This document shows positions 1 through 64,000 of a stretch of DNA of 64,000 nucleotides, one piece after another (the first letter of the stretch is position 1; each line of letters opens with the position of its first letter). The DNA comes from Oenococcus kitaharae DSM 17330. GTDB taxonomy: Bacteria > Bacillota > Bacilli > Lactobacillales > Lactobacillaceae. The stretch is taken from NCBI RefSeq assembly GCF_000241055.1, contig NZ_CM001398.1, forward strand, positions 593,190-657,189, in the 5' to 3' direction. A model generated the notes under the pieces. It ran no database searches, was not told the DNA's origin, and saw nothing but the letters and a program-made list of their open reading frames with translations. Position numbers and translations under genes: made by a program.

Positions 1-2
1 CA

Positions 3-797
3 CAAGCTATTGAAAACTTCAAAAGCGAGATGGCACAGATCCATACGGCGGATGCTTTGGAAGCTGTCTGGACGTTGATTCGCCGAACGAATAAATACAT
101 TGATGAGACGCAGCCCTGGGTGCTGGATAAAAATGGCGATCAAACAGCTTTGGATGACGTGATGGCCCATCTGGCTGCCTCGCTGCGTGTTGCCGGCAGC
201 CTGCTGCAGCCGGTTCTGACACAATCGCCAGCTAAGATTTTCCAGCAATTAGGATTAAAGGACGTGCCTCCAATTGCCGGCCTGTCTCTTGCCGATCTGC
301 CTGAAAATGCGACTGTTGCGGCCCAAGCGGTGCCTTTGTTTCCACGCTTGGATGTTAAAAAAGAAGTTGCCTTTATTTCTTCTCTTGTCCAAAAAGATAC
401 AAAGGGCAAAGGACGTGCCCATATGGAAGCAGCTAAAGAAAAGGCGCGTGAAGAAGAACAGCGGCCAGAAATTGTCTATGATGATTTTGCCAAACTGCGT
501 TTGATCGCTGGGAAAATCAAATCGGGCGAGTTCTTAGCGAATTCCAAGAAATTGATTAAATGGCAAATTGATGATGGCAGCGAAAAGGGCCGTCAAATCT
601 TATCGGGAATCCGTGAATGGTATCCGGATCCTTCTGTCCTAGTGGGCAAGACTGTTGTGATCGTTGCCAACTTGAAGGCAAGAAAAATGGCTGGTGAAAT
701 CAGCCAAGGTATGATTTTATGTGCGGAAAACAGTGATGGGAACGTGATGGTCACCCAGCTGCCTGATGAAATCGAAGCCGGAGCAGTGATTAATTAA
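3..797 (+). CDS. metG: Methionyl-tRNA synthetase, C-terminal part (5' end outside window)
   Basis: Charges tRNA-Met with methionine in the cytoplasm. The reading frame is open from the left edge, so the catalytic HIGH and KMSKS regions lie outside the window. Visible are the end of the helical anticodon-binding domain (motif RRTNKYIDETQPWVL, which is typical of MetG) and, after a charged linker, a C-terminal OB-fold tRNA-binding domain of about 105 residues of the Arc1p/EMAP type (from YDDFAKLRLIAGKI to the end). That appended dimerising domain is usual in Firmicute MetG. The internal ATG at 30 is not the start, because the frame continues upstream with family-like sequence. The stop codon lies inside the terminator palindrome. 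Identity is near certain. Confidence 0.95.
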   Translation, partial: QAIENFKSEMAQIHTADALEAVWTLIRRTNKYIDETQPWVLDKNGDQTALDDVMAHLAASLRVAGSLLQPVLTQSPAKIFQQLGLKDVPPIAGLSLADLPENATVAAQAVPLFPRLDVKKEVAFISSLVQKDTKGKGRAHMEAAKEKAREEEQRPEIVYDDFAKLRLIAGKIKSGEFLANSKKLIKWQIDDGSEKGRQILSGIREWYPDPSVLVGKTVVIVANLKARKMAGEISQGMILCAENSDGNVMVTQLPDEIEAGAVIN

Positions 798-809
798 TCA
801 CTGTTTTTT
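784..809 (+). terminator. Rho-independent terminator of metG
   Basis: A perfect 20-base palindrome (CAGTGATTAATTAATCACTG, 784-803) is followed directly by six T. It overlaps the stop codons of both metG and the convergent GtrA-like gene. The T tract is only on the metG side, so it should act in the plus direction. Confidence 0.85.
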
Positions 810-1298
810 ATTTTTAAAGACAAAAAGTTTGGAAAAAACGTAATTTAAAATAATCGCTGCAACTTGAATGACCATCGACCAGATAAAAGTATTAGCGAGC
901 ACGGGCGACCCGATAAAGCTTTTGACCAGTGGCCAAGTTGTGATCCCGGATTGATAATTGAGGTGATTCAGCAAAAATAGTTTGATAAAGAAAGATCCGA
1001 ATTTTTCGATGCACAGCCAGGTTACAAACAGATCTAAAAAGAACACGAAGAGACGGGCCGCGACGAATTTCATGAACTGACTGAGAAGAGAGCTCTTTTC
1101 GGCTTTCGTAAAGACCCATATTTTATTCGTAATAAAAGCGAATAGAATGGCTGAAACTTGTGCGATAATCACGGCCAAAAGTGCGTTTTGGCTAATATGC
1201 ACAGTTAAAAAACGTGCAACGAAGTAGACGATGGTTGTTAAAACGCCAAAAATTAGATAGAGAATTAATTCCTTATGTTGTTCCCAAGAGCTTTTCAT
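798..1298 (-). CDS. GtrA-like membrane protein
   Basis: A 166-residue polytopic protein with four predicted hydrophobic helices and the GtrA/DPMS3 family signature (LIFGVLTTIVYFVARFL near the N-terminus, FxxNKIWVF around residue 60). GtrA-family proteins are proposed to help flip undecaprenyl-phosphate-linked sugars across the membrane for glycosylation of polysaccharides or teichoic acids. It is tail-to-tail with metG and divergent from the polysaccharide locus. The GtrB-like GT2 at 6187-7137 is the obvious possible partner. Family assignment is solid; substrate unknown. Confidence 0.8.
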   Translation of the reverse strand: MKSSWEQHKELILYLIFGVLTTIVYFVARFLTVHISQNALLAVIIAQVSAILFAFITNKIWVFTKAEKSSLLSQFMKFVAARLFVFFLDLFVTWLCIEKFGSFFIKLFLLNHLNYQSGITTWPLVKSFIGSPVLANTFIWSMVIQVAAIILNYVFSKLFVFKNKKQ

Positions 1299-1383
1299 TG
1301 CTGACTTAACTATTTTAGCTTAATTTAGCGGAAAGCAAATTTTTGTTAATAATTATCAATTTCTAAAATTAGCTTTTGCCAAG

Positions 1384-1394
1384 TTCGTTATAAT
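1384..1394 (+). promoter_or_regulatory. Promoter -10 region for polysaccharide locus
   Basis: The 11-mer TTCGTTATAAT contains a perfect TATAAT (1389-1394) only ten bases before the ATG at 1405. The same 11-mer recurs at 10156-10166 before the Wzz-like gene. No convincing -35 is visible. The spacing implies a leader of only a few bases. Confidence 0.5.
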
Positions 1395-1404
1395 AAAGCA
1401 GAGA

Positions 1405-2034
1405 ATGACGAAGTCGCAGAAACACTATTTACCCTTCAAAAGATTGATTGATATTGCCGGGAGTATTGTCGGCATTATTTTGTTGTCTTGGCTTTTTTTA
1501 ATTCTGATTATTTTGCAAAAAATCAATGACCCTAAAGGCCCTGTCTTCTATCGGCATGACCGTGTCGGCAAACACCATAAGCATTTTAAGCTGATTAAAT
1601 TCCGTTCCATGCGGACTGATGCTGACCAGTATTTTCAAAAACATCCTGATAGTTACCAGCTTTTTGTCGATAACGATTACAAATTCCCTGCTGGTGAAGA
1701 TCCCCGTGTAACAAAATTTGGCCGGGTTTTAAGGCGGACTAGCCTAGATGAACTGCCGCAGCTCTTTAATATTTTGTTCGGTCAGATGTCGATTGTTGGG
1801 CCACGTCCCGTGACCGAGCCTGAATTGCGTTATTATGGCGATCACGTTGATCAATTCTTAAGTGTCCTTCCAGGTGCAATGGGCCTCTGGCAGGCAACAG
1901 GCCGTTCGGATATTAAGTATCCGGAACGTGCAGATCTTGATTTGGAATACGTCGATCATATTGGTTTTTGGTATGACTGGTATATTGTCTACCTGACGAT
2001 GAAGGCTATTTTTAGCCGCGAAGGTGCCTATTGA
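1405..2034 (+). CDS. Priming sugar transferase (undecaprenyl-phosphate glycosyl-1-phosphate transferase)
   Basis: Starts polysaccharide assembly by moving a sugar-1-phosphate from a UDP-sugar onto undecaprenyl phosphate at the inner membrane face. At 209 aa it is the short form: one N-terminal membrane helix (about residues 15-37) followed by the bacterial sugar transferase domain, with KFRSMRTDA near residue 67 and the catalytic block DELPQLFNILFGQMSIVGPRP. The RLIDIAGS entry into the helix matches the family N-terminus, supporting the ATG at 1405. There is no good ribosome site and the -10 box is ten bases away, so the mRNA may be leaderless. The stop overlaps the next start (TGATG). The sugar transferred cannot be told from sequence. 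Confidence 0.9.
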   Translation: MTKSQKHYLPFKRLIDIAGSIVGIILLSWLFLILIILQKINDPKGPVFYRHDRVGKHHKHFKLIKFRSMRTDADQYFQKHPDSYQLFVDNDYKFPAGEDPRVTKFGRVLRRTSLDELPQLFNILFGQMSIVGPRPVTEPELRYYGDHVDQFLSVLPGAMGLWQATGRSDIKYPERADLDLEYVDHIGFWYDWYIVYLTMKAIFSREGAY

Positions 2035-2801
2035 TGACAGCTAAGATTTACGTTGCTTCGCATAAAATTTATCCTATGCCAAAGGACCCGCTTTATCAGC
2101 CTATCTGGGTCGGGCATGCTGGATCGAAGAATCCGCTTGACATGCCGGCCGGATGGATCGGGGACGACACAGGCGACAATATCAGCGACAAAAATAGCTC
2201 TTTTAATGAGCTGACAGCCTTATATTGGGCCTGGAAGAATTCTGACGCTGATGTGATTGGCCTAGTTCATTATCGCCGCTATTTTTCCATGAATCACAAA
2301 AAAGGGCTGACCAATATTTTGACGCAAGCCCAATTAGATACACTGCTGAAGCAAGATCAAATTATTTTGCCCAAACAGCGCCATTACTACATAGAGACTA
2401 ATTATTCCCACTATATCCATGCGCACCATGCTCAGCCGATTGATCTGGTTCGCACGCTTATTGGCAAGGACTTTCAGGCTAGTTATGATAAAATCATGCA
2501 GCGCCGCAGTCAACATTTATTCAATATGATGATCATGAGCCGTCAAGAGCTGAATGAGTATGCCGGCTGGCTGTTTCCGATTTTGTTCCAACTCGAGAAA
2601 GAAATTGACCGCAGCGATTATGATGCTTATGAAAAACGTGTTTTTGGTTTTGTTGGTGAGCGGCTGCTGGATATCTTTTTAGATGCCAAGGGCAAGAGTT
2701 TCACTGAAATACCGTTCGTTTTTGAAGAAAAACAGAACTGGATTAAAAAGGGCGGTCTTTTTCTAGCTAGAAAAGTCACAGGAGGAAGAAATGGCAAATA
2801 A
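2034..2801 (+). CDS. DUF4422 family putative glycosyltransferase
   Basis: A 255-residue soluble protein of the DUF4422 family, found in capsule and exopolysaccharide loci and annotated as glycosyltransferase. Family features are KIYVASHK at the N-terminus, the IGDDTGDNIS block, SFNELTALYWAWKN, and VGLVHYRRYF-like sequence near residue 80. I place the start at ATG 2034, which overlaps the preceding TGA; a TTG three bases earlier is less likely. Its 3' end overlaps the start of glf by 11 bases. A galactosyl or Galf transfer role would fit the neighbouring mutase, but this is inference. Confidence 0.8.
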   Translation: MTAKIYVASHKIYPMPKDPLYQPIWVGHAGSKNPLDMPAGWIGDDTGDNISDKNSSFNELTALYWAWKNSDADVIGLVHYRRYFSMNHKKGLTNILTQAQLDTLLKQDQIILPKQRHYYIETNYSHYIHAHHAQPIDLVRTLIGKDFQASYDKIMQRRSQHLFNMMIMSRQELNEYAGWLFPILFQLEKEIDRSDYDAYEKRVFGFVGERLLDIFLDAKGKSFTEIPFVFEEKQNWIKKGGLFLARKVTGGRNGK

Positions 2802-3960
2802 ATTCAACACGAAAAATTATGATTACTTGATTGTAGGTGCCGGTCCCTTTGGATCCATTTTTGCTTATAAGGCTGCTAAATTTGGTAAACGCTCATTGCT
2901 GATCGAAAAGCGTCCCTACATTGGCGGCAATATGCACACGCACACTGAGCATGGCATTACCGTCCATGATTTTGGTGCTCATATTTTCCATACTGATAAC
3001 AAAGAGGTTTGGAACTTTGTTAACCATTTCGCTGATTTCAATAATTACCAGAATCAAGTCATCGCAAATTATAAGGGCGAACTCTATAACCTGCCATTTA
3101 ATATGAATACTTTCTACGAGATGTGGGGCGTTAAGACGCCGGCCGAGGCCAAAGCCAAGATCGAAGAGCAGAAAAAGTCTGCTGGTATTGAAGGAGAGCC
3201 GCGTAATTTAGAGGAGCAGGCTATTTCTCTGATTGGCACGGACATCTACGAAAAATTGATTAAGGGCTATACGGAAAAACAGTGGGGAAGAAAAGCCACT
3301 GAATTACCAGCTTTTATCATCAAACGCTTGCCGGTCCGCTTCATTTTCGATAATAATTACTTCAACCATCGCTACCAAGGAATTCCGATCGGCGGTTATA
3401 CCCAGCTTTTTGACAAGTGGCTGGCTTCTGATCTGATTGATGTGAAGATAGATGCGGATTTCTTTGCCCATAAGGAAGATTACATCCGCGAATTCCCACG
3501 GATTGTCTATACAGGGATGATTGACCGTTTCTTTGATTATCAGTTCGGCGAATTGGAATACCGCAGTTTGAAATTTGAATCCGAAACTTTGGACATGGAT
3601 AACTATCAAGGAAATTCTGTGATTAATTATACGGATGCTCAGACGCCTTATACGCGTGTCATGGAGTGGCGTCACTTCGATGGTCTAGCTGACCCTGGCA
3701 AGACGATTGTCACACGGGAATACCCACAGAATTGGGATCGGACCAAGGAAGCTTATTATCCGGTCAATAACCAGAAGAACACTGAAATCTATAAAAAATA
3801 CGCCAAATTAGCCCGCGAACATAAAAAGCAGTTCATCTTTGGCGGCCGTCTGGGCTTGTATCGTTATTTCGACATGGACCAAGTTATTAATGCGACCTTT
3901 AATACGGTCAAACAAGAATTTGGCCTTGCTGAAGATTATCGTTTTGACACAAATTATTAA
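2791..3960 (+). CDS. glf: UDP-galactopyranose mutase
   Basis: Converts UDP-galactopyranose to UDP-galactofuranose using reduced FAD, providing the Galf donor. Length 389 aa is normal. The N-terminal dinucleotide-binding loop is VGAGPFGSIFAYKAAK followed by the acidic LLIEKR; HIFHTDN, YTEKQWGR and the C-terminal FGGRLGLYRYFDMDQ are diagnostic of the family. A strong AGGAGG precedes ATG 2791. The Asn replaced region NMHTHTE is normal for the group. Its presence implies the polysaccharide contains galactofuranose, matching the GlfT2-like transferase at 12159. Confidence 0.95.
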   Translation: MANKFNTKNYDYLIVGAGPFGSIFAYKAAKFGKRSLLIEKRPYIGGNMHTHTEHGITVHDFGAHIFHTDNKEVWNFVNHFADFNNYQNQVIANYKGELYNLPFNMNTFYEMWGVKTPAEAKAKIEEQKKSAGIEGEPRNLEEQAISLIGTDIYEKLIKGYTEKQWGRKATELPAFIIKRLPVRFIFDNNYFNHRYQGIPIGGYTQLFDKWLASDLIDVKIDADFFAHKEDYIREFPRIVYTGMIDRFFDYQFGELEYRSLKFESETLDMDNYQGNSVINYTDAQTPYTRVMEWRHFDGLADPGKTIVTREYPQNWDRTKEAYYPVNNQKNTEIYKKYAKLAREHKKQFIFGGRLGLYRYFDMDQVINATFNTVKQEFGLAEDYRFDTNY

Positions 3961-3970
3961 TGTTCACACA

Positions 3971-4008
3971 ACCTCAGCATTAGTGTATTTTGCGGGGTTT
4001 TATTTTTC
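3971..4008 (+). terminator. Weak possible terminator after glf
   Basis: An imperfect inverted repeat (ACCTCAGCA with TGCGGGGT) followed by a T-rich stretch lies just after the glf stop. The stem contains mismatches, so this is only a candidate. Confidence 0.3.
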
Positions 4009-4029
4009 TGTATTTTAATTGAAATATTG

Positions 4030-4035
4030 TATAAT
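4030..4035 (+). promoter_or_regulatory. Possible -10 box for the LtaS-like gene
   Basis: A perfect TATAAT lies 37 bases before the TTG start at 4073. No clear -35 at the usual distance. Confidence 0.35.
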
Positions 4036-4072
4036 GCATCGGTTGTGTAAAATGGAATGAAAGAGCTGAGCA

Positions 4073-6100
4073 TTGGATTTACAGAAAAAATTTAAAAAAA
4101 TAGTTAGCGGCATCAATGATTTTAAGTCTAAACAGAATCCCGCTATGTCAGCCAGTGCGCCTTTTCCGCGTTGGCTTTTTTATCCGCTCATTGTACTCAT
4201 TTCATCGACCTTTGATATTTGGTTTGTTCAATTCCAAATTCAGGTCGGTATGAATCAAACACTTGTTGAGCGCGTCCAGGCAGCTACAAATTTTGTCGTC
4301 AATGCCTTCATTCCTGACAGCCAGAATCATCAATTTATTTTAAATCTGATTTTTGTGCTGGCTTTTTTTGGGTTAATTTTAGCGATTACGAACCGTTTTT
4401 GGCTAACCTTTATTTTAAATAATCTCATCTTTATTGTTTTTGCGATTGCAGATAATCAAAAGCTGATTTATCGAAATGAATCAATACTGCCTTCGGATCT
4501 GTCTCAATTGACTAATCCGCTTACGTTAGTAAATTTTATTGGTATTAGTGCAGGTAAGTTTGTGATGCTAGTGGTTCTTGCGATACTAGTCATTGTTATC
4601 TTATATTTTTTATTCCGTCGCTTTGATTCACGCATTAAATTTACTAAGTGGTTTGTCCGCGTACCTTTATTTGTCCTATCTGCGCTAATTATTTTTTCTG
4701 CACGCAATCTCTATACCAGTAACACACTGCCAGATAGGGTTGCTTCGCGGCTCAATGATTCGCCTATCCCTTGGGATGTTAATTATGATCAACGGTCTAA
4801 TGGTGCCATATATTCATTCATGCGCTTTTTTGACAACAAGGTCATGAATATGCCACAAGGTTATTCACGTGCAGCTATGGCTAAAATTGATCGGAAATAT
4901 AAAAAAGTTGCTAACCAAATCAATGCCAATCGGCCCAATTATTTAGATAAACAAACTGTTATTTATATCTTAAGTGAGAGTTTTTCTGACCCCTTGCGTG
5001 TGCCGGGTTTACATGTGAATCCAGATCCGATTCCAAAAATAAGAGCACTCAAGGATAGGACTACTTCAGGGTATATGCTAAGTTCAGGCTATGGTGGCGG
5101 AACAGCTAATTTGGAGTACCAGGCATTGACCGGTCTCTCGCTAACTAATTTTCTGCCCACAGTCACGTCACCGTATGTGCAGGTGGTTCCTTCATCCAAT
5201 TATTTACCCAATATCAGTAATAACTGGGCTATTAAAAATGCCATTCATCCTTATTTACCTATGGTCTATGATAGATCCTCCGTTTATAAAAAATTTGGTT
5301 TTCAAAAATTTTATACGCTTTACAATCCAAAAATTAAATACCAAGATAGGATTGATAACAATCCTTACGTCAGTGACCGCGCTGCTTATCAAAATGTCTT
5401 ATGGCAGTTGTCTAAAAATGCGAAACCCCAATTTATTCAGATGCCTACGATGCAGAATCACCTCGGCTATAGCAATTGGTACAAAAACTATACCTTTGAT
5501 ATCACTTCGACACTTCAACAGTCTAATTCTGAAGTTGATAATGTTAAGACCTATGTTCAAGGCGTCAACATGACAGATAATGCGACTGAATGGTTTTTGC
5601 AACAATTGGATCGGATTAATCGTCCCATTACCGTGGTCTGGTACGGCGACCATTTGCCGGGTATTTATGATAGTGAAATGAGCGATCCCAATAATTTGTT
5701 ACCGCTCCATGAGACGGATTATTTTATTTACTCTAATAAAGCCAGTTCCTCGCATAATACTAAGTTGGAAGACCAAAATAATTTTACTTCACCCAATTAT
5801 TTTCAGGCTCTGTCAGCTGAACACATGAATGTAAAAGTATCGCCATTTTTAGCTATGTTGACCGAGTTACGGCAGCAATTACCCGCGTCCTCCAATGCAC
5901 TAGCAAAAAGTGGTTCTGATATATGGCAGACTGATAATCGAAAGAATATCTATTTAGATGATCAAGGTCAACAGCTTCAGAATAACCAATTTTCTCCTGC
6001 ACAAAGATCTCTATTAAGGGATTACAGAATGATTCAATATGATATTGTTAAGGGCAGGCATTATATTAAAAATGATGGTTTTCTGAATAATCCCAAGTAA
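4073..6100 (+). CDS. LtaS-like membrane sulfatase-fold phosphoglycerol transferase
   Basis: A 675-residue protein with about five N-terminal membrane helices (residues 20-215) and a large extracellular alkaline-phosphatase/sulfatase-fold domain. Active-site-like motifs are ESFSDP (metal site), GGGTANLEYQALTG (Thr in the position of the LtaS nucleophile) and WYGDHLPG near the C-terminal third. The family moves glycerol phosphate from phosphatidylglycerol onto lipoteichoic acid or wall polysaccharides. Inside a polysaccharide locus it more likely decorates the polymer than makes the main LTA, as with GacH-type enzymes; that is inference. The start is TTG 4073, the only sensible one before the first helix. 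TATAAT at 4030-4035 may drive it. Confidence 0.8.
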   Translation: MDLQKKFKKIVSGINDFKSKQNPAMSASAPFPRWLFYPLIVLISSTFDIWFVQFQIQVGMNQTLVERVQAATNFVVNAFIPDSQNHQFILNLIFVLAFFGLILAITNRFWLTFILNNLIFIVFAIADNQKLIYRNESILPSDLSQLTNPLTLVNFIGISAGKFVMLVVLAILVIVILYFLFRRFDSRIKFTKWFVRVPLFVLSALIIFSARNLYTSNTLPDRVASRLNDSPIPWDVNYDQRSNGAIYSFMRFFDNKVMNMPQGYSRAAMAKIDRKYKKVANQINANRPNYLDKQTVIYILSESFSDPLRVPGLHVNPDPIPKIRALKDRTTSGYMLSSGYGGGTANLEYQALTGLSLTNFLPTVTSPYVQVVPSSNYLPNISNNWAIKNAIHPYLPMVYDRSSVYKKFGFQKFYTLYNPKIKYQDRIDNNPYVSDRAAYQNVLWQLSKNAKPQFIQMPTMQNHLGYSNWYKNYTFDITSTLQQSNSEVDNVKTYVQGVNMTDNATEWFLQQLDRINRPITVVWYGDHLPGIYDSEMSDPNNLLPLHETDYFIYSNKASSSHNTKLEDQNNFTSPNYFQALSAEHMNVKVSPFLAMLTELRQQLPASSNALAKSGSDIWQTDNRKNIYLDDQGQQLQNNQFSPAQRSLLRDYRMIQYDIVKGRHYIKNDGFLNNPK

Positions 6101-6186
6101 GGTCAGTGGTCTTGGATGTGTGGCATAAGTTGACCAAGCAACTTTTAAAAATAGGTTAAATTAAATATAGTATGAAGTGAGAGTTA

Positions 6187-7137
6187 ATGGATAATTTAGC
6201 AATATTGATACCTGCATATAATGAAGCACAAACGATTGAGAAAGTTGTTTTAGATATCAAGGGCGTTATCGGTGAAATTCCGAAAGCTGTGGTATATGTA
6301 TATGATAATAACTCTCAGGATAACACGGCTGAGCTCGCTCAAAATGCAGGTGCCGTTGTTAGACATGAGTATGTTCAAGGCAAAGGTGCCGTTATTCGGC
6401 GTATGTTTCGTGAGATTGATGCTCGAGCTTATATCATGATTGATGCCGATGATACCTATCCAGTGGAGGAGATTCCAGCAATGTATTGTAAAGTTCTGGA
6501 ACGCAAAGTGGATATGGTGGTTGGAGACAGACTTTCTTCAACTTATTTTCAGGAAAATAAACGTCCTTTCCACAATGTGGGTAATGCTACTGTTAAATTT
6601 TTGATTAATCATCTTTTTGACACGAATATTAAAGACATTCTAACTGGTTATCGTGCGTTTTCGTACCGTTTTGTCAAAACCTTTCCTGTTCTTTCAAAGG
6701 GTTTTGAAATTGAGACAGAAATGAGCATTCATGCAGCTGAAAGCAATATGTTTGTCGAAAATCAAGTTGTAGAATATCGAGATCGCCCACAAGGCAGTGA
6801 GTCTAAGCTAAGCACTTACGGTGATGGGTTTAAAGTGATTCTGAAAATATGGAACTTATTTAGGATTTATCATCCCTTAGCTTTTTTTGGTTCTATATCG
6901 CTATTATTAGCTGCAATAAGTCTTCTAACATTTTGGTTCCGTGTCGTGGTACCGTATAGCCACACGGGAATCGTTGCTAACATGCCTACACTAGTTGTGA
7001 CAATGATAGTGCTCCTAGCTGCGATTGTGTCATTATTTAGCGGTATGATTCTAGATGCGATCCAGTCACAGGAAAAAATGAATTTCGAATATAGGCTCAT
7101 TGATGCGGAACGGCAAATTAACAATCAAATCAACTAA
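6187..7137 (+). CDS. GtrB/DPM1-like family 2 glycosyltransferase with C-terminal membrane anchor
   Basis: A 316-residue enzyme with an N-terminal GT-A domain (LIPAYNEAQTIEKVV, DNNSQDNT, and the metal-binding MIDADDTYP around residue 80, plus LTGYRAFS) and two membrane helices (about 225-247 and 265-290). This is the architecture of enzymes that load a sugar on undecaprenyl phosphate from a nucleotide donor at the cytoplasmic face. The next gene overlaps it by 35 bases, so the two are coupled. Together with the GtrA-like protein at 798-1298 and the polytopic 7103 protein it could form a three-component side-chain glycosylation system. Donor sugar unknown. Confidence 0.85.
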   Translation: MDNLAILIPAYNEAQTIEKVVLDIKGVIGEIPKAVVYVYDNNSQDNTAELAQNAGAVVRHEYVQGKGAVIRRMFREIDARAYIMIDADDTYPVEEIPAMYCKVLERKVDMVVGDRLSSTYFQENKRPFHNVGNATVKFLINHLFDTNIKDILTGYRAFSYRFVKTFPVLSKGFEIETEMSIHAAESNMFVENQVVEYRDRPQGSESKLSTYGDGFKVILKIWNLFRIYHPLAFFGSISLLLAAISLLTFWFRVVVPYSHTGIVANMPTLVVTMIVLLAAIVSLFSGMILDAIQSQEKMNFEYRLIDAERQINNQIN

Positions 7138-9058
7138 ATTCAAACAAGTCGTTAGTAATAAATGGCTTTTAAGTCTGCTTGCAGCCACTGCTTTTTCTGT
7201 CAACTTTAATCCCGTTGATAATTTTTCGGCCTTCACAGTCATTCCTGAAAGATTTGCTGTTTCGAATTTGCCAATTGTGATGTTGGTATTCGCTTTTGTT
7301 TTCGTGTCTTTGTCTCAAGCGAAGAAAGAAAATCGTACAGTTGGGAATTCTTGGAAAATTATTGTTAGCTTATTACTCTCGTTACTTGCACTTTTAGGTG
7401 AGACGGTTTCCAAGACAACAACTTTAGATTTACTTTTTTCAAGCAAAATTACATTTTTGATTTCTTTGGTATATTGGGCTGGCTGTGCGGCTTTTATTTA
7501 CTGTTTCATCAATTTTATAGTTTTCTTAGTTCATAAAATGCTGAGCACACAATTTGCGGTCAAAATTTCTAAATTACCCTTTCCAAACGCAGCATATCTT
7601 TTTCTTATACTGCTAATTTTGTGGATACCTCTAGGCGTTTACTTATTGCCTAGTACTATCGGATATGATGGTGCACGACAAATTAATGAGTTTTTTAATG
7701 TCTCAATCCCGGGATTGAATTTCACTTATTTCCCCACTAATCATCATCCTTGGTTTGCAACATTAGTCATGGGCGGCATTTTTAAACTAGGATTGTTTTT
7801 ATTTCATAGCCACACCGCTGCTTTCTACACCCACAGCTTTTTTTTGGTTACTTTTTCTCTGTTTGCGTATTCGGGATTAATTTCTAGAATTAGAAGAATT
7901 GCTGGTTCGTATGTGGGCTGGCTCGTTCTGCTGTTTCTTGGCCTGGAGCCTCATTTTGTTGCTTATGCAGTCTGTTTTGATAAAACCGGATGGTTTCTAG
8001 CATCTAGTGCTTTATTTGTTACATATCTGTTGGACCTATTGATGCTGAGTGACAAAAAGGTCAGGAGTTCTGTCTTTCTTACTTTGGCAACACTACTGGT
8101 TTGCCTGTTCCGTAATAATGGTGTTTATGTTACCTTGGTTACTCTCTTGGTAGCCTTTATCTGCATGAAAGAAAGTCGGCGCTTTTTAGGCGCTGTGCTT
8201 ATTGTATCTTTACTATTTTATGAAGGATGGACAAGGGTTTTTTTGACAGCTTTTAAGGTAATGCCTTCTTCTCCTGCTGAAATGCTGGTTGTTCCTATTC
8301 AACAAACTTCTTTTGTTGTAACGCGCTATCCAAATATTTTGACTAAGCAGGATAAAAAAGCGATAAATGATGTTATGTATTATCGTCAGATTCCTCGTAC
8401 CTATCAACCGAGTTTTGGGGATTCTGCTAAGAATTTGTTTAGATATAATTCGTTTTTAATCACTGCCGAGAGTATTCAAGACTTTAAAAAAAATCCAAAT
8501 TGGTGGAAAAATAATATATATAAACAACGCGTACATAAATATCTTCTTTCTTGGTTCGTTACTGGTTTGAAGCATCCTCTGTTATATTTGAATGCTACCT
8601 TAGATAATCAATTTTTATCTATTGATCCAATTCCGGTACGTTCTTTCAATACCGCGGATCCGTATGGATCGGCTTCAATTTATACTGGTATTCCATCTGA
8701 TACGTACTTTGTAATTAATAGCAGCTATTTAGAGCATGTACAGCCGTTGGTGCCCAGCAAACAACGAATAGGATTAACGAACTATTTGAATATAATCATG
8801 TCAATTCCATTGCTTAATTTGTTTATGTCCACCGCTTTATGGAATTGGTTGGCAATCTCATTATTGATCTATTTCATTGCAACAAAAAATAAGATGGGCA
8901 TCATATTCACAGTTCCCTCTTTGCTTACATTTTTGATCAACCTTGATGGTTCAGTTAATGGAGACCACCGATATGCAATACCGATAGAGATCATGCTTTT
9001 GGTCTCATTAGCCGTGATTAAAAGAAACGATCCAAAACAGTATCTTGAAAATGAATAA
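7103..9058 (+). CDS. DUF6020-type polytopic membrane protein (possible GT-C glycosyltransferase)
   Basis: A 651-residue integral membrane protein with roughly 11-13 hydrophobic helices. It has motifs such as TIGYDGARQINEFF and YFPTNHHPWFATLVMGG in the first large loop and RNNGVYVTLVTLL, which I associate with the DUF6020 family found in Firmicute cell-envelope loci. The layout (many helices and a long outside loop after the first pair) resembles GT-C polyprenyl-phosphate-sugar-dependent transferases. The start is ATG 7103, within the end of the GT2 gene. I infer it uses the lipid-linked sugar made by that GT2 enzyme to decorate an extracellular polymer. Confidence 0.65.
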   Translation: MRNGKLTIKSTKFKQVVSNKWLLSLLAATAFSVNFNPVDNFSAFTVIPERFAVSNLPIVMLVFAFVFVSLSQAKKENRTVGNSWKIIVSLLLSLLALLGETVSKTTTLDLLFSSKITFLISLVYWAGCAAFIYCFINFIVFLVHKMLSTQFAVKISKLPFPNAAYLFLILLILWIPLGVYLLPSTIGYDGARQINEFFNVSIPGLNFTYFPTNHHPWFATLVMGGIFKLGLFLFHSHTAAFYTHSFFLVTFSLFAYSGLISRIRRIAGSYVGWLVLLFLGLEPHFVAYAVCFDKTGWFLASSALFVTYLLDLLMLSDKKVRSSVFLTLATLLVCLFRNNGVYVTLVTLLVAFICMKESRRFLGAVLIVSLLFYEGWTRVFLTAFKVMPSSPAEMLVVPIQQTSFVVTRYPNILTKQDKKAINDVMYYRQIPRTYQPSFGDSAKNLFRYNSFLITAESIQDFKKNPNWWKNNIYKQRVHKYLLSWFVTGLKHPLLYLNATLDNQFLSIDPIPVRSFNTADPYGSASIYTGIPSDTYFVINSSYLEHVQPLVPSKQRIGLTNYLNIIMSIPLLNLFMSTALWNWLAISLLIYFIATKNKMGIIFTVPSLLTFLINLDGSVNGDHRYAIPIEIMLLVSLAVIKRNDPKQYLENE

Positions 9059-10148
9059 ACTATCAATCATGCAAAAAACACAAAGAAAAAAAAGAATCAC
9101 CTACATAGACGTTGCTCGCGGTATTGCCTTATTGCTGGTCATTGTCACTCACGCAGGTATTGGTTGGTGGGTAAATGATGGCTACGCACAGTGGATAACG
9201 AATTTCATTATGATTGGCAATTTGCCGATTTTCTTTTTTCTATCTGGTTTTTTGTTCCACGACTATAGCTGGAAAAAACGGATTATTAATACACTAAATA
9301 ATCTGATTGTTCCTTACATATTTGGATCTTTGATGATTGTTGCCTTGGCCTGGTTATTGAATTGGCCAGTTAAAAGCACTTTAGCTGGTGCTATCTATGG
9401 TAATGGCGGACACGACCTTACTTTATTGGGCGATTTAGCACCAATTGGTGCCATTTGGTTTTTCTTAGCCATGGCAATCTCTGTTTTAACTTTTTCTTTG
9501 CTTGTGAAACTGGTTAATTTTACCAGGCTGCCAGAGTTTTCCAGACGCATCATTGTTCTCCTTACATCTCTGCTTATCTTTTTTATAATTGTACGGCACG
9601 AATTTGTGCCTTATCTATGGCCCTTTGACATACAGAGCGGCCTGTTGGGATCCACTTTTCTGGCTTTGGGCTACTTGTTCAAATATTTATTCGACGAGAG
9701 GACCCGACAATTTCATTTTATTCAGACGCCTTATTTTGCCCTCCTTTGTTTGGCTGTATGGGTATATATATCGAAGACAAATATCTTTTATTTTGTATCA
9801 GCTGTAATTAATGGAAATGCTTGGCAGACCCTGCTGGCGGCATTTGCATCGATTATTGTGATATTAGATTTGGCAATTTGGCTGGATAAAAAAATTCACG
9901 GCTGGATGGCTTGGATTGGACGGAATTCGGGAATGCTGATGGTGACGCACGACTGGGTCTTGATCTTCTTGCAAGTCCAATTGGTGAATAGATATCTTTA
10001 CATACTGCACTTAAATAATTATTTAGGCTGGACCCTAGCGGCTTTGATCATTGCCTTTCTGACCTTTATAACTGCCTTTCTGATTAATCGCAGCCATTTC
10101 GTGCAAACGATCTTTTTTCAAAGAAACTGGCCGCTTAAAGTACAATAG
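9051..10148 (+). CDS. Acyltransferase family 3 (membrane O-acyltransferase)
   Basis: A 365-residue protein with about ten membrane helices and the acyltransferase-3 signature at the N-terminus (RITYIDVARGIALLLVIVTHAG, with the conserved R and H pair). Members O-acetylate or otherwise acylate surface polysaccharides. The start is ATG 9051, overlapping the previous stop (ATGAATAA); ATG 9069 is an alternative. No strong ribosome site is visible for either, which fits translational coupling. Presumed role is O-acetyl modification of the exported polymer. Confidence 0.85.
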   Translation: MNKLSIMQKTQRKKRITYIDVARGIALLLVIVTHAGIGWWVNDGYAQWITNFIMIGNLPIFFFLSGFLFHDYSWKKRIINTLNNLIVPYIFGSLMIVALAWLLNWPVKSTLAGAIYGNGGHDLTLLGDLAPIGAIWFFLAMAISVLTFSLLVKLVNFTRLPEFSRRIIVLLTSLLIFFIIVRHEFVPYLWPFDIQSGLLGSTFLALGYLFKYLFDERTRQFHFIQTPYFALLCLAVWVYISKTNIFYFVSAVINGNAWQTLLAAFASIIVILDLAIWLDKKIHGWMAWIGRNSGMLMVTHDWVLIFLQVQLVNRYLYILHLNNYLGWTLAALIIAFLTFITAFLINRSHFVQTIFFQRNWPLKVQ

Positions 10149-10155
10149 CATTAGC

Positions 10156-10166
10156 TTCGTTATAAT
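10156..10166 (+). promoter_or_regulatory. Promoter -10 region before Wzz-like gene
   Basis: TTCGTTATAAT, identical to the element at 1384-1394, lies 20 bases before ATG 10187 and after the acyltransferase stop. The repeated 11-mer suggests a second, co-regulated transcript start inside the locus. Confidence 0.5.
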
Positions 10167-10186
10167 TAATTCTTGGATTGGAAAAT

Positions 10187-10795
10187 ATGAAAACATACTC
10201 TTTATTAGACTTATTAAAATTGCTCATTAAAAAATGGTGGATTTGGCTTTTAGCGGCGATTATTTTTGCCGGCTTTGGCTTTGCCTATTCTAGGATGGCT
10301 GCGTTTAGAACATACCACGCTAATGCGGTGCTGACAATTTCGCATAACTATAGCAATTTCGGTGATAACGACAAAAAGAATAGTGATGCCAATGCGCTTG
10401 ATCTGACTCAGAGCGACATCCTTCTGCAGAATTCGATTCAAGCACTGATTAAGAATTCAGCGATTACAGATGACGCAAAAAAAACGGTTGCGTTTTCTTC
10501 GGGAGATGTGACAGTGACTTCGCCGGATAATAGCGTCTTAATGCATATCAGTGCGAGTGCTGCTAATAAGAGAAAAGCTGTCCGTATCGTGAACGCATTA
10601 GCTGCGTCGACAAAAAAAGTTCTTCCTCGGATCCTGCCCGCTGCCGGAAAAGTGATTGTTGCACAAAAGGCGACCAACACAGTCCGTGAGACAGGGCCTA
10701 GTACACGAAAGTTCACTTTGATAGGCGCTGCTTTGGGACTTGTTCTTTCTGGTGCTGTGCTTTTATGGAATGATATAAAGGATAAATTGAAGTAA
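10187..10795 (+). CDS. Polysaccharide co-polymerase / chain-length determinant (Wzz family)
   Basis: A 202-residue protein with two membrane helices (about residues 16-36 and 175-192) enclosing an extracytoplasmic domain, as in CpsC/YveK-type regulators of chain length. The N-terminal SLLDLLKLLIKKWWIWLL is the usual entry of the family. No cognate CpsD tyrosine kinase or CpsB phosphatase gene is in the window, unlike standard streptococcal loci. I choose ATG 10187 rather than TTG 10178. The last codon overlaps the next ATG (TAATG). Confidence 0.75.
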   Translation: MKTYSLLDLLKLLIKKWWIWLLAAIIFAGFGFAYSRMAAFRTYHANAVLTISHNYSNFGDNDKKNSDANALDLTQSDILLQNSIQALIKNSAITDDAKKTVAFSSGDVTVTSPDNSVLMHISASAANKRKAVRIVNALAASTKKVLPRILPAAGKVIVAQKATNTVRETGPSTRKFTLIGAALGLVLSGAVLLWNDIKDKLK

Positions 10796-12156
10796 TGTCG
10801 GCTTGGCTGATATTTTTTTCTTTATTTGTAAAGCAATTTACAAATGTGATCCCGCAACCCTTCACGGTGTTGCCTTTTTTTGTTTTCTCGGCCTATCTCA
10901 TTTTTAAGGTGACACTTCAACCAAAAGAATTGTTTCAGGAGAAAATCTTTCAAGGCAAGATTGTCCTATACTTTGTCCTGCTCACCGTCTCTGAAATTAT
11001 TTTACTGATTTGGAATTATAGTAAGTTTGGGTCTGATTCCCAAGATTTCAATATTTTGGGCTCTTTTTTTGGCTTTCTCTCAACGATTCTATCTTTGTTG
11101 ATTGTGTATCTGCTGTTATTTTGCAGTATTCGATTTGATGCAGATATGTACAGATATATCCGCGGTACGATTCTGACTTTAGCTGTTATGGGTATTTTAG
11201 TATTAGTTCCGCAATTGATCGTTGCTACTGGTAAGAATTGGACCTTGAGCTGGGTGAACTACATCGACCAATCAATTTTACCCAGATGGGGGATTGTTGG
11301 TGATTATGTGAAAGGTTCTTATGCGGCTACCATGCATCGCGCAAACGGACTAGAGATTGAACCGGCTTTTTTGGCCGGACAACTGGCAGTTGTATTTCTG
11401 CCATGGGTGCTATCAGCTGTCAAACACGGCTATTCCTTCATCAAAAATAAATTTGGTCAGTTTCCGACTGAAGCCTACGTACTACTATTCTTTATTGCCG
11501 CTGTCTTTGCATTGGCTAAGACCACGACCGGGTTGGTGGCAATTGGCTTGACAGGGCTGGTTTTGGTCTGGGATATGCGTGGCGGAACGCAAAAGTTTTT
11601 CATCACGATGGCAATACTAGGTCTTGCAGCAATCACGCTGGCCTATTTCACAATTAATTCAATTCACGGTTTTTTGGATGGCTATTTGTTTGCCAAAGGC
11701 GGCCAATCTGCCTCTAATCGAACAGGCGGCACAATAGGTTTGTTTCTGACTTTTTTGCACTATCCATTGTTCGGGGTTGGAAATGGTTATGTGAGTCATT
11801 ACATTGTTCAGTTCGCACCACGAAACACAAAATTAAACGTTGAGTATCTTTGGGGATTCAGTCATCACTATGCGGTTTTGTCTGATTGGGGTGGTTTTCT
11901 GGCTCAGTATGGTTTGTTATTCTTCCTGCCGATCATACGTAAGGTAAGAGAACTATTCTATGATTTCCGCACCAAGATGCCGCAAGATAATTTAACAATT
12001 TTTGTCAAAGATGCCGCCAAATATACGATGATTATGTATGGCGTGTTAGCTCTATTCGACTTTAATTGGTTCAGCTATTATTCATTGATTTCTATTTTTG
12101 TTTTTGTCAGATTTGCTCAATATCGTATGAAGGAAACACAGGTGTTAAAATCATAA
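10795..12156 (+). CDS. O-antigen-ligase/Wzy-like polysaccharide polymerase
   Basis: A 453-residue membrane protein with about 11 hydrophobic helices and a larger outside loop in the second half (residues 290-370), typical of Wzy polymerases and O-antigen ligases. Motifs near IGLFLTFLHYPLFGVGNGYVSHY match the conserved GxG...P loop region of the O-antigen ligase superfamily. Position next to Wzz-, GT- and Wzx-like genes supports the polymerase role: it joins lipid-linked repeat units outside the membrane. Start ATG 10795 overlaps the preceding stop. Confidence 0.75.
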   Translation: MSAWLIFFSLFVKQFTNVIPQPFTVLPFFVFSAYLIFKVTLQPKELFQEKIFQGKIVLYFVLLTVSEIILLIWNYSKFGSDSQDFNILGSFFGFLSTILSLLIVYLLLFCSIRFDADMYRYIRGTILTLAVMGILVLVPQLIVATGKNWTLSWVNYIDQSILPRWGIVGDYVKGSYAATMHRANGLEIEPAFLAGQLAVVFLPWVLSAVKHGYSFIKNKFGQFPTEAYVLLFFIAAVFALAKTTTGLVAIGLTGLVLVWDMRGGTQKFFITMAILGLAAITLAYFTINSIHGFLDGYLFAKGGQSASNRTGGTIGLFLTFLHYPLFGVGNGYVSHYIVQFAPRNTKLNVEYLWGFSHHYAVLSDWGGFLAQYGLLFFLPIIRKVRELFYDFRTKMPQDNLTIFVKDAAKYTMIMYGVLALFDFNWFSYYSLISIFVFVRFAQYRMKETQVLKS

Positions 12157-12158
12157 AG

Positions 12159-13145
12159 ATGTCTAAATTATTTATTGAAAATACTGAGAACATAACCGTG
12201 AGCGCCGTGGTTGTTACGTATAATCGTTTGGATTTGCTAAAACAATCTATTGCCGCTTTGCAGAACCAGCATAGTGCGAGTCTGAAACACATTATTATTG
12301 TGAATGGCGCTTCAACAGACGGCACAAAAGATTGGGTCTTAGCAGAAGCAAAAAAAGACACCAAGATTTTTTTTGTTGATCTGCCAAAAAACGTGGGTGG
12401 CGCTGGCGGTTTTAATCAAGGCGTGCGTGCCTTTATTCAGCAGACCAATGATGATTTCGTCTGGCTGATGGATGATGACTCGCTGGTGACAGATGATGCC
12501 TTAGATCGGCTATTAGAAGTTTGGAAATTAGATCCCACAGCTGGTATGGCCGCCAGTCACGATATCTGGAAAGACGGGACTTGGGCTAATATGAACATGG
12601 CTGCACCCTTATTTTCCGATAAAATCAAGGTTTATTATGGGGATGCGCCTTTTGTCCGCATCAAACATTCGACTTTTGTCTCAACAATCATCTCTCGGAT
12701 GGCGGTTCTCAAAGTTGGTTTGCCGCAAAAAGAATACTTTATTTGGGGGGATGACATTGAATATACCCAACGTGTAACGCACTTCTTCCCGGGTTTTTTT
12801 GTCCGCAATTCGATCGTGGTACATGCCAGCGGGAAGAATCCGTTGCCAGGAGATATTTCTGGTGAAAAGGTTAGAGCTCGTTTGCCTCGTTACCTGAATG
12901 AATTCAGAAATCGCCTTTGCACGTCCAAGCGCCGTCATTCACTACCGAAATACATAAAAACGCTGGGTCATAATGCCTATGATTTTGTCAAAGTGTTACT
13001 AACACCAGGCGTGAAGTTCCGTTTTGCGAAGTTGGGAATCATTATCAAAGGTACTTGGAATGGCTTCTTCTTTAATCCACCGATTGAGTATGGCGATCCT
13101 GAGTATGAGTATCGTGCCGAGGTGATGGAAAAAATATGGAAGTGA
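12159..13145 (+). CDS. Family 2 glycosyltransferase, GlfT2-like (possible galactofuranosyltransferase)
   Basis: A 328-residue soluble GT-A enzyme. It opens with VSAVVVTYNRLDLLKQSIAAL, has the nucleotide-sugar and metal site DDFVWLMDDDS near residue 105, and the acceptor-side block YFIWGDDIEYTQRV near residue 195. The WGDDxE pattern is typical of GlfT2-like and rhamnosyl transferases. With glf in the same locus, Galf addition is a reasonable inference. I choose ATG 12159, three bases after the wzy stop; the open frame extends further upstream, but only into wzy. Confidence 0.8.
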   Translation: MSKLFIENTENITVSAVVVTYNRLDLLKQSIAALQNQHSASLKHIIIVNGASTDGTKDWVLAEAKKDTKIFFVDLPKNVGGAGGFNQGVRAFIQQTNDDFVWLMDDDSLVTDDALDRLLEVWKLDPTAGMAASHDIWKDGTWANMNMAAPLFSDKIKVYYGDAPFVRIKHSTFVSTIISRMAVLKVGLPQKEYFIWGDDIEYTQRVTHFFPGFFVRNSIVVHASGKNPLPGDISGEKVRARLPRYLNEFRNRLCTSKRRHSLPKYIKTLGHNAYDFVKVLLTPGVKFRFAKLGIIIKGTWNGFFFNPPIEYGDPEYEYRAEVMEKIWK

Positions 13146-13182
13146 AATCCCACTGTTCCTTGGATCAACGTTAAGAAAATTA

Positions 13183-14616
13183 ATGGATATTATAAAAAAA
13201 CAATTACGTCACGGCATTTTTTTTACAGCTATTGGCCAATATGCCGGTGTTGTGTCCAATTTTTTTATCAGCATTGTTTTATCTAGGATTTTAGGACCCA
13301 GTGTCTATGGTGTGTTAAACATCATGCTGGTGCTGCTGCCATTTTTTCAGTTGATCACGAGTTTGGGAGTTGGACCAGCTATTGTCCAAAATAAAGAATT
13401 AAACGATCGAGATTATTCTTCTTTATTTAAGATTTTATTTGCGATTTCACTTGTGGCGTTTGTTCTTTTCGGGGCTTTAGGTATTCCCTTTGCTTTGATA
13501 TATCGAAATCCGATCTATTATCAGCTGAGTTGGTTTTTGGCACCTTTAGTTTTGTTATCGATTGTTTCAATTGTGCCAGTGGCTATTCTGCAAAAAAGAC
13601 AAGATTTTAAAAAACTGAATTTCACCGGTTTATTTGCCTATATCATTGGCGGTATTTTAGGAATTGCCGCTGCTTTTGGTGGATGGGGTATATATGCCTT
13701 GGTAATTTCTAACCTTTTGCCATCTTTGATCAATTTTATCTTTTATTTTTATTTTTCAGGTTTGAAATTGCTAAAGGGTTATGACAGGGGCTCCTTTACA
13801 AAAATCAGATCTTTTTCTGGATATCAGATGGTTTTTGGTATCTTTAATTATTTCGCCGGAAACATGGACAACTTGGTCATCGGTAAATTTTTTGGACAGA
13901 AAGATTTAGGAAATTATGGTAAATCCTTTCAACTCGTTGTTTATCCCAACAATATGTTTGCTGGGGTAATTGTGCCTGTCATGCAACCGGTTCTTAGCAA
14001 TTTTGAGTCGGATATTGATACGATCAAGAAAATATACCATCGTGTCATTAACGTTCTAATGATTGCTGGAATCCCACTATCTGTGTATTTGTTTGCGAAT
14101 GCCGATTTAATCATTGAGTTTTTATTCGGGCCGAAATGGTCTGGCGCTATTTTTCCATTCCGTATACTGGCTTTAACGACTTGGATACATATGACAACTT
14201 CCACTTTAGGAGCGATTTACCAAGCGAGGAATAAAACCAAAGAGTTAATGAATATAGGATTCTTTGAATTTGCAATTACGGCTATTTTCATTGTTTTTGG
14301 TGTTTTTACAAAATCAATCAATGGTATGGCTTTGATGATGACGATTCACTATTACATCATTTTTTGGGTGTCTTTTGGGTACCTGTCGCGAAGAGTTTTA
14401 GATGATAAATTAAGGTCTTATATCATAATGATTTTCAAGCCATTAGTGGCTTCTTTAATCGGCTACTTGAGTATATTGGTACCTCAGATATTTGGTCTTG
14501 ATTTGCGTTCTGTATTCTGGCAGCTGCTTTTAAATTCAATGTTATTTTGGTTCTTTACGATTATCCCTTTATTTTTTATGGGTGAGATCAAAAATTTGTA
14601 TCATTTGTTTAAATAA
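13183..14616 (+). CDS. Wzx-like flippase (MOP superfamily)
   Basis: A 477-residue protein with 12-14 membrane helices belonging to the polysaccharide-synthesis MATE/MOP exporters. The N-terminus LRHGIFFTAIGQYAGVVSNFFISIVLSRILGPSVYGV is the standard signature. It moves the lipid-linked repeat unit from inside to outside the membrane for the Wzy polymerase. It follows the GT2 gene after 37 bases without an obvious terminator and is probably the last gene of the assembly set. Confidence 0.85.
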   Translation: MDIIKKQLRHGIFFTAIGQYAGVVSNFFISIVLSRILGPSVYGVLNIMLVLLPFFQLITSLGVGPAIVQNKELNDRDYSSLFKILFAISLVAFVLFGALGIPFALIYRNPIYYQLSWFLAPLVLLSIVSIVPVAILQKRQDFKKLNFTGLFAYIIGGILGIAAAFGGWGIYALVISNLLPSLINFIFYFYFSGLKLLKGYDRGSFTKIRSFSGYQMVFGIFNYFAGNMDNLVIGKFFGQKDLGNYGKSFQLVVYPNNMFAGVIVPVMQPVLSNFESDIDTIKKIYHRVINVLMIAGIPLSVYLFANADLIIEFLFGPKWSGAIFPFRILALTTWIHMTTSTLGAIYQARNKTKELMNIGFFEFAITAIFIVFGVFTKSINGMALMMTIHYYIIFWVSFGYLSRRVLDDKLRSYIIMIFKPLVASLIGYLSILVPQIFGLDLRSVFWQLLLNSMLFWFFTIIPLFFMGEIKNLYHLFK

Positions 14617-14715
14617 TAGATTTTCTTTAATAATATGATTTTTTGCAATCCTATTCTCAGAGTTGTCTTAGTTAGTAATAGACTTGTAAGTGTTAAATAG
14701 TTTTTGAGGGATTTT

Positions 14716-17700
14716 ATGCGTTTAAAAGAAGAAACAAGTTTATTCAAATCAGTTCCAAGATATTTAATCTCATTTGTTTTCTTTTTTTTGTTGATCTTGG
14801 TTCCTACTATTTTCGGTTTTGGCGCGTCAGCCGACACCAATGTCATCCCCAATACCTCTGTTACTCAAAGTGTTAAACAAGATAATCAAGCTGATAATAC
14901 TGCAACCAGTAGCGACGCGACAAACAGCACTAGCACCTCTCCTGAAACCGCTGCAACTAGTCAGCCAAACGTATTAGGAAACACCGCAGATGCTAATTCT
15001 TCTGCGGCGTCTTCATCGGACAGTAGTGATTCATCGAGTACTCAGCAGAACGCCCCTCAGCCTGGCAATTTACCGTCTGACAATACAGCAAATAATTCAG
15101 ATACCAACGAGACACCTGCAATTCCATCGAAATTCAAAGTGGGGGACATTGTTCAAATCAGCGCATCTGCTGTTTCAGAATCTAACGGTTATAACCTGAT
15201 TCCGCACCGGAATTGGGTGGGCAAAGTTTTATCTATTTCCACAGTATCGAATGGCTCTGGCTATGAGTATATGGTTTCTTTCTATGATGGCGAACATAAC
15301 GATCATGTGTTAGAACAGGATTTATCTGGTTATTCGGATCCGGTTTTTTCTGTGGGTGAAAAAGTTGAAATCGGGTCTTATGCGCAGAATGAATCTAATG
15401 GCTATGATTTAGTCCCACATCGTGGTTGGGTCGGAATTATCATCAGCCAACAGCCATTCAGCGGCTCACACTCTTTTTGGGAATACAAAATTAATTTCCA
15501 AAATGGTTATGAAAATGATTATGTGTTAGAACAGGATCTTGTCCCCGCCAGTTGGGAGCCGGCAGCTCCAACTATTAGCGGCAACGATTATCACGTAAAT
15601 ATGAGTCAGACAAACAGTGGCAGCCAAAATGATCAGTTGCTGCAAACTGCCCTTTATTATGCTTCCCAACATCCAGGTACAAATATTCAGTTACCGCAAG
15701 GAAATTATTCTATGGGCGCAGCAGGGCCACAGAACCTCTCCTCTACTGCTGGAAATATTATTTTATCTTCTAATACCACGATTAATGGTAACCAAACCAA
15801 TCTAATTGTTGATGGCCAGTCAATTTGGGTAGGTTTGGCTACCGGTCTTAGAGCCATTGATGGTGTTTCAAATTTTACCATGTCAAATTTGAATGTGAAA
15901 GCTAAGGATTTGGTCAATGGCAATTTCTTCATCGTGATGGCTGATCATGGTAATAATTGGCAAGTTCATGACAATAGTTTTACGATGGTGAATACTGAAG
16001 GCGAACATATTTTTGATCTTGGCGGCATTCAAAATTCGACTTTTTCAAATAATAAATTTATTGGTTATGCACCAAATCTTAAAAAAGTAGCTAGGCTGGA
16101 TATGAATGACGGCCATGATTATTATGCTGAGGCTATCCAATTGGATGCTTCTTCTAATAATCATGTCTGGGATGCTGATTATATTTCTAAAATTGATTCA
16201 GACAGCGCAGAGCATAATGCTCAGACGCAAGAATCAAATAACGTCACTATTTCCAATAACCAATTCCTGCCTTATTTAGATGATCATGGTAATGTTTTGG
16301 CTTATTCTACAGGGGTTGGTCAGCATTCCACGCCTGTTGGAAATATAACGGTCACAGGCAACCTGTTTGTTAACCCACTCGTTGATTGGGTAGAAACGGT
16401 TTGGCCTGGTCATCATCTGGCACCAATACATTTTTGGTCTGGATATAACAGTCTCAACATATCAAATAACACCGTTATTGGTGTATTTCCTATTCCTAAT
16501 GCAAGCGCACAGTTGGTCAATAATCAAAGAGTGGTTACCGGTAGTGTTATTACTGCCGTTAAATATGGCATTCGATCTGACGGGAGTGATGATTGGTATA
16601 TCGATCCCAACCTCAGGATTAGAGTAACGCAGGCCGGGAACTCGCTTACCATAGTTCCCAATTCAACTGGTAGATTTACATTTACCGTGCCAGTTTCTTG
16701 GGGCTGGGATGTGCCTAATATTTCCCTATATGCCTTTTCTAGTTCAGCCGATCCATTGAATAGTAGTGACATATGGCAAAGTTCTATGGAAAATCTTGCA
16801 TTACCAGTTGCTACTGGTGCTAAGTTCCAAGTAGGACAGCAAGTGCAGATTCAAAGCTTTGCAGGTACCGAAACCAACGGTTATAGTTTGGTTCCCCGCC
16901 GTGGTTGGGTAGGGACCATTGTTAGCCGGCAACCAATCAATTATTCCCATTCTCAGTGGGAGTACCGGGTTACTTATGCCAACGGCAATAATAATTTCTA
17001 TGTCGCCGAACAGGATCTGACGGCTTCTAATTGGCAGCCAAGCCAGCCAGCTGCTTTTCAAGTTGGCACTCAGGTACAAGTCCGTTCCTATGCCCAGACA
17101 GAATCTAATGGCTATAATCTGGTGCCACACCGTAACTGGGTGGGGAAGGTCACGGCTGTCAGAGCCATGAAGGACTCTAATTCTCAATACGAATACTCAG
17201 TTACTTATGCCAACGGCCAGCATAATGATCATGTCCTAGAACAAGACCTGCAGACTAGCCAGCTTCTTGTGGGTTCAGTAGGAGTTAGTTCAACACAGCA
17301 GCAGTGGCTTTATAGCATCGTTAATGATGCAGTTACAGCAGCAAATACCAATGATTTATATGCTTCGATCATGCTTGCTCAGGCAATTTTAGAGTCTGGT
17401 TGGGGAACGAGCGATCTAGCTTTGAGTCCGAACAATAATTTATTTGGCATCAAAGCAAACAAATCACAATTTGCCAACGGGTCTGTCAATCTACCAACAA
17501 CTGAGTATGATGAAAACGGTCGTCCATATACAATAAATGCTGATTTCAATACCTACTCGAGTATTTTAAATTCATTTAACGACTATGTGGACAAAATGGT
17601 ACATGGCCTGTCCGGCGAATCAAGCAATCGATATAGTAATGTGGCTCGGAGTATTGCCGGAAGTTACGCACAAGCGGCCATTAATATTCAGCAAGATGGT

Positions 17701-17781
17701 TACGCGACTGATCCATCTTATTCACATTTGTTGGTGTCGGTCATTGAAAATTACAATTTAAATGTTCTGGATGCTAATTAA
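14716..17781 (+). CDS. Secreted modular protein: SH3-like repeats, beta-helix domain, C-terminal glucosaminidase
   Basis: A 1021-residue exported protein. Residues 1-42 form a long signal peptide (hydrophobic core, then FGASA). Residues 43-135 are a Ser/Thr/Asn/Gln-rich linker. Four copies of a module of about 65 residues follow the pattern FxVGxxVxI...ESNGYxLVPHRxWVG...EYxVxYxxGxxNDxVLEQDL: two at about 139-280 and two at about 703-847. Between them, about 285-690, is an Asn-rich right-handed beta-helix of pectate-lyase type. The C-terminus (about 859-1015) is an LytG/FlgJ-type glucosaminidase with the catalytic Glu at about 893 in LAQAILESGWGTSDLA and NLFGIKANK. ATG 14716 has GAGGGA in front. 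The combination suggests a secreted wall enzyme that also binds or cuts polysaccharide. Confidence 0.8.
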   Translation: MRLKEETSLFKSVPRYLISFVFFFLLILVPTIFGFGASADTNVIPNTSVTQSVKQDNQADNTATSSDATNSTSTSPETAATSQPNVLGNTADANSSAASSSDSSDSSSTQQNAPQPGNLPSDNTANNSDTNETPAIPSKFKVGDIVQISASAVSESNGYNLIPHRNWVGKVLSISTVSNGSGYEYMVSFYDGEHNDHVLEQDLSGYSDPVFSVGEKVEIGSYAQNESNGYDLVPHRGWVGIIISQQPFSGSHSFWEYKINFQNGYENDYVLEQDLVPASWEPAAPTISGNDYHVNMSQTNSGSQNDQLLQTALYYASQHPGTNIQLPQGNYSMGAAGPQNLSSTAGNIILSSNTTINGNQTNLIVDGQSIWVGLATGLRAIDGVSNFTMSNLNVKAKDLVNGNFFIVMADHGNNWQVHDNSFTMVNTEGEHIFDLGGIQNSTFSNNKFIGYAPNLKKVARLDMNDGHDYYAEAIQLDASSNNHVWDADYISKIDSDSAEHNAQTQESNNVTISNNQFLPYLDDHGNVLAYSTGVGQHSTPVGNITVTGNLFVNPLVDWVETVWPGHHLAPIHFWSGYNSLNISNNTVIGVFPIPNASAQLVNNQRVVTGSVITAVKYGIRSDGSDDWYIDPNLRIRVTQAGNSLTIVPNSTGRFTFTVPVSWGWDVPNISLYAFSSSADPLNSSDIWQSSMENLALPVATGAKFQVGQQVQIQSFAGTETNGYSLVPRRGWVGTIVSRQPINYSHSQWEYRVTYANGNNNFYVAEQDLTASNWQPSQPAAFQVGTQVQVRSYAQTESNGYNLVPHRNWVGKVTAVRAMKDSNSQYEYSVTYANGQHNDHVLEQDLQTSQLLVGSVGVSSTQQQWLYSIVNDAVTAANTNDLYASIMLAQAILESGWGTSDLALSPNNNLFGIKANKSQFANGSVNLPTTEYDENGRPYTINADFNTYSSILNSFNDYVDKMVHGLSGESSNRYSNVARSIAGSYAQAAINIQQDGYATDPSYSHLLVSVIENYNLNVLDAN

Positions 17782-17887
17782 CTCCTTGCTGATATCTTTA
17801 TGTTGGTTCGCTTATTTGAGATAATTAACAGAGACAGTCACAACCGCCTAATTGACGGGTATCATTTTTCACAGAAAGAGGTGTGCC

Positions 17888-18511
17888 ATGTTTAAAAGAA
17901 CGAGCGGAAAAATTATTATTTCGATTCTGGCTGTTATTGTGCTGGTCATAGCGGGATTCCTGCTGACCAGATCTCTAACCATCACGTCCAATCAGGATCA
18001 GAAAAAACAGGTCGGGACGTCTTCTTCAAAAAGCAGTCAGTCTCAAACACAATCATCAAGCGAATCCTCAGCTGCTAGCAGCTCATCTGCCTCATCAAGT
18101 ACATCTTCATCATCTCAGACTCAGCAGATACAATGGCAGTCATTGGATCTTGTCCACCAAATCGCTATTTTGATTCAAGCGGCCTTTCCCAACCAAAACG
18201 CTAAACCTAACAATCAATTTGATTTTGCAAGCAATTATTGGGATATGACGGGGTCGATCAACAATGGCGAAATTCATCGTTATGTCCCGAATGCTGACAG
18301 CTTTGCGGGCATTTCCGATATTTTATCAGCGAAAATCCGTATCGTCAATAATCAAATTCAGGTGACCAGGCCGATTACGGCGCCTTTCTCTGTCTCGATT
18401 GATCAGGCCATGCGTAATTATTATCAGCAGAACGATGCCATAAGCTATACAAATAACCTCTCCGCCCGCGTCGTAACACCAGCCAGATTGGCAGAACTTC
18501 AAAGGAAATGA
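17888..18511 (+). CDS. Ser-rich membrane-anchored extracellular protein of unknown function
   Basis: A 207-residue protein: short basic N-terminus, one membrane helix (residues 9-30), a linker made almost entirely of Ser, Gln, Thr and Ala (about 45-85), and a folded C-terminal domain of about 120 residues (from SLDLVHQIAILIQAAFPNQ). I do not recognise the domain. No lipobox or LPXTG is present, so it probably stays anchored by the helix. AAAGAGGTG precedes ATG 17888. The same architecture is seen in the unrelated-looking protein at 50256-50969. Location between a wall hydrolase and an LCP ligase suggests an envelope role. Confidence 0.7.
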   Translation: MFKRTSGKIIISILAVIVLVIAGFLLTRSLTITSNQDQKKQVGTSSSKSSQSQTQSSSESSAASSSSASSSTSSSSQTQQIQWQSLDLVHQIAILIQAAFPNQNAKPNNQFDFASNYWDMTGSINNGEIHRYVPNADSFAGISDILSAKIRIVNNQIQVTRPITAPFSVSIDQAMRNYYQQNDAISYTNNLSARVVTPARLAELQRK

Positions 18512-18612
18512 TTAACCTCTGATGTTTATTAGCCCTGTTTAGCCATTTTTTGCTATTATAGACAAGGATTTGGCATGATATTTTATTTTCAAATGCCAGT
18601 TAGGACAATTTG

Positions 18613-19518
18613 ATGAAAAAATGGATAATTGGATTTTGTTCACTGCTGCTGGCCGCTGTGTTAGTCGTCGTTGGTATCGGCGGTTACGCTTTATGGCGGA
18701 CTAACGGTGCCATTCAAAAGATGCAGCAGCCGACTAAGACGATTAAAAAAGCCGACCGGGTAGAGACGCTGACTAAAGACAGCAAGCCGATTGCCATTCT
18801 GTTATTGGGCACCGATACCGGCGCTTTGGACCGGAACTATAAGGGCCGCACCGATTCCATGATGGTGGCTGTGATCAATCCGCAAAAGCAGCAGACCTTA
18901 CTGATGAGCCTGCAGCGCGATACGCCGATTTATGTCAATGGCCAGATGGTCAAACTCAATGCGGCCTATGCGTATGGCTCAGCTGATTCCTCGATTCAGC
19001 AGGTTGAAAAGCTAACCGGCATCAAATTAAATGGTTATGCTTTGATCAACATGGGCGGCCTAGAGTCCATCGTGAATTCTCTGGGCGGTGTGTCTGTAAC
19101 CTCGAATCTGACCTTTACCGAATTCGGCCATTCCTTTATTAATGGCACCACCTACAATATGCAAGGTGATCAGCTGTTAGCTTATGTGCGTGAACGCCAT
19201 TTTGATCTGCCTAACGGCGACTACGGCCGCCAGATGCGCCAGCAACAGGTGATCAAGGCCATCTTAGCTAAAGCCGTTTCTAATCCGACAACCATTTTCA
19301 ATCAGCGTTTTTTCAATACTGTCTCAGCTAATGTTCTGACGGACATGTCCTTTGGCGGCTTTAAGAACCTGGCTTTGAATTACCGCCATGCGCTCAACAA
19401 TATTCAATCTGATCAGATGCGCGGGACTGGTGCTATGATCAATGGCCAATCCATGCAGCTTATGAGTCAGGCTGAAAAAGACCGTGTGCATAATGAATTG
19501 GAGAATGCCTTACAATGA
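18613..19518 (+). CDS. LytR-CpsA-Psr (LCP) family ligase
   Basis: Attaches undecaprenyl-linked polymers (capsule, teichoic acid) to peptidoglycan on the outer membrane face. The 301-residue protein has one N-terminal helix (residues 5-27) and the LCP core: ILLLGTDTGALDRNYKGRTDSMMVAVINP, LQRDTPIYV, KLNAAYAYG, and the C-terminal block YVRERHFDLPNGDYGRQMRQQQVI with the Arg residues that bind polyprenyl diphosphate. ATG 18613 with AGGA in front is preferred to TTG 18610. It ends the envelope gene set, and cdd overlaps it by four bases, so both may share a transcript. Confidence 0.9.
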   Translation: MKKWIIGFCSLLLAAVLVVVGIGGYALWRTNGAIQKMQQPTKTIKKADRVETLTKDSKPIAILLLGTDTGALDRNYKGRTDSMMVAVINPQKQQTLLMSLQRDTPIYVNGQMVKLNAAYAYGSADSSIQQVEKLTGIKLNGYALINMGGLESIVNSLGGVSVTSNLTFTEFGHSFINGTTYNMQGDQLLAYVRERHFDLPNGDYGRQMRQQQVIKAILAKAVSNPTTIFNQRFFNTVSANVLTDMSFGGFKNLALNYRHALNNIQSDQMRGTGAMINGQSMQLMSQAEKDRVHNELENALQ

Positions 19519-19919
19519 CAGACTATTTGCCTGAATACGATCAATTAAAACAAATGGCTGACGAAGAGCTGGACAGAGCCTATATTCCTTATAGCCATTT
19601 TCCAGTGGGTGCGGCGCTATTAACTAGCGATGGCCAGATTTTTCAAGGGTGCAACATTGAAAATGCGGCTTTCGGTTCTACAATGTGTGCTGAACGCACG
19701 GCCATTTTTTCAGCCGTTGCGGCTGGGCACCAGAAATTTGAAGCTTTGGTTGTTTCAGGCAAGACAAATGGCGCTATCGCACCTTGTGGAGCTTGTCGCC
19801 AAGTGATGGCAGAGTGGTTTGAGAAAGATATGCCGATTTTTTTGACGAACACACACGGAAAGGTTTTGCAGACTGATTTAGCCCATCTATTGCCTGACTC
19901 TTTTATCGAGCTGACCTAA
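19515..19919 (+). CDS. cdd: Cytidine deaminase
   Basis: Deaminates cytidine and deoxycytidine to uridine forms in pyrimidine salvage. At 134 aa it is the small tetrameric type. Motifs are PYSHFPVGAAL, GCNIENAAFGSTMCAERTA (zinc Cys and catalytic Glu) and PCGACRQVMAEW (the two other zinc Cys). The ATGA overlap with the LCP gene indicates translational coupling, though the functions look unrelated. Confidence 0.93.
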   Translation: MTDYLPEYDQLKQMADEELDRAYIPYSHFPVGAALLTSDGQIFQGCNIENAAFGSTMCAERTAIFSAVAAGHQKFEALVVSGKTNGAIAPCGACRQVMAEWFEKDMPIFLTNTHGKVLQTDLAHLLPDSFIELT

Positions 19920-19941
19920 GAAACCACCTACAAAACTACTA

Positions 19942-20913
19942 TTAGCTGTTTTGCTTAGCTTGTGAGTCAGGCATTTTATTTTTAATAGCGTCAATTAGTT
20001 TGGCACAGGTAATGCTATCCCTGAGCGACATCACCGGGCTCTCATTAATATTGGATTTGATCGCACCTATACTTTCTTGGATTTCACCGTGAAAATCATC
20101 ATGCTGATAAGGTAGATTAAACTCTTGGTTTTCTTCGATTGTTTGCAATTTGAAGGACTGGGGACGGTGGAAATTCTCAATCGTAATTATTCCCTTACTG
20201 CCAGTGAGGACCGCACTAGTTGGTGCATCGCGATCAAAAGCAGCTGTGACTTGGGCTGAAAAGTTATCGCCCAATAGTTGCGCCTGAGCATAAATTTCGA
20301 TGCCGTTTTCATGCATTTTATAATCCACTTGGCCGATTGTCAGCGGCCCTTTGAAAAAATCTTCGACGAGGCTGATATCATAAATGCCCATGTCCAGTAA
20401 GGCACCACCCTGGATCGGCTGATAGTGATAAGTTGCTTGTGATTCTGGAAGGATACGGCAGAAGGCAGCTTGAATGTTAATTAGTTGACCGATTGCACCA
20501 TCCTGAACCAATTCTTTAATTTTTTGGTAGGCTGGTGTAAAACGGTTTTTCATCGCTTCCATGAAAAAGAGCTGTTTTTCCCGGGCTTTATCAATGATAT
20601 CTTGGGTCTGTTGTGCATTGATTCCGGCTGGTTTTTCACACAGCACAGCCTTGCCGGCATCCAGTGCTTTTAAGACCCACTCCCGGTGCAGGCCATGCGG
20701 CAAAGAAACATAGACGATTTGTACTTGTGGATTGTCTAAAAGTGCCTGGTAATGGTCGTAAATCAGTTCACTAGGATGCTGTTGCTGAAAAGCGCGAGCC
20801 TTATCCATGCTGCGAGCGGAAATGGCATAAAGCTCAGCATCCGGAAAATTCGCCAGACTTTGTGCAAAACGGTTGGCGATATGGCCAGCACCAATAATTC
20901 CAAATTTAATCAT
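19942..20913 (-). CDS. Gfo/Idh/MocA family oxidoreductase
   Basis: A 323-residue NAD(P)-dependent dehydrogenase acting on a sugar, cyclitol or derivative. The Rossmann loop is GIIGAGHIANRFA at the N-terminus and the hallmark EKPAG follows around residue 95, with GGALLDMGIYDISL as the active-site block. ATG 20913 is preceded by AAAGAGG on the minus strand. It lies 14 bases downstream of the RpiR regulator gene and should be co-transcribed with it. It is one of three family members within 6 kb. Confidence 0.85.
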   Translation of the reverse strand: MIKFGIIGAGHIANRFAQSLANFPDAELYAISARSMDKARAFQQQHPSELIYDHYQALLDNPQVQIVYVSLPHGLHREWVLKALDAGKAVLCEKPAGINAQQTQDIIDKAREKQLFFMEAMKNRFTPAYQKIKELVQDGAIGQLINIQAAFCRILPESQATYHYQPIQGGALLDMGIYDISLVEDFFKGPLTIGQVDYKMHENGIEIYAQAQLLGDNFSAQVTAAFDRDAPTSAVLTGSKGIITIENFHRPQSFKLQTIEENQEFNLPYQHDDFHGEIQESIGAIKSNINESPVMSLRDSITCAKLIDAIKNKMPDSQAKQNS

Positions 20914-20927
20914 AAGCAACCTCTTTA

Positions 20928-21800
20928 TTAGTAATATTTTTTGCCTGACAACGGGCCGATCTCCAAAATGCCGCGTTTACGTTTTAAATTGATCATATTC
21001 TGATTGTATTCACGCGCAAATAGGATTGAGAAGAGTGTATCCAATAAATATTCAAAGCTGATCTGAGACGAAAAGGTGGAAACTTTTAGAAAATCATACT
21101 CATCTTGAACAATAACTAGTGCCAAGCTGGCTGTTTCAATTATTTTAGATTTAGGGTTCCCAGTAATGACGATCGTTGGCACTTTTTGATCTGTTAGATA
21201 GTTCAGCATGCGCCCGTATTGCCGGACTTTACCACCGTAAGAAATAAAAAGCGCGCAATCTTTGGGTGTCATGTTGGCTGCAGTCCAGTCTTCGTCGGCA
21301 TATTCTTCGCCGAGAATCAGAAATTTGTTGACTTTGACAAGCTTATTTTGGAAACTGCGTGCCCGAATTTGAGAATCGCCTTCCGCAAATAGAAAAATCC
21401 GTTCGGCCTTGGTTAACATATCGACAGCTTGAATTAATTGGTCCTCTGATAATTGGGCATAACTTCTTTTAATCGTATTCACAGTCAAATCAGCTAGTTT
21501 TTTGGCAATGATAAGCGGTGAATCAGTGGCCGTAAAGGGAAAATTGGTATCAACGTTTTCCAGATTATAGAGGCGCGCCTGGATCGTTTTCAATACGGCG
21601 ATCCGGAATTCTTTGTAGCCGTCAAAGCCCATTTTTTTGGAAAAACGCACAATGGCCGAATGCGACGTGTAGCTTTGTTTGGCTAATTTCTCGATGCTCA
21701 TTGATGAAATGTCGGTCAAATTTTCCAAAACAAAATCGGCAATCTTTTTTTCTGTCGCCGTGAGCTTGTCCTGATTTTTCAATCTATCGATTAGCAGCAT
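20928..21800 (-). CDS. RpiR family transcriptional regulator
   Basis: A 290-residue regulator with an N-terminal HTH of the RpiR type (residues 1-75, including SIEKLAKQSYTSHSAIVRFSKKMGFDGYKEFR) and a C-terminal SIS sugar-phosphate-binding domain (about 110-260, ERIFLFAEGDSQIRARSFQNKL and DCALFISYGGKVRQYGRMLNYL). Such proteins sense phosphorylated sugars. Divergent from the 22025-25443 operon and leading its own oxidoreductase gene, it most likely controls both directions. Confidence 0.88.
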   Translation of the reverse strand: MLLIDRLKNQDKLTATEKKIADFVLENLTDISSMSIEKLAKQSYTSHSAIVRFSKKMGFDGYKEFRIAVLKTIQARLYNLENVDTNFPFTATDSPLIIAKKLADLTVNTIKRSYAQLSEDQLIQAVDMLTKAERIFLFAEGDSQIRARSFQNKLVKVNKFLILGEEYADEDWTAANMTPKDCALFISYGGKVRQYGRMLNYLTDQKVPTIVITGNPKSKIIETASLALVIVQDEYDFLKVSTFSSQISFEYLLDTLFSILFAREYNQNMINLKRKRGILEIGPLSGKKYY

Positions 21801-21889
21801 GATTCACCTTCATTCTTAATTATATTTGTTCACTCGAAAACGCGCCTGTCTTCATAGGCCGAGAAGCTGAACAAAAGGGCCAAAGATAA

Positions 21890-21903
21890 AGAAAGCGCTT
21901 TCA
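21890..21903. promoter_or_regulatory. Catabolite-responsive element (CcpA site)
   Basis: AGAAAGCGCTTTCA is a nearly perfect palindromic match to the cre consensus TGWAANCGNTNWCA, located in the divergent promoter region between the RpiR gene and the oxidoreductase/PTS operon. It implies carbon catabolite control. Confidence 0.75.
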
Positions 21904-21978
21904 TTTATTGGTAATCCTGACCAGCTTGCCAAAACGCTATCAATTCACAAAATCCAGCCCGTACAATAATTTTGGAAG

Positions 21979-22006
21979 ATAACTTTACACCAAATCAAGA
22001 AGTTAT
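21979..22006. promoter_or_regulatory. Possible operator inverted repeat
   Basis: ATAACTT (21979-21985) and AAGTTAT (22000-22006) form a 7-base inverted repeat just before the ribosome site of the 22025 gene. It could be an RpiR operator or an mRNA hairpin. Confidence 0.3.
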
Positions 22007-22024
22007 TTCAGGAGGTTTTATGAA

Positions 22025-23047
22025 ATGCTGACCATTGCTTACATTGGAAACGGGAAAAGCGCAAATCGTTACCACTTGCCTTTTTCTTTGAAGCTGAAAG
22101 ACAAGATCAAAGTTAAGACGATTTATTCAAGAAAGCCCGACAGCAGTTGGCCAAAAATTGATGGCATTAACTATACGAATGACATTCATGATATTTATGA
22201 CGATCCGGAGATCCAGCTGGTCGTGATTTCCACACCCAGCAATACGCATTTTTCCTTGGCTAAAGATGTTTTGGAGCATGGCAAGGGCGCGCTGGTCGAA
22301 AAACCTTTCACAGAAACTTCGGCTCAGGCCAGAGAACTGTTCAGCTTAGCTAAAGAGAAAGGCTTGTTTGTTCAATGCTACCAGAACCGGCGTTATGATT
22401 CGGATTTTTTGACCACACAAAAAGTGATTAAAAGCGGCTTGCTCGGAGATTTGCTGGAAGTCGAAATGAGTTATGACTATTTCCGGCCCGAAGTACCAGA
22501 AAGTGTTAAGGAATTTTCTGTCTACAACAGTTACTTATATGGACATGCCTGCCATACTCTGGATCAGGTGATTTCCTTTTTCGGCAAACCGAGGGGCACA
22601 CATTTTGAGGTTCGCCAGCTGCTGGGCAAGGGGCGTATGAATGATTATTTTGATCTGGATTTGTTCTACGACGGGCCTTTAAAAGTGTCGGTCAAGTCCA
22701 GTTATTTCAGGTTGAAAGCACGCCCTAGTTTTGTTGTTTATGGTAAAAAAGGTGTCTTTGTCAAACAGGAAAAAGATCGTCAAGAAGTGGATTTGAAACA
22801 TTTTTACATGCCTGACCATGCTGACTTCGGGATTGACCGGCCCGAAGATTACGGCACTTTAACCTATCTCGATGATGCCGGCAAGTACCACGAAGAGAAA
22901 GTCGAATCTGAAATAGGCGACTACAGCCGAATGTACGCTGCTGTCTATGATGCGATTGTCAATGGCAAAGAAAAACCGGTCAAAGATGAAGAGACAGTGT
23001 TACAGCTTGAAATGTTGGAGACGGCGATCAAGCAGATTCAAGAATAG
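22025..23047 (+). CDS. Gfo/Idh/MocA family oxidoreductase (IolW/YvaA-like)
   Basis: A 340-residue NAD(P)-dependent oxidoreductase. It has an N-terminal Rossmann region (IAYIGNGKSANRYHLPF), the EKPF hallmark near residue 93, and GHACHTLDQVISFFGKP in the catalytic part, closest in layout to scyllo-inositol dehydrogenase-like members. GGAGG is at 22011-22015; an ATG at 22020 in another frame would give only three codons, so ATG 22025 is the real start. First gene of the operon with the PTS permease and a third oxidoreductase; probably acts on a product of the imported sugar. Confidence 0.85.
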   Translation: MLTIAYIGNGKSANRYHLPFSLKLKDKIKVKTIYSRKPDSSWPKIDGINYTNDIHDIYDDPEIQLVVISTPSNTHFSLAKDVLEHGKGALVEKPFTETSAQARELFSLAKEKGLFVQCYQNRRYDSDFLTTQKVIKSGLLGDLLEVEMSYDYFRPEVPESVKEFSVYNSYLYGHACHTLDQVISFFGKPRGTHFEVRQLLGKGRMNDYFDLDLFYDGPLKVSVKSSYFRLKARPSFVVYGKKGVFVKQEKDRQEVDLKHFYMPDHADFGIDRPEDYGTLTYLDDAGKYHEEKVESEIGDYSRMYAAVYDAIVNGKEKPVKDEETVLQLEMLETAIKQIQE

Positions 23048-23074
23048 TTTCACGGAATTTTAGAGGTTTTAAAA

Positions 23075-24415
23075 ATGGAAAAATTCATGCAATCTTTTCA
23101 AACGAGAATGTCCAAAATTGCCATTAAATTAGATGGAAATCGTTATCTCAGTGCGATTAAAAATGCCTTTATTGCAGCTATGCCCATCTTGATTGTTGGT
23201 TCTTTCTTCATTCTTCTGGCTAATTTGCCAATTCCCGCTTATGCCGGTTTTATGCGTGGCATTTTTGGTACTGGCTGGCAGCGCATTTTTAATATCCCTT
23301 ATAACATTTCAATGAATTTGATGTCCATTTATATTGTTGTGGAAGTCGCTAATGAAATGGCGGGGTCATATCATTTAAATAAAATTAGTGCCATTTTTTC
23401 AGCCATGGCCGCATTCTTTGTCGTCACACCTATGTACACTTTTAAAAATGGGACTTTAGGTATCGGTATTCCCATGAACAATCTGAGTGCTTCAGGTCTG
23501 TTTGTTGCCATGATCGTATCGATTTTGGCCGTTGAAATACTGCATTTTGTCGATAAACACGGCTGGAAAATCAAGATGCCCGATGCTGTGCCGACAAATG
23601 TTTCGGAGTCATTTTCGTCCCTGATCCCATTGGCGCTTGTCGTGATCATTTTCAATCTGGTTAGAATTATTTTTGAGCAGACATCCTTTGGATCGATTCA
23701 AAGTTTTATCTTTACCAATTTGCAAACGCCTTTGACAATCTTGGGAAGTTCTTTACCAGCGACTATCTTGGTTCTTTTAATTGAAGGTCTCTTGTGGTCT
23801 TTTGGTATTCATGGTGCCAACGTCGTCGGCAGTGTCATGACGCCAATTTGGCTGGCCTTAACAGCTCAAAACGCGGCCGCCTTTGCAGCGGGTAAAGCGA
23901 TTCCAAATATTGTGAATTATCAATTTTACAATAACTTTATTAAGATTGGCGGCTCTGGTGCAACTTTCGGCTTGTGCTTACTGCTGTTATTCTTTGCTCA
24001 TTCTAAGCAATTCAAAGCGATTGGCAGACTGGCAATTGGGCCGGAAATCTTCACGATTAATGAACCGATTATCTTTGGCCTGCCAATTGTGCTAAACCCC
24101 TTGATGGTGATTCCTTTTATCTTGAACCCTATCATTATGGCTTTGGTCGCTTATATCTCCATGCGTATCGGATTGGTTCCTTTAACTAACGGAGTTAATA
24201 TTCCTTGGACGACACCGCCGATCATCGCTGGATTCTTGGTCAGCGGCTGGCGTGGTGCCGTTCTGAATATTGTCCAGATTCTAATTTCTGTAGCTGTTTA
24301 TCTGCCGTTCTTCAAGACGGCTGATAAATTAGCCGTCGATGCCGAGAACAAGAAAGCTGCTGAAGAGGCAGCCAAGCAGGAAGTTGTGGGCGAATTAAAA
24401 TCAGCCGTCAATTAA
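23075..24415 (+). CDS. PTS system EIIC component, cellobiose/lactose type
   Basis: A 446-residue membrane permease of the CelB family with about ten helices and the conserved loop IGPEIFTINEPIIFGLPIVLNP plus GIHGANVVGSVM. It should carry a beta-glucoside or similar sugar, phosphorylated on entry by EIIB. No EIIA or EIIB gene is in the window, so it must borrow these from elsewhere. Between two oxidoreductase genes with short gaps (27 and 35 bases), hence one operon under RpiR and cre control. Confidence 0.88.
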   Translation: MEKFMQSFQTRMSKIAIKLDGNRYLSAIKNAFIAAMPILIVGSFFILLANLPIPAYAGFMRGIFGTGWQRIFNIPYNISMNLMSIYIVVEVANEMAGSYHLNKISAIFSAMAAFFVVTPMYTFKNGTLGIGIPMNNLSASGLFVAMIVSILAVEILHFVDKHGWKIKMPDAVPTNVSESFSSLIPLALVVIIFNLVRIIFEQTSFGSIQSFIFTNLQTPLTILGSSLPATILVLLIEGLLWSFGIHGANVVGSVMTPIWLALTAQNAAAFAAGKAIPNIVNYQFYNNFIKIGGSGATFGLCLLLLFFAHSKQFKAIGRLAIGPEIFTINEPIIFGLPIVLNPLMVIPFILNPIIMALVAYISMRIGLVPLTNGVNIPWTTPPIIAGFLVSGWRGAVLNIVQILISVAVYLPFFKTADKLAVDAENKKAAEEAAKQEVVGELKSAVN

Positions 24416-24450
24416 GTTATTTCATCTATTAAACGAAAAGGAGAACTTTT

Positions 24451-25443
24451 ATGAAATTAGCAATCCTAGGTGCTGGAAAAATTGTGAAAGATTTTCTCAG
24501 CATGGTCGGCCAATTGCCGGAAATTAATCTGCAGGCGATTTTCGGCCGCGAAGCTGATCTGGAAAATATGCAGGCCTTCCAAACGAGTTTCCGGATTCAG
24601 AAAATTTATACAGATGTGGACGCCTTGTTAGCAGATCCGGATGTTGACACGATCTACATCGGCCTGCCGAATAACTTGCACTTTGTTTACGCGAAAAAAG
24701 CTTTGACCGCTGGCAAACACGTCATACTAGAAAAGCCTTTTGTTCAGACAACAGCTGAATTTCACGAATTAAAACAGTTAGCTGTGAAGCGTCATCTGCA
24801 TTTATATGAGGCAATCAGCAACCAGTATCTGGCCAACTTCCAGACACTGCAGGATTGGCTGCCTAAATTAGGCCCGATTCATTTAGCCGTTTTGAATTAT
24901 TCACAATACTCTTCCCGTTACGATCAATTCAAAGCTGGTACGATTCTGCCAGCTTTCGATGTTAACCGCGGTGGTGGTGCCTTGCAGGATTTGAATGTTT
25001 ACAATATTCATCTGGCTGTCGGATTATTTGGGCAGCCTCGGGCCATTCATTATGCGCCGAACATTGTGAATGGTGTTGATACCTCGGGCGTACTGTCCCT
25101 GTCCTATCCGGATCTCACTGTTGCTGCGATTGCAGGTAAGGATGTTTATTCATTGTTGCAAGGCGACAGTAGTGTGATGGAGGGCGAAAAAGGTTTCATT
25201 CGCGTCCAAAGCCCGACTAACCAATTAGCAGCGCTGTCCCTGCACACGGATGACGAAGATTTGACAACGGTGCCAGTCGATCAGCATCGTATGTATGACG
25301 AATTTAAGACCTTTAACCAGGCGATTGCTGATGATGATTGGGATTTGATGCTGAAAATGCTTGATCACAGTTATCAGGTCATCCGTATTTTGGAACAGGC
25401 GCGTACACAAATTGGGCCAAACCTGCATGTATCAGCTATTTAA
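24451..25443 (+). CDS. Gfo/Idh/MocA family oxidoreductase
   Basis: A 330-residue third oxidoreductase in this module: LAILGAGKIVKDFL Rossmann loop, EKPF near residue 95, and GGGALQDLNVYNIHLAVGLFG as catalytic block. AAAAGGAG precedes ATG 24451. The trio of related dehydrogenases with a PTS permease resembles pathways that oxidise and epimerise unusual glycosides or inositols. Exact substrate cannot be inferred. Confidence 0.85.
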   Translation: MKLAILGAGKIVKDFLSMVGQLPEINLQAIFGREADLENMQAFQTSFRIQKIYTDVDALLADPDVDTIYIGLPNNLHFVYAKKALTAGKHVILEKPFVQTTAEFHELKQLAVKRHLHLYEAISNQYLANFQTLQDWLPKLGPIHLAVLNYSQYSSRYDQFKAGTILPAFDVNRGGGALQDLNVYNIHLAVGLFGQPRAIHYAPNIVNGVDTSGVLSLSYPDLTVAAIAGKDVYSLLQGDSSVMEGEKGFIRVQSPTNQLAALSLHTDDEDLTTVPVDQHRMYDEFKTFNQAIADDDWDLMLKMLDHSYQVIRILEQARTQIGPNLHVSAI

Positions 25444-25463
25444 TAAAAATTAATTTCATGTTC

Positions 25464-25491
25464 TTGCATTTTTGTCAAAAGCGTGTATAGT
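25464..25491 (+). promoter_or_regulatory. Promoter of the arginine operon
   Basis: TTGCAT (25464-25469) and TATAGT (25486-25491) with a 16-base spacer. An AT-rich imperfect palindrome TGAATATCAAATTGATTATG follows at about 25491-25510, at the expected transcription start. It resembles an ARG box (ArgR/AhrC) but the match is loose. Confidence 0.5.
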
Positions 25492-25548
25492 GAATATCAA
25501 ATTGATTATGACGCACTTACAGGCGACAAGTTCATTCCATTCTTTTAA

Positions 25549-25610
25549 TATCGTTCGACGATAAAACAGTTTTCTGACACTTTTTTCTTGTGTAAGTTAA
25601 CTGTTTTTTT
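25549..25610 (+). terminator. Leader hairpins and attenuator-like terminator before argC
   Basis: A perfect small hairpin TATCGT-TCG-ACGATA (25549-25563) is followed by a longer stem, AAAACAGTT (25563-25571) with AACTGTTTT (25599-25607) and inner ACAC/GTGT, ending in a run of seven T. It sits between the likely promoter and the argC start, so it may attenuate the operon. No T-box sequence is present. Confidence 0.6.
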
Positions 25611-25633
25611 GTACTCAAATTTAGGAGAATCTC

Positions 25634-26689
25634 ATGAATATGACTGTTGCTTTGGTCGGCGTAACGGGTTATGCAGGCAGCGTACTGTATCAATTACTGC
25701 AAAGTCACCCCAATGTCGATAAAATTTTACTCTTTGGCAAGATTAACGCTGGAAAACACCTTTCTGACTTAATTGCTGGGCTTGTCCAATTCCACCAAGC
25801 TGACCCTGTGATCTCAGTTTTTGATGCTGATGTGATTATGGCAAAAACAGATCTCGTTTTTTTTGCTACGCCAGCCGGTGTCACAAAAGACATCGCGCTG
25901 CCTTTCATCCAAGCTGGCTTTCCAGTGATTGATTTGTCTGGTGATTTTCGTCTTCACGCTGCTGCTGCTTACGAAAAGTGGTATCACAAGCCCGCTGCCG
26001 ATCATGATTATCTGGCTAAAGCCAGTTACGGCCTTGTGGAAACGCATCAGCATCCAGCTCATTACATCGCCAATCCTGGTTGTTATGCAACGGCTGTGCT
26101 CTTAGGGCTGATACCGCTAGTCAAAGAGCATTTGATTGATCTGTCATCGATCATTGTCGATGCCAAGTCTGGTGTTTCTGGTGCCGGCAAAAGTCCCAGC
26201 GCATCTAATCATTTTGTATCAGTCAACGATAATCTCAGCCTCTATAAAGTTAATCAGCATCAGCACATTCCAGAAATTATGCAGGAATTGCAGTTGTTTG
26301 ACCCGCATTTAAAAGCCATTCAGATGACGACGACGCTGCTGCCGATCACGCGAGGCATTATGGCCAGCATTTACGCCAAGATTCCTGATGAGATTGGGGA
26401 TGACGAGACGCAAATCGCAGAGAAAATTAGTCAGGCTTTTGAAAACAGTTATCAAAATGATCCTTTCATTAAATTGTGCGGCCCGGCATTTCCTTCTATC
26501 AAAGATGTTGTCGGAAGCAACCTGACTGCAATCGGCTGGCAGTACAACCCGGTGACAAGAATCTTATTCGTCGTGAGTGTTATCGATAATTTGTTAAAAG
26601 GTGCAGCCGGACAAGCTGTACAGAATTTGAATCAGCTGTTTGGATTTGATCCGTTGGCCGGCTTGCCGCTGATGCCAGCACTTGTATAG
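25634..26689 (+). CDS. argC: N-acetyl-gamma-glutamyl-phosphate reductase
   Basis: Third step of arginine synthesis: NADPH-dependent reduction of N-acetylglutamyl phosphate to the semialdehyde. The 351-residue protein has the Rossmann start VALVGVTGYAGSVLYQLL and the catalytic Cys at about residue 150 in ANPGCYATAVLLGLIPL; KSGVSGAGKSPS is also conserved. AGGAG precedes ATG 25634. It heads the arg operon behind the attenuator-like leader. Confidence 0.95.
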   Translation: MNMTVALVGVTGYAGSVLYQLLQSHPNVDKILLFGKINAGKHLSDLIAGLVQFHQADPVISVFDADVIMAKTDLVFFATPAGVTKDIALPFIQAGFPVIDLSGDFRLHAAAAYEKWYHKPAADHDYLAKASYGLVETHQHPAHYIANPGCYATAVLLGLIPLVKEHLIDLSSIIVDAKSGVSGAGKSPSASNHFVSVNDNLSLYKVNQHQHIPEIMQELQLFDPHLKAIQMTTTLLPITRGIMASIYAKIPDEIGDDETQIAEKISQAFENSYQNDPFIKLCGPAFPSIKDVVGSNLTAIGWQYNPVTRILFVVSVIDNLLKGAAGQAVQNLNQLFGFDPLAGLPLMPALV

Positions 26690-26705
26690 GAGAGTAGGAG
26701 AGAAA

Positions 26706-27887
26706 ATGGAAATTTTGGATAAATTAATTTGGCCCAAAGGTTTTTCAAGCGATGGGCTGCATGCGAATTTACGGCATAATCCTGATAAACCAGATTTAGG
26801 CTGGATCGTCTCGGATGTTGCCGCCGATGCTGCTGGCGTTTTCACATTAAATCAGTTCCCAGCAGCACCAGTCGTCCTGACGCAAGCGACAGTTAAAAAA
26901 TCCCAGAAGCTGCAGGCTGTGATCGTCAATTCAGCTAATGCCAATTCATTTACAGGACAGCAAGGATATGAAAACGCCCTAAGCGAGCAGGAAATTGTCG
27001 CCAAGAAACTAGGAATTAAACCGGATCTGGTCGCTGTCTCTTCGACAGGCATTATTGGTGAACAACTGCCGATGGCAAAAATGATGACCGGGATTGCCCA
27101 ACTTCAAAAAAGTCAGGGTACCCAGATTGCCCAAGCCATTATGACGACTGATACAAAGGAAAAAGTGGCGGCATTACAGTTTGGCAAGGCCACGATGACT
27201 GGTATGGCGAAAGGCTCCGGCATGATTCATCCCAATATGGGAACGATGCTTTCCTTTATCTGTACGGATGCCAGTATTGACGGCCAGCTGCTGCAAAAAC
27301 TGTTGCGAGAACTGACAGAAATCACTTTTAATCAGATCACGATTGATGGCGATACTTCGACAAATGACATGCTGCTCGTGCTGGCGAATGGTCAAAGCCA
27401 GGAAGCTGAAATTTTGGCCGGCAGCCCTGAATACGATGAATTTAAAGAAGCCTTGTATCTGTTGATGAAGGATCTGGCAATCAAAATTGCCGAGGATGGC
27501 GAAGGCGCTTCAAAACTCGTGACGGCTAATGTCAGCGGCAGTGGTGATAATTTGCAGGCCCGTATGATTGCTAAAAAAATTGTCGGTTCGAATTTGGTTA
27601 AAGCGGCGGCGTTTGGTGAAGATCCTAATTGGGGACGTGTGATTGATGCAATTGGCAATGCGGGTGTGGATTTGCAAGCTGGCCAGATTGCCTTGGCCAT
27701 TAATCAAGTGCCAGTCATTGATCAAGGCGAGATTGTTGCAGAGAATCTACCGGCCTTAGAAGCAGCCGTGAAAAGCAAGAAAATTGTTTTCGATGTATCG
27801 GCAGGCCGAGGGCTAGGAAAAGGCCAGGCTTGGGGATCAGATCTGACTTACGATTACGTGAAAATTAACGCCATGTACAGGACATAA
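26706..27887 (+). CDS. argJ: Glutamate N-acetyltransferase (ornithine acetyltransferase)
   Basis: Recycles the acetyl group from N-acetylornithine to glutamate, and may also use acetyl-CoA. No argA is present in the window. The 393-residue precursor should self-cleave before a Thr that becomes the nucleophile. Here the site reads PNMGTMLSF, with Thr at about residue 180 preceded by Gly instead of the usual Ala. Other family blocks are NSANANSFTGQQGY, SSTGIIGEQLP and AEDGEGASKL. ATG 26706 follows a GGAGAG-type site. Directly downstream of argC (16-base gap). Confidence 0.94.
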   Translation: MEILDKLIWPKGFSSDGLHANLRHNPDKPDLGWIVSDVAADAAGVFTLNQFPAAPVVLTQATVKKSQKLQAVIVNSANANSFTGQQGYENALSEQEIVAKKLGIKPDLVAVSSTGIIGEQLPMAKMMTGIAQLQKSQGTQIAQAIMTTDTKEKVAALQFGKATMTGMAKGSGMIHPNMGTMLSFICTDASIDGQLLQKLLRELTEITFNQITIDGDTSTNDMLLVLANGQSQEAEILAGSPEYDEFKEALYLLMKDLAIKIAEDGEGASKLVTANVSGSGDNLQARMIAKKIVGSNLVKAAAFGEDPNWGRVIDAIGNAGVDLQAGQIALAINQVPVIDQGEIVAENLPALEAAVKSKKIVFDVSAGRGLGKGQAWGSDLTYDYVKINAMYRT

Positions 27888-27896
27888 GGAGAAAAA

Positions 27897-29057
27897 ATGA
27901 CACATTTATTTCATACATACAGTAGATTTCCAATTGAATTGGTCGATGGCCACGATTTTCATCTGACTGATAAACAAGGCAAAGAATATGTAGATTTGGC
28001 CAGTGGTATTGGCGTGATGAGTTTTGGCTATCATAATCCGGCGATTGTGGATGCCGTTGACAAGCAGCTGCATAAAATTTGGCATGTTTCAAATCTCTAT
28101 GAAAGCAGCCTTCAAGAAGAAGTGGCTGGTAAACTGACACAGCTTGCCGGCTCTGATTATTTAGCCTTTTTTGCTAATTCCGGGACTGAGGCCAATGAGG
28201 CCGCTTTAAAACTGGCGCATAAATTTACGGGTCGGAAAAAGGTTATGACCTTTACGGATTCTTTTCATGGCCGGACTTATGGTTCGTTGGCGGTAACCGA
28301 CTACCCTGGTATTAAAAGCGGCTTTTTCGTTGATCAGACTAGTGTTGTGGTGGCACCTTATAACGATCCCTTCGCGCTGCACCTGCTGGATGATTCTTTT
28401 GCGGCTGTGATTGTCGAGATGATTCAAGGCGAAGGCGGCGTCAACATGATTGATCCAGATTGGCTGAAAAAGCTGGCCGATCAAGCTAAAGCTTGTGCTG
28501 CTTTACTGATTGTCGATGAAGTCCAGACCGGTATTGGCCGTACCGCAGCTGCTTTTGCGTTTCAGCATTATGGTCTGGAGCCTGACATTATTACCAGTGC
28601 TAAAGCTTTGGGAGCCGGTATTCCGATCGGCGCCATGATGGGCAAAAAAGTCTTGGGTTCTGCTTTCACACCTGGTTCACATGGCACAACTTTTGGCGGT
28701 AACTTACTAGCAATGGCCAGTGCCAATGCTGTTTTGTCTCAATTAACTGATAGCTTTTTAAAAGATGTTTCGCAAAAAGGCAGCTTTGTTTTCTCACTAT
28801 TAAAAGAGAAGCTGCAGGATCTTCCGCAAGTCCAGGATATTCGCGGACAGGGCCTCATGATCGGTATTCAACTAGCTGGCACTTTGCCTGTGGCGTCCGT
28901 GATCAGTGATTTGCAGGCGGCGGGTTATTTGACACTCTCTTCCAAACACAATACACTGCGTTTGCTGCCGCCTTTGATTATTGACGAAGCGCATTTGGCC
29001 GCAGCTGTGGATGCGATTGCATCTGTGATTAAAAAACAAAGTGAGGTGACAGCATGA
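27897..29057 (+). CDS. argD: Acetylornithine aminotransferase
   Basis: PLP-dependent class III aminotransferase forming N-acetylornithine. The 386-residue sequence has [33 protein letters not shown], the Asp of [14 protein letters not shown] and the PLP lysine in [24 protein letters not shown] precedes ATG 27897. It overlaps argF by four bases. Confidence 0.94.
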
Positions 29058-30067
29058 CAATGAATATTTTTAAGGGACGTTCTTTTCTCAAAGAAGCCGA
29101 TTTTACACCCGATGAATTTTATACACTGATTAAATTGGCCGAGTATTTCAAGGAGTTAAAGGAAAAACATATTCAGCATCATTATCTGGCTGGTAAAAAT
29201 ATCGCTTTGCTGTTTGAAAAAACCAGTACTCGGACGCGTTCTTCTTTTACGGTCGGCGCGCAGGATTTAGGTGCGAATGCCGAATTCCTCGGGGCACACG
29301 ATATTCAGTTTGGCAAAAAAGAATCTTTGTCCGATACGGCTAAGGTGCTGGGAAGCATGTTCGATGCGATTGAATACCGTGGCTTTGAACAAAAAAATGT
29401 CGAGGATCTAGCCCTTTATTCTAAAGTACCTGTCTGGAATGGCCTGACAAACGACTGGCATCCAACTCAGATGCTGGCTGATTTTATGACAATTGATGAA
29501 TTATTCGGACATATTAAAGGGATTAAATTAGCTTATTTAGGAGATGCACGCAATAATGTCGCTCGTTCACTCCTGTTAGCAGGATCGATGCTGGGTGCTG
29601 AAATTCATCTGGTCGGCCCGAAGAGCCTGCAGCCGGATGCAGAGGTGATTAATCTAGCCAGTCAATATTCGGACAACTTTCTTATCAGTGATGATCTGGA
29701 TAAAGCAGTCGACGGTGTCGATGTGCTGTACACGGATGTCTGGGCCTCGATGGGCGAAGAGGATTTGTGGGAATCTCGGATTAAGCTGCTGCAGCCTTAC
29801 CAGCTAAATGCGAAGACAGTTGCTAAAACGCATAATCCCAACACAGTCGTACTGCACGATCTGCCAGCTTTTCACGACCTGAATACAACAATGGGGCAGG
29901 AAATTTTTAAAAAATTCGGCCTCAAAGAGATGGAAATTACTGATGAGGTTTTCAACGCACCATATGCCCATCAGTTCCAGCAGGCAGCCAATCGGATGCA
30001 CACGATTAAAGCTGTCATGGCCGCGACCTTAGGCGACTTATTTATTCCAAGGGCTTTAGAGTTATGA
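29054..30067 (+). CDS. argF: Ornithine carbamoyltransferase with altered HCLP motif
   Basis: Joins carbamoyl phosphate and ornithine to citrulline. The 337-residue protein has STRTRSSF (carbamoyl phosphate site, canonical STRTRTSF), [11 protein letters not shown], and the SMG loop in [10 protein letters not shown]. The ornithine-binding motif, usually HCLPAFHD, reads HDLPAFHD, with Asp at about residue 269 where the conserved Cys sits. The flanking sequence is fully preserved. Operon position between argD and carA argues for an anabolic enzyme. Activity should be checked because of the substitution. Confidence 0.9.
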
Positions 30068-31137
30068 AACGGTATCTTGTTTTAGCAAACGGCTCTATTT
30101 ACAGCGGTGAGGCTTTTGGTGCCGATGTCTCCGCCAGTGGTGAACTAGTCTTCAACACTGGCATGACCGGTTATCAAGAGACGTTGACCGATCCATCTTA
30201 CCAAGGGCAGCTGATTGTTTTCAGTTATCCTTTGATCGGCAATTACGGTATTAACGTTGCTGACAATCAAAGCAGCAAAGCGCAGGCTGCCGCTGTCATC
30301 GTGCATGAAGCGGCAGTCACGCCCAGTCATTGGCGCAGTCAAATGTCTTTGGATGCTTGGGCAAAATCCGAACAACTGCCTGGCTTATCGGGCATCGACA
30401 CACGAAAACTAGTCAAAGAATTACGGGATCAAGGTGTGATGGCGGCTAGCTTGGTGGATGAAGTAAGCGACAAGACGATTTCTAGCTCGCCGTCAGGGAC
30501 GCATGTTTTACCGTCTTTGCCAGCACTCGCAGTGCATAAACATATAGCCGCACAAGGGGATGGCCCGCTGATTGCTGTGATGGATTTCGGGATTAAAGAA
30601 TCCATTATTCAGGCTTTGGCAGAGCGCGGCTGTTCTGTGATTGTGTTTCCAGGCAGTGCGACCGCTCAAACAGTTCTCGCGATTCATCCGGACGGTATTC
30701 TGCTTTCTAACGGACCTGGCGACCCCAAGAACTGGCTTGATGTCCTGCCTGAAATTCGCCAGTTGCAGCAGGCTAAACCATTATTAGGTATTTGCCTGGG
30801 ACATCAGCTGTTTGCTATGGCTAACGGCGCGAGAACTTTCAAAATGAAATTTGGTCATCGTGGTTTTAACCATGCGGTCAAATGTGACCGTGGCAAGGCA
30901 TTTTTCACGGCACAGAATCATGGCTTTGCCGTTGATGCAGCTTCGATTCCAGGCACAAAACTGCAAGTTACATACCGAGAAATTAATGACGGGACAATTG
31001 AAGGGCTTCAGTCCACTCAGGACGCGGCCTTTTCAGTCCAGTTTCATCCAGACGCTGCACCTGGCCCGCATGATGGCCAGGCAATTTTCGATCAGTTCCT
31101 GCAGCTGATCGGTCAAACCAAACAACAACTCACATAA
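30064..31137 (+). CDS. carA: Carbamoyl-phosphate synthase small subunit
   Basis: Glutaminase subunit that supplies ammonia to CarB. The 357 residues contain the N-terminal CPSase domain ([27 protein letters not shown]) and a class I glutamine amidotransferase domain. In the latter the nucleophile is Cys in [10 protein letters not shown] and the His/Glu region is [13 protein letters not shown]. The start overlaps the argF stop (ATGA). Confidence 0.95.
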
Positions 31138-31150
31138 AAAAGGAGGACAC

Positions 31151-34100
31151 ATGTCACCAAAGCAAGCGATTAAAAAAATTCTCGTGATCGGTTCCGGTCC
31201 GATTATCATTGGTCAGGCCGCTGAATTTGATTATTCGGGCACACAAGCCAGTCTGGCTTTAAAAGAGTCCGGCTATGAAGTCGTGTTGATCAATTCGAAT
31301 CCGGCCACGATCATGACAGATCCTAAGACGGCCGATCATGTTTACATCGAACCACTTACCTTGCCGGCTGTGAAGGATGTCGTTCGTAAAGAAATGCCGC
31401 AGGCAATTTTAGCGACTTTAGGCGGCCAGACAGCTTTGAATCTGGCTAAAGATCTAGCCGAAGACGGTATTTTAGATGAGCTGGGCATTGAGATGCTTGG
31501 GACAAAATTAGCTGCGATTGAGCAGGCTGAGGATCGAGAGAAGTTCAAAAACTTAATGGCACAGTTGGGCGAACCAACACCGCCTTCACAGATCGCGAGA
31601 AATTTGTCTCAGGCATTGGCTTTTGCTGATAGACAGGGCTATCCCTTAATCATCCGGCCAGCCTATACGCTAGGCGGCAGCGGTGGTGGGATTGCCAATA
31701 ACGAAACTGAATTGCGGCAGATTGCCGCTCATGGTTTGGCCAAATCGCCTGTCACAGAGATTCTCGTTGAAGCCTCGATTAGCGGTTATAAGGAGATCGA
31801 ATTTGAAGTCTTGCGTGATGCTGATGATCAGTGTTTGGTTGTTGCGTCCATGGAAAATTTTGATCCGGTCGGCATCCACACAGGTGATTCGATTGTCTTT
31901 TCTCCAGTGCAGACGCTGTCGGATCACGATTATCAGTCTCTGCGGGATGCAGCCTTTAAAATTATTCGGGCGCTGAAAATTCAGGGTGGTGCCAACGTTC
32001 AGCTGGCTTTGGATCCGCATAGCCAGTCTTATGACATCATTGAAGTCAATCCGCGTGTTTCCCGATCATCAGCTTTGGCCTCTAAAGCGACCGGTTATCC
32101 GATTGCAAAATTAGCTGCCAAACTAGCGGTCGGCTGGACTTTAGACCAGCTCCTTAACCCGGTTACCGGTCAGACCAAAGCGGCTTTTGAACCGGCGCTT
32201 GACTATGTCGTAGCTAAAATCCCGCGCTGGCCTTTTGATAAATTCACAACGGCCGACCGGCAATTAGGTACGCAGATGAAAGCCACCGGTGAAGTGATGG
32301 CAATTGGCCGCAACATCGAGACAGCTTTAATGAAAGCGATACGGTCCTTGGAAATTGGTGCTTTGGCTTTAGATGAGGTCCGTTTTCCAGATGAGACAAG
32401 TAACCAGTTATTAGCACGGCTCTTACCGGCAAGTGACCAGCGTTTATTCCAATTGGCCGAATTACTGCGCCGTGGTGTTGATGAAAAAACACTGCATGAC
32501 AAGACCGGTATCGACAGCTTTTTCATCGAAAAAATTGCCCATTTGGTGCAGCTGGAGCAAACATTAAAGTCTCATCCTTTTGATGCAGATCTGTTAAAAA
32601 AAGCTAAAGAAACGGGTTTCCCTGACGCTGCGATTGCCCGTTATTGGCAGTCTTCAGCTGCAAAAATCCGTCAATTTCGGACTGGCCTAGATCTGCTGCC
32701 TACTTATAAAATGGTCGATACAGCAGCCGGCGAGTTCCAAGCACAGACACCTTATTATTATGCAGTTTACGAGCAGGAAAACGAATCTGCCCCTCTTCGC
32801 AATAGTGTGGTCGTCTTAGGATCCGGCCCGATCTGTATTGGCCAAGGGGTCGAATTTGATTATGCGACCGTTCAAGCTGTGCAGGCCATTCAAGCAGCTG
32901 GCTATAAAGCGATTGTGATCAATTCTAATCCAGAGACCGTTTCGACTGATTTTTCGATGTCTGACAAACTTTATTTCGAGCCTGTGACTTTAGAGGACGT
33001 CTTAAATGTCGTCGACCTAGAAAAACCGCTTGGCGTGATCGTCCAATTCGGTGGTCAGACTGCGATTAATTTAGCCGCACCTTTACAAAATGCTGGCGTG
33101 AAATTGTTGGGCAGCAGTCTGCAAACTATTCAGCAGGCTGAAGATCGAAAGGCCTTTTCCAAACTGGTCACGGATTTAAAACTGGCTGAACCGACTGGCC
33201 AGACTGTTTATAGTGCCCAACAAGCGCAAGCGGCCGCTGAACAAATTGGTTATCCGGTGCTGCTGCGTCCTTCTTATGTCCTGGGCGGCAGTGCCATGAT
33301 TATTGCTCACGACGATCAGGAACTGGCCGATTATTTGTCAACGGCTGTTCTATCCTTGCAGCACCCATTGCTGATTGACGCTTATCTAGTCGGCCGTGAG
33401 GCAGAAGTTGACGTCTTAAGCGACGGCGAAACGGTTGTCGTGCCCGGCATTATGGAACAAGTCGAAGGTGCTGGCGTCCATTCTGGCGATTCGATATCAC
33501 TCTATCCTTGCCAGAATCTCAGTCCGGCTGTTCAAGCACAAATGCTGCAAGCAGCTATCAAATTGGCTCACGGGCTGGGGACGGTTGGCCTCATGAATGT
33601 CCAATTCGTTGTGAAAGATGAACAGGTCTATATCATCGAAGCTAATCCAAGAGCGTCTCGAACCGTGCCTTTTATCTCAAAAGCGACGGCAACTCCTCTG
33701 GCTGATTTGGCGACTCAAGTCATTTTGGGCCGTAAGTTAAAAGATCTCGGTTTTCACACAGGATTGCTGCCAGTCGGGCCCTTAGTCTACGCCAAAGCAC
33801 CTGTCTTTTCTTTTAGTAAACTGTCGGGTGTCGATGCCTTATTGGGACCAGAGATGAAGTCCACGGGTGAAGTTATGGGCGTGGCCGATACTGTGAACGG
33901 CGCATTAGACAAAGCTTTTGTGGCTGCGGGATACCCGTTATTGAGGCAGGGATCGTCAGTCTTATTAGTCGGTCAGACATTAAATCAGGACTTTTTGTCT
34001 CTAGTTGAAGACCTGACGAAATTGGGCTTGGCAGTCTGGGCCGACGCTAAAAGCTGTGAGTTTTTGCAGGCACATCATTTGTTAGTCGAACACTGGGATA

Positions 34101-34333
34101 ACACGAAAAACAGTCTGTCAGCTTGTGGGATTAAACTGCTGTTAAGCTCGAAATCACAATCCGCCGCCATGAAAGATCTGCGTCACCAAGCAGTTGAACA
34201 AGCCGCGATTGTTATGACCTCATTTAAAACGGCGCAAGCCTATGTCTCCGTTTTAAAAACTCAGCAGCCACAGCCTAATGAGATGGTTGTTTACGAACAA
34301 GCAGCTGATAGAGAGGCGGTCGCACATGAGTGA
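31151..34333 (+). CDS. carB: Carbamoyl-phosphate synthase large subunit
   Basis: Makes carbamoyl phosphate from bicarbonate, ammonia and two ATP. The 1060 residues show the duplicated ATP-grasp layout: first half with IGSGPIIIGQAAEFDYSGTQA and ANPRVSRSSALASKATGYPIAK-type sequence, second half with LGSGPICIGQGVEFDYATVQA and EANPRASRTVPFISKA, then an MGS-like allosteric domain from about residue 930. Strong AAGGAGG in front of ATG 31151. Its presence in the arg operon suggests this is the arginine-dedicated copy. Confidence 0.96.
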   Translation: MSPKQAIKKILVIGSGPIIIGQAAEFDYSGTQASLALKESGYEVVLINSNPATIMTDPKTADHVYIEPLTLPAVKDVVRKEMPQAILATLGGQTALNLAKDLAEDGILDELGIEMLGTKLAAIEQAEDREKFKNLMAQLGEPTPPSQIARNLSQALAFADRQGYPLIIRPAYTLGGSGGGIANNETELRQIAAHGLAKSPVTEILVEASISGYKEIEFEVLRDADDQCLVVASMENFDPVGIHTGDSIVFSPVQTLSDHDYQSLRDAAFKIIRALKIQGGANVQLALDPHSQSYDIIEVNPRVSRSSALASKATGYPIAKLAAKLAVGWTLDQLLNPVTGQTKAAFEPALDYVVAKIPRWPFDKFTTADRQLGTQMKATGEVMAIGRNIETALMKAIRSLEIGALALDEVRFPDETSNQLLARLLPASDQRLFQLAELLRRGVDEKTLHDKTGIDSFFIEKIAHLVQLEQTLKSHPFDADLLKKAKETGFPDAAIARYWQSSAAKIRQFRTGLDLLPTYKMVDTAAGEFQAQTPYYYAVYEQENESAPLRNSVVVLGSGPICIGQGVEFDYATVQAVQAIQAAGYKAIVINSNPETVSTDFSMSDKLYFEPVTLEDVLNVVDLEKPLGVIVQFGGQTAINLAAPLQNAGVKLLGSSLQTIQQAEDRKAFSKLVTDLKLAEPTGQTVYSAQQAQAAAEQIGYPVLLRPSYVLGGSAMIIAHDDQELADYLSTAVLSLQHPLLIDAYLVGREAEVDVLSDGETVVVPGIMEQVEGAGVHSGDSISLYPCQNLSPAVQAQMLQAAIKLAHGLGTVGLMNVQFVVKDEQVYIIEANPRASRTVPFISKATATPLADLATQVILGRKLKDLGFHTGLLPVGPLVYAKAPVFSFSKLSGVDALLGPEMKSTGEVMGVADTVNGALDKAFVAAGYPLLRQGSSVLLVGQTLNQDFLSLVEDLTKLGLAVWADAKSCEFLQAHHLLVEHWDNTKNSLSACGIKLLLSSKSQSAAMKDLRHQAVEQAAIVMTSFKTAQAYVSVLKTQQPQPNEMVVYEQAADREAVAHE

Positions 34334-35192
34334 TTTAGTCGATCAAGCTTCGCAAAAACAGGCAGCGTTATTATTAGAAGCGCTGCCTTATATGCAGAAA
34401 TATGCTGGTCGGACAATTGTCGTGAAATACGGCGGGAATGCAATGACGGACGACCAGCTGAAATTGTCGGTCATGCGCGACCTGTCTCTACTGCAGACTG
34501 TCGGCATCAAAATTGTACTTGTCCACGGCGGCGGCCCAGCGATTAATCGCGCTATGGAACAAGCCAACAGGGAAACGCATTTTATTGACGGCTTGAGATA
34601 CACAGACGAAGCGGATTTACAGTTGATTAATGCTGTTCTATCTGGCGAAGTGAATAAAAGCCTGGTGGCCGGCCTGATTAAATCTGGTGCCAAGGCTGTC
34701 GGCTTTTCTGGCGTCGATGGCAGTTTGATTCAAGCCAAACAGCGTTCGGCCAAATTGGGTTATGTCGGGGATGTCATGAAAATCAATCCTGATCTGCTGA
34801 CTTTGACTTTGGATCAGGGCTACATGCCTGTGATTGCTAGTATTGGTGTTGACAGTGACGGTCAGCTATACAATATCAACGCCGATACGGCTGCCGCTGA
34901 AATCGCCGCTGCACTAGGAGCACAATCCTTTGTTTTGATGACAAACGTCCGTGGTATTTTGCAAGACCCGACAGATCCAGATTCGTTGTATCGCGAACTG
35001 GCTGTGCCAGAATTACAGGCATTGATTGCTTCAGAAACGATCCAAGGCGGCATGATTCCCAAACTCAAAGCAATCATCCAAGCCATGCGCGCCGGTTTAC
35101 ATCAAGCTGTAATTTTGGATGGCCGTGTACCACATGCACTCTTGCTGGAACTTTTTTCTGATCGCGGTTATGGCAGCTTAATTAGTGATTAA
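34326..35192 (+). CDS. argB: Acetylglutamate kinase
   Basis: Second step of arginine synthesis, phosphorylating N-acetylglutamate. The 288-residue amino acid kinase has VVKYGGNAMTDDQLK, LVHGGGPAINRAM, the GFSGVDG region and GGMIPKLKAIIQAM near the C-terminus. It overlaps the end of carB by eight bases. Placement after carB, apart from argCJD, is uncommon compared with argCJBDF orders in other lactobacilli. No argG or argH is in the window. Confidence 0.94.
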   Translation: MSDLVDQASQKQAALLLEALPYMQKYAGRTIVVKYGGNAMTDDQLKLSVMRDLSLLQTVGIKIVLVHGGGPAINRAMEQANRETHFIDGLRYTDEADLQLINAVLSGEVNKSLVAGLIKSGAKAVGFSGVDGSLIQAKQRSAKLGYVGDVMKINPDLLTLTLDQGYMPVIASIGVDSDGQLYNINADTAAAEIAAALGAQSFVLMTNVRGILQDPTDPDSLYRELAVPELQALIASETIQGGMIPKLKAIIQAMRAGLHQAVILDGRVPHALLLELFSDRGYGSLISD

Positions 35193-35213
35193 TGGTCAGC
35201 TTGTCTAGACCGT

Positions 35214-35231
35214 TGTCATCTTAGCTGACAA
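35214..35231. promoter_or_regulatory. GlnR box upstream of amtB
   Basis: TGTCA-N7-TGACA matches the GlnR/TnrA consensus TGTNAN7TNACA. It lies 43 bases before amtB, the expected place for nitrogen control of an ammonium channel gene. It overlaps a second inverted repeat, GTCAGCT (35195-35201) with AGCTGAC (35223-35229). Confidence 0.7.
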
Positions 35232-35273
35232 TCTGAGCAGAAGCAGACACCAAGACCTTTATATTATTAACTT

Positions 35274-36521
35274 ATGGATAAAGCAAATACTGTATTTCTA
35301 ATTATCTCGAGTGTTTTGGTATTGTTTATGACACCGGGTCTGGCCTTCTTCTACGCGGGCCTCGGATCAAAAAAGAATGTCGTCAATACACTGACGTCCG
35401 TCTTTATTATGTGCGGTTTAGCCGTCTTATTATGGGTCGTCTTTGGTTACTCAATGTCCTTTATCGGCGATTTCTCCGGTATTGTCGGCGGCTTGCAGGG
35501 CTTTCTCTTACATGGCGTAAAACTGACAGCTCTGACTGCGACAAAAATTCCGACCAGTATCTATCTGATTTTTCAGATGATGTTTGCAGTGATTACACCC
35601 GCCCTGTTCGTTGGTGCGGTGGTCGGCCGCCTGCGTTTTAAGTTCTTGTTAGCTTTTACGACATTATGGTCAATTTTCATTTATTACCCCTTGGTCCATA
35701 TGGTTTGGGCAAACGGCTTTCTGGCCAAACTCGGCGTGATTGATTTTGCTGGTGGGACGGTTGTTCATATCAATGCGGGCATTACAGCGCTAGTTTTGGC
35801 CTATGCTTTGGGCCAGCGCGACAGTTTCCGCAAGAATTTACAGGAAAAACACTATAACCTGTCCTGGGCTTTGCTGGGTACGACCGTCTTATGGATCGGC
35901 TGGTACGGTTTTAATGCCGGCTCTGCTTTAGGGGTTGATCAAATTGCAGTGCAGGCTTTTCTGACAACAACGGTTGCGACGGCTAGTTCAATGATGGCTT
36001 GGACGCTAATAGAAATGTCTTTGAAGGGCAAAGTATCGCTATCTGGTATCTGCAATGGGACTTTATGCGGTCTGGTCGGTATCACGCCGGCGACAGGTTA
36101 TGTCACAGTGGCTGGTTCATTTTGGATCGGACTCGTCGCTGCGGCGGCCAGTTACTTCTTTGTCAACAAAATCAAGCAGCGTATTGGTTTGGATGACGCT
36201 TTAGACGCTTTTGGCTGTCATGGGGTCTGCGGGATCATTGGCAGTATTATGACTGGTTTATTTGCTAGCAAAGCTGTTAATCCATCGATTGCGTCGAACG
36301 GCTTGTTCTACGGCGGCGGCTTTAAACTCTTTGGCCTGCAGTTGTTTGGCACCTTCTTTACGATTGTCTTTGTGAGTGTCTTGAGCTTTGTCATCATCAG
36401 AGTTCTGAAACTCTTCATGAAGATGCGCGTTGATAGTGCTGAAGAAAAAGCCGGGCTTGATCAAGGCGAACATGGTGAAGTAGCTGACGAAAGTATTTCG
36501 GCCGTGACGATCACCGAATAA
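35274..36521 (+). CDS. amtB: Ammonium transporter (Amt family)
   Basis: A 415-residue channel with 11 membrane helices that conducts ammonia/ammonium. It has PGLAFFYAGLGSKKNVVN in the first helices and the twin pore histidines in DFAGGTVVHINAGITAL and DAFGCHGVCGIIGSI. There is no ribosome site, and a TATTAT-like -10 lies at 35262-35267, six bases from ATG, so transcription may start at the initiation codon. No glnK follows; the next gene is a transporter after a terminator. Nitrogen control is implied by the GlnR box. Confidence 0.94.
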   Translation: MDKANTVFLIISSVLVLFMTPGLAFFYAGLGSKKNVVNTLTSVFIMCGLAVLLWVVFGYSMSFIGDFSGIVGGLQGFLLHGVKLTALTATKIPTSIYLIFQMMFAVITPALFVGAVVGRLRFKFLLAFTTLWSIFIYYPLVHMVWANGFLAKLGVIDFAGGTVVHINAGITALVLAYALGQRDSFRKNLQEKHYNLSWALLGTTVLWIGWYGFNAGSALGVDQIAVQAFLTTTVATASSMMAWTLIEMSLKGKVSLSGICNGTLCGLVGITPATGYVTVAGSFWIGLVAAAASYFFVNKIKQRIGLDDALDAFGCHGVCGIIGSIMTGLFASKAVNPSIASNGLFYGGGFKLFGLQLFGTFFTIVFVSVLSFVIIRVLKLFMKMRVDSAEEKAGLDQGEHGEVADESISAVTITE

Positions 36522-36545
36522 AAAACTGCCCTCAGGCAGTTTTTT
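36521..36545. terminator. Terminator after amtB
   Basis: AAAAACTGCC, loop CTCA, GGCAGTTTTTT: a clean stem with T tract beginning at the amtB stop codon; also symmetric enough to work on the other strand. Confidence 0.9.
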
Positions 36546-36551
36546 AATTAA

Positions 36552-36582
36552 TTGTTTTTTTACAAAAATTTTGTCATATAAT
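36552..36582 (+). promoter_or_regulatory. Promoter with palindrome before ABC exporter gene
   Basis: TATAAT at 36577-36582 with TTGTTT at 36552-36557 as a poor -35 (19-base spacer). The palindrome ACAAAA-A-TTTTGT (36562-36574) fills the spacer and could be a repressor site. Confidence 0.4.
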
Positions 36583-36664
36583 GGCAGCAAGCAATTTAAA
36601 ATATTTTAATTAATTTACCATATATGATAATGATGATGATGACGAGTTGCTTGTGGGAGGCCTC

Positions 36665-38403
36665 ATGGCAAAAAAGAGTAAACAACAAAAATCTGGGTTA
36701 ACCGCGCTATTCAAATATGCGGAAATCAAAAAATCTTTATTAATGACTGGCCTGATATTTTCCGTCCTTAGTGCCGCTTTGTCCTTGGTCTTTCCCTTAT
36801 TCATTGCGAATTTGATTGATAGTTTCAGAAAACATTTTTCGCTTCCGCTTGTGTTGGCCGTAATTGTGACGCTGCTGTTTTCCACCTTGTTCAGTGTCTT
36901 GAACAGTTACACGATGGGCAAAGCCAGTCAGACTTTTATTGCCTCGATTCGGAAAAAAGCATCAGCTCGCTTGATGAATATCCCGATCAAATTCTTTACG
37001 GATAAACAATCCGGCGAAATTTCTAACCATATTGCCAACGACACCCAATCGATTGATCTCTTAATTCGCCAGAACATCTCTTCCTTTATTAGCGGTGTGA
37101 TTTTGGTAATTGGCTCGATTGTAATCTTGTTTCTGATTAATTGGTCTTTGACGCTGATTGTCCTGCTGGCTCTGATTGCCGTGTTTTTAATTCTTTCACC
37201 AATTAGCAACATTCAAAATAAGACTTCGGCCAGTCTGCAAAACGAACTGGGCCATTTCTCCAGCCGCTTGAATCAAGTTGCATCTGAAATTCGCATGATT
37301 AAAAGTTTCAATGGCCAAGAATCGCAAAAAGAAAAGCTGAATGACAGTGTCGACCGTCTGTACCGTTTTAATATGAAGGTTCTAAAAATCAATTCATTAC
37401 TGGACCCAATCGAGTACACGATCCTCTTTTCCAGCATTTTCTTTGTCCTGATTATCGGCGGCCTGATGGTCTCTTCAAGCGGCATGACGATCGGTGCTTT
37501 AGTTTCCTTCTTTATCTATTTCTTGCAAATCATGACTCCAATTAGCATCATCGCTCAGACGATTAATCAGTTTCAATCAGCCAATGGTGCTTCTAAATGG
37601 CTGGTCGCTCTGCTGCAAACAGGTGAAGAGACCGACAATCAGCAACTGGTTCCGGCAGGTACTTTTGCTTCGCCCTTAGTCTTTGACCAAGTCTCTTTCG
37701 CCTATAATCCGAAAGCTGATGTTTTGTCAAACCTAAATTTCAAAATTCCAGCTGGCAGCGTGACGGCTTTCGTCGGGCCTTCAGGCGGCGGCAAATCGAC
37801 AATCATTTCGCTAATCGAAAAGTTCTATCTGCCCAGCAAGGGGGAATGTCCATGGCTGGAAAAAATATCCAAAATTTCGGCCTGCATTATTGGCGTGATC
37901 ATGTTGCCTATGTGCCCCAGCAGGGTTCAGTGCTTGTTGGGACGCTGCGTGATAATCTGACGATTGGATTAAAAAAAGAAGTTTCTGACGAACAAATTAA
38001 TCAAGCTTTGAAAGATGCTTCGGCTTTTGATTTCGTTGAAAAACTTCCTAAAAAATTAGACACTGATTTATCTGAGCGCGGTGCCAATCTTTCTGGCGGC
38101 CAGCTGCAGCGGATTATGATTGCCCGGGCCTTTTTAAAACAAGCTGATATTTATATTTTTGATGAAGCAACAGCCAGCTTGGACAGCCAATCTGAATTCT
38201 TCATCCAGCAAGCCATTGATAAGATCAAAGCCAAGGCCACGATTATTATGATCGCTCATCGGTTGGCAACTGTTAAAAATGCCGACCAGATTCTCTTTTT
38301 GGATCACGGTCAAATTACCGGCGAAGGTACACATGATGAGCTGTATAAAACCCACCCGCTTTACCGTAAATATGTTCAAGAACAGCTGCTCAAACAGGGT
38401 TGA
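36665..38403 (+). pseudogene. ABC exporter (BmrA/LmrA-type half transporter), frameshifted
   Basis: Membrane domain with six helices (residues about 20-300) fused to an ATPase, 579 codons in total if the frame were intact. Walker A (GPSGGGKSTI) is in the first frame, which then runs into unrelated sequence ending at 37960. The Q-loop (HVAYVPQQG), signature LSGGQLQR, Walker B and H-loop (IMIAHRL) are in another frame from about 37846 to 38403. The shift corresponds to one lost base, most simply in the G5 run at 37840-37844. GGGAGG precedes ATG 36665. Either the gene is broken, phase-variable at the G tract, or there is a sequencing error; as written the ATPase cannot form. Confidence 0.85.
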
Positions 38404-38431
38404 AGTTATTCATTGGTTTGATCTCCCGTAT

Positions 38432-39811
38432 TCATGGATGCACATTGTTTTTTAAACTTACCAGACACAGCCACAATGTGAATACGGCAACTAAAAATAA
38501 AATCAAAAAGTTAATTTCTAGCCCCTGTCGTGTTCCTAAGAGTACATTGCCTCGTTGTGCCTGCATAAAAGAAATGATCGATGATGAAATTGCGATTCCC
38601 ACTGCGGCTGAATAGGATTGTGCCGTCATGTAAATTGCGTTGCCATCGTTTCTTAGATGAACTGCTAGCTGAGATAGGCTAAAGGTCATGATGTTGCTGT
38701 AGCTCAGACTGAGCCCTACCATAAAGAACATATAGATGACAATCAATCGGCTAATGTCTGGCGTAATCAGCACGGCATACAAGAAGGTCAGTCCAATGAC
38801 TACACAGCCACTAATAATGGGTAAACGAGGTGTGGCCTTATCGTAAATCATACCGGCAGCGACCGATAGCAGGGCATCAATCACAGCCGCGGGAGCCACT
38901 AGAATGCCGGCCAAGCTGGGAGACTGATGGAAAAGTATTTGCAGAACATTGGGAATTAAGTAGGACATGCTAAGAGAACTGAATTGCAAAAGAAAAAAGG
39001 CACTGAGCAGTCTTACAAACTGTTTATTTTTAAAAAGACTTAATGCCAACAATTGATTGCTTTTATTTTTCTCGCTATGAAGGAAAATCATGCCGCTTAG
39101 GCAGGCTACGCCCAGCAAAGGCAGATTCCATTTCACAGAACTGCTATTGGCAGTTAAGTTGACCACAAACATCAAAGCAGTTGTCAGAAAAATTGCTAAG
39201 AAAAAGCCGCCGCGCGCATCAAAAGCAACATGACGGACTGGTGTAGTCTGTTTAATGCTAAGCTCGCCAACCACCCAAGCAGCAATAATAAAAGGTACCA
39301 AAATAATAAATAGAAAATGCCAATTCAATGTGTCCTGTATGATGCCGCCATAGATAGGCCCTACTGCTGGTGCAAAAGCAATCACAAGACTACCTATTCC
39401 CATAAATGTGCCCACTTTTTTCTGTGCCACTTGATTTAATATGGTGACGAACATTAAAGGCAAAGCGATGCCATCAGCGATTCCCTGACATAAACGACCA
39501 AGTAAAACCCATTGAAAGCTGTTGGCATAGCCTGCAATCAAGGTACCTGCTAAAAAGCTTAAGCAGGAAACTCTAAATAAGGTAATCACGCGAAAGCGTT
39601 TTAAAAAGAATGAACCAAATGGAATTAAGCTCGTTGATACTAGCATGTATCCAGTGGTCAACCATTGAATTTGGCTGATGGGAATAGCAAAAATCTTTGT
39701 TCATTGTGGAAAGGTGATGTTTAAAGCCGTTTCGACAACTATGCCTAAAAAGCTCAAAAAGCCAATCGAAATAATCGAGCCCAATAATCTTATGTTTTTC
39801 CCTCGATACAA
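38432..39811 (-). pseudogene. MFS drug transporter (DHA2 type), interrupted by in-frame stop
   Basis: The frame encodes a typical multidrug MFS protein of about 459 residues: SIISIGFLSFLGIVVETALNITFP in helix 1, QIQWLTTGYMLVSTSLIPFG in helix 2, GRLCQGIADGIALPLMFVTILNQ (motif C region) and more helices to the stop at 38432. A TGA at 39701-39703, codon 37, interrupts it between helices 1 and 2 (context FPQ-stop-TKIFAIP). TGG to TGA is the simplest change. The likely original start is TTG 39811 after AGGGGG. An ATG at 39661 could restart translation but would lack helix 1. The neighbouring ABC exporter is also broken. Confidence 0.8.
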
Positions 39812-40070
39812 AAAGCTGCCCCCTGGATGTGAGTTTTCTCGTTGTTTTCAGAAACATCTATGAACTATTGAAACTTCAAAAGCAGCTCTAAGTTTTGGGC
39901 TGTTTATGATTTTAATGACAATGCTTATTATGACTTAAATAAATTTTCAACGTCAGCCTTACTAATTCAAAATCGCAAACGGGCCACTAGGGCATATCTA
40001 ATTGGTCTTTTTGATTGCGTGTTTTAATAGAAAAAAGTTGAAACGGCATTAGAAAAATGTTTCCTAGCTA

Positions 40071-40181
40071 ATGCAGCAGACCGTTGGTAATAATATTTGG
40101 ATTGCACTGGCACGGTGTATCGGGATTATGCTGGTGGCCTACATTTTTGCAGTGCGTGCTTACCAGCGGAAAACGGCTTAA
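40071..40181 (+). pseudogene. Possible remnant of an ABC-2 type permease C-terminus
   Basis: A 36-residue frame (VGNNIWIALARCIGIMLVAYIFAVRAYQRK) looks like the last membrane helix and basic tail of an ABC-2 type permease. A TAG is two codons upstream, and no larger gene surrounds it. It lies in the 39860-40240 stretch, which otherwise shows no coding sequence I can support. Confidence 0.3.
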
Positions 40182-40243
40182 TATTTTTATGGTTTAATTT
40201 GTCATTGATATGGACAAAATCTTCTTATTTGAGGGCTGAATCG

Positions 40244-40559
40244 TCACAATGACGCTTTTCCACCATAAATGGTCAAATTGGAGGAACTTTCTAATTGACG
40301 CCGGTCCAAAATCGGCCCAGCTGCTTTGATTAAATTTCTAACAGCGGGCAATTTCAATGAATCATTATGGGCGGCTTCATTCTCCCAAACTTCATAAACA
40401 TATACAGCATCAGGCTCATGTGGATCCATTCCGACAATATAACAAAAACAATTGCCAACTGGTTCTAATTCTTTCGATGCTTTTAATAAAAGTTTTAGCA
40501 GTTGATCACCGTTTCCCTTGGTGACCTGTAATTTACTAAACTTACAAAAATTTGTTCAT
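40244..40559 (-). pseudogene. ABM-domain monooxygenase-like protein, frameshifted
   Basis: About 105 codons. The C-terminal part DPHEPDAVYVYEVWENEAAHNDSLKLPAVRNLIKAAGPIL is typical of small antibiotic biosynthesis monooxygenase (ABM/YgiN-like) dimers. Upstream, KLQVTKGNGDQLLKLLLKASKELEPVGNCFCYIVG continues the same domain, but the start (ATG at 40559, with AAAAGGAGG in front) is in a different frame. Removing one base from the A5 run at 40546-40550 (T5 on the coding strand) restores a single frame. Probably a decayed gene; function of the family is mixed and often unknown. Confidence 0.7.
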
Positions 40560-40706
40560 CATAATGGGATGCCTCCTTTTTGTTCGTAGTGTAGACTTTG
40601 CCGCCAGGTTATTCAATGATGATGTTGCCAAATTTTATAACAAAACTCGGTGTCGCAACTGTCTTCTCAGTAGCTATTTGGCATCAAAGCAAGGATAATA
40701 GTTAAT

Positions 40707-41377
40707 ATGCCTGAATTACCAGACAATTGTTATACCTTTTCCGTTGCAGAACTCGCTGAGATTAAAGAGACTTATCAATTACTGTTAGCTGATAAGCAGC
40801 ATATAATAGACAGTTTAAAAAACGAGAGAGACATTTCCGATGGAATCTGGTTGTTCTATTAGTTTCCTTTGTTCTCAGCCTCAGTCTTTGTTGGCTGACC
40901 ATTCGTTTGTTGGGCTTTGTTTTCGGCATGCTGGCTCAAGGCATGGATTTAAGATCGATCTCCTCAACACTTGCTAGGTATCCCACCACAATTTTAATCA
41001 TCATGAGCGGTCCGCTGGTGATGTTGCTGGTGATCATTGAATTTGTTTGGATCAAACACAAGAAGGATTTGGACCGATACCTGTTCAACCAATTCCCAAC
41101 TTCTGCTGTCCGCTATAATCACACTCCTTATCTCAAACCTTTTCATATCCAACAAATGATTAAATTACCTGACCACTTGATTGTCTGGCCAGTAGCTAAA
41201 GAACGGTCTATTATTCCAACGTCTGACCATGTCTCTTGTTGGATTATTAGAAAAGCCGACCAGCCAACTATCTATGACAAGTTATCTACGACTTACTACA
41301 ATAATCTATTAAAGAATCCGAAAGCTAGTCGCTGGGCCGATTACTGGCTAATCGATGGCACAAAGAAAGACGATTAA
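40707..41377 (+). pseudogene. Two-helix membrane protein, paralogue of 49284-49955, frameshifted
   Basis: The N-terminal 51 codons (PELPDNCYTFSVAELAEIKETYQ) match the start of the protein at 49284 (ENPDNFYTFSAAELTETKADYS). The frame then hits TAG at 40860. From about 40838 another frame carries the two helices and the C-terminal domain (QQMIKLPDHLIVW, SCWIIRKADQP, LLKNPKASRWADYWLIDGT). One base lost near 40833-40840 explains this. I do not recognise the family. No lytic gene precedes this copy, unlike the other one. Its 3' flank, including a terminator, is duplicated after the second copy. Confidence 0.7.
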
Positions 41378-41406
41378 TTAACTCGAAATATTGAAGAGCT
41401 ATGAGA

Positions 41407-41432
41407 CCCACTGCTATCAGCAGTGGGTTTTT
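41407..41432 (+). terminator. Terminator after the first paralogue copy
   Basis: CCCACTGC, loop TATCA, GCAGTGGG, then five T. The same hairpin with identical loop occurs at 49985-50010. Confidence 0.9.
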
Positions 41433-41558
41433 GTGAGATTATAGGGTAGTTGTATATAAAGGGTATTATCTTTAATTTCAACTGTATTGATAGATTCAGC
41501 TGGCAGAACGACTGGCTGCATAGGTTGTGAACTCCTTAGTTGCAGAAAACCAAAAAAT

Positions 41559-41610
41559 GAAATACAATGATGTAGTACGATGGTAAACATTTGGAGGCGA
41601 AATACAATGA
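41559..41610 (+). repeat. Direct repeat GAAATACAATGA flanking the antitoxin start
   Basis: The 12-mer GAAATACAATGA occurs at 41559-41570 and again at 41599-41610, 40 bases apart; the second copy includes the antitoxin ATG. The first contains a TACAAT that could be the -10. Candidate autoregulatory site for the antitoxin. Confidence 0.35.
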
Positions 41611-41885
41611 GTACAAGCGTGATTAAAAATAAAACAGTTTCAACACGTGTGACTTTGGATATTGATCAAAGAGCCAAAAGCAATTTGGCCAAGCAGGGCC
41701 TCACTATTTCTGAGTATATTCGTTTATCTTTAGTTAAAGCGGCCAACAATGAAGTTCGTTTAGTCAGCTTTTTAGATTCCCCTGAAGCCTTAGAAGCAAA
41801 AAGAGAAGCTGAAACAGGACAAGTCAAAACGATTGGTTCCTTAGATGATTTCGATCACTGGGTTGATCAGTTAGATGCAAATTAA
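41607..41885 (+). CDS. RelB/DinJ-like antitoxin
   Basis: A 92-residue protein with a ribbon-helix-helix N-terminus (KTVSTRVTLDIDQRAKSNLAKQGLTISEYIRLSLV) and an acidic C-terminal tail that would wrap the toxin. It represses its own promoter with the toxin and neutralises it. GGAGG precedes ATG 41607. The stop lies 11 bases into the toxin gene, the usual coupling for type II pairs. Confidence 0.85.
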   Translation: MSTSVIKNKTVSTRVTLDIDQRAKSNLAKQGLTISEYIRLSLVKAANNEVRLVSFLDSPEALEAKREAETGQVKTIGSLDDFDHWVDQLDAN

Positions 41886-42177
41886 ACAAACACCGTCATT
41901 TGAACGCCAACTAAAAAAATTAGCCAAGAAACATTTTCCTGTTTCAGTCTTAAAGGCTTGTTTAAAGGCTCTGGCCGAACAAGATCAGGCGATCTTAAAA
42001 CGGATTAAGGATCACGCTTTAAAAGGAAAATGGCGGGGTTATCGCGAATTCCACCCTGCTAGGTATGGCAGCTATGGTCAAATTTACGATAGCTGGATTG
42101 TGATCTATCAGCTAAACGACGAAGAATTAGTTCTGTTATTAGTTGCAACTGGTTCCCATGAAATCTTAGATCAATGA
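41875..42177 (+). CDS. YafQ/RelE-family mRNA interferase toxin
   Basis: A 100-residue toxin of the RelE/ParE fold, YafQ-like: QIKQTPSFERQLKKLAKKHFP at the start, LKDHALKGKWRGYREFHP-type central block and a C-terminal SHEILDQ, where YafQ has its catalytic His near the end. Such toxins cut ribosome-bound mRNA. The pair sits between the two copies of the membrane-protein paralogue and may stabilise this accessory segment. Confidence 0.85.
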   Translation: MQIKQTPSFERQLKKLAKKHFPVSVLKACLKALAEQDQAILKRIKDHALKGKWRGYREFHPARYGSYGQIYDSWIVIYQLNDEELVLLLVATGSHEILDQ

Positions 42178-42238
42178 AATCAATACGCAGGATGATCCCT
42201 ATGTTACTGTCGACCAGTATACAGGTAACTTCCACGGT
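42173..42238 (+). pseudogene. Possible short gene remnant after the toxin
   Basis: A frame ending in INTQDDPYVTVDQYTGNF and a stop is well-formed protein-like sequence but is closed by TAG just upstream. It could be the tail of a lost gene. Weak evidence. Confidence 0.2.
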
Positions 42239-42257
42239 TAAAAGAAAGATTGAAATT

Positions 42258-42297
42258 AAAAGCCTCTCCATGATGTTCTCATGGCAGAGGCTTTTTT
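42258..42297 (+). terminator. Terminator downstream of the toxin-antitoxin pair
   Basis: AAAGCCTCT-CCATGA, loop TGTTC, TCATGG-C-AGAGGCTTT and further T form a long stem with a T tract. Confidence 0.9.
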
Positions 42298-42353
42298 ATA
42301 TGTACCATCATTAAGAGGATAATAAATTTAATTCTAAGAAAAGGAGATAATCC

Positions 42354-43223
42354 GTGTTGCAAAACAATAACCAAAAAGCCGGTCAAGTTTTCCGTCGACT
42401 ACGTAAAGATCATGGTTATTCAGCAAAAACAGTTACGGCCAATATTATGTCAGTTTCTCTGTTACGCAAATTTGAAGAGGGTAGTTGTGATATTGTCTCA
42501 ACAAAATTGTTAGCCTTGTTACGGCGTTTACATATCAGCTATAACGAGTTCGCGTTTCTATTACAAGGACAACAAGAAGATGAATACACGGCTTTTTTAA
42601 CCGAACTGTCTGATCACTATTACAAAAATGATTTCAAAAAACTGGAAACGATGTACCACTGCCAAGCTCAAAATTATCAACTGACTCAAGATCCATTTTA
42701 TCTAGTGACTCAAGCCACGGCCGCTGTCTTGATTCAAGACTTAGAGCCATCTTTTGTGATTGATCATGCACTGGCCGATCACTTAAACAACTATCTTCTA
42801 GCCACGAATGATTGGGACAGCTTTCAGATTGCGACTTTAGGCAATTGCCTACCTATTATCAATTCCAAGATGATCATGCTGATCCTTCGTGAATTAGATG
42901 AAAAGGTTCACACTTTTGAAAAGGTCGCCGATAATTATGAACGCTACCTGTCTCTGTTGGCAAATACGATTGAAACTCTCATGAATCGTCGCTTGATTGA
43001 CCAGGCCAAAAGCGTCTTGCATCACATGCAGCAATTAGCCATTCCGGAAACAATGTCACAAGCTAGGATCAAGACGACCTTCTTGGCCAACCTATTAGAA
43101 AACAACAGACAACAAGGTATCGATAAAAATCAGCATCTCTTAGAACTGCTCAGATTGTCTGGGCCCACTTTAGCTCAAAGCTACGAAGATTACATGACCA
43201 GTTTTTTGCAGCAATCCAGCTAA
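42354..43223 (+). CDS. Rgg/GadR/MutR family transcriptional regulator
   Basis: A 289-residue protein with an N-terminal XRE-type HTH (QVFRRLRKDHGYSAKTVTANIMSVSLLRKFEEGSCDIV) and a C-terminal all-helical repeat domain characteristic of Rgg regulators, which usually bind short hydrophobic pheromones. GTG 42354 with AAGGAG seven bases upstream is the start. I looked for a small SHP-like peptide gene next to it on both strands and saw none. It likely controls the adjacent ABC transporter genes. Confidence 0.85.
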   Translation: MLQNNNQKAGQVFRRLRKDHGYSAKTVTANIMSVSLLRKFEEGSCDIVSTKLLALLRRLHISYNEFAFLLQGQQEDEYTAFLTELSDHYYKNDFKKLETMYHCQAQNYQLTQDPFYLVTQATAAVLIQDLEPSFVIDHALADHLNNYLLATNDWDSFQIATLGNCLPIINSKMIMLILRELDEKVHTFEKVADNYERYLSLLANTIETLMNRRLIDQAKSVLHHMQQLAIPETMSQARIKTTFLANLLENNRQQGIDKNQHLLELLRLSGPTLAQSYEDYMTSFLQQSS

Positions 43224-43269
43224 AAGTCACCATATCTTGTTACTTTGTTTCACAGTCCAAAACAACAGG

Positions 43270-43275
43270 TATACT
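43270..43275 (+). promoter_or_regulatory. Possible -10 box before the ABC permease genes
   Basis: TATACT with TTTCAC 16 bases upstream, 24 bases before ATG 43300. A plausible target of the Rgg regulator. Confidence 0.35.
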
Positions 43276-43299
43276 AATGACAAATTATGGAGCGTTAAT

Positions 43300-44504
43300 A
43301 TGAATCAGATCTACTTCAAATTTGAAATGAACAAACTCTGGCAGCGAAAAACGACTTGGCTGTTTTCATTGACTTTAATTCTTTGTCTGTTTGTTGGCTT
43401 TGGTGGACAGTTCTACTTGCAAAGACAATTTGTCAGGCGGTACACAGCTCGATTGCAACAACATATCAAACGCAGCAAGCAACAAGAAAAAGTGGGCATC
43501 ACTAGCCGTCGCTTCATGAACCCTTTTCAAACAGAAAAGCAGGCCTTAAAACAGCCGACGCGTTATTTTCGCGATTACTATCGTTTCTTGCAGCGAGCCA
43601 GAACCGCTGCCGACTCAAGCAAAGGTGACTTGTTCAGCCCGCTCATGGTGGGCTTTGACAGTTCTGGCAGTTCCGGTTTCGATCCTATGACGATTCAAGC
43701 CACTTACGACCAGCTCACGTTAATCAAACAACAGCATCTGCCAGCTATGTTTCCCACGCGCTTATTACTCAACGAAAATAGTCGTGCCAGCTATCAGGGC
43801 GACCTGACCAACTGGTCGGCTGATGCTGCCCTCTATGGGGCTCACTTTTATACTTATGGCTGGTATTTTCTCTGGTCGCTAGTGACTAACAATTATGTAT
43901 CTTTTCTCTTATTTGTTGTGTTAGCCTTGTTGGCTTGCGCTTTTGTCAGCAGGGAATTGACTAAAAGCCACCCAGCTTATCAGCTGCTTTGGACTCAAGG
44001 AATTAAGCCGGGCAATTTTAAAGGAGTAAATACGTCCTGTTGTTAGCTTACTTTTTACTGAGTTGTTTGTTAGCTGTCGATGTCTTGTTGCTGGTGACTC
44101 TCTTAACTGGGCATTTAGGCAGCCTGGCCTATCCGGTTTTTCATTGGCAAACAGACGGTAGTTATGACTTTCGTCCTTTATCAAGTATGCTTGCTGCTGG
44201 TGGCTTGGTCTTCATCTTGGCTGCGGCTTTTGTTTTGGCTGTCAGTTTTTTCTTCTCAATTCTGATTAAAGAGTTTTGGGGTGCAAGCATCGCCACGATC
44301 TTTGTGATTGTTAGTGGAGCCTTCGTTAAGCAATTGTGGTTTTTGCCTGTCGGCTATTTGAATATCGGCCAGACAGTCGATGGCTATCCTTTTTTAAATC
44401 ACTTCTCAAACAGCCTCTGGCTGCCTGCCGGTGTCCTGCTGAGTGATACCTTGCTGATAGCCCTAGCCGGCTGGTCCTTATTAAAATGGAAAAGAGGTCT
44501 CTAA
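43300..44504 (+). pseudogene. ABC transporter permease, frameshifted
   Basis: N-terminal half (43300-44046): one helix near residues 18-38, a long outside region and a second helix ending at TQGIKPGNF, followed by unrelated residues and a stop. C-terminal half in another frame (SKYVLLLAYFLLSCLLAVDVLLL to KWKRGL at 44504) supplies about four more helices. Joining the two at 44019-44024 needs one extra base, in the TTTTAAAGG stretch. Total about 400 codons, as for the partner permease at 45192. GGAG precedes ATG 43300. Either decayed or a sequencing error; the ATPase downstream is intact. Confidence 0.75.
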
Positions 44505-44505
44505 G

Positions 44506-45195
44506 ATGATTTTAGACATCCAACAACTTTCACTGTCCTTTAAGAAAAAAAGTATTTTTAAGCAAACGGCATTAAGCATTTCCCAGCCGGGTATCTATGG
44601 TTTGGTAGCACCTAACGGTTCTGGAAAAACCACGCTTTTAAATCTGATTGCTAATCTATTAGTCCCTGATGCAGGTTCGATTAGTTTGTTTGACAAGTCA
44701 GATAACCAGCAGCGTTTCTTTCAATCGGCGAGCTTTTTACAAGACAACACGGTCCTCTATGATTATCTGACGGCTTATGATCATTTAAAACTGATTTGCC
44801 AGCTGCGTCAGATTCCTGTAGCTCAGATTGCTAAAATTGCCCAGCTGTTAGACGTGGCTGACTACCTGACTCATAAAAAAGTTTCGGCCTATTCTTTAGG
44901 CATGAAACAACGCCTGCTCCTAGCCATGGCCTTGATTGCCGATACGCCGCTGGTCTTATTAGATGAACCGTTAAATGGGCTGGATCCAACTAGTCTGCAA
45001 ATTATTAGAAAGACCTTGTTAGCTATGAAAGAACATGGCAAAACGCTGTTGATCTCTTCTCATAACTTAGATGAGCTGGATAAAGTCACTCACAAAATCT
45101 TTTTTATCAAGAATCAACAAATCTTTTATAAAGAGCTCTCGAGTAACGAATCCTCTGAAGCCGTCTATGAGAAGCTCTACATGAGTCAGCCATGA
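44506..45195 (+). CDS. ABC transporter ATP-binding protein
   Basis: A 229-residue ATPase: Walker A APNGSGKTTLL, signature YSLGMKQRLLLAMALIA, Walker B LVLLDEPLNGLDP, and the His switch region LLISSHNLDEL. It belongs to the ABC-2 exporter class (multidrug, lantibiotic immunity or peptide export). AAAGAGG lies in front of ATG 44506, and the downstream permease overlaps by four bases. One of its two permease genes is frameshifted. Confidence 0.9.
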   Translation: MILDIQQLSLSFKKKSIFKQTALSISQPGIYGLVAPNGSGKTTLLNLIANLLVPDAGSISLFDKSDNQQRFFQSASFLQDNTVLYDYLTAYDHLKLICQLRQIPVAQIAKIAQLLDVADYLTHKKVSAYSLGMKQRLLLAMALIADTPLVLLDEPLNGLDPTSLQIIRKTLLAMKEHGKTLLISSHNLDELDKVTHKIFFIKNQQIFYKELSSNESSEAVYEKLYMSQP

Positions 45196-46313
45196 GAAAC
45201 TTAATTGCTTTTGAATATTTAAAGACCCGCAAAAGCCTCAGCCGTTTAATTCCTTTAGGCTTCTTTTTGCTTCTGCCAATCGCGACCTTCTTTTATCAAA
45301 CACAGCAGGTAACTCTTTATCACCGTTCCATGTCCGGACAGATCCAAACGACGCATGCCGCTATTAGCAATAGCTATTTAGCCGCCAGTGTGCAGCTAAA
45401 GAAGACAAGCAAGGGCTCACAAACTTACATAGGACTATCCAGACAGATGACTCAGCTGTCCCATTTAGGCCATTTAGCTAGCAAAGTTTCCAATGTTTTT
45501 GATAGCCAGCAAGGCCAGCAATTTTTAAGGGATACTCTGGCCTTACATCGACAGATGATTCAGTATACGACTGAACATCCTGAAGCTGATCTAGGTTTTT
45601 TCATTAGTGATCAGGAACTAGCACGGTATGCCTATCTATCTCGTTATCATCTGGCTCTAGAACAGCCGACTGTTTCAGCGGTTTTTCCTAATTTTCTCGT
45701 GATCTTAGCGAGTTATTTTTTTTCGCCTCTTGGAGTTTTCGCCACGGTCTTGGTCATTGCTATTGGTTTTTTAATTGACACGAAATCTCCGACTTATCGC
45801 TTGCTCTATACTAATTCACCTGATAGTGGTCGTTGGGTTCGTGCTTTTCAAGGCTATTTTGTCGGGCAGTACCTCATGGGAATGATCGTTTCGTTTGTTA
45901 TTGCTATTGGGCTCTCACTATGTTTTGCAACGCCCTATCTACGAGGCGGCGATTATTCCTGGACACGGACTGTCTTTTTAGGCATGCAGCTGCCTCGGAT
46001 CAGTTCGCGCTTTTTCTTACAATTAATAAACGGTTCCTTAGTTATTTTCTTTGCCTTGGCTCTCTTTCAAATCGTTGTTTTAGTCAATAAAAAAGAGCTC
46101 ACGGCTCTGATCAGTTTTATTGTTTTACTGGTAATGGGTGAACTAACAGCCTTTTTCGGTCACAGTTCTTTTAATCCTCTGAACGCCTTGGCTTGGCCTG
46201 TGCAGATTGTGCAAGGCAGTCCGGTCACAGAGCACCCGCTTAGCCTCTTATTCTTGGTGCTTTTTACTGTTTGCCTGCTATGGCTGGCTGGTCGATTGCG
46301 GAATCGCGCATAA
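45192..46313 (+). CDS. ABC transporter permease (ABC-2 like)
   Basis: A 373-residue membrane protein: one helix at residues 15-35, a long extracytoplasmic loop of about 130 residues, then five helices (IVLASYFFSPLGVFATVLVIAIG onward). The same topology as the broken permease at 43300, so the intact transporter was probably a heterodimer of permeases with the ATPase at 44506. ATGA overlap with the ATPase gene. Substrate unknown; Rgg-linked exporters of this kind often serve peptide immunity or export. Confidence 0.8.
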   Translation: MRNLIAFEYLKTRKSLSRLIPLGFFLLLPIATFFYQTQQVTLYHRSMSGQIQTTHAAISNSYLAASVQLKKTSKGSQTYIGLSRQMTQLSHLGHLASKVSNVFDSQQGQQFLRDTLALHRQMIQYTTEHPEADLGFFISDQELARYAYLSRYHLALEQPTVSAVFPNFLVILASYFFSPLGVFATVLVIAIGFLIDTKSPTYRLLYTNSPDSGRWVRAFQGYFVGQYLMGMIVSFVIAIGLSLCFATPYLRGGDYSWTRTVFLGMQLPRISSRFFLQLINGSLVIFFALALFQIVVLVNKKELTALISFIVLLVMGELTAFFGHSSFNPLNALAWPVQIVQGSPVTEHPLSLLFLVLFTVCLLWLAGRLRNRA

Positions 46314-46374
46314 AAATATCAAGGTTATTCGTGAAGGGTTAATTTAAAAAGGCCGTTAGCGTATGACACATCAA

Positions 46375-46414
46375 TAAAAAATACCTCATAAGTCTAAACA
46401 ATTATGAAGTATTG
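46375..46414 (-). terminator. Terminator of the small secreted protein gene
   Basis: Read on the minus strand, AATACTTCATAA, a ten-base loop, TTATGAGGTATT and a run of T. Lies just downstream of the 46433-46753 gene. Confidence 0.7.
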
Positions 46415-46432
46415 AACATTTGAAACTTTTTA

Positions 46433-46753
46433 TCAAGCAATTAGAAATTCACTGGTATAGAAGGCGATATATCTTTTAGTTGTTGCGTCATATTGATATG
46501 ACGTCCCTGTTGAATAATTGCAACTATAATATCCTTGGTAGCGCGCTACCCAGACAATCTGCCCAGCGATTGAGATGGGGGAATTTTTGAACGTTAATTT
46601 CACTTGAGTTAATCTAGGTGGATTAAGATCTGTGGCTGCGTATGCAATATTATTATTTAACAAATTTATATTTGTCAAAAAACTGGAAGACAAAAATAGA
46701 GCAGACGTTGTGATTAATAAAAGTAAAAATCTAAAACTGTTTCTTTTCAACAT
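46433..46753 (-). CDS. Small secreted protein of unknown function
   Basis: A 106-residue precursor with a clear Sec signal peptide (basic start, hydrophobic residues 8-26) and a likely cleavage after AYA near residue 40. The mature part of about 66 residues is rich in Tyr and beta-prone (ISIAGQIVWVARYQGYY, YDATTKRYIAFYT) with a single Cys. Size and export resemble lactococcin 972-type bacteriocins, but I see no convincing family match. Convergent with the ABC transporter genes and ended by its own terminator. Confidence 0.6.
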   Translation of the reverse strand: MLKRNSFRFLLLLITTSALFLSSSFLTNINLLNNNIAYAATDLNPPRLTQVKLTFKNSPISIAGQIVWVARYQGYYSCNYSTGTSYQYDATTKRYIAFYTSEFLIA

Positions 46754-47022
46754 AATCGATCTTCTCTTTAGACACCGGTTACGGAACCAATGCCTTGCTT
46801 TATTTATAAAATCTCTTCTGATGATTAAAAATAATTGACAAGATATTGTTTTTATGAAGCTACTAAACGTGGCCTGATACAGTCAATAGATAGATTCAAT
46901 CGGATTTTGTACCGCAATGATCAATGGGTTGATTCATAGTTTTAAACCAACAGAATCTTTAGAAACAGTTAAAACATTCAGTTAGCCACTTGTCATTATT
47001 TCTCAGAGGGTCTATCTTAAAA

Positions 47023-47070
47023 GGCGAACATACGTTCGCCTTTTTGTTTCATGACTAGCGGCGTATGTTC
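47023..47070 (+). promoter_or_regulatory. Terminator/antiterminator-like leader before the DUF1906 gene
   Basis: GGCGAAC, loop ATAC, GTTCGCC and five T (47023-47045) form a perfect terminator 58 bases before the gene, with no gene upstream on this strand. CGTATGTTC (47062-47070) is the exact complement of GAACATACG (47026-47034) inside that hairpin, so an alternative pairing exists. The rest of 46754-47020 contains nothing I can identify. Confidence 0.55.
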
Positions 47071-47102
47071 ATCATTCGTTTTTGAAAAGAGGATTTTTTA
47101 TT

Positions 47103-49268
47103 ATGGTAGATCAAATGGTTTTAGCCACGCAACAGTGGCTCAACAAGACTTATGGATCCGTCGCCAACTATACGCCCGTGACCGAAAACGGTCAGACAGG
47201 TTGGCAGACAATTTACGGCCTGATCCAAGGCCTGCAACACGAACTAGGCATTAGCCTACAAGCTGGCTTGCCGGCTTTTGGCCAAGCCACAGCCGCTGCT
47301 TTTGATGCGCAAGTGGTCCCTCGGTTAAAAAATGGCTATCAAAGTTCCTTTGTTTATTTGATTCAAGGTGCCTTTTGGGCTAAAGGAATTAATCCTGGCG
47401 AGTTTAATGGCGTCTATTCATCTGAGACGCAAGCGGCCATTATCACGCTTCAAACAGAAGCCGGCTTTACTAATCCGGATGGCGTCTTGACGGCACTCTG
47501 GGCCAAAGCTTTGTTTGACATGTCAGCTTTTGTGCTACTGGCTAATGGTGATGCCAAAATTCGCAGCATGCAACAATACTGAAATCTGCACTATAGCGAG
47601 CAAACAGGTATTTTACCAGCTGATGGTATCTACCAACGTGATACGAATACCGCCTTAATCTATGGCGTTCAAGTCGAATTAGGTCTGGCCGCGATTGCTA
47701 ACGGCGTTTGGGGACCGGCCACACGTTCGGCTTATGCGACGGCTTATGCTAATGGACTCAGTGCGAGCCTGATTCGCCTTGTTCAGTTTGCTTTGTATGT
47801 CAATATGGCCCAATACATCACGGCTAATCAGTTGTCGACAGTTCCTTTTAATGGCCAGTTGGATACAACTACTCAGTCCTTGCTCTTTGCCTTTCAGCAG
47901 TTTATGCATCTCACACCCGTCACTGACGAGCAGCCTGATCCTGTGACGATGTATTCACTGATGGTCTCTAGCGGCAGTCCAAGCCGCAACTTCTGGGGGA
48001 TTGATACTTCGATTCAATTAACACCGGCCATGATTCAAGCCTTGGTGAATTGGGAGGTCACTTATGTGGGGCGTTATTTGACTGGGTCGGTGGGCAGTGG
48101 CGCTTCACAAAGGCCGAAGAATCTCACGCGTTCTGAAGCTCAGGCCATTTTGAAGGCTAATTTGCATTTAATCCCGATTTATCAAGACAATAATCCCACG
48201 GCGGCTTATTTCACCAGACGGCAAGGACAAAAAGATGCCCGAGCAGCCATGGCTGCTGCGACAGAACTGGGGTTGCCAACGAACACCACGATTTATTTTG
48301 CCATTGATATGGATATGACTGATGATGAGATCACGGCTTATGCTGTCCCTTACTTTAACGGGATCACGTCTATTTTTAATAATGGTGAAGGTGCTAACTA
48401 TTATGTGCCGGGAGTTTATGGGACGCGTAATGTTAGCACGCGTTTAGCACTCGAATCTGGATCTGTTTCTAGTTATGTCTCTAATATGTCGACAGGCTAT
48501 TCTGGCAATCTCGGTTTTTCTCAGCCTTTAAATTGGGCCTTTGATTAATTCGCCGAAGATGATTCGGGTGCCAGCGGTGTGCCGGCGATTGATTATGTCA
48601 ATGTCTCTCACGAAGATGAAGGTGTCCTAGCTTTAGACGCGCCCGTCAAATTAAGTTGGATCTTTGATACAGAGTTTACGCCTTTAAGATCAGCTTACCT
48701 TGGTGGTTCTTTGACTTGGAACGAACCAGAAATAACCTTGTACGATAATAAACTGTTAAAGCTCACGGCTCAATTAACGACTAGCGTGAGTTCAGGACCA
48801 GCTCAGTCGCAATTTAATATTTCAGCTGGTCAGTTAGAAAACGGTTTTGAGGCTTCACTATCTAATGTCTTCGGTTCTGACGTTTCTGCTAAACTTAGTG
48901 ATCGGCTTGGAGATATTGCGGCTGGGATTGATACAGGGCTTTTAAAAATATCATGGCCTGGTTCAGGAACTGGAGTTGGCCTTTCTATTACTTTGATTAA
49001 CAACAAAAGTGAAATTAATGGTGTGGAAACCAGTTCAGCCATTATACTAAAGGCAAGTATTCATTTGGTACCCCTTAGCCAGCAAGAAGCATCCAACGAA
49101 TATCAAGAAGGAAATCAAAATATAGCACGTTTTGGACAGATGTCACCTCAAGAACAACGAGGTCTGGCAACGTTGCTTGTTTTTGGTTTAGCAGCAGCTG
49201 CTGTAGTGGTGACCGATGGCACTGGTTATCCGCTCATTCTAGCATTATTGGACTCTTTACTAGGCTAA
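47103..49268 (+). pseudogene. DUF1906 glycoside-hydrolase-like protein with peptidoglycan-binding-like repeats, two in-frame stops
   Basis: One continuous frame of 721 codons broken by TGA at 47580-47582 (codon 160) and TAA at 48546-48548 (codon 482). Codons 1-290 hold peptidoglycan-binding-like repeats (LATQQWLNKTYG, MQQY-stop-NLHYSEQTGILPADGIY). Codons 295-480 are a DUF1906 TIM-barrel (FWGIDTSIQLTPAMIQALVNWEVTYVGRYL, YFAIDMDMTDDEITAY). Codons 490-721 are an unrecognised domain ending in a hydrophobic stretch (LATLLVFGLAAAAVVV). No signal peptide. Restoring W and Q at the stops gives normal sequence. GAGGA precedes ATG 47103. Separate fragments could still be made, but no ribosome sites support this. 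The gene after it may be its immunity or partner. Confidence 0.75.
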
Positions 49269-49283
49269 AAATAGCGACTTGAT

Positions 49284-49955
49284 ATGACTGAAAATCCAGA
49301 CAATTTTTATACCTTTTCTGCTGCAGAACTGACTGAGACAAAAGCGGACTATAGTCAATTGTTAGCCGACAAGCATATGCATAATCGACAGTTTAAAAAG
49401 CGAGACCGCTTCTTTTCAGGAGCATTAATTGTGGGGGTTATTGCCATTCTGCTCGATCTGCCTGACTCCTGGATAGCCCTGCAGGTCATGTGGTCAGTTT
49501 TAAAGCTCCTAATCAAAGGGATGGATCTGTCTCCTTTATCCGTGTCTATCCGGCGTATCGGGTTAGCTACTTTTATTTATGGCATGTGTTCGCCCCTGAT
49601 AGTGGTCTTGATTGTGGCCATCATGGCTCTATTGAAACGCTTAAAGCATTTCGATCAGTTTTTGTTGGCTCGTTTCCCCACCAAAACTAGCCACTTTGAT
49701 TCAATGCCTGCGGCTAACAGCGCATTAGATGATTTAAAGATCCGACAAATGATCAAATTACCTAGCTACTTGATTGTCTGGCTGGCAGCTAAAGAAGCTC
49801 ATACCATCGCTTCTTGCTGGATCATTAGAAAAGCCGACCAGCCAGGTCTCTATGAAAAACTGCCTACGACTTATTACAATCATCTGCTTAAGAATCCTAG
49901 AACTCGTCGTTGGGCTGATTACTGGCTAATCGATGGGACGCAGAAAGACGATTAA
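49284..49955 (+). CDS. Two-helix membrane protein of unknown family (intact paralogue)
   Basis: A 223-residue protein: polar N-terminus, two membrane helices (about residues 48-75 and 95-120), then a basic-rich cytoplasmic domain with IRQMIKLPSYLIVWLAAKEA, SCWIIRKADQPGLYEKL and RRWADYWLIDGT. I do not recognise it. It starts 15 bases after the DUF1906 gene and shares its direction, so they are probably co-transcribed. A frameshifted paralogue is at 40707-41377. Position and duplication resemble an immunity gene next to its effector; inference only. Confidence 0.75.
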   Translation: MTENPDNFYTFSAAELTETKADYSQLLADKHMHNRQFKKRDRFFSGALIVGVIAILLDLPDSWIALQVMWSVLKLLIKGMDLSPLSVSIRRIGLATFIYGMCSPLIVVLIVAIMALLKRLKHFDQFLLARFPTKTSHFDSMPAANSALDDLKIRQMIKLPSYLIVWLAAKEAHTIASCWIIRKADQPGLYEKLPTTYYNHLLKNPRTRRWADYWLIDGTQKDD

Positions 49956-49984
49956 TTAACTTCAAGTATTGAAGAGCTATCGGA

Positions 49985-50010
49985 CCCACTGCTATCAGCA
50001 GTGGGTTTTT
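49985..50010 (+). terminator. Terminator after the second paralogue copy
   Basis: CCCACTGC, loop TATCA, GCAGTGGG, five T. Same hairpin as at 41407-41432. Confidence 0.9.
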
Positions 50011-50021
50011 GTTAGACTAAA

Positions 50022-50094
50022 GGGGCAGCCGTTAATAGCTGCACCCTTTTCAAAAACGAAGGATGGAAGACCTGTTGAAAGACAGGTCTTTTTT
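50022..50094 (+). terminator. Two further tandem terminator hairpins
   Basis: GGGGCAGC...GCTGCACCC-TTTT (50022-50050) and AAGACCTG...CAGGTCTT-TTTT (50067-50094). With the previous one, three terminators in about 110 bases; the remainder of 50095-50220 shows no gene. Confidence 0.7.
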
Positions 50095-50221
50095 GCTGTG
50101 CTGACAATGGCCAAACTTATGCCTGTGTGGCTGTTTCTTTAATATCCAGCATTTAATCTTTAATCCCACTGTTGGATTTTTTTAACTAAGTTTAATTGTG
50201 ATACTGTTTCAAAGGTTAAAG

Positions 50222-50250
50222 AAAAAGCACTGCTCTAGTAGCGCTTTTTT
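50222..50250. terminator. Terminator for the 50256 gene
   Basis: AAAAAGC ... GCTTTTTT with an inner stem. It has A and T tracts on both sides, and on the minus strand follows the stop of the Ser-rich protein. Confidence 0.7.
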
Positions 50251-50255
50251 CTTAA

Positions 50256-50969
50256 TTAATTGCGCAGCCTGGATTGGCCGTTTGGGCTCACAAGATAAAT
50301 GCCGACTGTCCCACTGCCACCGTTAGCTGCCAGTGATTTAGAAGCCACGACGACTTGATAATCACCATTCGCAGCCGCACTGCCTTCATAGACAAAGTCA
50401 CTTTTATCTATACCTTGTGCTTGTAAAAGCTGTCTTTGCAGGTCCGCAACTTCTTGGGCATTATGCACACGAATCGTCCGGTCTGGCTTATCTGTTGGGG
50501 CATTGGGTGCCACTTTTTTATATCGATCGAATTTAGCGGCATCTGCAGGTACCTGATTTTCTGGCCGGACTTGGCCGTTGGCATAAACCAGATAATTCCC
50601 AGTCTGATTCAAGTTATCAGCCGTATTCGGAGCTGATACAGAGCATTCATAAATCCCATCTGTATAAGCCAAATAGCTGTAGGTCAGAGCAGGATTATTA
50701 ATAGCAGTTCTTAAAGCCTGCAGTGCTTGGTCAGAATTGCTAACCGTCTTGGCGCTGGCTTGACTAGATGAGGTACTGCTTGATGAAGAGGACTCTGAAG
50801 AACCGGCACTGGCCTCGGCTTTTGATTGGCTGCGGCTAGATTTAGACCTTTGAGAAACAAGATCAGTGGGTGACTGGTTGTTTTTGCGGTTGGTGAACTG
50901 AAAAAACAACAAGACTAGGATTAATAGGGCAATGACGCTTGTTGTTGCGATGATAAGCTTTCTTTTCAT
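50256..50969 (-). CDS. Ser-rich membrane-anchored extracellular protein of unknown function
   Basis: A 237-residue protein: KRK start, one helix (residues 5-24), a Ser/Ala-rich linker (about 40-75) and an extracellular C-terminal region with two similar halves. Each half includes a Tyr/Gly motif (YLAYTDGIYECSVSAPN, DFVYEGSAAANGDYQVVVAS) and a YLVYANGQV / YLVSPNGQS segment, so it may contain a duplicated domain. AAGGGAG precedes ATG 50969. Same general layout as 17888-18511. Function unknown. Confidence 0.7.
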   Translation of the reverse strand: MKRKLIIATTSVIALLILVLLFFQFTNRKNNQSPTDLVSQRSKSSRSQSKAEASAGSSESSSSSSTSSSQASAKTVSNSDQALQALRTAINNPALTYSYLAYTDGIYECSVSAPNTADNLNQTGNYLVYANGQVRPENQVPADAAKFDRYKKVAPNAPTDKPDRTIRVHNAQEVADLQRQLLQAQGIDKSDFVYEGSAAANGDYQVVVASKSLAANGGSGTVGIYLVSPNGQSRLRN

Positions 50970-51063
50970 GTATGCTCCCTTATTGGTTACGAAAGCATTT
51001 TATCATAGGATATTTTTTGATCCGTTTTATCACGCGACGACGCTGCATGCCTATCCAAAATAT

Positions 51064-51336
51064 TTATTTCGGCTGCTGGATTTTTTCGTAAACACGACCA
51101 TCATCGGTACGCTTGAAGAAAGCAAAATCGACCAAGTCCCGCCGTACAGAAACATAATCTGGGAAACTAATAACCCTTTGGATCTGAGCATTGATGTCTG
51201 TCTCACTGAGTTCGCCAGCAGGAATTTTGTCTGCGATATAAGCTAGGACTTCGGTCAAACGATTCCTTTTCTTCGGCAGCATAAAAATCAAGTCGTCATT
51301 CATGTAGTTTTTAACAATTGTTTCGCTATTATTCAT
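51064..51336 (-). CDS. DUF2087 domain protein
   Basis: A 90-residue stand-alone DUF2087 protein: MLPKKRNRLTEVLAYIADKIPAG, a SETDINAQI helix, then DYVSVRRDLVDFAFFKRTDDGRVYEKI, matching the family pattern ending in LRRxLVDxGLLxRxxDGxxY. Elsewhere the domain is often fused to HTH regulators, suggesting a regulatory or nucleic-acid role. Ribosome site is weak. Lies just downstream of the disrupted ABC gene on the same strand. Confidence 0.7.
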   Translation of the reverse strand: MNNSETIVKNYMNDDLIFMLPKKRNRLTEVLAYIADKIPAGELSETDINAQIQRVISFPDYVSVRRDLVDFAFFKRTDDGRVYEKIQQPK

Positions 51337-51404
51337 CTTTAATCTTTCGTGGGGATAGTAGATATATCTCAGTTGCCATAAATCATAAGTCGGTCTTTCA
51401 CCAT

Positions 51405-53021
51405 CTAATTTCTAATCTGCAACTGGCCGTTAGCCAACTCCAAAACCTGGTCATAATCCTCGTACCAAGCTTGTGGTACCTGGTGTTCAACGTCAATCAA
51501 GGTCATTGGCAATTGCATCATACTTTCATGCAGTAATTTCGCAGTTGCCGCATCGAGAGACCCCAGACCCTCGTCAACAATCAGCCAGTTGCGTTTGTGA
51601 AGCAGAGCCCTAGCCATTTCAACTCGCCGTCGTTGTCCGCCGGATAATTTGTCTCCTTTGGGCCCGATCACAAAATCCAGGCCGCGCTGTTCTAATATAG
51701 AAGCTAATTGGCTCTCGAGCAAGGACTTTTCAATTTCTGCATCTGTAAAATCCTGAAAAAGGGTTAAATTATCGCGTAAACTGAGATCAAATAAGTTAGC
51801 ATCCTGTTGCACATAGGCAAATTGGCTGGTATCAACAGTTAACCCGGCCTGATCGTTAACTAAGACTTGGCCTTGACTCGGTGTTAGTTCACCCATCAAT
51901 GTCTTTAAAAGAGTTGTCTTGCCGGCGCCGGATTCACCGATCAGTAAAATTTTCTGGCCAGCTGTCACGGCTAAATTAAGATGGGCAAAAATCGACCGCT
52001 GATTCTGCTTGATTGTTACATCCTGCAGGCTGAGTTTGGTCATTTGTGGCAGCGAAGGCTGTGCTGATAGTGTTGGATCAGATTCATTAGTTGTTTGCTG
52101 GATTAAATGCTCGATGATTGGCTCAGTTGATTTAATCTGGTTATAGTAGCTAAAGTAGCTAATCGCATTCATTAAAGGCGAGGTGATACTGCCGGCAGCC
52201 ATAAAAGCGGCTAATAAACTACCGACTGACAGCTGGCCATTTAACACGAGCAGGCCGCCTAGGAATACCGGCAGCAGATTGGCAAAAATCATGAATAAGT
52301 CCGCGCAGATATTAACTGAAACGCGATCAAAATTATAGTGATAATAATATTTTTCTGTGCGGTCCACCAAAGTCTTGATAAATCTCAAAAAAGCTTTCTC
52401 GGCTTGATAGCTGACAATGGTTTCAGCACCATGAACGGCATCGGTGACCTGTTCAGTCGTCTGCTGATTGGATTGAGACCATCTTTTGGTGTTGCTTTGT
52501 AATTTTTTGGCAAACAGTTTTGGCACAAACAAGGGCAGCAGTGATGTCAGCACAAACACAGCACCAACCTGCCAATTCAAATAGAAAACATAGCTACTGG
52601 CAGCTAAAAACAGAAAAATGCAGTTGACCAGATTAATTGAAGCTGAGACAGCGCCATTTTCAATTTGTTTAACATCATTTAACAGAAAGGAAATTTCAGA
52701 GGCTGCACTTTCTTTCATCTGACCCACGGGGCTTTGGTAAAAATGAGTCAGCAGAGCCAGCTTGGTTTTCGTGTTGGTCTGCCAGATTGTGCGGTACATA
52801 TATTTTTGCCAGAAGAAACCAACTAGCTCGACAAAATACTGGCCTAAAAGCCCTCACAAAACAGCGAGTATTAACAAGTGCAACGATCGTTTGAACAAAC
52901 CGTCTGTCAGCATGCGCGTCATCTGTGGCATCACGAAAGCATCAACACTGATCAGCAGTGCAAAAATTATCGAAAGAAAGTAATCCTTTTTATTCACAAA
53001 TCTTTTCAGAAAAACAATCAT
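51405..53021 (-). pseudogene. ABC exporter (half transporter, membrane plus ATPase), in-frame stop near N-terminus
   Basis: The full frame is 538 residues from ATG 53021 (IVFLKRFVNKKDYFLSIIFALLISVDAFVMPQMTRML), with a TGA at 52854-52856 between LILAVL and GLLGQYFVELVGFFWQKYM. TGG to TGA is the simplest explanation. The remainder is intact: membrane helices to about residue 320, Walker A GESGAGKTTLL, signature LSGGQRRRVEMARAL, Walker B WLIVDEGLGSLDA. A downstream ATG at 52799 would miss two helices, so no working transporter is expected without readthrough. Family relatives export peptides or drugs. Confidence 0.8.
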
Positions 53022-53181
53022 GCCATTTTTAGTAATTGTTTGATCGCGAGCCGTTGTTCAGATTTTTCCTTTAATAAAGTATACGACTGCCATAAAAATA
53101 GTTGCTCCCAGATTTAAAAAATGACAGATTTCTGTCATTTTTTAATTTGTGATCTATAAACTGGACCCAATTTTTTAATAA

Positions 53182-54393
53182 TTAATCTGCTTCGACATAG
53201 GCGGCTTGTTCTTTCCAGGCGGCTGTTAGTGTCTGGCCTAGTTCTTGGATGCCGCGTTCGATATTGGCAATTGATTCACCTGTGAAGTTGATGCGAGCGC
53301 CGTTTTGAATTGTGCCGGAAGGGAATAGATTCGTAGAAGGTGTGAAACGCACGCCTGTCTGCGGAACCAGTTGTTTGTCTAAAAAGTCTGCCATATTAAA
53401 GTCTTCGGGCATTGTCAGCCAGACGAAGAAGCCGCCTTCAGGTTTGGTGTAGCGCGCTTGACTAGGCAGATACTTAGCCATCGCATCGAGCATGGCATTT
53501 TTCTTCTCACGGTAGTTATCGCAAACGATCTGAATATGTTTTTGCAAGTCGTTTTCATCCAAATAAGCATTCAGAATCGACATCATCAAATTGCTGGATT
53601 CGATATCGGCACCACTTTTCAAAGCCAGAATATCGCGATACAGATTGTCGTCAGCTGTCAGCCAGCCCATACGCAAGCCCGGTGCAATAATTTTAGAGAA
53701 ACTGCTGACGTAAATCACACGACTTTGTGTGTCCAGCGATTTCACCGTTGGCAGATTTTCACCATCGTAACGCAAATCACGATAGGTGCCGTCTTCTAGA
53801 ATAATCACATCGTAACGGTTGGCTAAATCGATCAAACGCTGCCGTTTCTCCAGAGACATAACCACGCCAGTCGGATTCTGGAAATCAGGGACGGTGTAAA
53901 TCATTTTCACAGCATGTTCTTTTAGTACTGCTTCCAGATTATCCATGTCCATGCCATCTTCTGCCATTGGTATCTCATAGAAGGTCGGTTCGTAAGCCTG
54001 AAAAGCAGCTAAAGCACCAATGTAAGTCGGGCCTTCGACAACTAGGCCGTCATCCTTGTTCAACATAAGACGGGCTGTTAAATCAATTGCCTGCTGAGCG
54101 CCTTGTGTCAGCATGATATGATCAGTATCTGTATGAATGCCGTCTTTTTGGGCCATCTTGTCAGCCAATTTCTGCCTTAAAGCTGGTAATCCAGCAGCTG
54201 TATTGTATTGCAATAATTTATCTTGGCCTTGTGAAAAGACATGCTGCGTTGCGCGGTCCAAAGCGTCTTTTGGAAAAAGGGCGGGATCAGGATAACCGGC
54301 TGAGAAGATGATTTGATTAGGCTGCGCCGGCGCAAAGAGTTTGTCCAAGCCGCTATGTGATGTTCTTTCGATTCTGCTTGCTAATTGATCCAT
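53182..54393 (-). CDS. PLP-dependent aminotransferase (class I/II, MocR-type catalytic fold)
   Basis: A 403-residue fold-type I aminotransferase similar to 2-aminoadipate/aromatic aminotransferases. Motifs are FSAGYPDPALFP at the start, QGAQQAIDLTARLML, YTVPDFQNPTGVVMS, and the PLP lysine in VIYVSSFSKIIAPGLRMGWL. GAGGTG precedes ATG 54393. Divergent from a LysR-type regulator, which probably controls it. Substrate not deducible. Confidence 0.88.
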   Translation of the reverse strand: MDQLASRIERTSHSGLDKLFAPAQPNQIIFSAGYPDPALFPKDALDRATQHVFSQGQDKLLQYNTAAGLPALRQKLADKMAQKDGIHTDTDHIMLTQGAQQAIDLTARLMLNKDDGLVVEGPTYIGALAAFQAYEPTFYEIPMAEDGMDMDNLEAVLKEHAVKMIYTVPDFQNPTGVVMSLEKRQRLIDLANRYDVIILEDGTYRDLRYDGENLPTVKSLDTQSRVIYVSSFSKIIAPGLRMGWLTADDNLYRDILALKSGADIESSNLMMSILNAYLDENDLQKHIQIVCDNYREKKNAMLDAMAKYLPSQARYTKPEGGFFVWLTMPEDFNMADFLDKQLVPQTGVRFTPSTNLFPSGTIQNGARINFTGESIANIERGIQELGQTLTAAWKEQAAYVEAD

Positions 54394-54458
54394 GTGATTC
54401 ACCTCAAAATTTTTAAAAGTAACCGGCTATTTGGGTCTTGTACTTTTCCTCTCTAATG

Positions 54459-54479
54459 TTATCCTCAGGTTATGGATAA
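54459..54479. promoter_or_regulatory. Candidate LysR operator
   Basis: TTATCC-N9-GGATAA, a perfect inverted repeat in the divergent region between the aminotransferase and LysR genes, with the T-N11-A spacing pattern expected for LysR-type proteins. Confidence 0.5.
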
Positions 54480-54534
54480 GTAAAATTCAAGTTTTTCATA
54501 AATAGATGAAATAAATTCACTATAAGGAGTTTTC

Positions 54535-55428
54535 ATGGCTAATTTTTCTTACGAAGTCTTTGCAGCAGTAGTCGAAAAGGGCAGCTTCTTCCATGCCGCC
54601 CAGTCTTTGAATGTGACACCAAGCGCCGTCAGCCACTCGATCAATCAGTTAGAGACAGATCTAGGATTTGCCTTGTTTTTGCGTAATCGCAGCGGTGTTG
54701 AGCTGACTAATGACGGTAAAACAGTGCTACCCGTCATTCAGTCGATTTTAAATACAGAAGAAGAACTGCGCCAGGTTGCTGATAATATTAAGGGTTTAAA
54801 CAGTGGCAGAATTCGCATCGGTGCTTTTAGCAGTGTTTGTATTAATTGGCTGCCGACCATTTTGCGGCGTTTTAAAAGCGAATATCCTCAGATTGAGGTG
54901 ACGATTTTTCAAGGCGATTTCAATCAGATTGTCGCCGGTGTCCGTGAAGGGACGATTGATATCGGCTTTAGTTCGCTGCCGATCGAAGACAATCTTTTGG
55001 TTCAGCCCTTGATCAAGGATCCGATTTATTGTGTCGCGCCGACAGATTTTGTGCCACAGGACGGCAAGGCCGTGACGAAAAAAGACATTGGCAAACGGCG
55101 TTTTATTCTGCAGCAGATCGATTATGACCGTGATACGAAAAACGCTTTGGATCGCTACAACGTGACACCGAATTCATTAACTTATTCCATTGATGACCAG
55201 TCGATTTTATCTATGGTCGAAAGCGGTTTGGGACTTGGTATTCTGCCGAAATTGGCCTTGAAAAAACTGACTGGGGATGTCCATATTTATCCTTTTGATA
55301 GAGAATTTGCCCGGACAATTTGTTTGGTTATGAATAAGACACAAGCACAGGCGCCTTCGACCAAGCGCATGACCAGCGAGATCAATCGTTTCCTAAAAGA
55401 AAGCTATCCTGATCGCTTATTCGCCTAA
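54535..55428 (+). CDS. LysR family transcriptional regulator
   Basis: A 297-residue regulator: winged HTH at residues 1-62 (YEVFAAVVEKGSFFHAAQSLNVTPSAVSHSINQLETDLGFALFLR) and a periplasmic-binding-like effector domain (GRIRIGAFSSVCINWLPTIL onward). AAGGAG precedes ATG 54535. It is divergent from the aminotransferase gene and is most likely its regulator. Confidence 0.9.
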   Translation: MANFSYEVFAAVVEKGSFFHAAQSLNVTPSAVSHSINQLETDLGFALFLRNRSGVELTNDGKTVLPVIQSILNTEEELRQVADNIKGLNSGRIRIGAFSSVCINWLPTILRRFKSEYPQIEVTIFQGDFNQIVAGVREGTIDIGFSSLPIEDNLLVQPLIKDPIYCVAPTDFVPQDGKAVTKKDIGKRRFILQQIDYDRDTKNALDRYNVTPNSLTYSIDDQSILSMVESGLGLGILPKLALKKLTGDVHIYPFDREFARTICLVMNKTQAQAPSTKRMTSEINRFLKESYPDRLFA

Positions 55429-55432
55429 ATAA

Positions 55433-55459
55433 AAAACGAAGAAATAAATTCTCCGTTTT
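55433..55459. terminator. Terminator between LysR and ribB genes
   Basis: AAAACGAAGAA, short loop, TTCTCCGTTTT: one mismatch, A and T tracts on both sides, so it can serve both convergent genes. Confidence 0.65.
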
Positions 55460-55478
55460 GAATACTGAATACTGATCT

Positions 55479-56117
55479 TTAAGCCAATGACTTTGAGCTG
55501 GCTTTGTCTTTTAGATAAGCAACCAATTCCTGGATTGTGATAAATGGTAGATGAAACTTTTCAGCCATTTCTGCTAGATAATCTTGACGTGCCATGTGGC
55601 CGTCGGGCAGTACAATTTCGCAAATAGCACCTACTGCTGGTTCGCCAGCCAACTTAGCCAAGTCAACTGCTGCTTCAGTATGCCCCTGGCGTTCCAGTGT
55701 ACCGCCTGCTGCTGCGACCAAGGGGAAAGAATGGCCGGGATGAACAAAATCACTGGCTTTGGCATCGCTTTTAGCCAGCTGCATGATCGTAGCCGAACGA
55801 TCGAAGGCCGAGATACCGGTTGTAACACCAGTCGCTTCATGGCTGCCGTCCAAAGAGATCGTAAAAGCCGTTGCATTGATTTCTGTGTTGTGTTCGACCA
55901 TTGGCTTAAGTGCTAATTTGTCGGCAATTTCAGCCGAAATTGGTGTGCAAAGTAATCCGCGTGCCTGCGTAATCATGAAGTTGACGTTTTGCGGTGTCAT
56001 TTGAGAACCGATGCCCAAAAGATCACCTTCGTTTTCACGTCTTTCATCATCCGAAATAATAATCAAACCGCCTGCTTTTAACTGCTTAACTGCTTCATCA
56101 ATCGTCGAATAACTCAT
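55479..56117 (-). CDS. ribB: 3,4-dihydroxy-2-butanone 4-phosphate synthase
   Basis: Makes the four-carbon unit of riboflavin from ribulose 5-phosphate. Conserved blocks: DDERRENEGDLL near residue 23 (metal ligands), ITQARGLLCTPIS, EINATAFTISLDG, TGVTTGISAFDRSATIMQL, and the catalytic HPGHSFPLVAAAGG and RQGHTEAAVDLAKLAG. ATG 56117 (MSYSTIDEAV) matches the family N-terminus; an in-frame ATG at 56171 lacks a ribosome site. It is a single-domain protein, not fused to GTP cyclohydrolase II, and no other rib genes or FMN riboswitch are nearby. Confidence 0.92.
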   Translation of the reverse strand: MSYSTIDEAVKQLKAGGLIIISDDERRENEGDLLGIGSQMTPQNVNFMITQARGLLCTPISAEIADKLALKPMVEHNTEINATAFTISLDGSHEATGVTTGISAFDRSATIMQLAKSDAKASDFVHPGHSFPLVAAAGGTLERQGHTEAAVDLAKLAGEPAVGAICEIVLPDGHMARQDYLAEMAEKFHLPFITIQELVAYLKDKASSKSLA

Positions 56118-56313
56118 TTTCCGTCCGCCCATTTTATTTTTTTGTGAAACACCGTCAGTGTACTGCGCCATTATTTCGAAAATGTAACTGGAAGATTGTT
56201 TTAATGTTATTTGCTGACTGATAGGTGAATCGAACTTTTGATTTGCAATTAATACTAATTTTGTTTATAACTAAATTTGATTACACCAAAATAATTACTA
56301 AGGAGAAATACTT

Positions 56314-56973
56314 ATCGAGTACAAGAAAAATGATTCAGAATTCAATCACATGATTCATGGCGAGCTTTATCACCAGGACGAAGAGCTGTTTGAGCTAAAT
56401 ATGCAGGCGAGGGATAAGCTCTATGAATATAATCATTTGAAGTATCGAGATTTAGATAAGAGAAAAGAAATTCTAGACAGACTGTTTGGCGATGTCGGCG
56501 AAAATGCATTCGTGGAGCTTCCGCTACAGGTTGATTACGGTTTCAACATTCACATTGGGGATAATTTTTTTGGTAATAATAATTTGACACTAGCTGATGC
56601 TGCTCAAGTCAGCATTGGTGATAATGTCCTAATCGGCCCCTATACAGGCATTTATACAGGCGGGCACAGCATTGATCCAGAGTTGCGTACAAAGGCTGGT
56701 GCTGAATATGCCTTTCCAGTTACGATTGGTGATAACGTCTGGATTGGGGCTAACGTCACGATTACGCCAGGCACTAAGATTGGTAAGAACAGTGTTATCG
56801 GTGCCGGTAGTGTTGTTACTAAAGACGTTCCGGAAAACGTCGTTGCTTATGGTAATCCAGCTAAAGTCGCACGGCAAATCAATGATAAAGATCGTGAGTT
56901 CTACTTTAAAGATCGTAAAACGCCACAGCGTTTCTTTGATCAACTGGCCAGCGATGAAGTCTTCCATCGTTAA
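56314..56973 (+). CDS. Maltose/galactoside O-acetyltransferase (left-handed beta-helix), probable ATC start
   Basis: Acetyl-CoA-dependent transferase of the Maa/LacA type with hexapeptide repeats (IGDNVLIGPYTGIYTGGHSIDPELR, TIGDNVWIGANVTITPGTKIGKNSVIGAGSVV, catalytic His in GGHSID). The family N-terminus (FNHMIHGELYHQDEELFELN) begins about 12 residues before the first ATG at 56350. The ribosome site AGGAG at 56301-56305 is spaced for a start at 56314, which is an ATC codon. Either a rare start codon is used or the original ATG is mutated. Starting at 56350 gives 207 residues without a ribosome site. Otherwise complete. Confidence 0.8.
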   Translation: MEYKKNDSEFNHMIHGELYHQDEELFELNMQARDKLYEYNHLKYRDLDKRKEILDRLFGDVGENAFVELPLQVDYGFNIHIGDNFFGNNNLTLADAAQVSIGDNVLIGPYTGIYTGGHSIDPELRTKAGAEYAFPVTIGDNVWIGANVTITPGTKIGKNSVIGAGSVVTKDVPENVVAYGNPAKVARQINDKDREFYFKDRKTPQRFFDQLASDEVFHR

Positions 56974-56978
56974 CTTAA

Positions 56979-57010
56979 AAAACATCTGCTAAATGGCAGG
57001 TGTTTTTTTT
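56979..57010 (+). terminator. Terminator after the acetyltransferase
   Basis: AACATCTGC, short loop, GCAGGTGTT followed by about seven T. Confidence 0.85.
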
Positions 57011-57065
57011 ATTTCTTCTGAAAACTGCGTATAAAGAAGCATAGGAATTCGAAGGAGGAAATGAA

Positions 57066-57281
57066 ATGATCACAATGATGGAAACTTATAGGAACGAGCT
57101 GGCTTTGAAATATCAGCGGTTAATCGAGAACCGCTGGTTTTGGGTGTTCTTTGGTTTGCTGATATTGGTAAGTGTAATTGCATATGCCTTTTACTGTACT
57201 GCCAGAGGTTACAATTTCTCGGGCAATATTAAGCTGCACTGGCCACATTTTTGGGAAATGGGAGTCGGTTGTAAACGATGA
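57066..57281 (+). CDS. Small single-helix membrane peptide with two cysteines
   Basis: A 71-residue protein: charged N-terminus (1-22), one membrane helix (about 24-43) and a C-terminal tail of about 27 residues holding Cys44 at the helix exit and Cys69 near the end, with many aromatics (NFSGNIKLHWPHFWEMGVGC). Strong GAAGGAGG precedes it; ATG 57066 is used because ATG 57061 gives only two codons before a stop. First gene of a co-directional cassette with an ABC transporter, an HExxH protein and a CPWC thioredoxin-like protein. It could be the peptide substrate of that cassette. No family recognised. Confidence 0.6.
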   Translation: MITMMETYRNELALKYQRLIENRWFWVFFGLLILVSVIAYAFYCTARGYNFSGNIKLHWPHFWEMGVGCKR

Positions 57282-57305
57282 TACGGATTATTTAGGGAAA
57301 GTCGC

Positions 57306-58022
57306 ATGCTTAGGATTGATTGTTTAACCAAGAGTTATCAAGGAAGATCTGTTATTGACGATTTGACGATGGCTTTCGACAAAAAAGGCATGACTGTGAT
57401 TGTAGGTGCTAACGGCAGCGGCAAGACAACCTTTTTTAATGCAATTTGCAGTTTGATTGATATTGATAGCGGCGAAATCACAATTGATGATATGCCCTCA
57501 GGGTCGGAAATTTTCAAACAGCAACTGTTTTATTTACCGTCAGATTTTTATTTACCAGAATTTATGACTGCGTTAGAGTATGGCCATTTTGTTCTAAGCC
57601 GTTATCCAAAAGGGAACATGACACAGTTTAAGGTCTTGCTGCAAATTTTTGATTTGTCTGGACAGAAGGATCACCTCATTGGTGGTTTTTCCTTTGGCAT
57701 GAAGAAAAAATTACAAATTGCGGCTGCTGCAGCATCGGGTGCACAGTATATTTTGGCTGATGAAATTTTCAGTGGTCTGGATTTTCAGAGCGTTTTACTG
57801 CTGCAGGAGGTGTTCGATCATTTATCTAAAAAACAGCAAATCGTATTAGTCTCTCACGAAAGCAATTGCTTATTGCGTTTTCCAGACAATATTTGGATCA
57901 TGCAACAGGGGAGACTGACACAGTTCACGGGTACAATCACGGAATTGACCCAGACTATCAAACAGGAAAAAGAAGTCCATGACAAACTTGCCCAAATTGA
58001 AGAACATTTCAACGTTAACTAA
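57306..58022 (+). CDS. ABC transporter ATP-binding protein
   Basis: A 238-residue ATPase: Walker A GANGSGKTTFF, Q-loop region LFYLPSDFYLPEFMTA, a degenerate signature GGFSFGMKKKLQIAAAA, Walker B YILADEIFSGLD and switch His in VLVSHES. It pairs with the permease that starts 44 bases inside its 3' end. The group resembles exporters of bacteriocins and other small peptides. No clear strong ribosome site, consistent with coupling to the upstream peptide gene. Confidence 0.88.
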   Translation: MLRIDCLTKSYQGRSVIDDLTMAFDKKGMTVIVGANGSGKTTFFNAICSLIDIDSGEITIDDMPSGSEIFKQQLFYLPSDFYLPEFMTALEYGHFVLSRYPKGNMTQFKVLLQIFDLSGQKDHLIGGFSFGMKKKLQIAAAAASGAQYILADEIFSGLDFQSVLLLQEVFDHLSKKQQIVLVSHESNCLLRFPDNIWIMQQGRLTQFTGTITELTQTIKQEKEVHDKLAQIEEHFNVN

Positions 58023-59355
58023 ATTTTTATACCAAGATGCTTTTCATGGTCTGTTTAAAAGGCCTTTTTTCCAGAAAAAACGTAACCGCTATTTGCTATT
58101 GGCTGGATTGATTTTGTTGTATTTTGTATATTTTTATGTCAATATGGTTGCTTTTGTTCGGTTATCTGAAGGAGCAGCAAACGCTCAACCGGATGCTTTT
58201 GCTTTAGCTGCAAGAACAACCCTAAGCAGCTCTTACAATTTATTTTTAATTATCTCGTGTTTAGTTTTTATTTTGGTCAATGCAAATTTTAATCTTAGCC
58301 GCAATTCTTTATTCTTTATTAAGACACTGCCTTTCAAACGAAAAGAGATTCTGTCAAGTCTTAGTATTTTCAGATTCAGTCTTGGAATGGCGATATTTGA
58401 ATTATTTTTAATTATTGCAGCACCAATGTTCAAACTGTTGAGATTATCTTTATTGGAATCATTCTTAGTTCTAGTGACTTTACATCTATTATTTTTTTCT
58501 ATTTTTCAACTACTGGAATTGATATATGCGGCGGTTTCTCGATTAAAGAGTAAATGGACTAAATATTTTCCTTTATTTTTAGATGGCATTCTCATGTTTC
58601 TGATTGGTATTTATTATTTTCACACACGTTTGTCAGTGGACAATTATTGGGCCGCGCAGCGGATATCTTTATTAATGATGACGATTTATCTGTTGACTGT
58701 GCTTTTGATTATCACAACAATGACATTATTGATTCGTTGGCGCTTGCCCTCTGAAATTGAAGGCAGAATTAAATCGTCCTTTATCCATATATTACCCAAA
58801 TCGCTATTTTTAAAATTGATTGGCATGCCATGGATTGCCGTTTTGCGTTTTAAGATCACGAGTTATTACGCTTTGATTTCTGTCGGATTAGTCGCCATTT
58901 CGGTTTATTTCTCCGATTGGAACGAAATGTTGCAGAACATGCTTTTTATTCTCCCGTTAATCGGCGTTGTGTGGATATTTTATGCGGATGCTTTGTTAAA
59001 TTTCCGACCGCTATTCAATCTATATCGAATAAGTATTTATGCTGAATTATGCGCGATTTTATTAGCTGTGGCATTTATTCTGCTGCCGTCATTACTAGTA
59101 GGCCTGATGGTTCAGGTAACTGCGGATCCATTTTTCTTTGGATTAGGAATCTCACTTGCTTCTCTAATCGCTGGTTTTCTGTTCCCAAAATCACAAGGAA
59201 ATATGAACGAAAGCTTATCTGCCTTCTTGAGCATCATCATGATGATGCTGTTGGCTTCTCTGATAAGTATTCCTTCGGCTTTATACATCGTAGACGGTCT
59301 GCTAGTGCTGTTGGTTGGATACATTTTAAATAAAGAAAAGGAAGTTAAATCATGA
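57979..59355 (+). CDS. ABC transporter permease
   Basis: A 458-residue membrane protein with about 11 helices (first helix YLLLAGLILLYFVYFYVNMVAFV at residues 35-57). It has a basic N-terminus and repeated short polar loops; partner of the ATPase at 57306. ATG 57979 overlaps the ATPase gene by 44 bases, and the following gene overlaps by four. Sequence does not show the substrate. Together with its neighbours it forms the export core of the cassette. Confidence 0.8.
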   Translation: MTNLPKLKNISTLTKFLYQDAFHGLFKRPFFQKKRNRYLLLAGLILLYFVYFYVNMVAFVRLSEGAANAQPDAFALAARTTLSSSYNLFLIISCLVFILVNANFNLSRNSLFFIKTLPFKRKEILSSLSIFRFSLGMAIFELFLIIAAPMFKLLRLSLLESFLVLVTLHLLFFSIFQLLELIYAAVSRLKSKWTKYFPLFLDGILMFLIGIYYFHTRLSVDNYWAAQRISLLMMTIYLLTVLLIITTMTLLIRWRLPSEIEGRIKSSFIHILPKSLFLKLIGMPWIAVLRFKITSYYALISVGLVAISVYFSDWNEMLQNMLFILPLIGVVWIFYADALLNFRPLFNLYRISIYAELCAILLAVAFILLPSLLVGLMVQVTADPFFFGLGISLASLIAGFLFPKSQGNMNESLSAFLSIIMMMLLASLISIPSALYIVDGLLVLLVGYILNKEKEVKS

Positions 59356-59615
59356 AAAAATATATAAAACAACTCAGTATTGCTTCAAGCTGTTGGATGA
59401 TTATTTTTGCTATCGATCTTGTCATTGAGCTTTTTCAAATCAATGAAAGCGGGGTTGTGACAACTTTGACCGGTCTCCGAATTGAAACACACATAACGCC
59501 AGATGAATTGAACTCGTTGTTCTCACTCACTTGGCAGGTTGTGGGCTTATATGCATTGTTCCTTGTAATTTGGTTTGCGGTTTACCACATGTTTCAAATT
59601 AAGAAAAAAGCATGA
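59352..59615 (+). CDS. Small two-helix membrane protein
   Basis: An 87-residue protein with two membrane helices (about 10-30 and 60-82) separated by an outside loop (NESGVVTTLTGLRIETHITPDELNS). ATGA overlaps at both ends with neighbours, so it is a regular member of the cassette. No family recognised; could be an immunity protein or an exporter accessory. Confidence 0.7.
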   Translation: MKKYIKQLSIASSCWMIIFAIDLVIELFQINESGVVTTLTGLRIETHITPDELNSLFSLTWQVVGLYALFLVIWFAVYHMFQIKKKA

Positions 59616-59983
59616 TTTGGTCAATACTAACCCTATTAGTCATCTATGGTTTGGCTTGTTTTCTTCTGGTGTCCTTGCATGAAAGTATTCATTTTATAAC
59701 GGCCAGGTTATTTCATTTGCGGCCAGTCTTCAAAATAAATCTATTTTTATTGCCAGTGATCAGCTACAAGAATCCAGGGCGGGATGCACAAAATTTGGTG
59801 GTCGCTCTATCAGCACCGGTTGGTTTGATTATTTTGGGGATGCTGATTAATTCAGAAATACCGTATTTTGGACTTGCCAAAATCCTGTGCCTGACTAATG
59901 TTGCTAATTTATTGCCCATTACAACAGATGGCGAAGTGATTTTTCTGTCTGTTTATAACTTGATCAAGGAGAATAAAACATAA
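59612..59983 (+). CDS. M50-like membrane metalloprotease homologue (HExxH)
   Basis: A 123-residue protein with about three helices. It has HESIH at residues 23-27 (HExxH zinc motif at a membrane surface) and NLLPITTDGEVIF in the C-terminal part, equivalent to the third-ligand NxxPxxxxDG motif of M50 site-2 proteases. Size is small, closer to compact DUF3267-like M50 relatives. Both motifs intact suggest real protease activity in the bilayer, fit for releasing a helix-anchored peptide. Overlaps both neighbours. Confidence 0.75.
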   Translation: MIWSILTLLVIYGLACFLLVSLHESIHFITARLFHLRPVFKINLFLLPVISYKNPGRDAQNLVVALSAPVGLIILGMLINSEIPYFGLAKILCLTNVANLLPITTDGEVIFLSVYNLIKENKT

Positions 59984-60501
59984 TGAAACGAATGAGTCTT
60001 ATTATATTGTCACTATGTTTGTTAGGAGCTGGTTTTTATGCAACTTATGTTCTAGCAGTCAGACAAACTCAGACAAAAACACCAGTTTATCAAGATAAAA
60101 GCCCACGCTTTATTCACGATGCACCTGCAAAAACATTGGCGGCCATGACCAGAGAGGCTAAACCAGGCATCTATTACTTTGGTTATCCAAATTGTCCTTG
60201 GTGTGTCGAACTGCTGCCGGTATTCGATCGTGAACTAAAACGTCAGCATAAGCAGGCACAAGTGGTGAATACGCGTGCAGATAACTATCGAAGTGTCGAT
60301 AACATTGTGTTAGAAAAGTTTTTCATCAAGCATACTTTTGAAAAACGCTTGTCCGTACCCTTTATCGTCGTGATTCAAAAGGATGGCAAAGTGAAAACAC
60401 ACATTGGTACAGTCAAGGGCCATAACGCACCACTTGCATCCATGACGAGAGAACAACAATCACAACTAGAAAAACAGCTAAGGGAATTGATAAAGGAGTA
60501 A
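59983..60501 (+). CDS. Membrane-anchored thioredoxin-like protein (bacteriocin accessory type)
   Basis: A 172-residue protein with an N-terminal membrane helix (residues 5-25) and an extracellular thioredoxin fold. CPWC sits at residues 71-74 in YFGYPNCPWCVELLPVF, and the cis-Pro is in SVPFIVVIQKDG. This matches the PedC/bacteriocin transport accessory family, which helps form disulfides in exported peptides. It overlaps the M50-like gene (TAATG). The two-Cys peptide at 57066 is a natural candidate substrate; this is inference. Confidence 0.85.
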   Translation: MKRMSLIILSLCLLGAGFYATYVLAVRQTQTKTPVYQDKSPRFIHDAPAKTLAAMTREAKPGIYYFGYPNCPWCVELLPVFDRELKRQHKQAQVVNTRADNYRSVDNIVLEKFFIKHTFEKRLSVPFIVVIQKDGKVKTHIGTVKGHNAPLASMTREQQSQLEKQLRELIKE

Positions 60502-60509
60502 CCTACTTT

Positions 60510-61556
60510 ATGCCTTATAACTTGATATATGAGCTCAGGCAAGTAACTCACCGCATTCAGAAAAGTAGTTACTTTAGCTGTGTTAAACTGACTGCTTCTC
60601 TATTTTTGACACTTTTGAGTTTGACATTGTTGTCAAACACCACCATATCAAACAGGATTATCTTATGGATTGAATCTCTTGATAAGCCGCTAGAGTCATT
60701 ATTGGCGAGCCTTTCCTTGCAAATATATTTTGAGCGATACCTGGCCATTTTACTGATATTTTTCTTTTTGATTAGTTTATTTTACTTGATACTTTATTTT
60801 TTTCGGAAACCAGTAAATCAGCAGCATCTTTGTTCCAGATTTCAAGCAAAAAAAATGTACACATTGGATCGAACAGGTCGCTTTGATAGCACAAGCCTTC
60901 AGCCGTTTTCATCGGCAATGGCAAGGAAGACTTTTGTCTGCGCGTTGAGCGCTGTTTTTCTGGTGATAATCGTGTTGCTGTATCTGCATCAGCCTATTGT
61001 ATTTTCTGAGTTTGCAATCGTTGGTTTTCTAGGAACTATCCTCATGCGTCTTGCCATATTTGGGCAATATCAAAAGCAATCTGATTTATCTAATCAAATT
61101 TCTAACCATCGCTTATTGGACAAATGGTCCGTTCATGCTTTCTCAAAGCACACTACTCATTTAGACATCGTGCGGTTATTGTGCCTTTCGCTAGTGGTCT
61201 TATGTCTGTTGGCCGGTTCTCGCATTTCTTTTTGGTTTTTTGTGAAAGAGTTGGTGCTGATTGCTATGCTGGCAACGACGGATATCTCTATTGCCCAGAT
61301 GTTCATGAATTTGTGTGTTTCGGATAGTGGTAATAGGAACACGATGGCTATAGTTGGGCTTTTACTAACCGGTCTGACAATTATGTTAGTCACGATGAGT
61401 ATGATGGTGCTAAGTCTGTTGATTGAGTTTACCAATCTGACCGCCATTTATGTTTTGGCAGGCCAATTATTGGGATTAGGTTCGGTGCTGTTCCTCACTC
61501 GATGTATTGCGCGTCAATTTGAAAGTAATTGGTTCAAATTGACAACACCAAAATAG
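60510..61556 (+). CDS. Polytopic membrane protein of unknown function
   Basis: A 348-residue protein with about eight membrane helices (first SLFLTLLSLTLLSN, then LAILLIFFFLISLFYLILYFF, and the rest in the second half), with a polar central segment near residues 110-145. AAGGAG precedes ATG 60510, 8 bases after the thioredoxin-like gene. No family recognised. Last gene of the cassette; might be a second permease or an immunity protein. Confidence 0.7.
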   Translation: MPYNLIYELRQVTHRIQKSSYFSCVKLTASLFLTLLSLTLLSNTTISNRIILWIESLDKPLESLLASLSLQIYFERYLAILLIFFFLISLFYLILYFFRKPVNQQHLCSRFQAKKMYTLDRTGRFDSTSLQPFSSAMARKTFVCALSAVFLVIIVLLYLHQPIVFSEFAIVGFLGTILMRLAIFGQYQKQSDLSNQISNHRLLDKWSVHAFSKHTTHLDIVRLLCLSLVVLCLLAGSRISFWFFVKELVLIAMLATTDISIAQMFMNLCVSDSGNRNTMAIVGLLLTGLTIMLVTMSMMVLSLLIEFTNLTAIYVLAGQLLGLGSVLFLTRCIARQFESNWFKLTTPK

Positions 61557-61577
61557 CGGCAGTACTCGTTAATGAGA

Positions 61578-62699
61578 TTATTCATCCAAAGAATTCACCC
61601 GATCAATTAATTTTTGCTGTACTTTGGGAAAAGCGTGCTGAATAAAATCCTCTTTGCTAAAGAAACGGCCTGGAAAAAGGCTTAAGTCGTTTTCAGTCGT
61701 CAGGTCAGCAGACAAAAGTGTCATGAGCCATTTGCGATGGGTGAAAATATGCGTGACTTTCTTGACGGGCAAGAACTGAAAGGCCAGAGTTAGCCCATAT
61801 TGCTGGGCAAAATAATCCGTCATGGCTGTCAGCGCATCTTCGTCTTCTGCAAATTCGTCTTGTCCGCTAAAGGCCAGCAGATCTTCTTTGGCCACGAGAG
61901 GAAAAGTCCAAAAATCAGCTAGGATGCCGCTATCTGGTCGTTTTTCCATCAAAATGCCAGCCGATGAACGAATAACCAAAGCAAAATAGTCGACTTCGAT
62001 AGGGCGGGGCTTTTTATTTTTCACAGGGTAGTTCAGTTCAACGCCGTCAATGTAGGCTTGATTAAAGGCCTTAACAGGCGAGTGGTCTGAATCTGGATTG
62101 GCTGCAGTCATATAGCTGGAACCTAAATCCATAATGGCTTGGTTGAAATCGCCAGGGCGTTCTTGAGAGATAATTTTGCTGATAACTTGTTCGAAAATTT
62201 TGCGTGTTTGCGGCTTGCTGATTTCATCATCAATTTCTAACAAGCGCGAGAAAACGCGAAAAGCATTGCCATCGACTGCTGGGACTGGCTGATTAAAAGC
62301 GATACTCGCGATGGCACCAGCCGTATAAGGCCCGATGCCGGCCAACTTTTGCAACTCAGCAATATCACGCGGCCAGACATTGTCATAATCCTGGACAATT
62401 TGCCTAGCCGCTTTCTGCAAGTTTCGGGCACGTGAATAATAGCCTAGTCCCTCCCAGGCTTTCATTAATCTGCCTTCATCTGCGTTGGCTAAATCAGCCA
62501 CACTCGGAAATTCACCCATAAAACGCTCGTAATAAGGAATGACCGTATGGACTTGCGTCTGCTGGAGCATGATTTCTGAAATCCAGACATGATAGGGGTC
62601 ATGGTCCCGCCGCCAGGGCAGATCGCGTTTGTTATGATCGTACCAATCTAATAATGTTTTTTGAAAAGCATGAATTTTGCTTTCTGGCCACTCAATCAT
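61578..62699 (-). CDS. mutY: A/G-specific adenine glycosylase lacking Fe-S cysteines
   Basis: Removes adenine opposite 8-oxoguanine or guanine. The 373-residue protein has the HhH-GPD core (LPWRRDHDPYHVWISEIMLQQTQV, catalytic Asp in PAVDGNAFRVFSRL, GIGPYTAGAIASIAF) and a C-terminal NUDIX-like domain that reads 8-oxoG. Where the [4Fe-4S] cluster cysteines normally occur, the sequence is LGSSYMTAANPDSDHSPVKAFN with no Cys. This is the cluster-free type known from lactobacilli. ATG 62699 chosen; a GGAG lies a little far upstream. Confidence 0.9.
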   Translation of the reverse strand: MIEWPESKIHAFQKTLLDWYDHNKRDLPWRRDHDPYHVWISEIMLQQTQVHTVIPYYERFMGEFPSVADLANADEGRLMKAWEGLGYYSRARNLQKAARQIVQDYDNVWPRDIAELQKLAGIGPYTAGAIASIAFNQPVPAVDGNAFRVFSRLLEIDDEISKPQTRKIFEQVISKIISQERPGDFNQAIMDLGSSYMTAANPDSDHSPVKAFNQAYIDGVELNYPVKNKKPRPIEVDYFALVIRSSAGILMEKRPDSGILADFWTFPLVAKEDLLAFSGQDEFAEDEDALTAMTDYFAQQYGLTLAFQFLPVKKVTHIFTHRKWLMTLLSADLTTENDLSLFPGRFFSKEDFIQHAFPKVQQKLIDRVNSLDE

Positions 62700-62766
62700 G
62701 TACTATTGCTGCTCCTATCTCACTCAGACTATATTGTAACGCCCGAAGATTTTTAAAAATTGATAT

Positions 62767-62806
62767 AAAAAAACTGGACTTGCCATTTTTGGCAGATCCA
62801 GTTTTT
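62767..62806. terminator. Bidirectional terminator downstream of the ABC transporter genes
   Basis: AAAAAACTGGACTTGCCA, loop, TGGCAGATCCAGTTTTT: long stem with tracts on both sides. On the minus strand it ends the glnQ transcript. Confidence 0.85.
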
Positions 62807-62810
62807 GAAA

Positions 62811-63557
62811 TCACAGTCGTTTCAAATAACGCTGCAAAAATTCTTGCGTCCGCGGATTCTTCGGAGAAGAAAAAATCTGTTCGGCGCTGCCTTGTTCAGC
62901 GATCACGCCTTGGTCCATGAAGACGACATGGTCAGAAATATCACGGGCAAAGCCCATTTCATGCGTAACGAGAATCATTGTTAGTCCGGTATGTGCTAGA
63001 TCTTTCATGATATCAAGAATCCCGTCAACCATTTCTGGATCTAGGGCACTAGTCGGCTCATCAAACAAAATCATATCAGGCGACATTGCCAGTGTTCGTG
63101 CGATTGCGACACGTTGTTTTTGCCCACCAGATAGTTGTGCTGGTTTAGCTTTGACATACGGGCCCATACCAACTTTTTCTAATTGAGCCAGTGCATTCTT
63201 CTCAGCCTCAGCAGGACTCTTTTTCAAAACGGTTGTTTGAGCCACAACACAATTTTCCAAAGCATTTAAGTTATTGAAGAGGTTGAACTGTTGGAAGACC
63301 ATACCGACTTTAGCACGATACTGAATACGGTTGAAATTCGGGTCAAGAATATTTTGGCCGTTATAGAGAATTTCACCAGCCGTGGCATCATCCAGCAAAT
63401 TCAAGCATCTCAGTAATGTTGATTTACCGGATCCGGAAGATCCGATGATGGTCATGACCTCACCGCGTTGCACCTGCAAATCAATGTCTTTTAAAACTTC
63501 GTGCTGTCCGAAAGATTTTTTCAAATGTTGAATCGTTAGAATGTTATCTTTTTCCAT
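62811..63557 (-). CDS. glnQ: Amino acid (glutamine-type) ABC transporter ATP-binding protein
   Basis: A 248-residue polar amino acid uptake ATPase: Walker [18 protein letters not shown]-loop [11 protein letters not shown], signature [16 protein letters not shown], Walker [15 protein letters not shown], and the switch His in [13 protein letters not shown]. The GlnQ/HisP subfamily pattern is clear. It follows the permease gene with a gap of six bases on the same strand. Exact amino acid not deducible. Confidence 0.92.
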
Positions 63558-63563
63558 TTTCGC

Positions 63564-64000
63564 TCACTTTCCGGCAATTTTCGGTGTTGCAATTTGGAAA
63601 TCATTGGTCATTAAATCATAGTTTTTCGGACCATTTAATTTCTTTTCAATCAATCTGAAGATTCGTGTAATCGTGAAGGTCATGATCAGATAGATGAGAG
63701 AAATGGTCAGATAAGTGTGGAAGAACTGGAAGTTCTGTCCGGCAATTGTTGAACCGGTGAAGAACAGTTCTGACACAGAGATGATGCTTAGCACCGATGT
63801 GTCTTTGATGTTCACAATAAATTCATTGGTCACGGCCGGGATACTGTTGCGGACAGCTTGCGGCAGGACAATTTTATTCATTTGCTGAAAATGCGTCATC
63901 CCCAAAGCAGTCGCAGCTTCGAATTGGCCTTGGTCAATTGAGATAATACCGCCACGGATAATTTCGGCCAGATATGCACCTGTATTAATAGAAACAATAA
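63564..64000 (-). CDS. Amino acid ABC transporter permease (5' end outside window)
   Basis: The frame is open to the right edge, and the visible 145 residues are the C-terminal part of a HisM/GlnP-type permease. The EAA loop reads GQFEAATALGMTHFQQMNKIVLPQAVR and is followed by two or three helices (TYLTISLIYLIMTFTITRIFRLIEKKL). The ATG at 63905 lies inside the EAA loop and is not the start. A substrate-binding domain may be fused upstream, as is common in lactic acid bacteria. Confidence 0.9.
   Translation of the reverse strand, partial: IVSINTGAYLAEIIRGGIISIDQGQFEAATALGMTHFQQMNKIVLPQAVRNSIPAVTNEFIVNIKDTSVLSIISVSELFFTGSTIAGQNFQFFHTYLTISLIYLIMTFTITRIFRLIEKKLNGPKNYDLMTNDFQIATPKIAGK

Follow-up and report, generated by a model that had tools for sequence, protein, structure and literature searches.

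The cassette described here lies in Oenococcus kitaharae DSM 17330, a relative of the wine bacterium, within a 64,000-nucleotide stretch of contig NZ_CM001398.1 (hereafter the window). Its seven genes and the associated features are given in Table 1, in which gene names refer to TMcin, a bacteriocin class published in 2025–26 from Staphylococcus aureus G1905 (PMC12328743, PMC13252029). All seven open frames, read from the window sequence, sit where the first-pass annotation had placed them. Its picture of overlapping or closely spaced genes also stands, and only the exact values change: the overlaps are 1–44 bases rather than 4–44, because the M50-like and thioredoxin-like genes share a single base, and the gaps are 8–24 rather than 8–25. 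The hairpin upstream of the cassette lies 3′ of an acetyltransferase gene, between that gene and the cassette. It is valued for its position alone because shuffled sequences give similar site counts: the promoter/terminator scan returned 5 terminator-like sites against a shuffle mean of 4.2, which is no excess, and promoter counts likewise resembled those of shuffled sequence.

Table 1. Features of the cassette and its upstream region (positions in the window)
Feature	Position	Strand	Basis
Terminator-like hairpin	56977..57008	+	14-pair stem, T-run; also listed as inverted repeat
Ribosome-binding site AAGGAGG before peptide gene	57052..57058	+	Read directly; L006 shares upstream sequence
tmcA homologue, TMcin precursor, 71 aa	57066..57281	+	Alignment, Cys spacing, profile match, structure model
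Likely mature TMcin, residues 20-71	57123..57278	+	Cys44 equated with Cys25 of TMcin-G1905
tmcB homologue, ABC transporter ATPase, 238 aa	57306..58022	+	PF00005, 2.9e-19
tmcC homologue, ABC transporter permease, 458 aa	57979..59355	+	Relatives found; profile match to plasmid group
tmcE homologue, two-helix escort, 87 aa	59352..59615	+	Position, size, two hydrophobic segments
tmcP homologue, mini site-2 protease (DUF3267-like), 123 aa	59612..59983	+	HESIH, NLLPITTDG, profile match
Thioredoxin-like oxidoreductase, membrane-anchored, CPWC, 172 aa	59983..60501	+	In TmcD's place; 13 homologues aligned
Polytopic protein, accessory, 348 aa	60510..61556	+	No family match; L006 homologue

The precursor TmcA has a leader, a single transmembrane helix and a C-terminal hairpin, with cysteines at residues 44 and 69. 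Its most hydrophobic 19-residue stretch begins at residue 24, and the structure model predicts helices at 3–21 and 23–46 followed by strands at 50–58 and 62–70, the hairpin strands having block pLDDT values of 58–63. Both cysteines occur in 23/23 aligned peptides and also in those of L048 and L100, and are thus retained in all 25 full-length copies, while the disulfide between them is predicted; their spacing is 25 residues in 14 of 15 representatives and 22 in the other. Because TMcin-G1905 has its cysteines at positions 25 and 50 (PMC13252029), an equal 25-residue spacing, alignment of Cys44 with Cys25 puts the likely mature start at residue 20, and cleavage would fall near residue 19/20. 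The homologues are short (68–81 aa, lengths that depend on the start codons chosen in the analysis), so the first gene does not appear as the truncated form of a long protein. No conserved double glycine is present in the peptide alignment. The lone match of the TmcA profile to solved structures (E=0.75) was dropped.

The remaining core genes encode a transporter, an escort and a protease. The best family matches of the TmcB ATPase are generic, and the TmcC permease matches none of the families in Pfam or NCBIfam up to E=1. TmcP matches PF11667 at 5.7e-5 (23.9 bits, under the 27.1 cut-off), and its H23, E24, H27, N96, P102, D106 and G107 are invariant in 18/18 aligned sequences. The HESIH motif had been reported correctly in the first reading; the second motif is P-x3-DG (PITTDG) and not PxxxxDG. 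Profile comparisons, all single-pair, link four core families to plasmid-borne clusters. TmcC (E=2.2e-7, probability 94%) and TmcA (E=2.8e-5, probability 74%) were compared with a group comprising S. epidermidis pHOB2, Paraclostridium and Peribacillus, and TmcP (E=1.1e-9) and TmcE (E=1.7e-4, probability 49%, a weak match) with pHOB2 and Paraclostridium only; TmcB was assigned by PF00005, the comparison having taken in TmcA, TmcC, TmcE and TmcP.

TMcin loci or their remnants were found in 28 further genomes. The order peptide-ATPase-permease-two-helix protein-M50 protease, with or without the thioredoxin-like gene, repeats in other genera, its five-gene core being kept in Oenococcus, in further lactic acid bacteria and also in less closely related genomes, and the peptide gene stands first in 26 of 29 loci. 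A full-length peptide occurs in exactly 4/395 genomes of the order, the same four that carry the permease; this co-occurrence and the recurrence of gene order across genera indicate an association beyond chance. Peptide-profile matches at E<=0.01 occur in 28/395 genomes, 24 of which are partial, mostly covering the helix (E 1.7e-4 to 0.0087), and were taken as chance. Searches of plasmids gave no match for three permeases or the L100 peptide and one weak match for the protease; the ATPase query matched 1330 plasmid records, and the plasmid relatives come from three among the matches listed (best 25 of 1330). A phage search with one permease gave no match, and one viral-contig scan gave none that was confirmed.

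It had been proposed earlier that all seven genes form one system whose order would recur with a variable first peptide. The six-gene order does recur, with a conserved tail rather than a variable one, and the cassette genes accompany the same peptide family, not an unrelated known substrate. The seventh gene drops out: a tblastn search of 31 loci located it in L006 alone, the nearest relative, where it is broken into frames of 267 and 85 aa, and it lies outside the conserved core. Its 348-aa product has no match in family databases or the defence-system library; self-protection is a guess at its role.

The first six genes are interpreted as a TMcin biosynthetic gene cluster, a bacteriocin locus whose product would be a membrane-piercing antibacterial peptide (probability about 0.9). 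Their gene set is that of TMcin clusters (PMC13252029, PMC12328743). The support computed here lies in which genes are present and how they are arranged, in the relatedness of the core proteins, in cysteines and catalytic residues that are conserved, and in the predicted helix and hairpin; from its sequence, the Oenococcus cluster is predicted to be active. Mutagenesis in S. aureus G1905 has established what the protease, the escort and the transporter do and what part is played by the disulfide, for which that strain uses the DsbA-like TmcD (PMC12328743, PMC13252029). These are the same kinds of step that had been proposed from the window alone, with a two-cysteine membrane peptide, an S2P-like protease, an oxidoreductase and dedicated ABC export. 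The earlier exclusion of a lanthipeptide, sactipeptide or double-glycine locus is also supported. A Pfam scan of eight window proteins matched no radical SAM epimerase, and there is no C39 peptidase among those shown for the window proteins (for the ATPase, the best 25 of 27).

Disulfide formation is where the window cluster departs from the staphylococcal branch, which is characterized by a DsbA-like TmcD with CPHC; a CPWC protein is found here instead. TmcD does not define the class, because the 2026 TMcin preprint finds tmcD absent outside staphylococci. The CPWC protein has no thioredoxin match in Pfam, and its matches to NF052402 (1.1e-4) and PedC (0.0095) are both far under cut-off; Thioredoxin_9 is matched by its relatives in L051 (8.7e-5) and L017 (0.0032), and its best match among solved structures is a thioredoxin (E=0.0071). 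Its structure model (mean pLDDT 40.8) is too poor for use. By profile the thioredoxin-like assignment is weak; the protein would perform TmcD's task. The thioredoxin-like gene occurs in 19 loci; one cluster, L057, retains it minus its first active-site cysteine. Under an expectation written down before the test, PF02600 (DsbB/BdbC) was found in 0/19 of the genomes with this gene and in 6/6 of those whose complete core cluster is without it, counts that cover cassette-bearing genomes (including G001, only 65% complete) from four genera with the gene and two without, so that lineage is a confounder. A Lactococcus control is without PF02600, and its absence may be general in lactic acid bacteria. 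A second redox marker, PF13462 (DsbA/BdbD type), gave no such separation, occurring in 1/19 with the gene and 2/6 without. On balance, we lean slightly towards the view that TMcin clusters in DsbB-less hosts bring their own membrane-anchored thioredoxin-like disulfide maker, mostly CPWC, that replaces TmcD and is re-oxidised without DsbB. As far as the searches show, a thioredoxin-like gene in place of the staphylococcal TmcD is new.

Under the TMcin interpretation, TmcA would insert into the membrane with its tail outside, and the thioredoxin-like protein would form the Cys44–Cys69 disulfide. The escort TmcE would hand the precursor to TmcP, which would cleave its N-terminal leader, after which the TmcBC transporter would extract the mature peptide, helix included, from the membrane. 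Secreted copies could then insert into neighbouring Gram-positive cells and form beta-barrel pores.

Other interpretations account for parts of these data. On the reading of the first-pass annotation, the two-cysteine tail is oxidised, the M50-like protease severs it from the helix, and a soluble peptide with a disulfide is exported. Protease and thioredoxin-like genes do exist, and the tail is on average the best conserved portion of the whole cassette, but in TMcin, the only studied system, the secreted product retains the helix and TmcP takes off the N-terminal leader (PMC12328743, PMC13252029). Moreover, two near-identical Oenococcus loci share identical tmcA codons 1–26 and diverge from codon 27 through helix and tail alike, which fits helix and tail as one product; a soluble tail is therefore improbable.

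Slightly less probable still is a pheromone role for the tail, sensed by the Rgg/ComR-type regulators that adjoin some clusters. Four of five upstream regulators tested match Rgg_C, ComR_TPR or RNPP_C in Pfam, yet in the window, of the frames listed for the 2.5 kb upstream, none was recognised as a regulator of this type. Such regulators sense short linear peptides, and pheromones usually diversify, whereas the tail is conserved across distant lineages. The generic matches of the ATPase, and the G593 locus with ATPase and permease alone, would suit a detoxification or stress transporter with unrelated small neighbours; the five-gene core order kept over such phylogenetic distances and a permease without generic family match make this the most remote of the three.

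According to their discoverers, TMcins escape genome mining since neither the peptide nor the cluster looks like any other. Sequence profiles from this analysis retrieve further TMcin clusters from raw genomes and add Oenococcus to the carriers, and food-fermentation relatives as producers would be convenient TMcin sources. As the possible disulfide-former of non-staphylococcal clusters, the thioredoxin-like protein can be tested directly; if it acts as proposed, it would explain how DsbB-less producers close a disulfide that is essential for killing, a question left by the 2026 preprint.

Several known systems share parts of this architecture. PptAB-Eep also pairs an ABC exporter with an M50 protease, for pheromone export, with short linear pheromones and scattered genes, and with neither a two-cysteine membrane peptide nor an escort. 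Pediocin-type bacteriocins have a thioredoxin-like disulfide helper, PedC, to which the weak match above refers, and a double-glycine leader and C39 transporter, neither of which is seen in the Oenococcus cassette. The Bacillus subtilis epipeptide cluster epeXEPAB is alike in its small precursor, its M50 protease EpeP and its ABC pair; it also encodes a radical SAM epimerase, which is absent from the Oenococcus cassette, and we know of no disulfide system in it. A ribonucleotide-reductase-activase-like gene lies further downstream in L017. Closer is S. epidermidis plasmid pHOB2 (NZ_CP018844.1, L101), which matches by profile in four core families (TmcA, TmcC, TmcE and TmcP) and has the published staphylococcal layout (tmcB-C-E-P-A, tmcA of 297 bp); relatedness to TMcin is shown through this plasmid, itself assigned by layout, rather than through the type sequence pCT545. 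An unannotated pHOB2 frame of ~222 residues, which spans the record's start, contains CPDC as well as a hydrophobic stretch near the N-terminus and may be the plasmid's TmcD. The G1905 cluster (pCT545) differs from that of Oenococcus in its plasmid rather than chromosomal location, in a precursor gene placed last rather than first in the operon, in a 297-bp tmcA as against a 71-aa TmcA, in a leader of 45 residues rather than probably about 19, and in a separate DsbA-like CPHC tmcD where Oenococcus has a thioredoxin-like CPWC gene inside the operon. Both share a one-helix precursor with cysteines 25 residues apart, an ABC pair, a two-helix escort and a DUF3267-type S2P protease.

The cassette is taken as established, on sequence comparison, to belong to the TMcin class of pore-forming bacteriocins because profile matches, a common layout and motifs agree. 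The first-pass annotation had proposed seven genes for peptide maturation and export, and all seven frames are present where it placed them in the 1.84-Mb host genome. The peptide gene (71 residues) comes first; behind it lie, in order, genes for the ABC ATPase, the permease, a two-helix protein, a protein of 123 residues that carries HESIH and NLLPITTDG motifs, and, in sixth place, a CPWC protein. In the accessible portions of two papers (PMC13252029, PMC12328743), TMcin-G1905 is described as a secreted peptide that retains its helix, has a Cys25-Cys50 disulfide required for killing, and builds beta-barrel pores; TmcP (DUF3267, S2P clan) cuts away a 45-residue leader, two-helix TmcE is the escort, TmcBC the exporter, and DsbA-like TmcD serves disulfide formation. 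Three gene arrangements are described there from Bacillota and Actinomycetota (PMC12328743); neither the family nor its breadth is therefore new. Our comparator was the Staphylococcus epidermidis plasmid pHOB2 and relatives, not the type plasmid pCT545; pHOB2 (9.3 kb) has the order tmcB-C-E-P-A, a 297-bp tmcA and a small regulator operon, a layout that agrees with the published description. Profile comparisons (single-pair values) with pHOB2, Paraclostridium and Peribacillus gave E=2.8e-5 for the peptide family of the cassette and E=2.2e-7 for that of the permease, and those with pHOB2 and Paraclostridium only gave E=1.1e-9 for the protease and E=1.7e-4 (probability 49%) for the escort.

Coordinates of the cassette and of features compared with it
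Record	Coordinates	Strand	Feature
Window	57066-61556	+	Seven-gene cassette
Window	57066-59355	+	Mosaic segment starting at tmcA
L006 (Oenococcus kitaharae CRBO2176)	3081-5373		Counterpart of the mosaic segment
L019 (locus in genome G068)	8937-9389	opposite	Divergent thioredoxin-like gene (CSFC), immediately upstream of tmcA
L058	5165-7532		ATPase-permease pair of TMcin-type family
L103 (Paraclostridium bifermentans plasmid NZ_CP094936.1)	3660-8631		TMcin-like cluster in Clostridia

Searching 60 relatives with the M50-like protein located the cassette in three additional Oenococcus genomes: G001, G006 and G005, the last being CRBO2176, the closest named relative of the window genome. Permease profiles matched 4 of 395 genomes from the order, 7 of 299 from the class and 2 of 398 from the phylum (window genome counted each time), as well as 16 of 284 genomes of one genus (including G168, among the order's four) and 1 of 18 of one family (an already-known genome); an independent peptide-profile search confined full-length peptides to the same four of the 395 order genomes. 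Recurrence was one of the checks proposed at first pass: the locus was read in each of 29 genomes, and the peptide heads it in 26, the exceptions being two at contig ends (L008, L062) and L058. The last has the ATPase and permease only, lacking peptide, protease and escort, and could be a self-protection remnant. The 348-residue seventh protein matched no family searched, and among 31 loci its gene occurs in L006 alone, split into two frames.

Several loci are decayed. The protease of L007 is shortened to 91 aa and has lost the DG motif; the permease is in pieces in L050 (with the ATPase), L057, L060 (where neither escort nor thioredoxin-like gene was found), L061 (with the peptide, although it heads the locus) and L062 (at its contig end). 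Such decay is consistent with a dispensable trait, for example a weapon. Among five loci tested with Pfam, upstream regulators matched Rgg_C (L007, L018), ComR_TPR (L051) and RNPP_C (L053), with a weak HTH match only in L017; no such regulator was recognised near the window cassette.

The peptide consists of an N-terminal segment, a single helix and a tail, with the final cysteine 1-3 residues from the C-terminal end. Both cysteines are kept in all 25 full-length peptides, and L12, W26, Y40, A41, Y43, C44, T45, F51 and C69 are invariant in 23 of 23 aligned. The cysteines lie 25 residues apart in 14 of the 15 representatives compared and 22 apart in the other. Averaged over pairs of these 15, identity rises from 33% in the N-terminal segment through 42% in the helix to 58% in the tail; the ATPase averages 46% and the remaining proteins 30-38%. 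Phylum-level relative L100 and class-level relative L066 have 94% of the tail in common and 33% of the permease; tail conservation is nevertheless an average, since window and L006 tails are 78% identical and their leader parts, ATPases and small proteins 90-100%. An AlphaFold2 model of the window peptide from a two-row alignment (mean pLDDT 71.8, pTM 0.45) has helices at 3-21 and 23-46 and predicted strands at 50-58 and 62-70, with pLDDT just 58-63 in the strands.

In 100-base bins, the flanking DNA of the window and L006 shows 88-100% identity, with most bins at 96-100%, and between these flanks lies a sharp mosaic. The first 26 tmcA codons are identical (78/78 bases), the helix and tail diverge from codon 27, and much of the permease is divergent (25-49 identical per 50 residues). 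It looks as if the mature-peptide part was replaced jointly with the transporter.

The available text of PMC13252029 has tmcD missing outside staphylococci and leaves open the route to the disulfide there. A thioredoxin-like gene lies 3' of the protease gene in 19 of 29 loci, with CPWC in 17, CLWC in L100 and the first cysteine lost in decayed L057; its profile had one match to solved structures at E<=0.01, a thioredoxin. The expectation set before testing was that this gene accompanies absence of a DsbB/BdbC oxidase (PF02600). Among cassette-bearing genomes, PF02600 occurs in 0 of 18 with the gene (65%-complete G001 included) and in all six whose complete five-gene core is without it; a nineteenth genome with the gene, G911, added later, likewise lacks PF02600, the 19 representing four genera (14 in one) and the six two. 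A Lactococcus control also lacks PF02600, as do G006, G439 and G593, with decayed or partial loci and no thioredoxin-like gene, and G068 has a partial match above the cut-off. PF13462 (DsbA/BdbD type) fails to separate the groups (1/19 with the gene, 2/6 without, plus G068). In the partly accessible O. kitaharae genome paper, OKIT_0665 is a putative bacteriocin transport accessory protein (PMC3250461) and may be the CPWC gene. The word thioredoxin is absent from the main text of PMC12328743, and, of seven papers that a literature search for TMcin brought up, just PMC13252029 and PMC12328743 concern it, judged by title and counts; the thioredoxin-like variant is thus new as far as searches go, and figures or supplements of both papers may contain it.

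On pHOB2 (L101), an unannotated frame of ~222 residues spanning the record start, with CPDC and a hydrophobic N-terminus, is possibly the TmcD of that plasmid. The Paraclostridium cluster has an additional DUF3267 protein and an M50-like protein (HEWIH, DG motif) with a fused N-terminal PqqD domain (PF05402, 9.5e-13), possibly a leader-binding domain. It also carries a DsbA-type gene (Thioredoxin_4, 1.5e-18), which places the DsbA type inside a cluster outside staphylococci.
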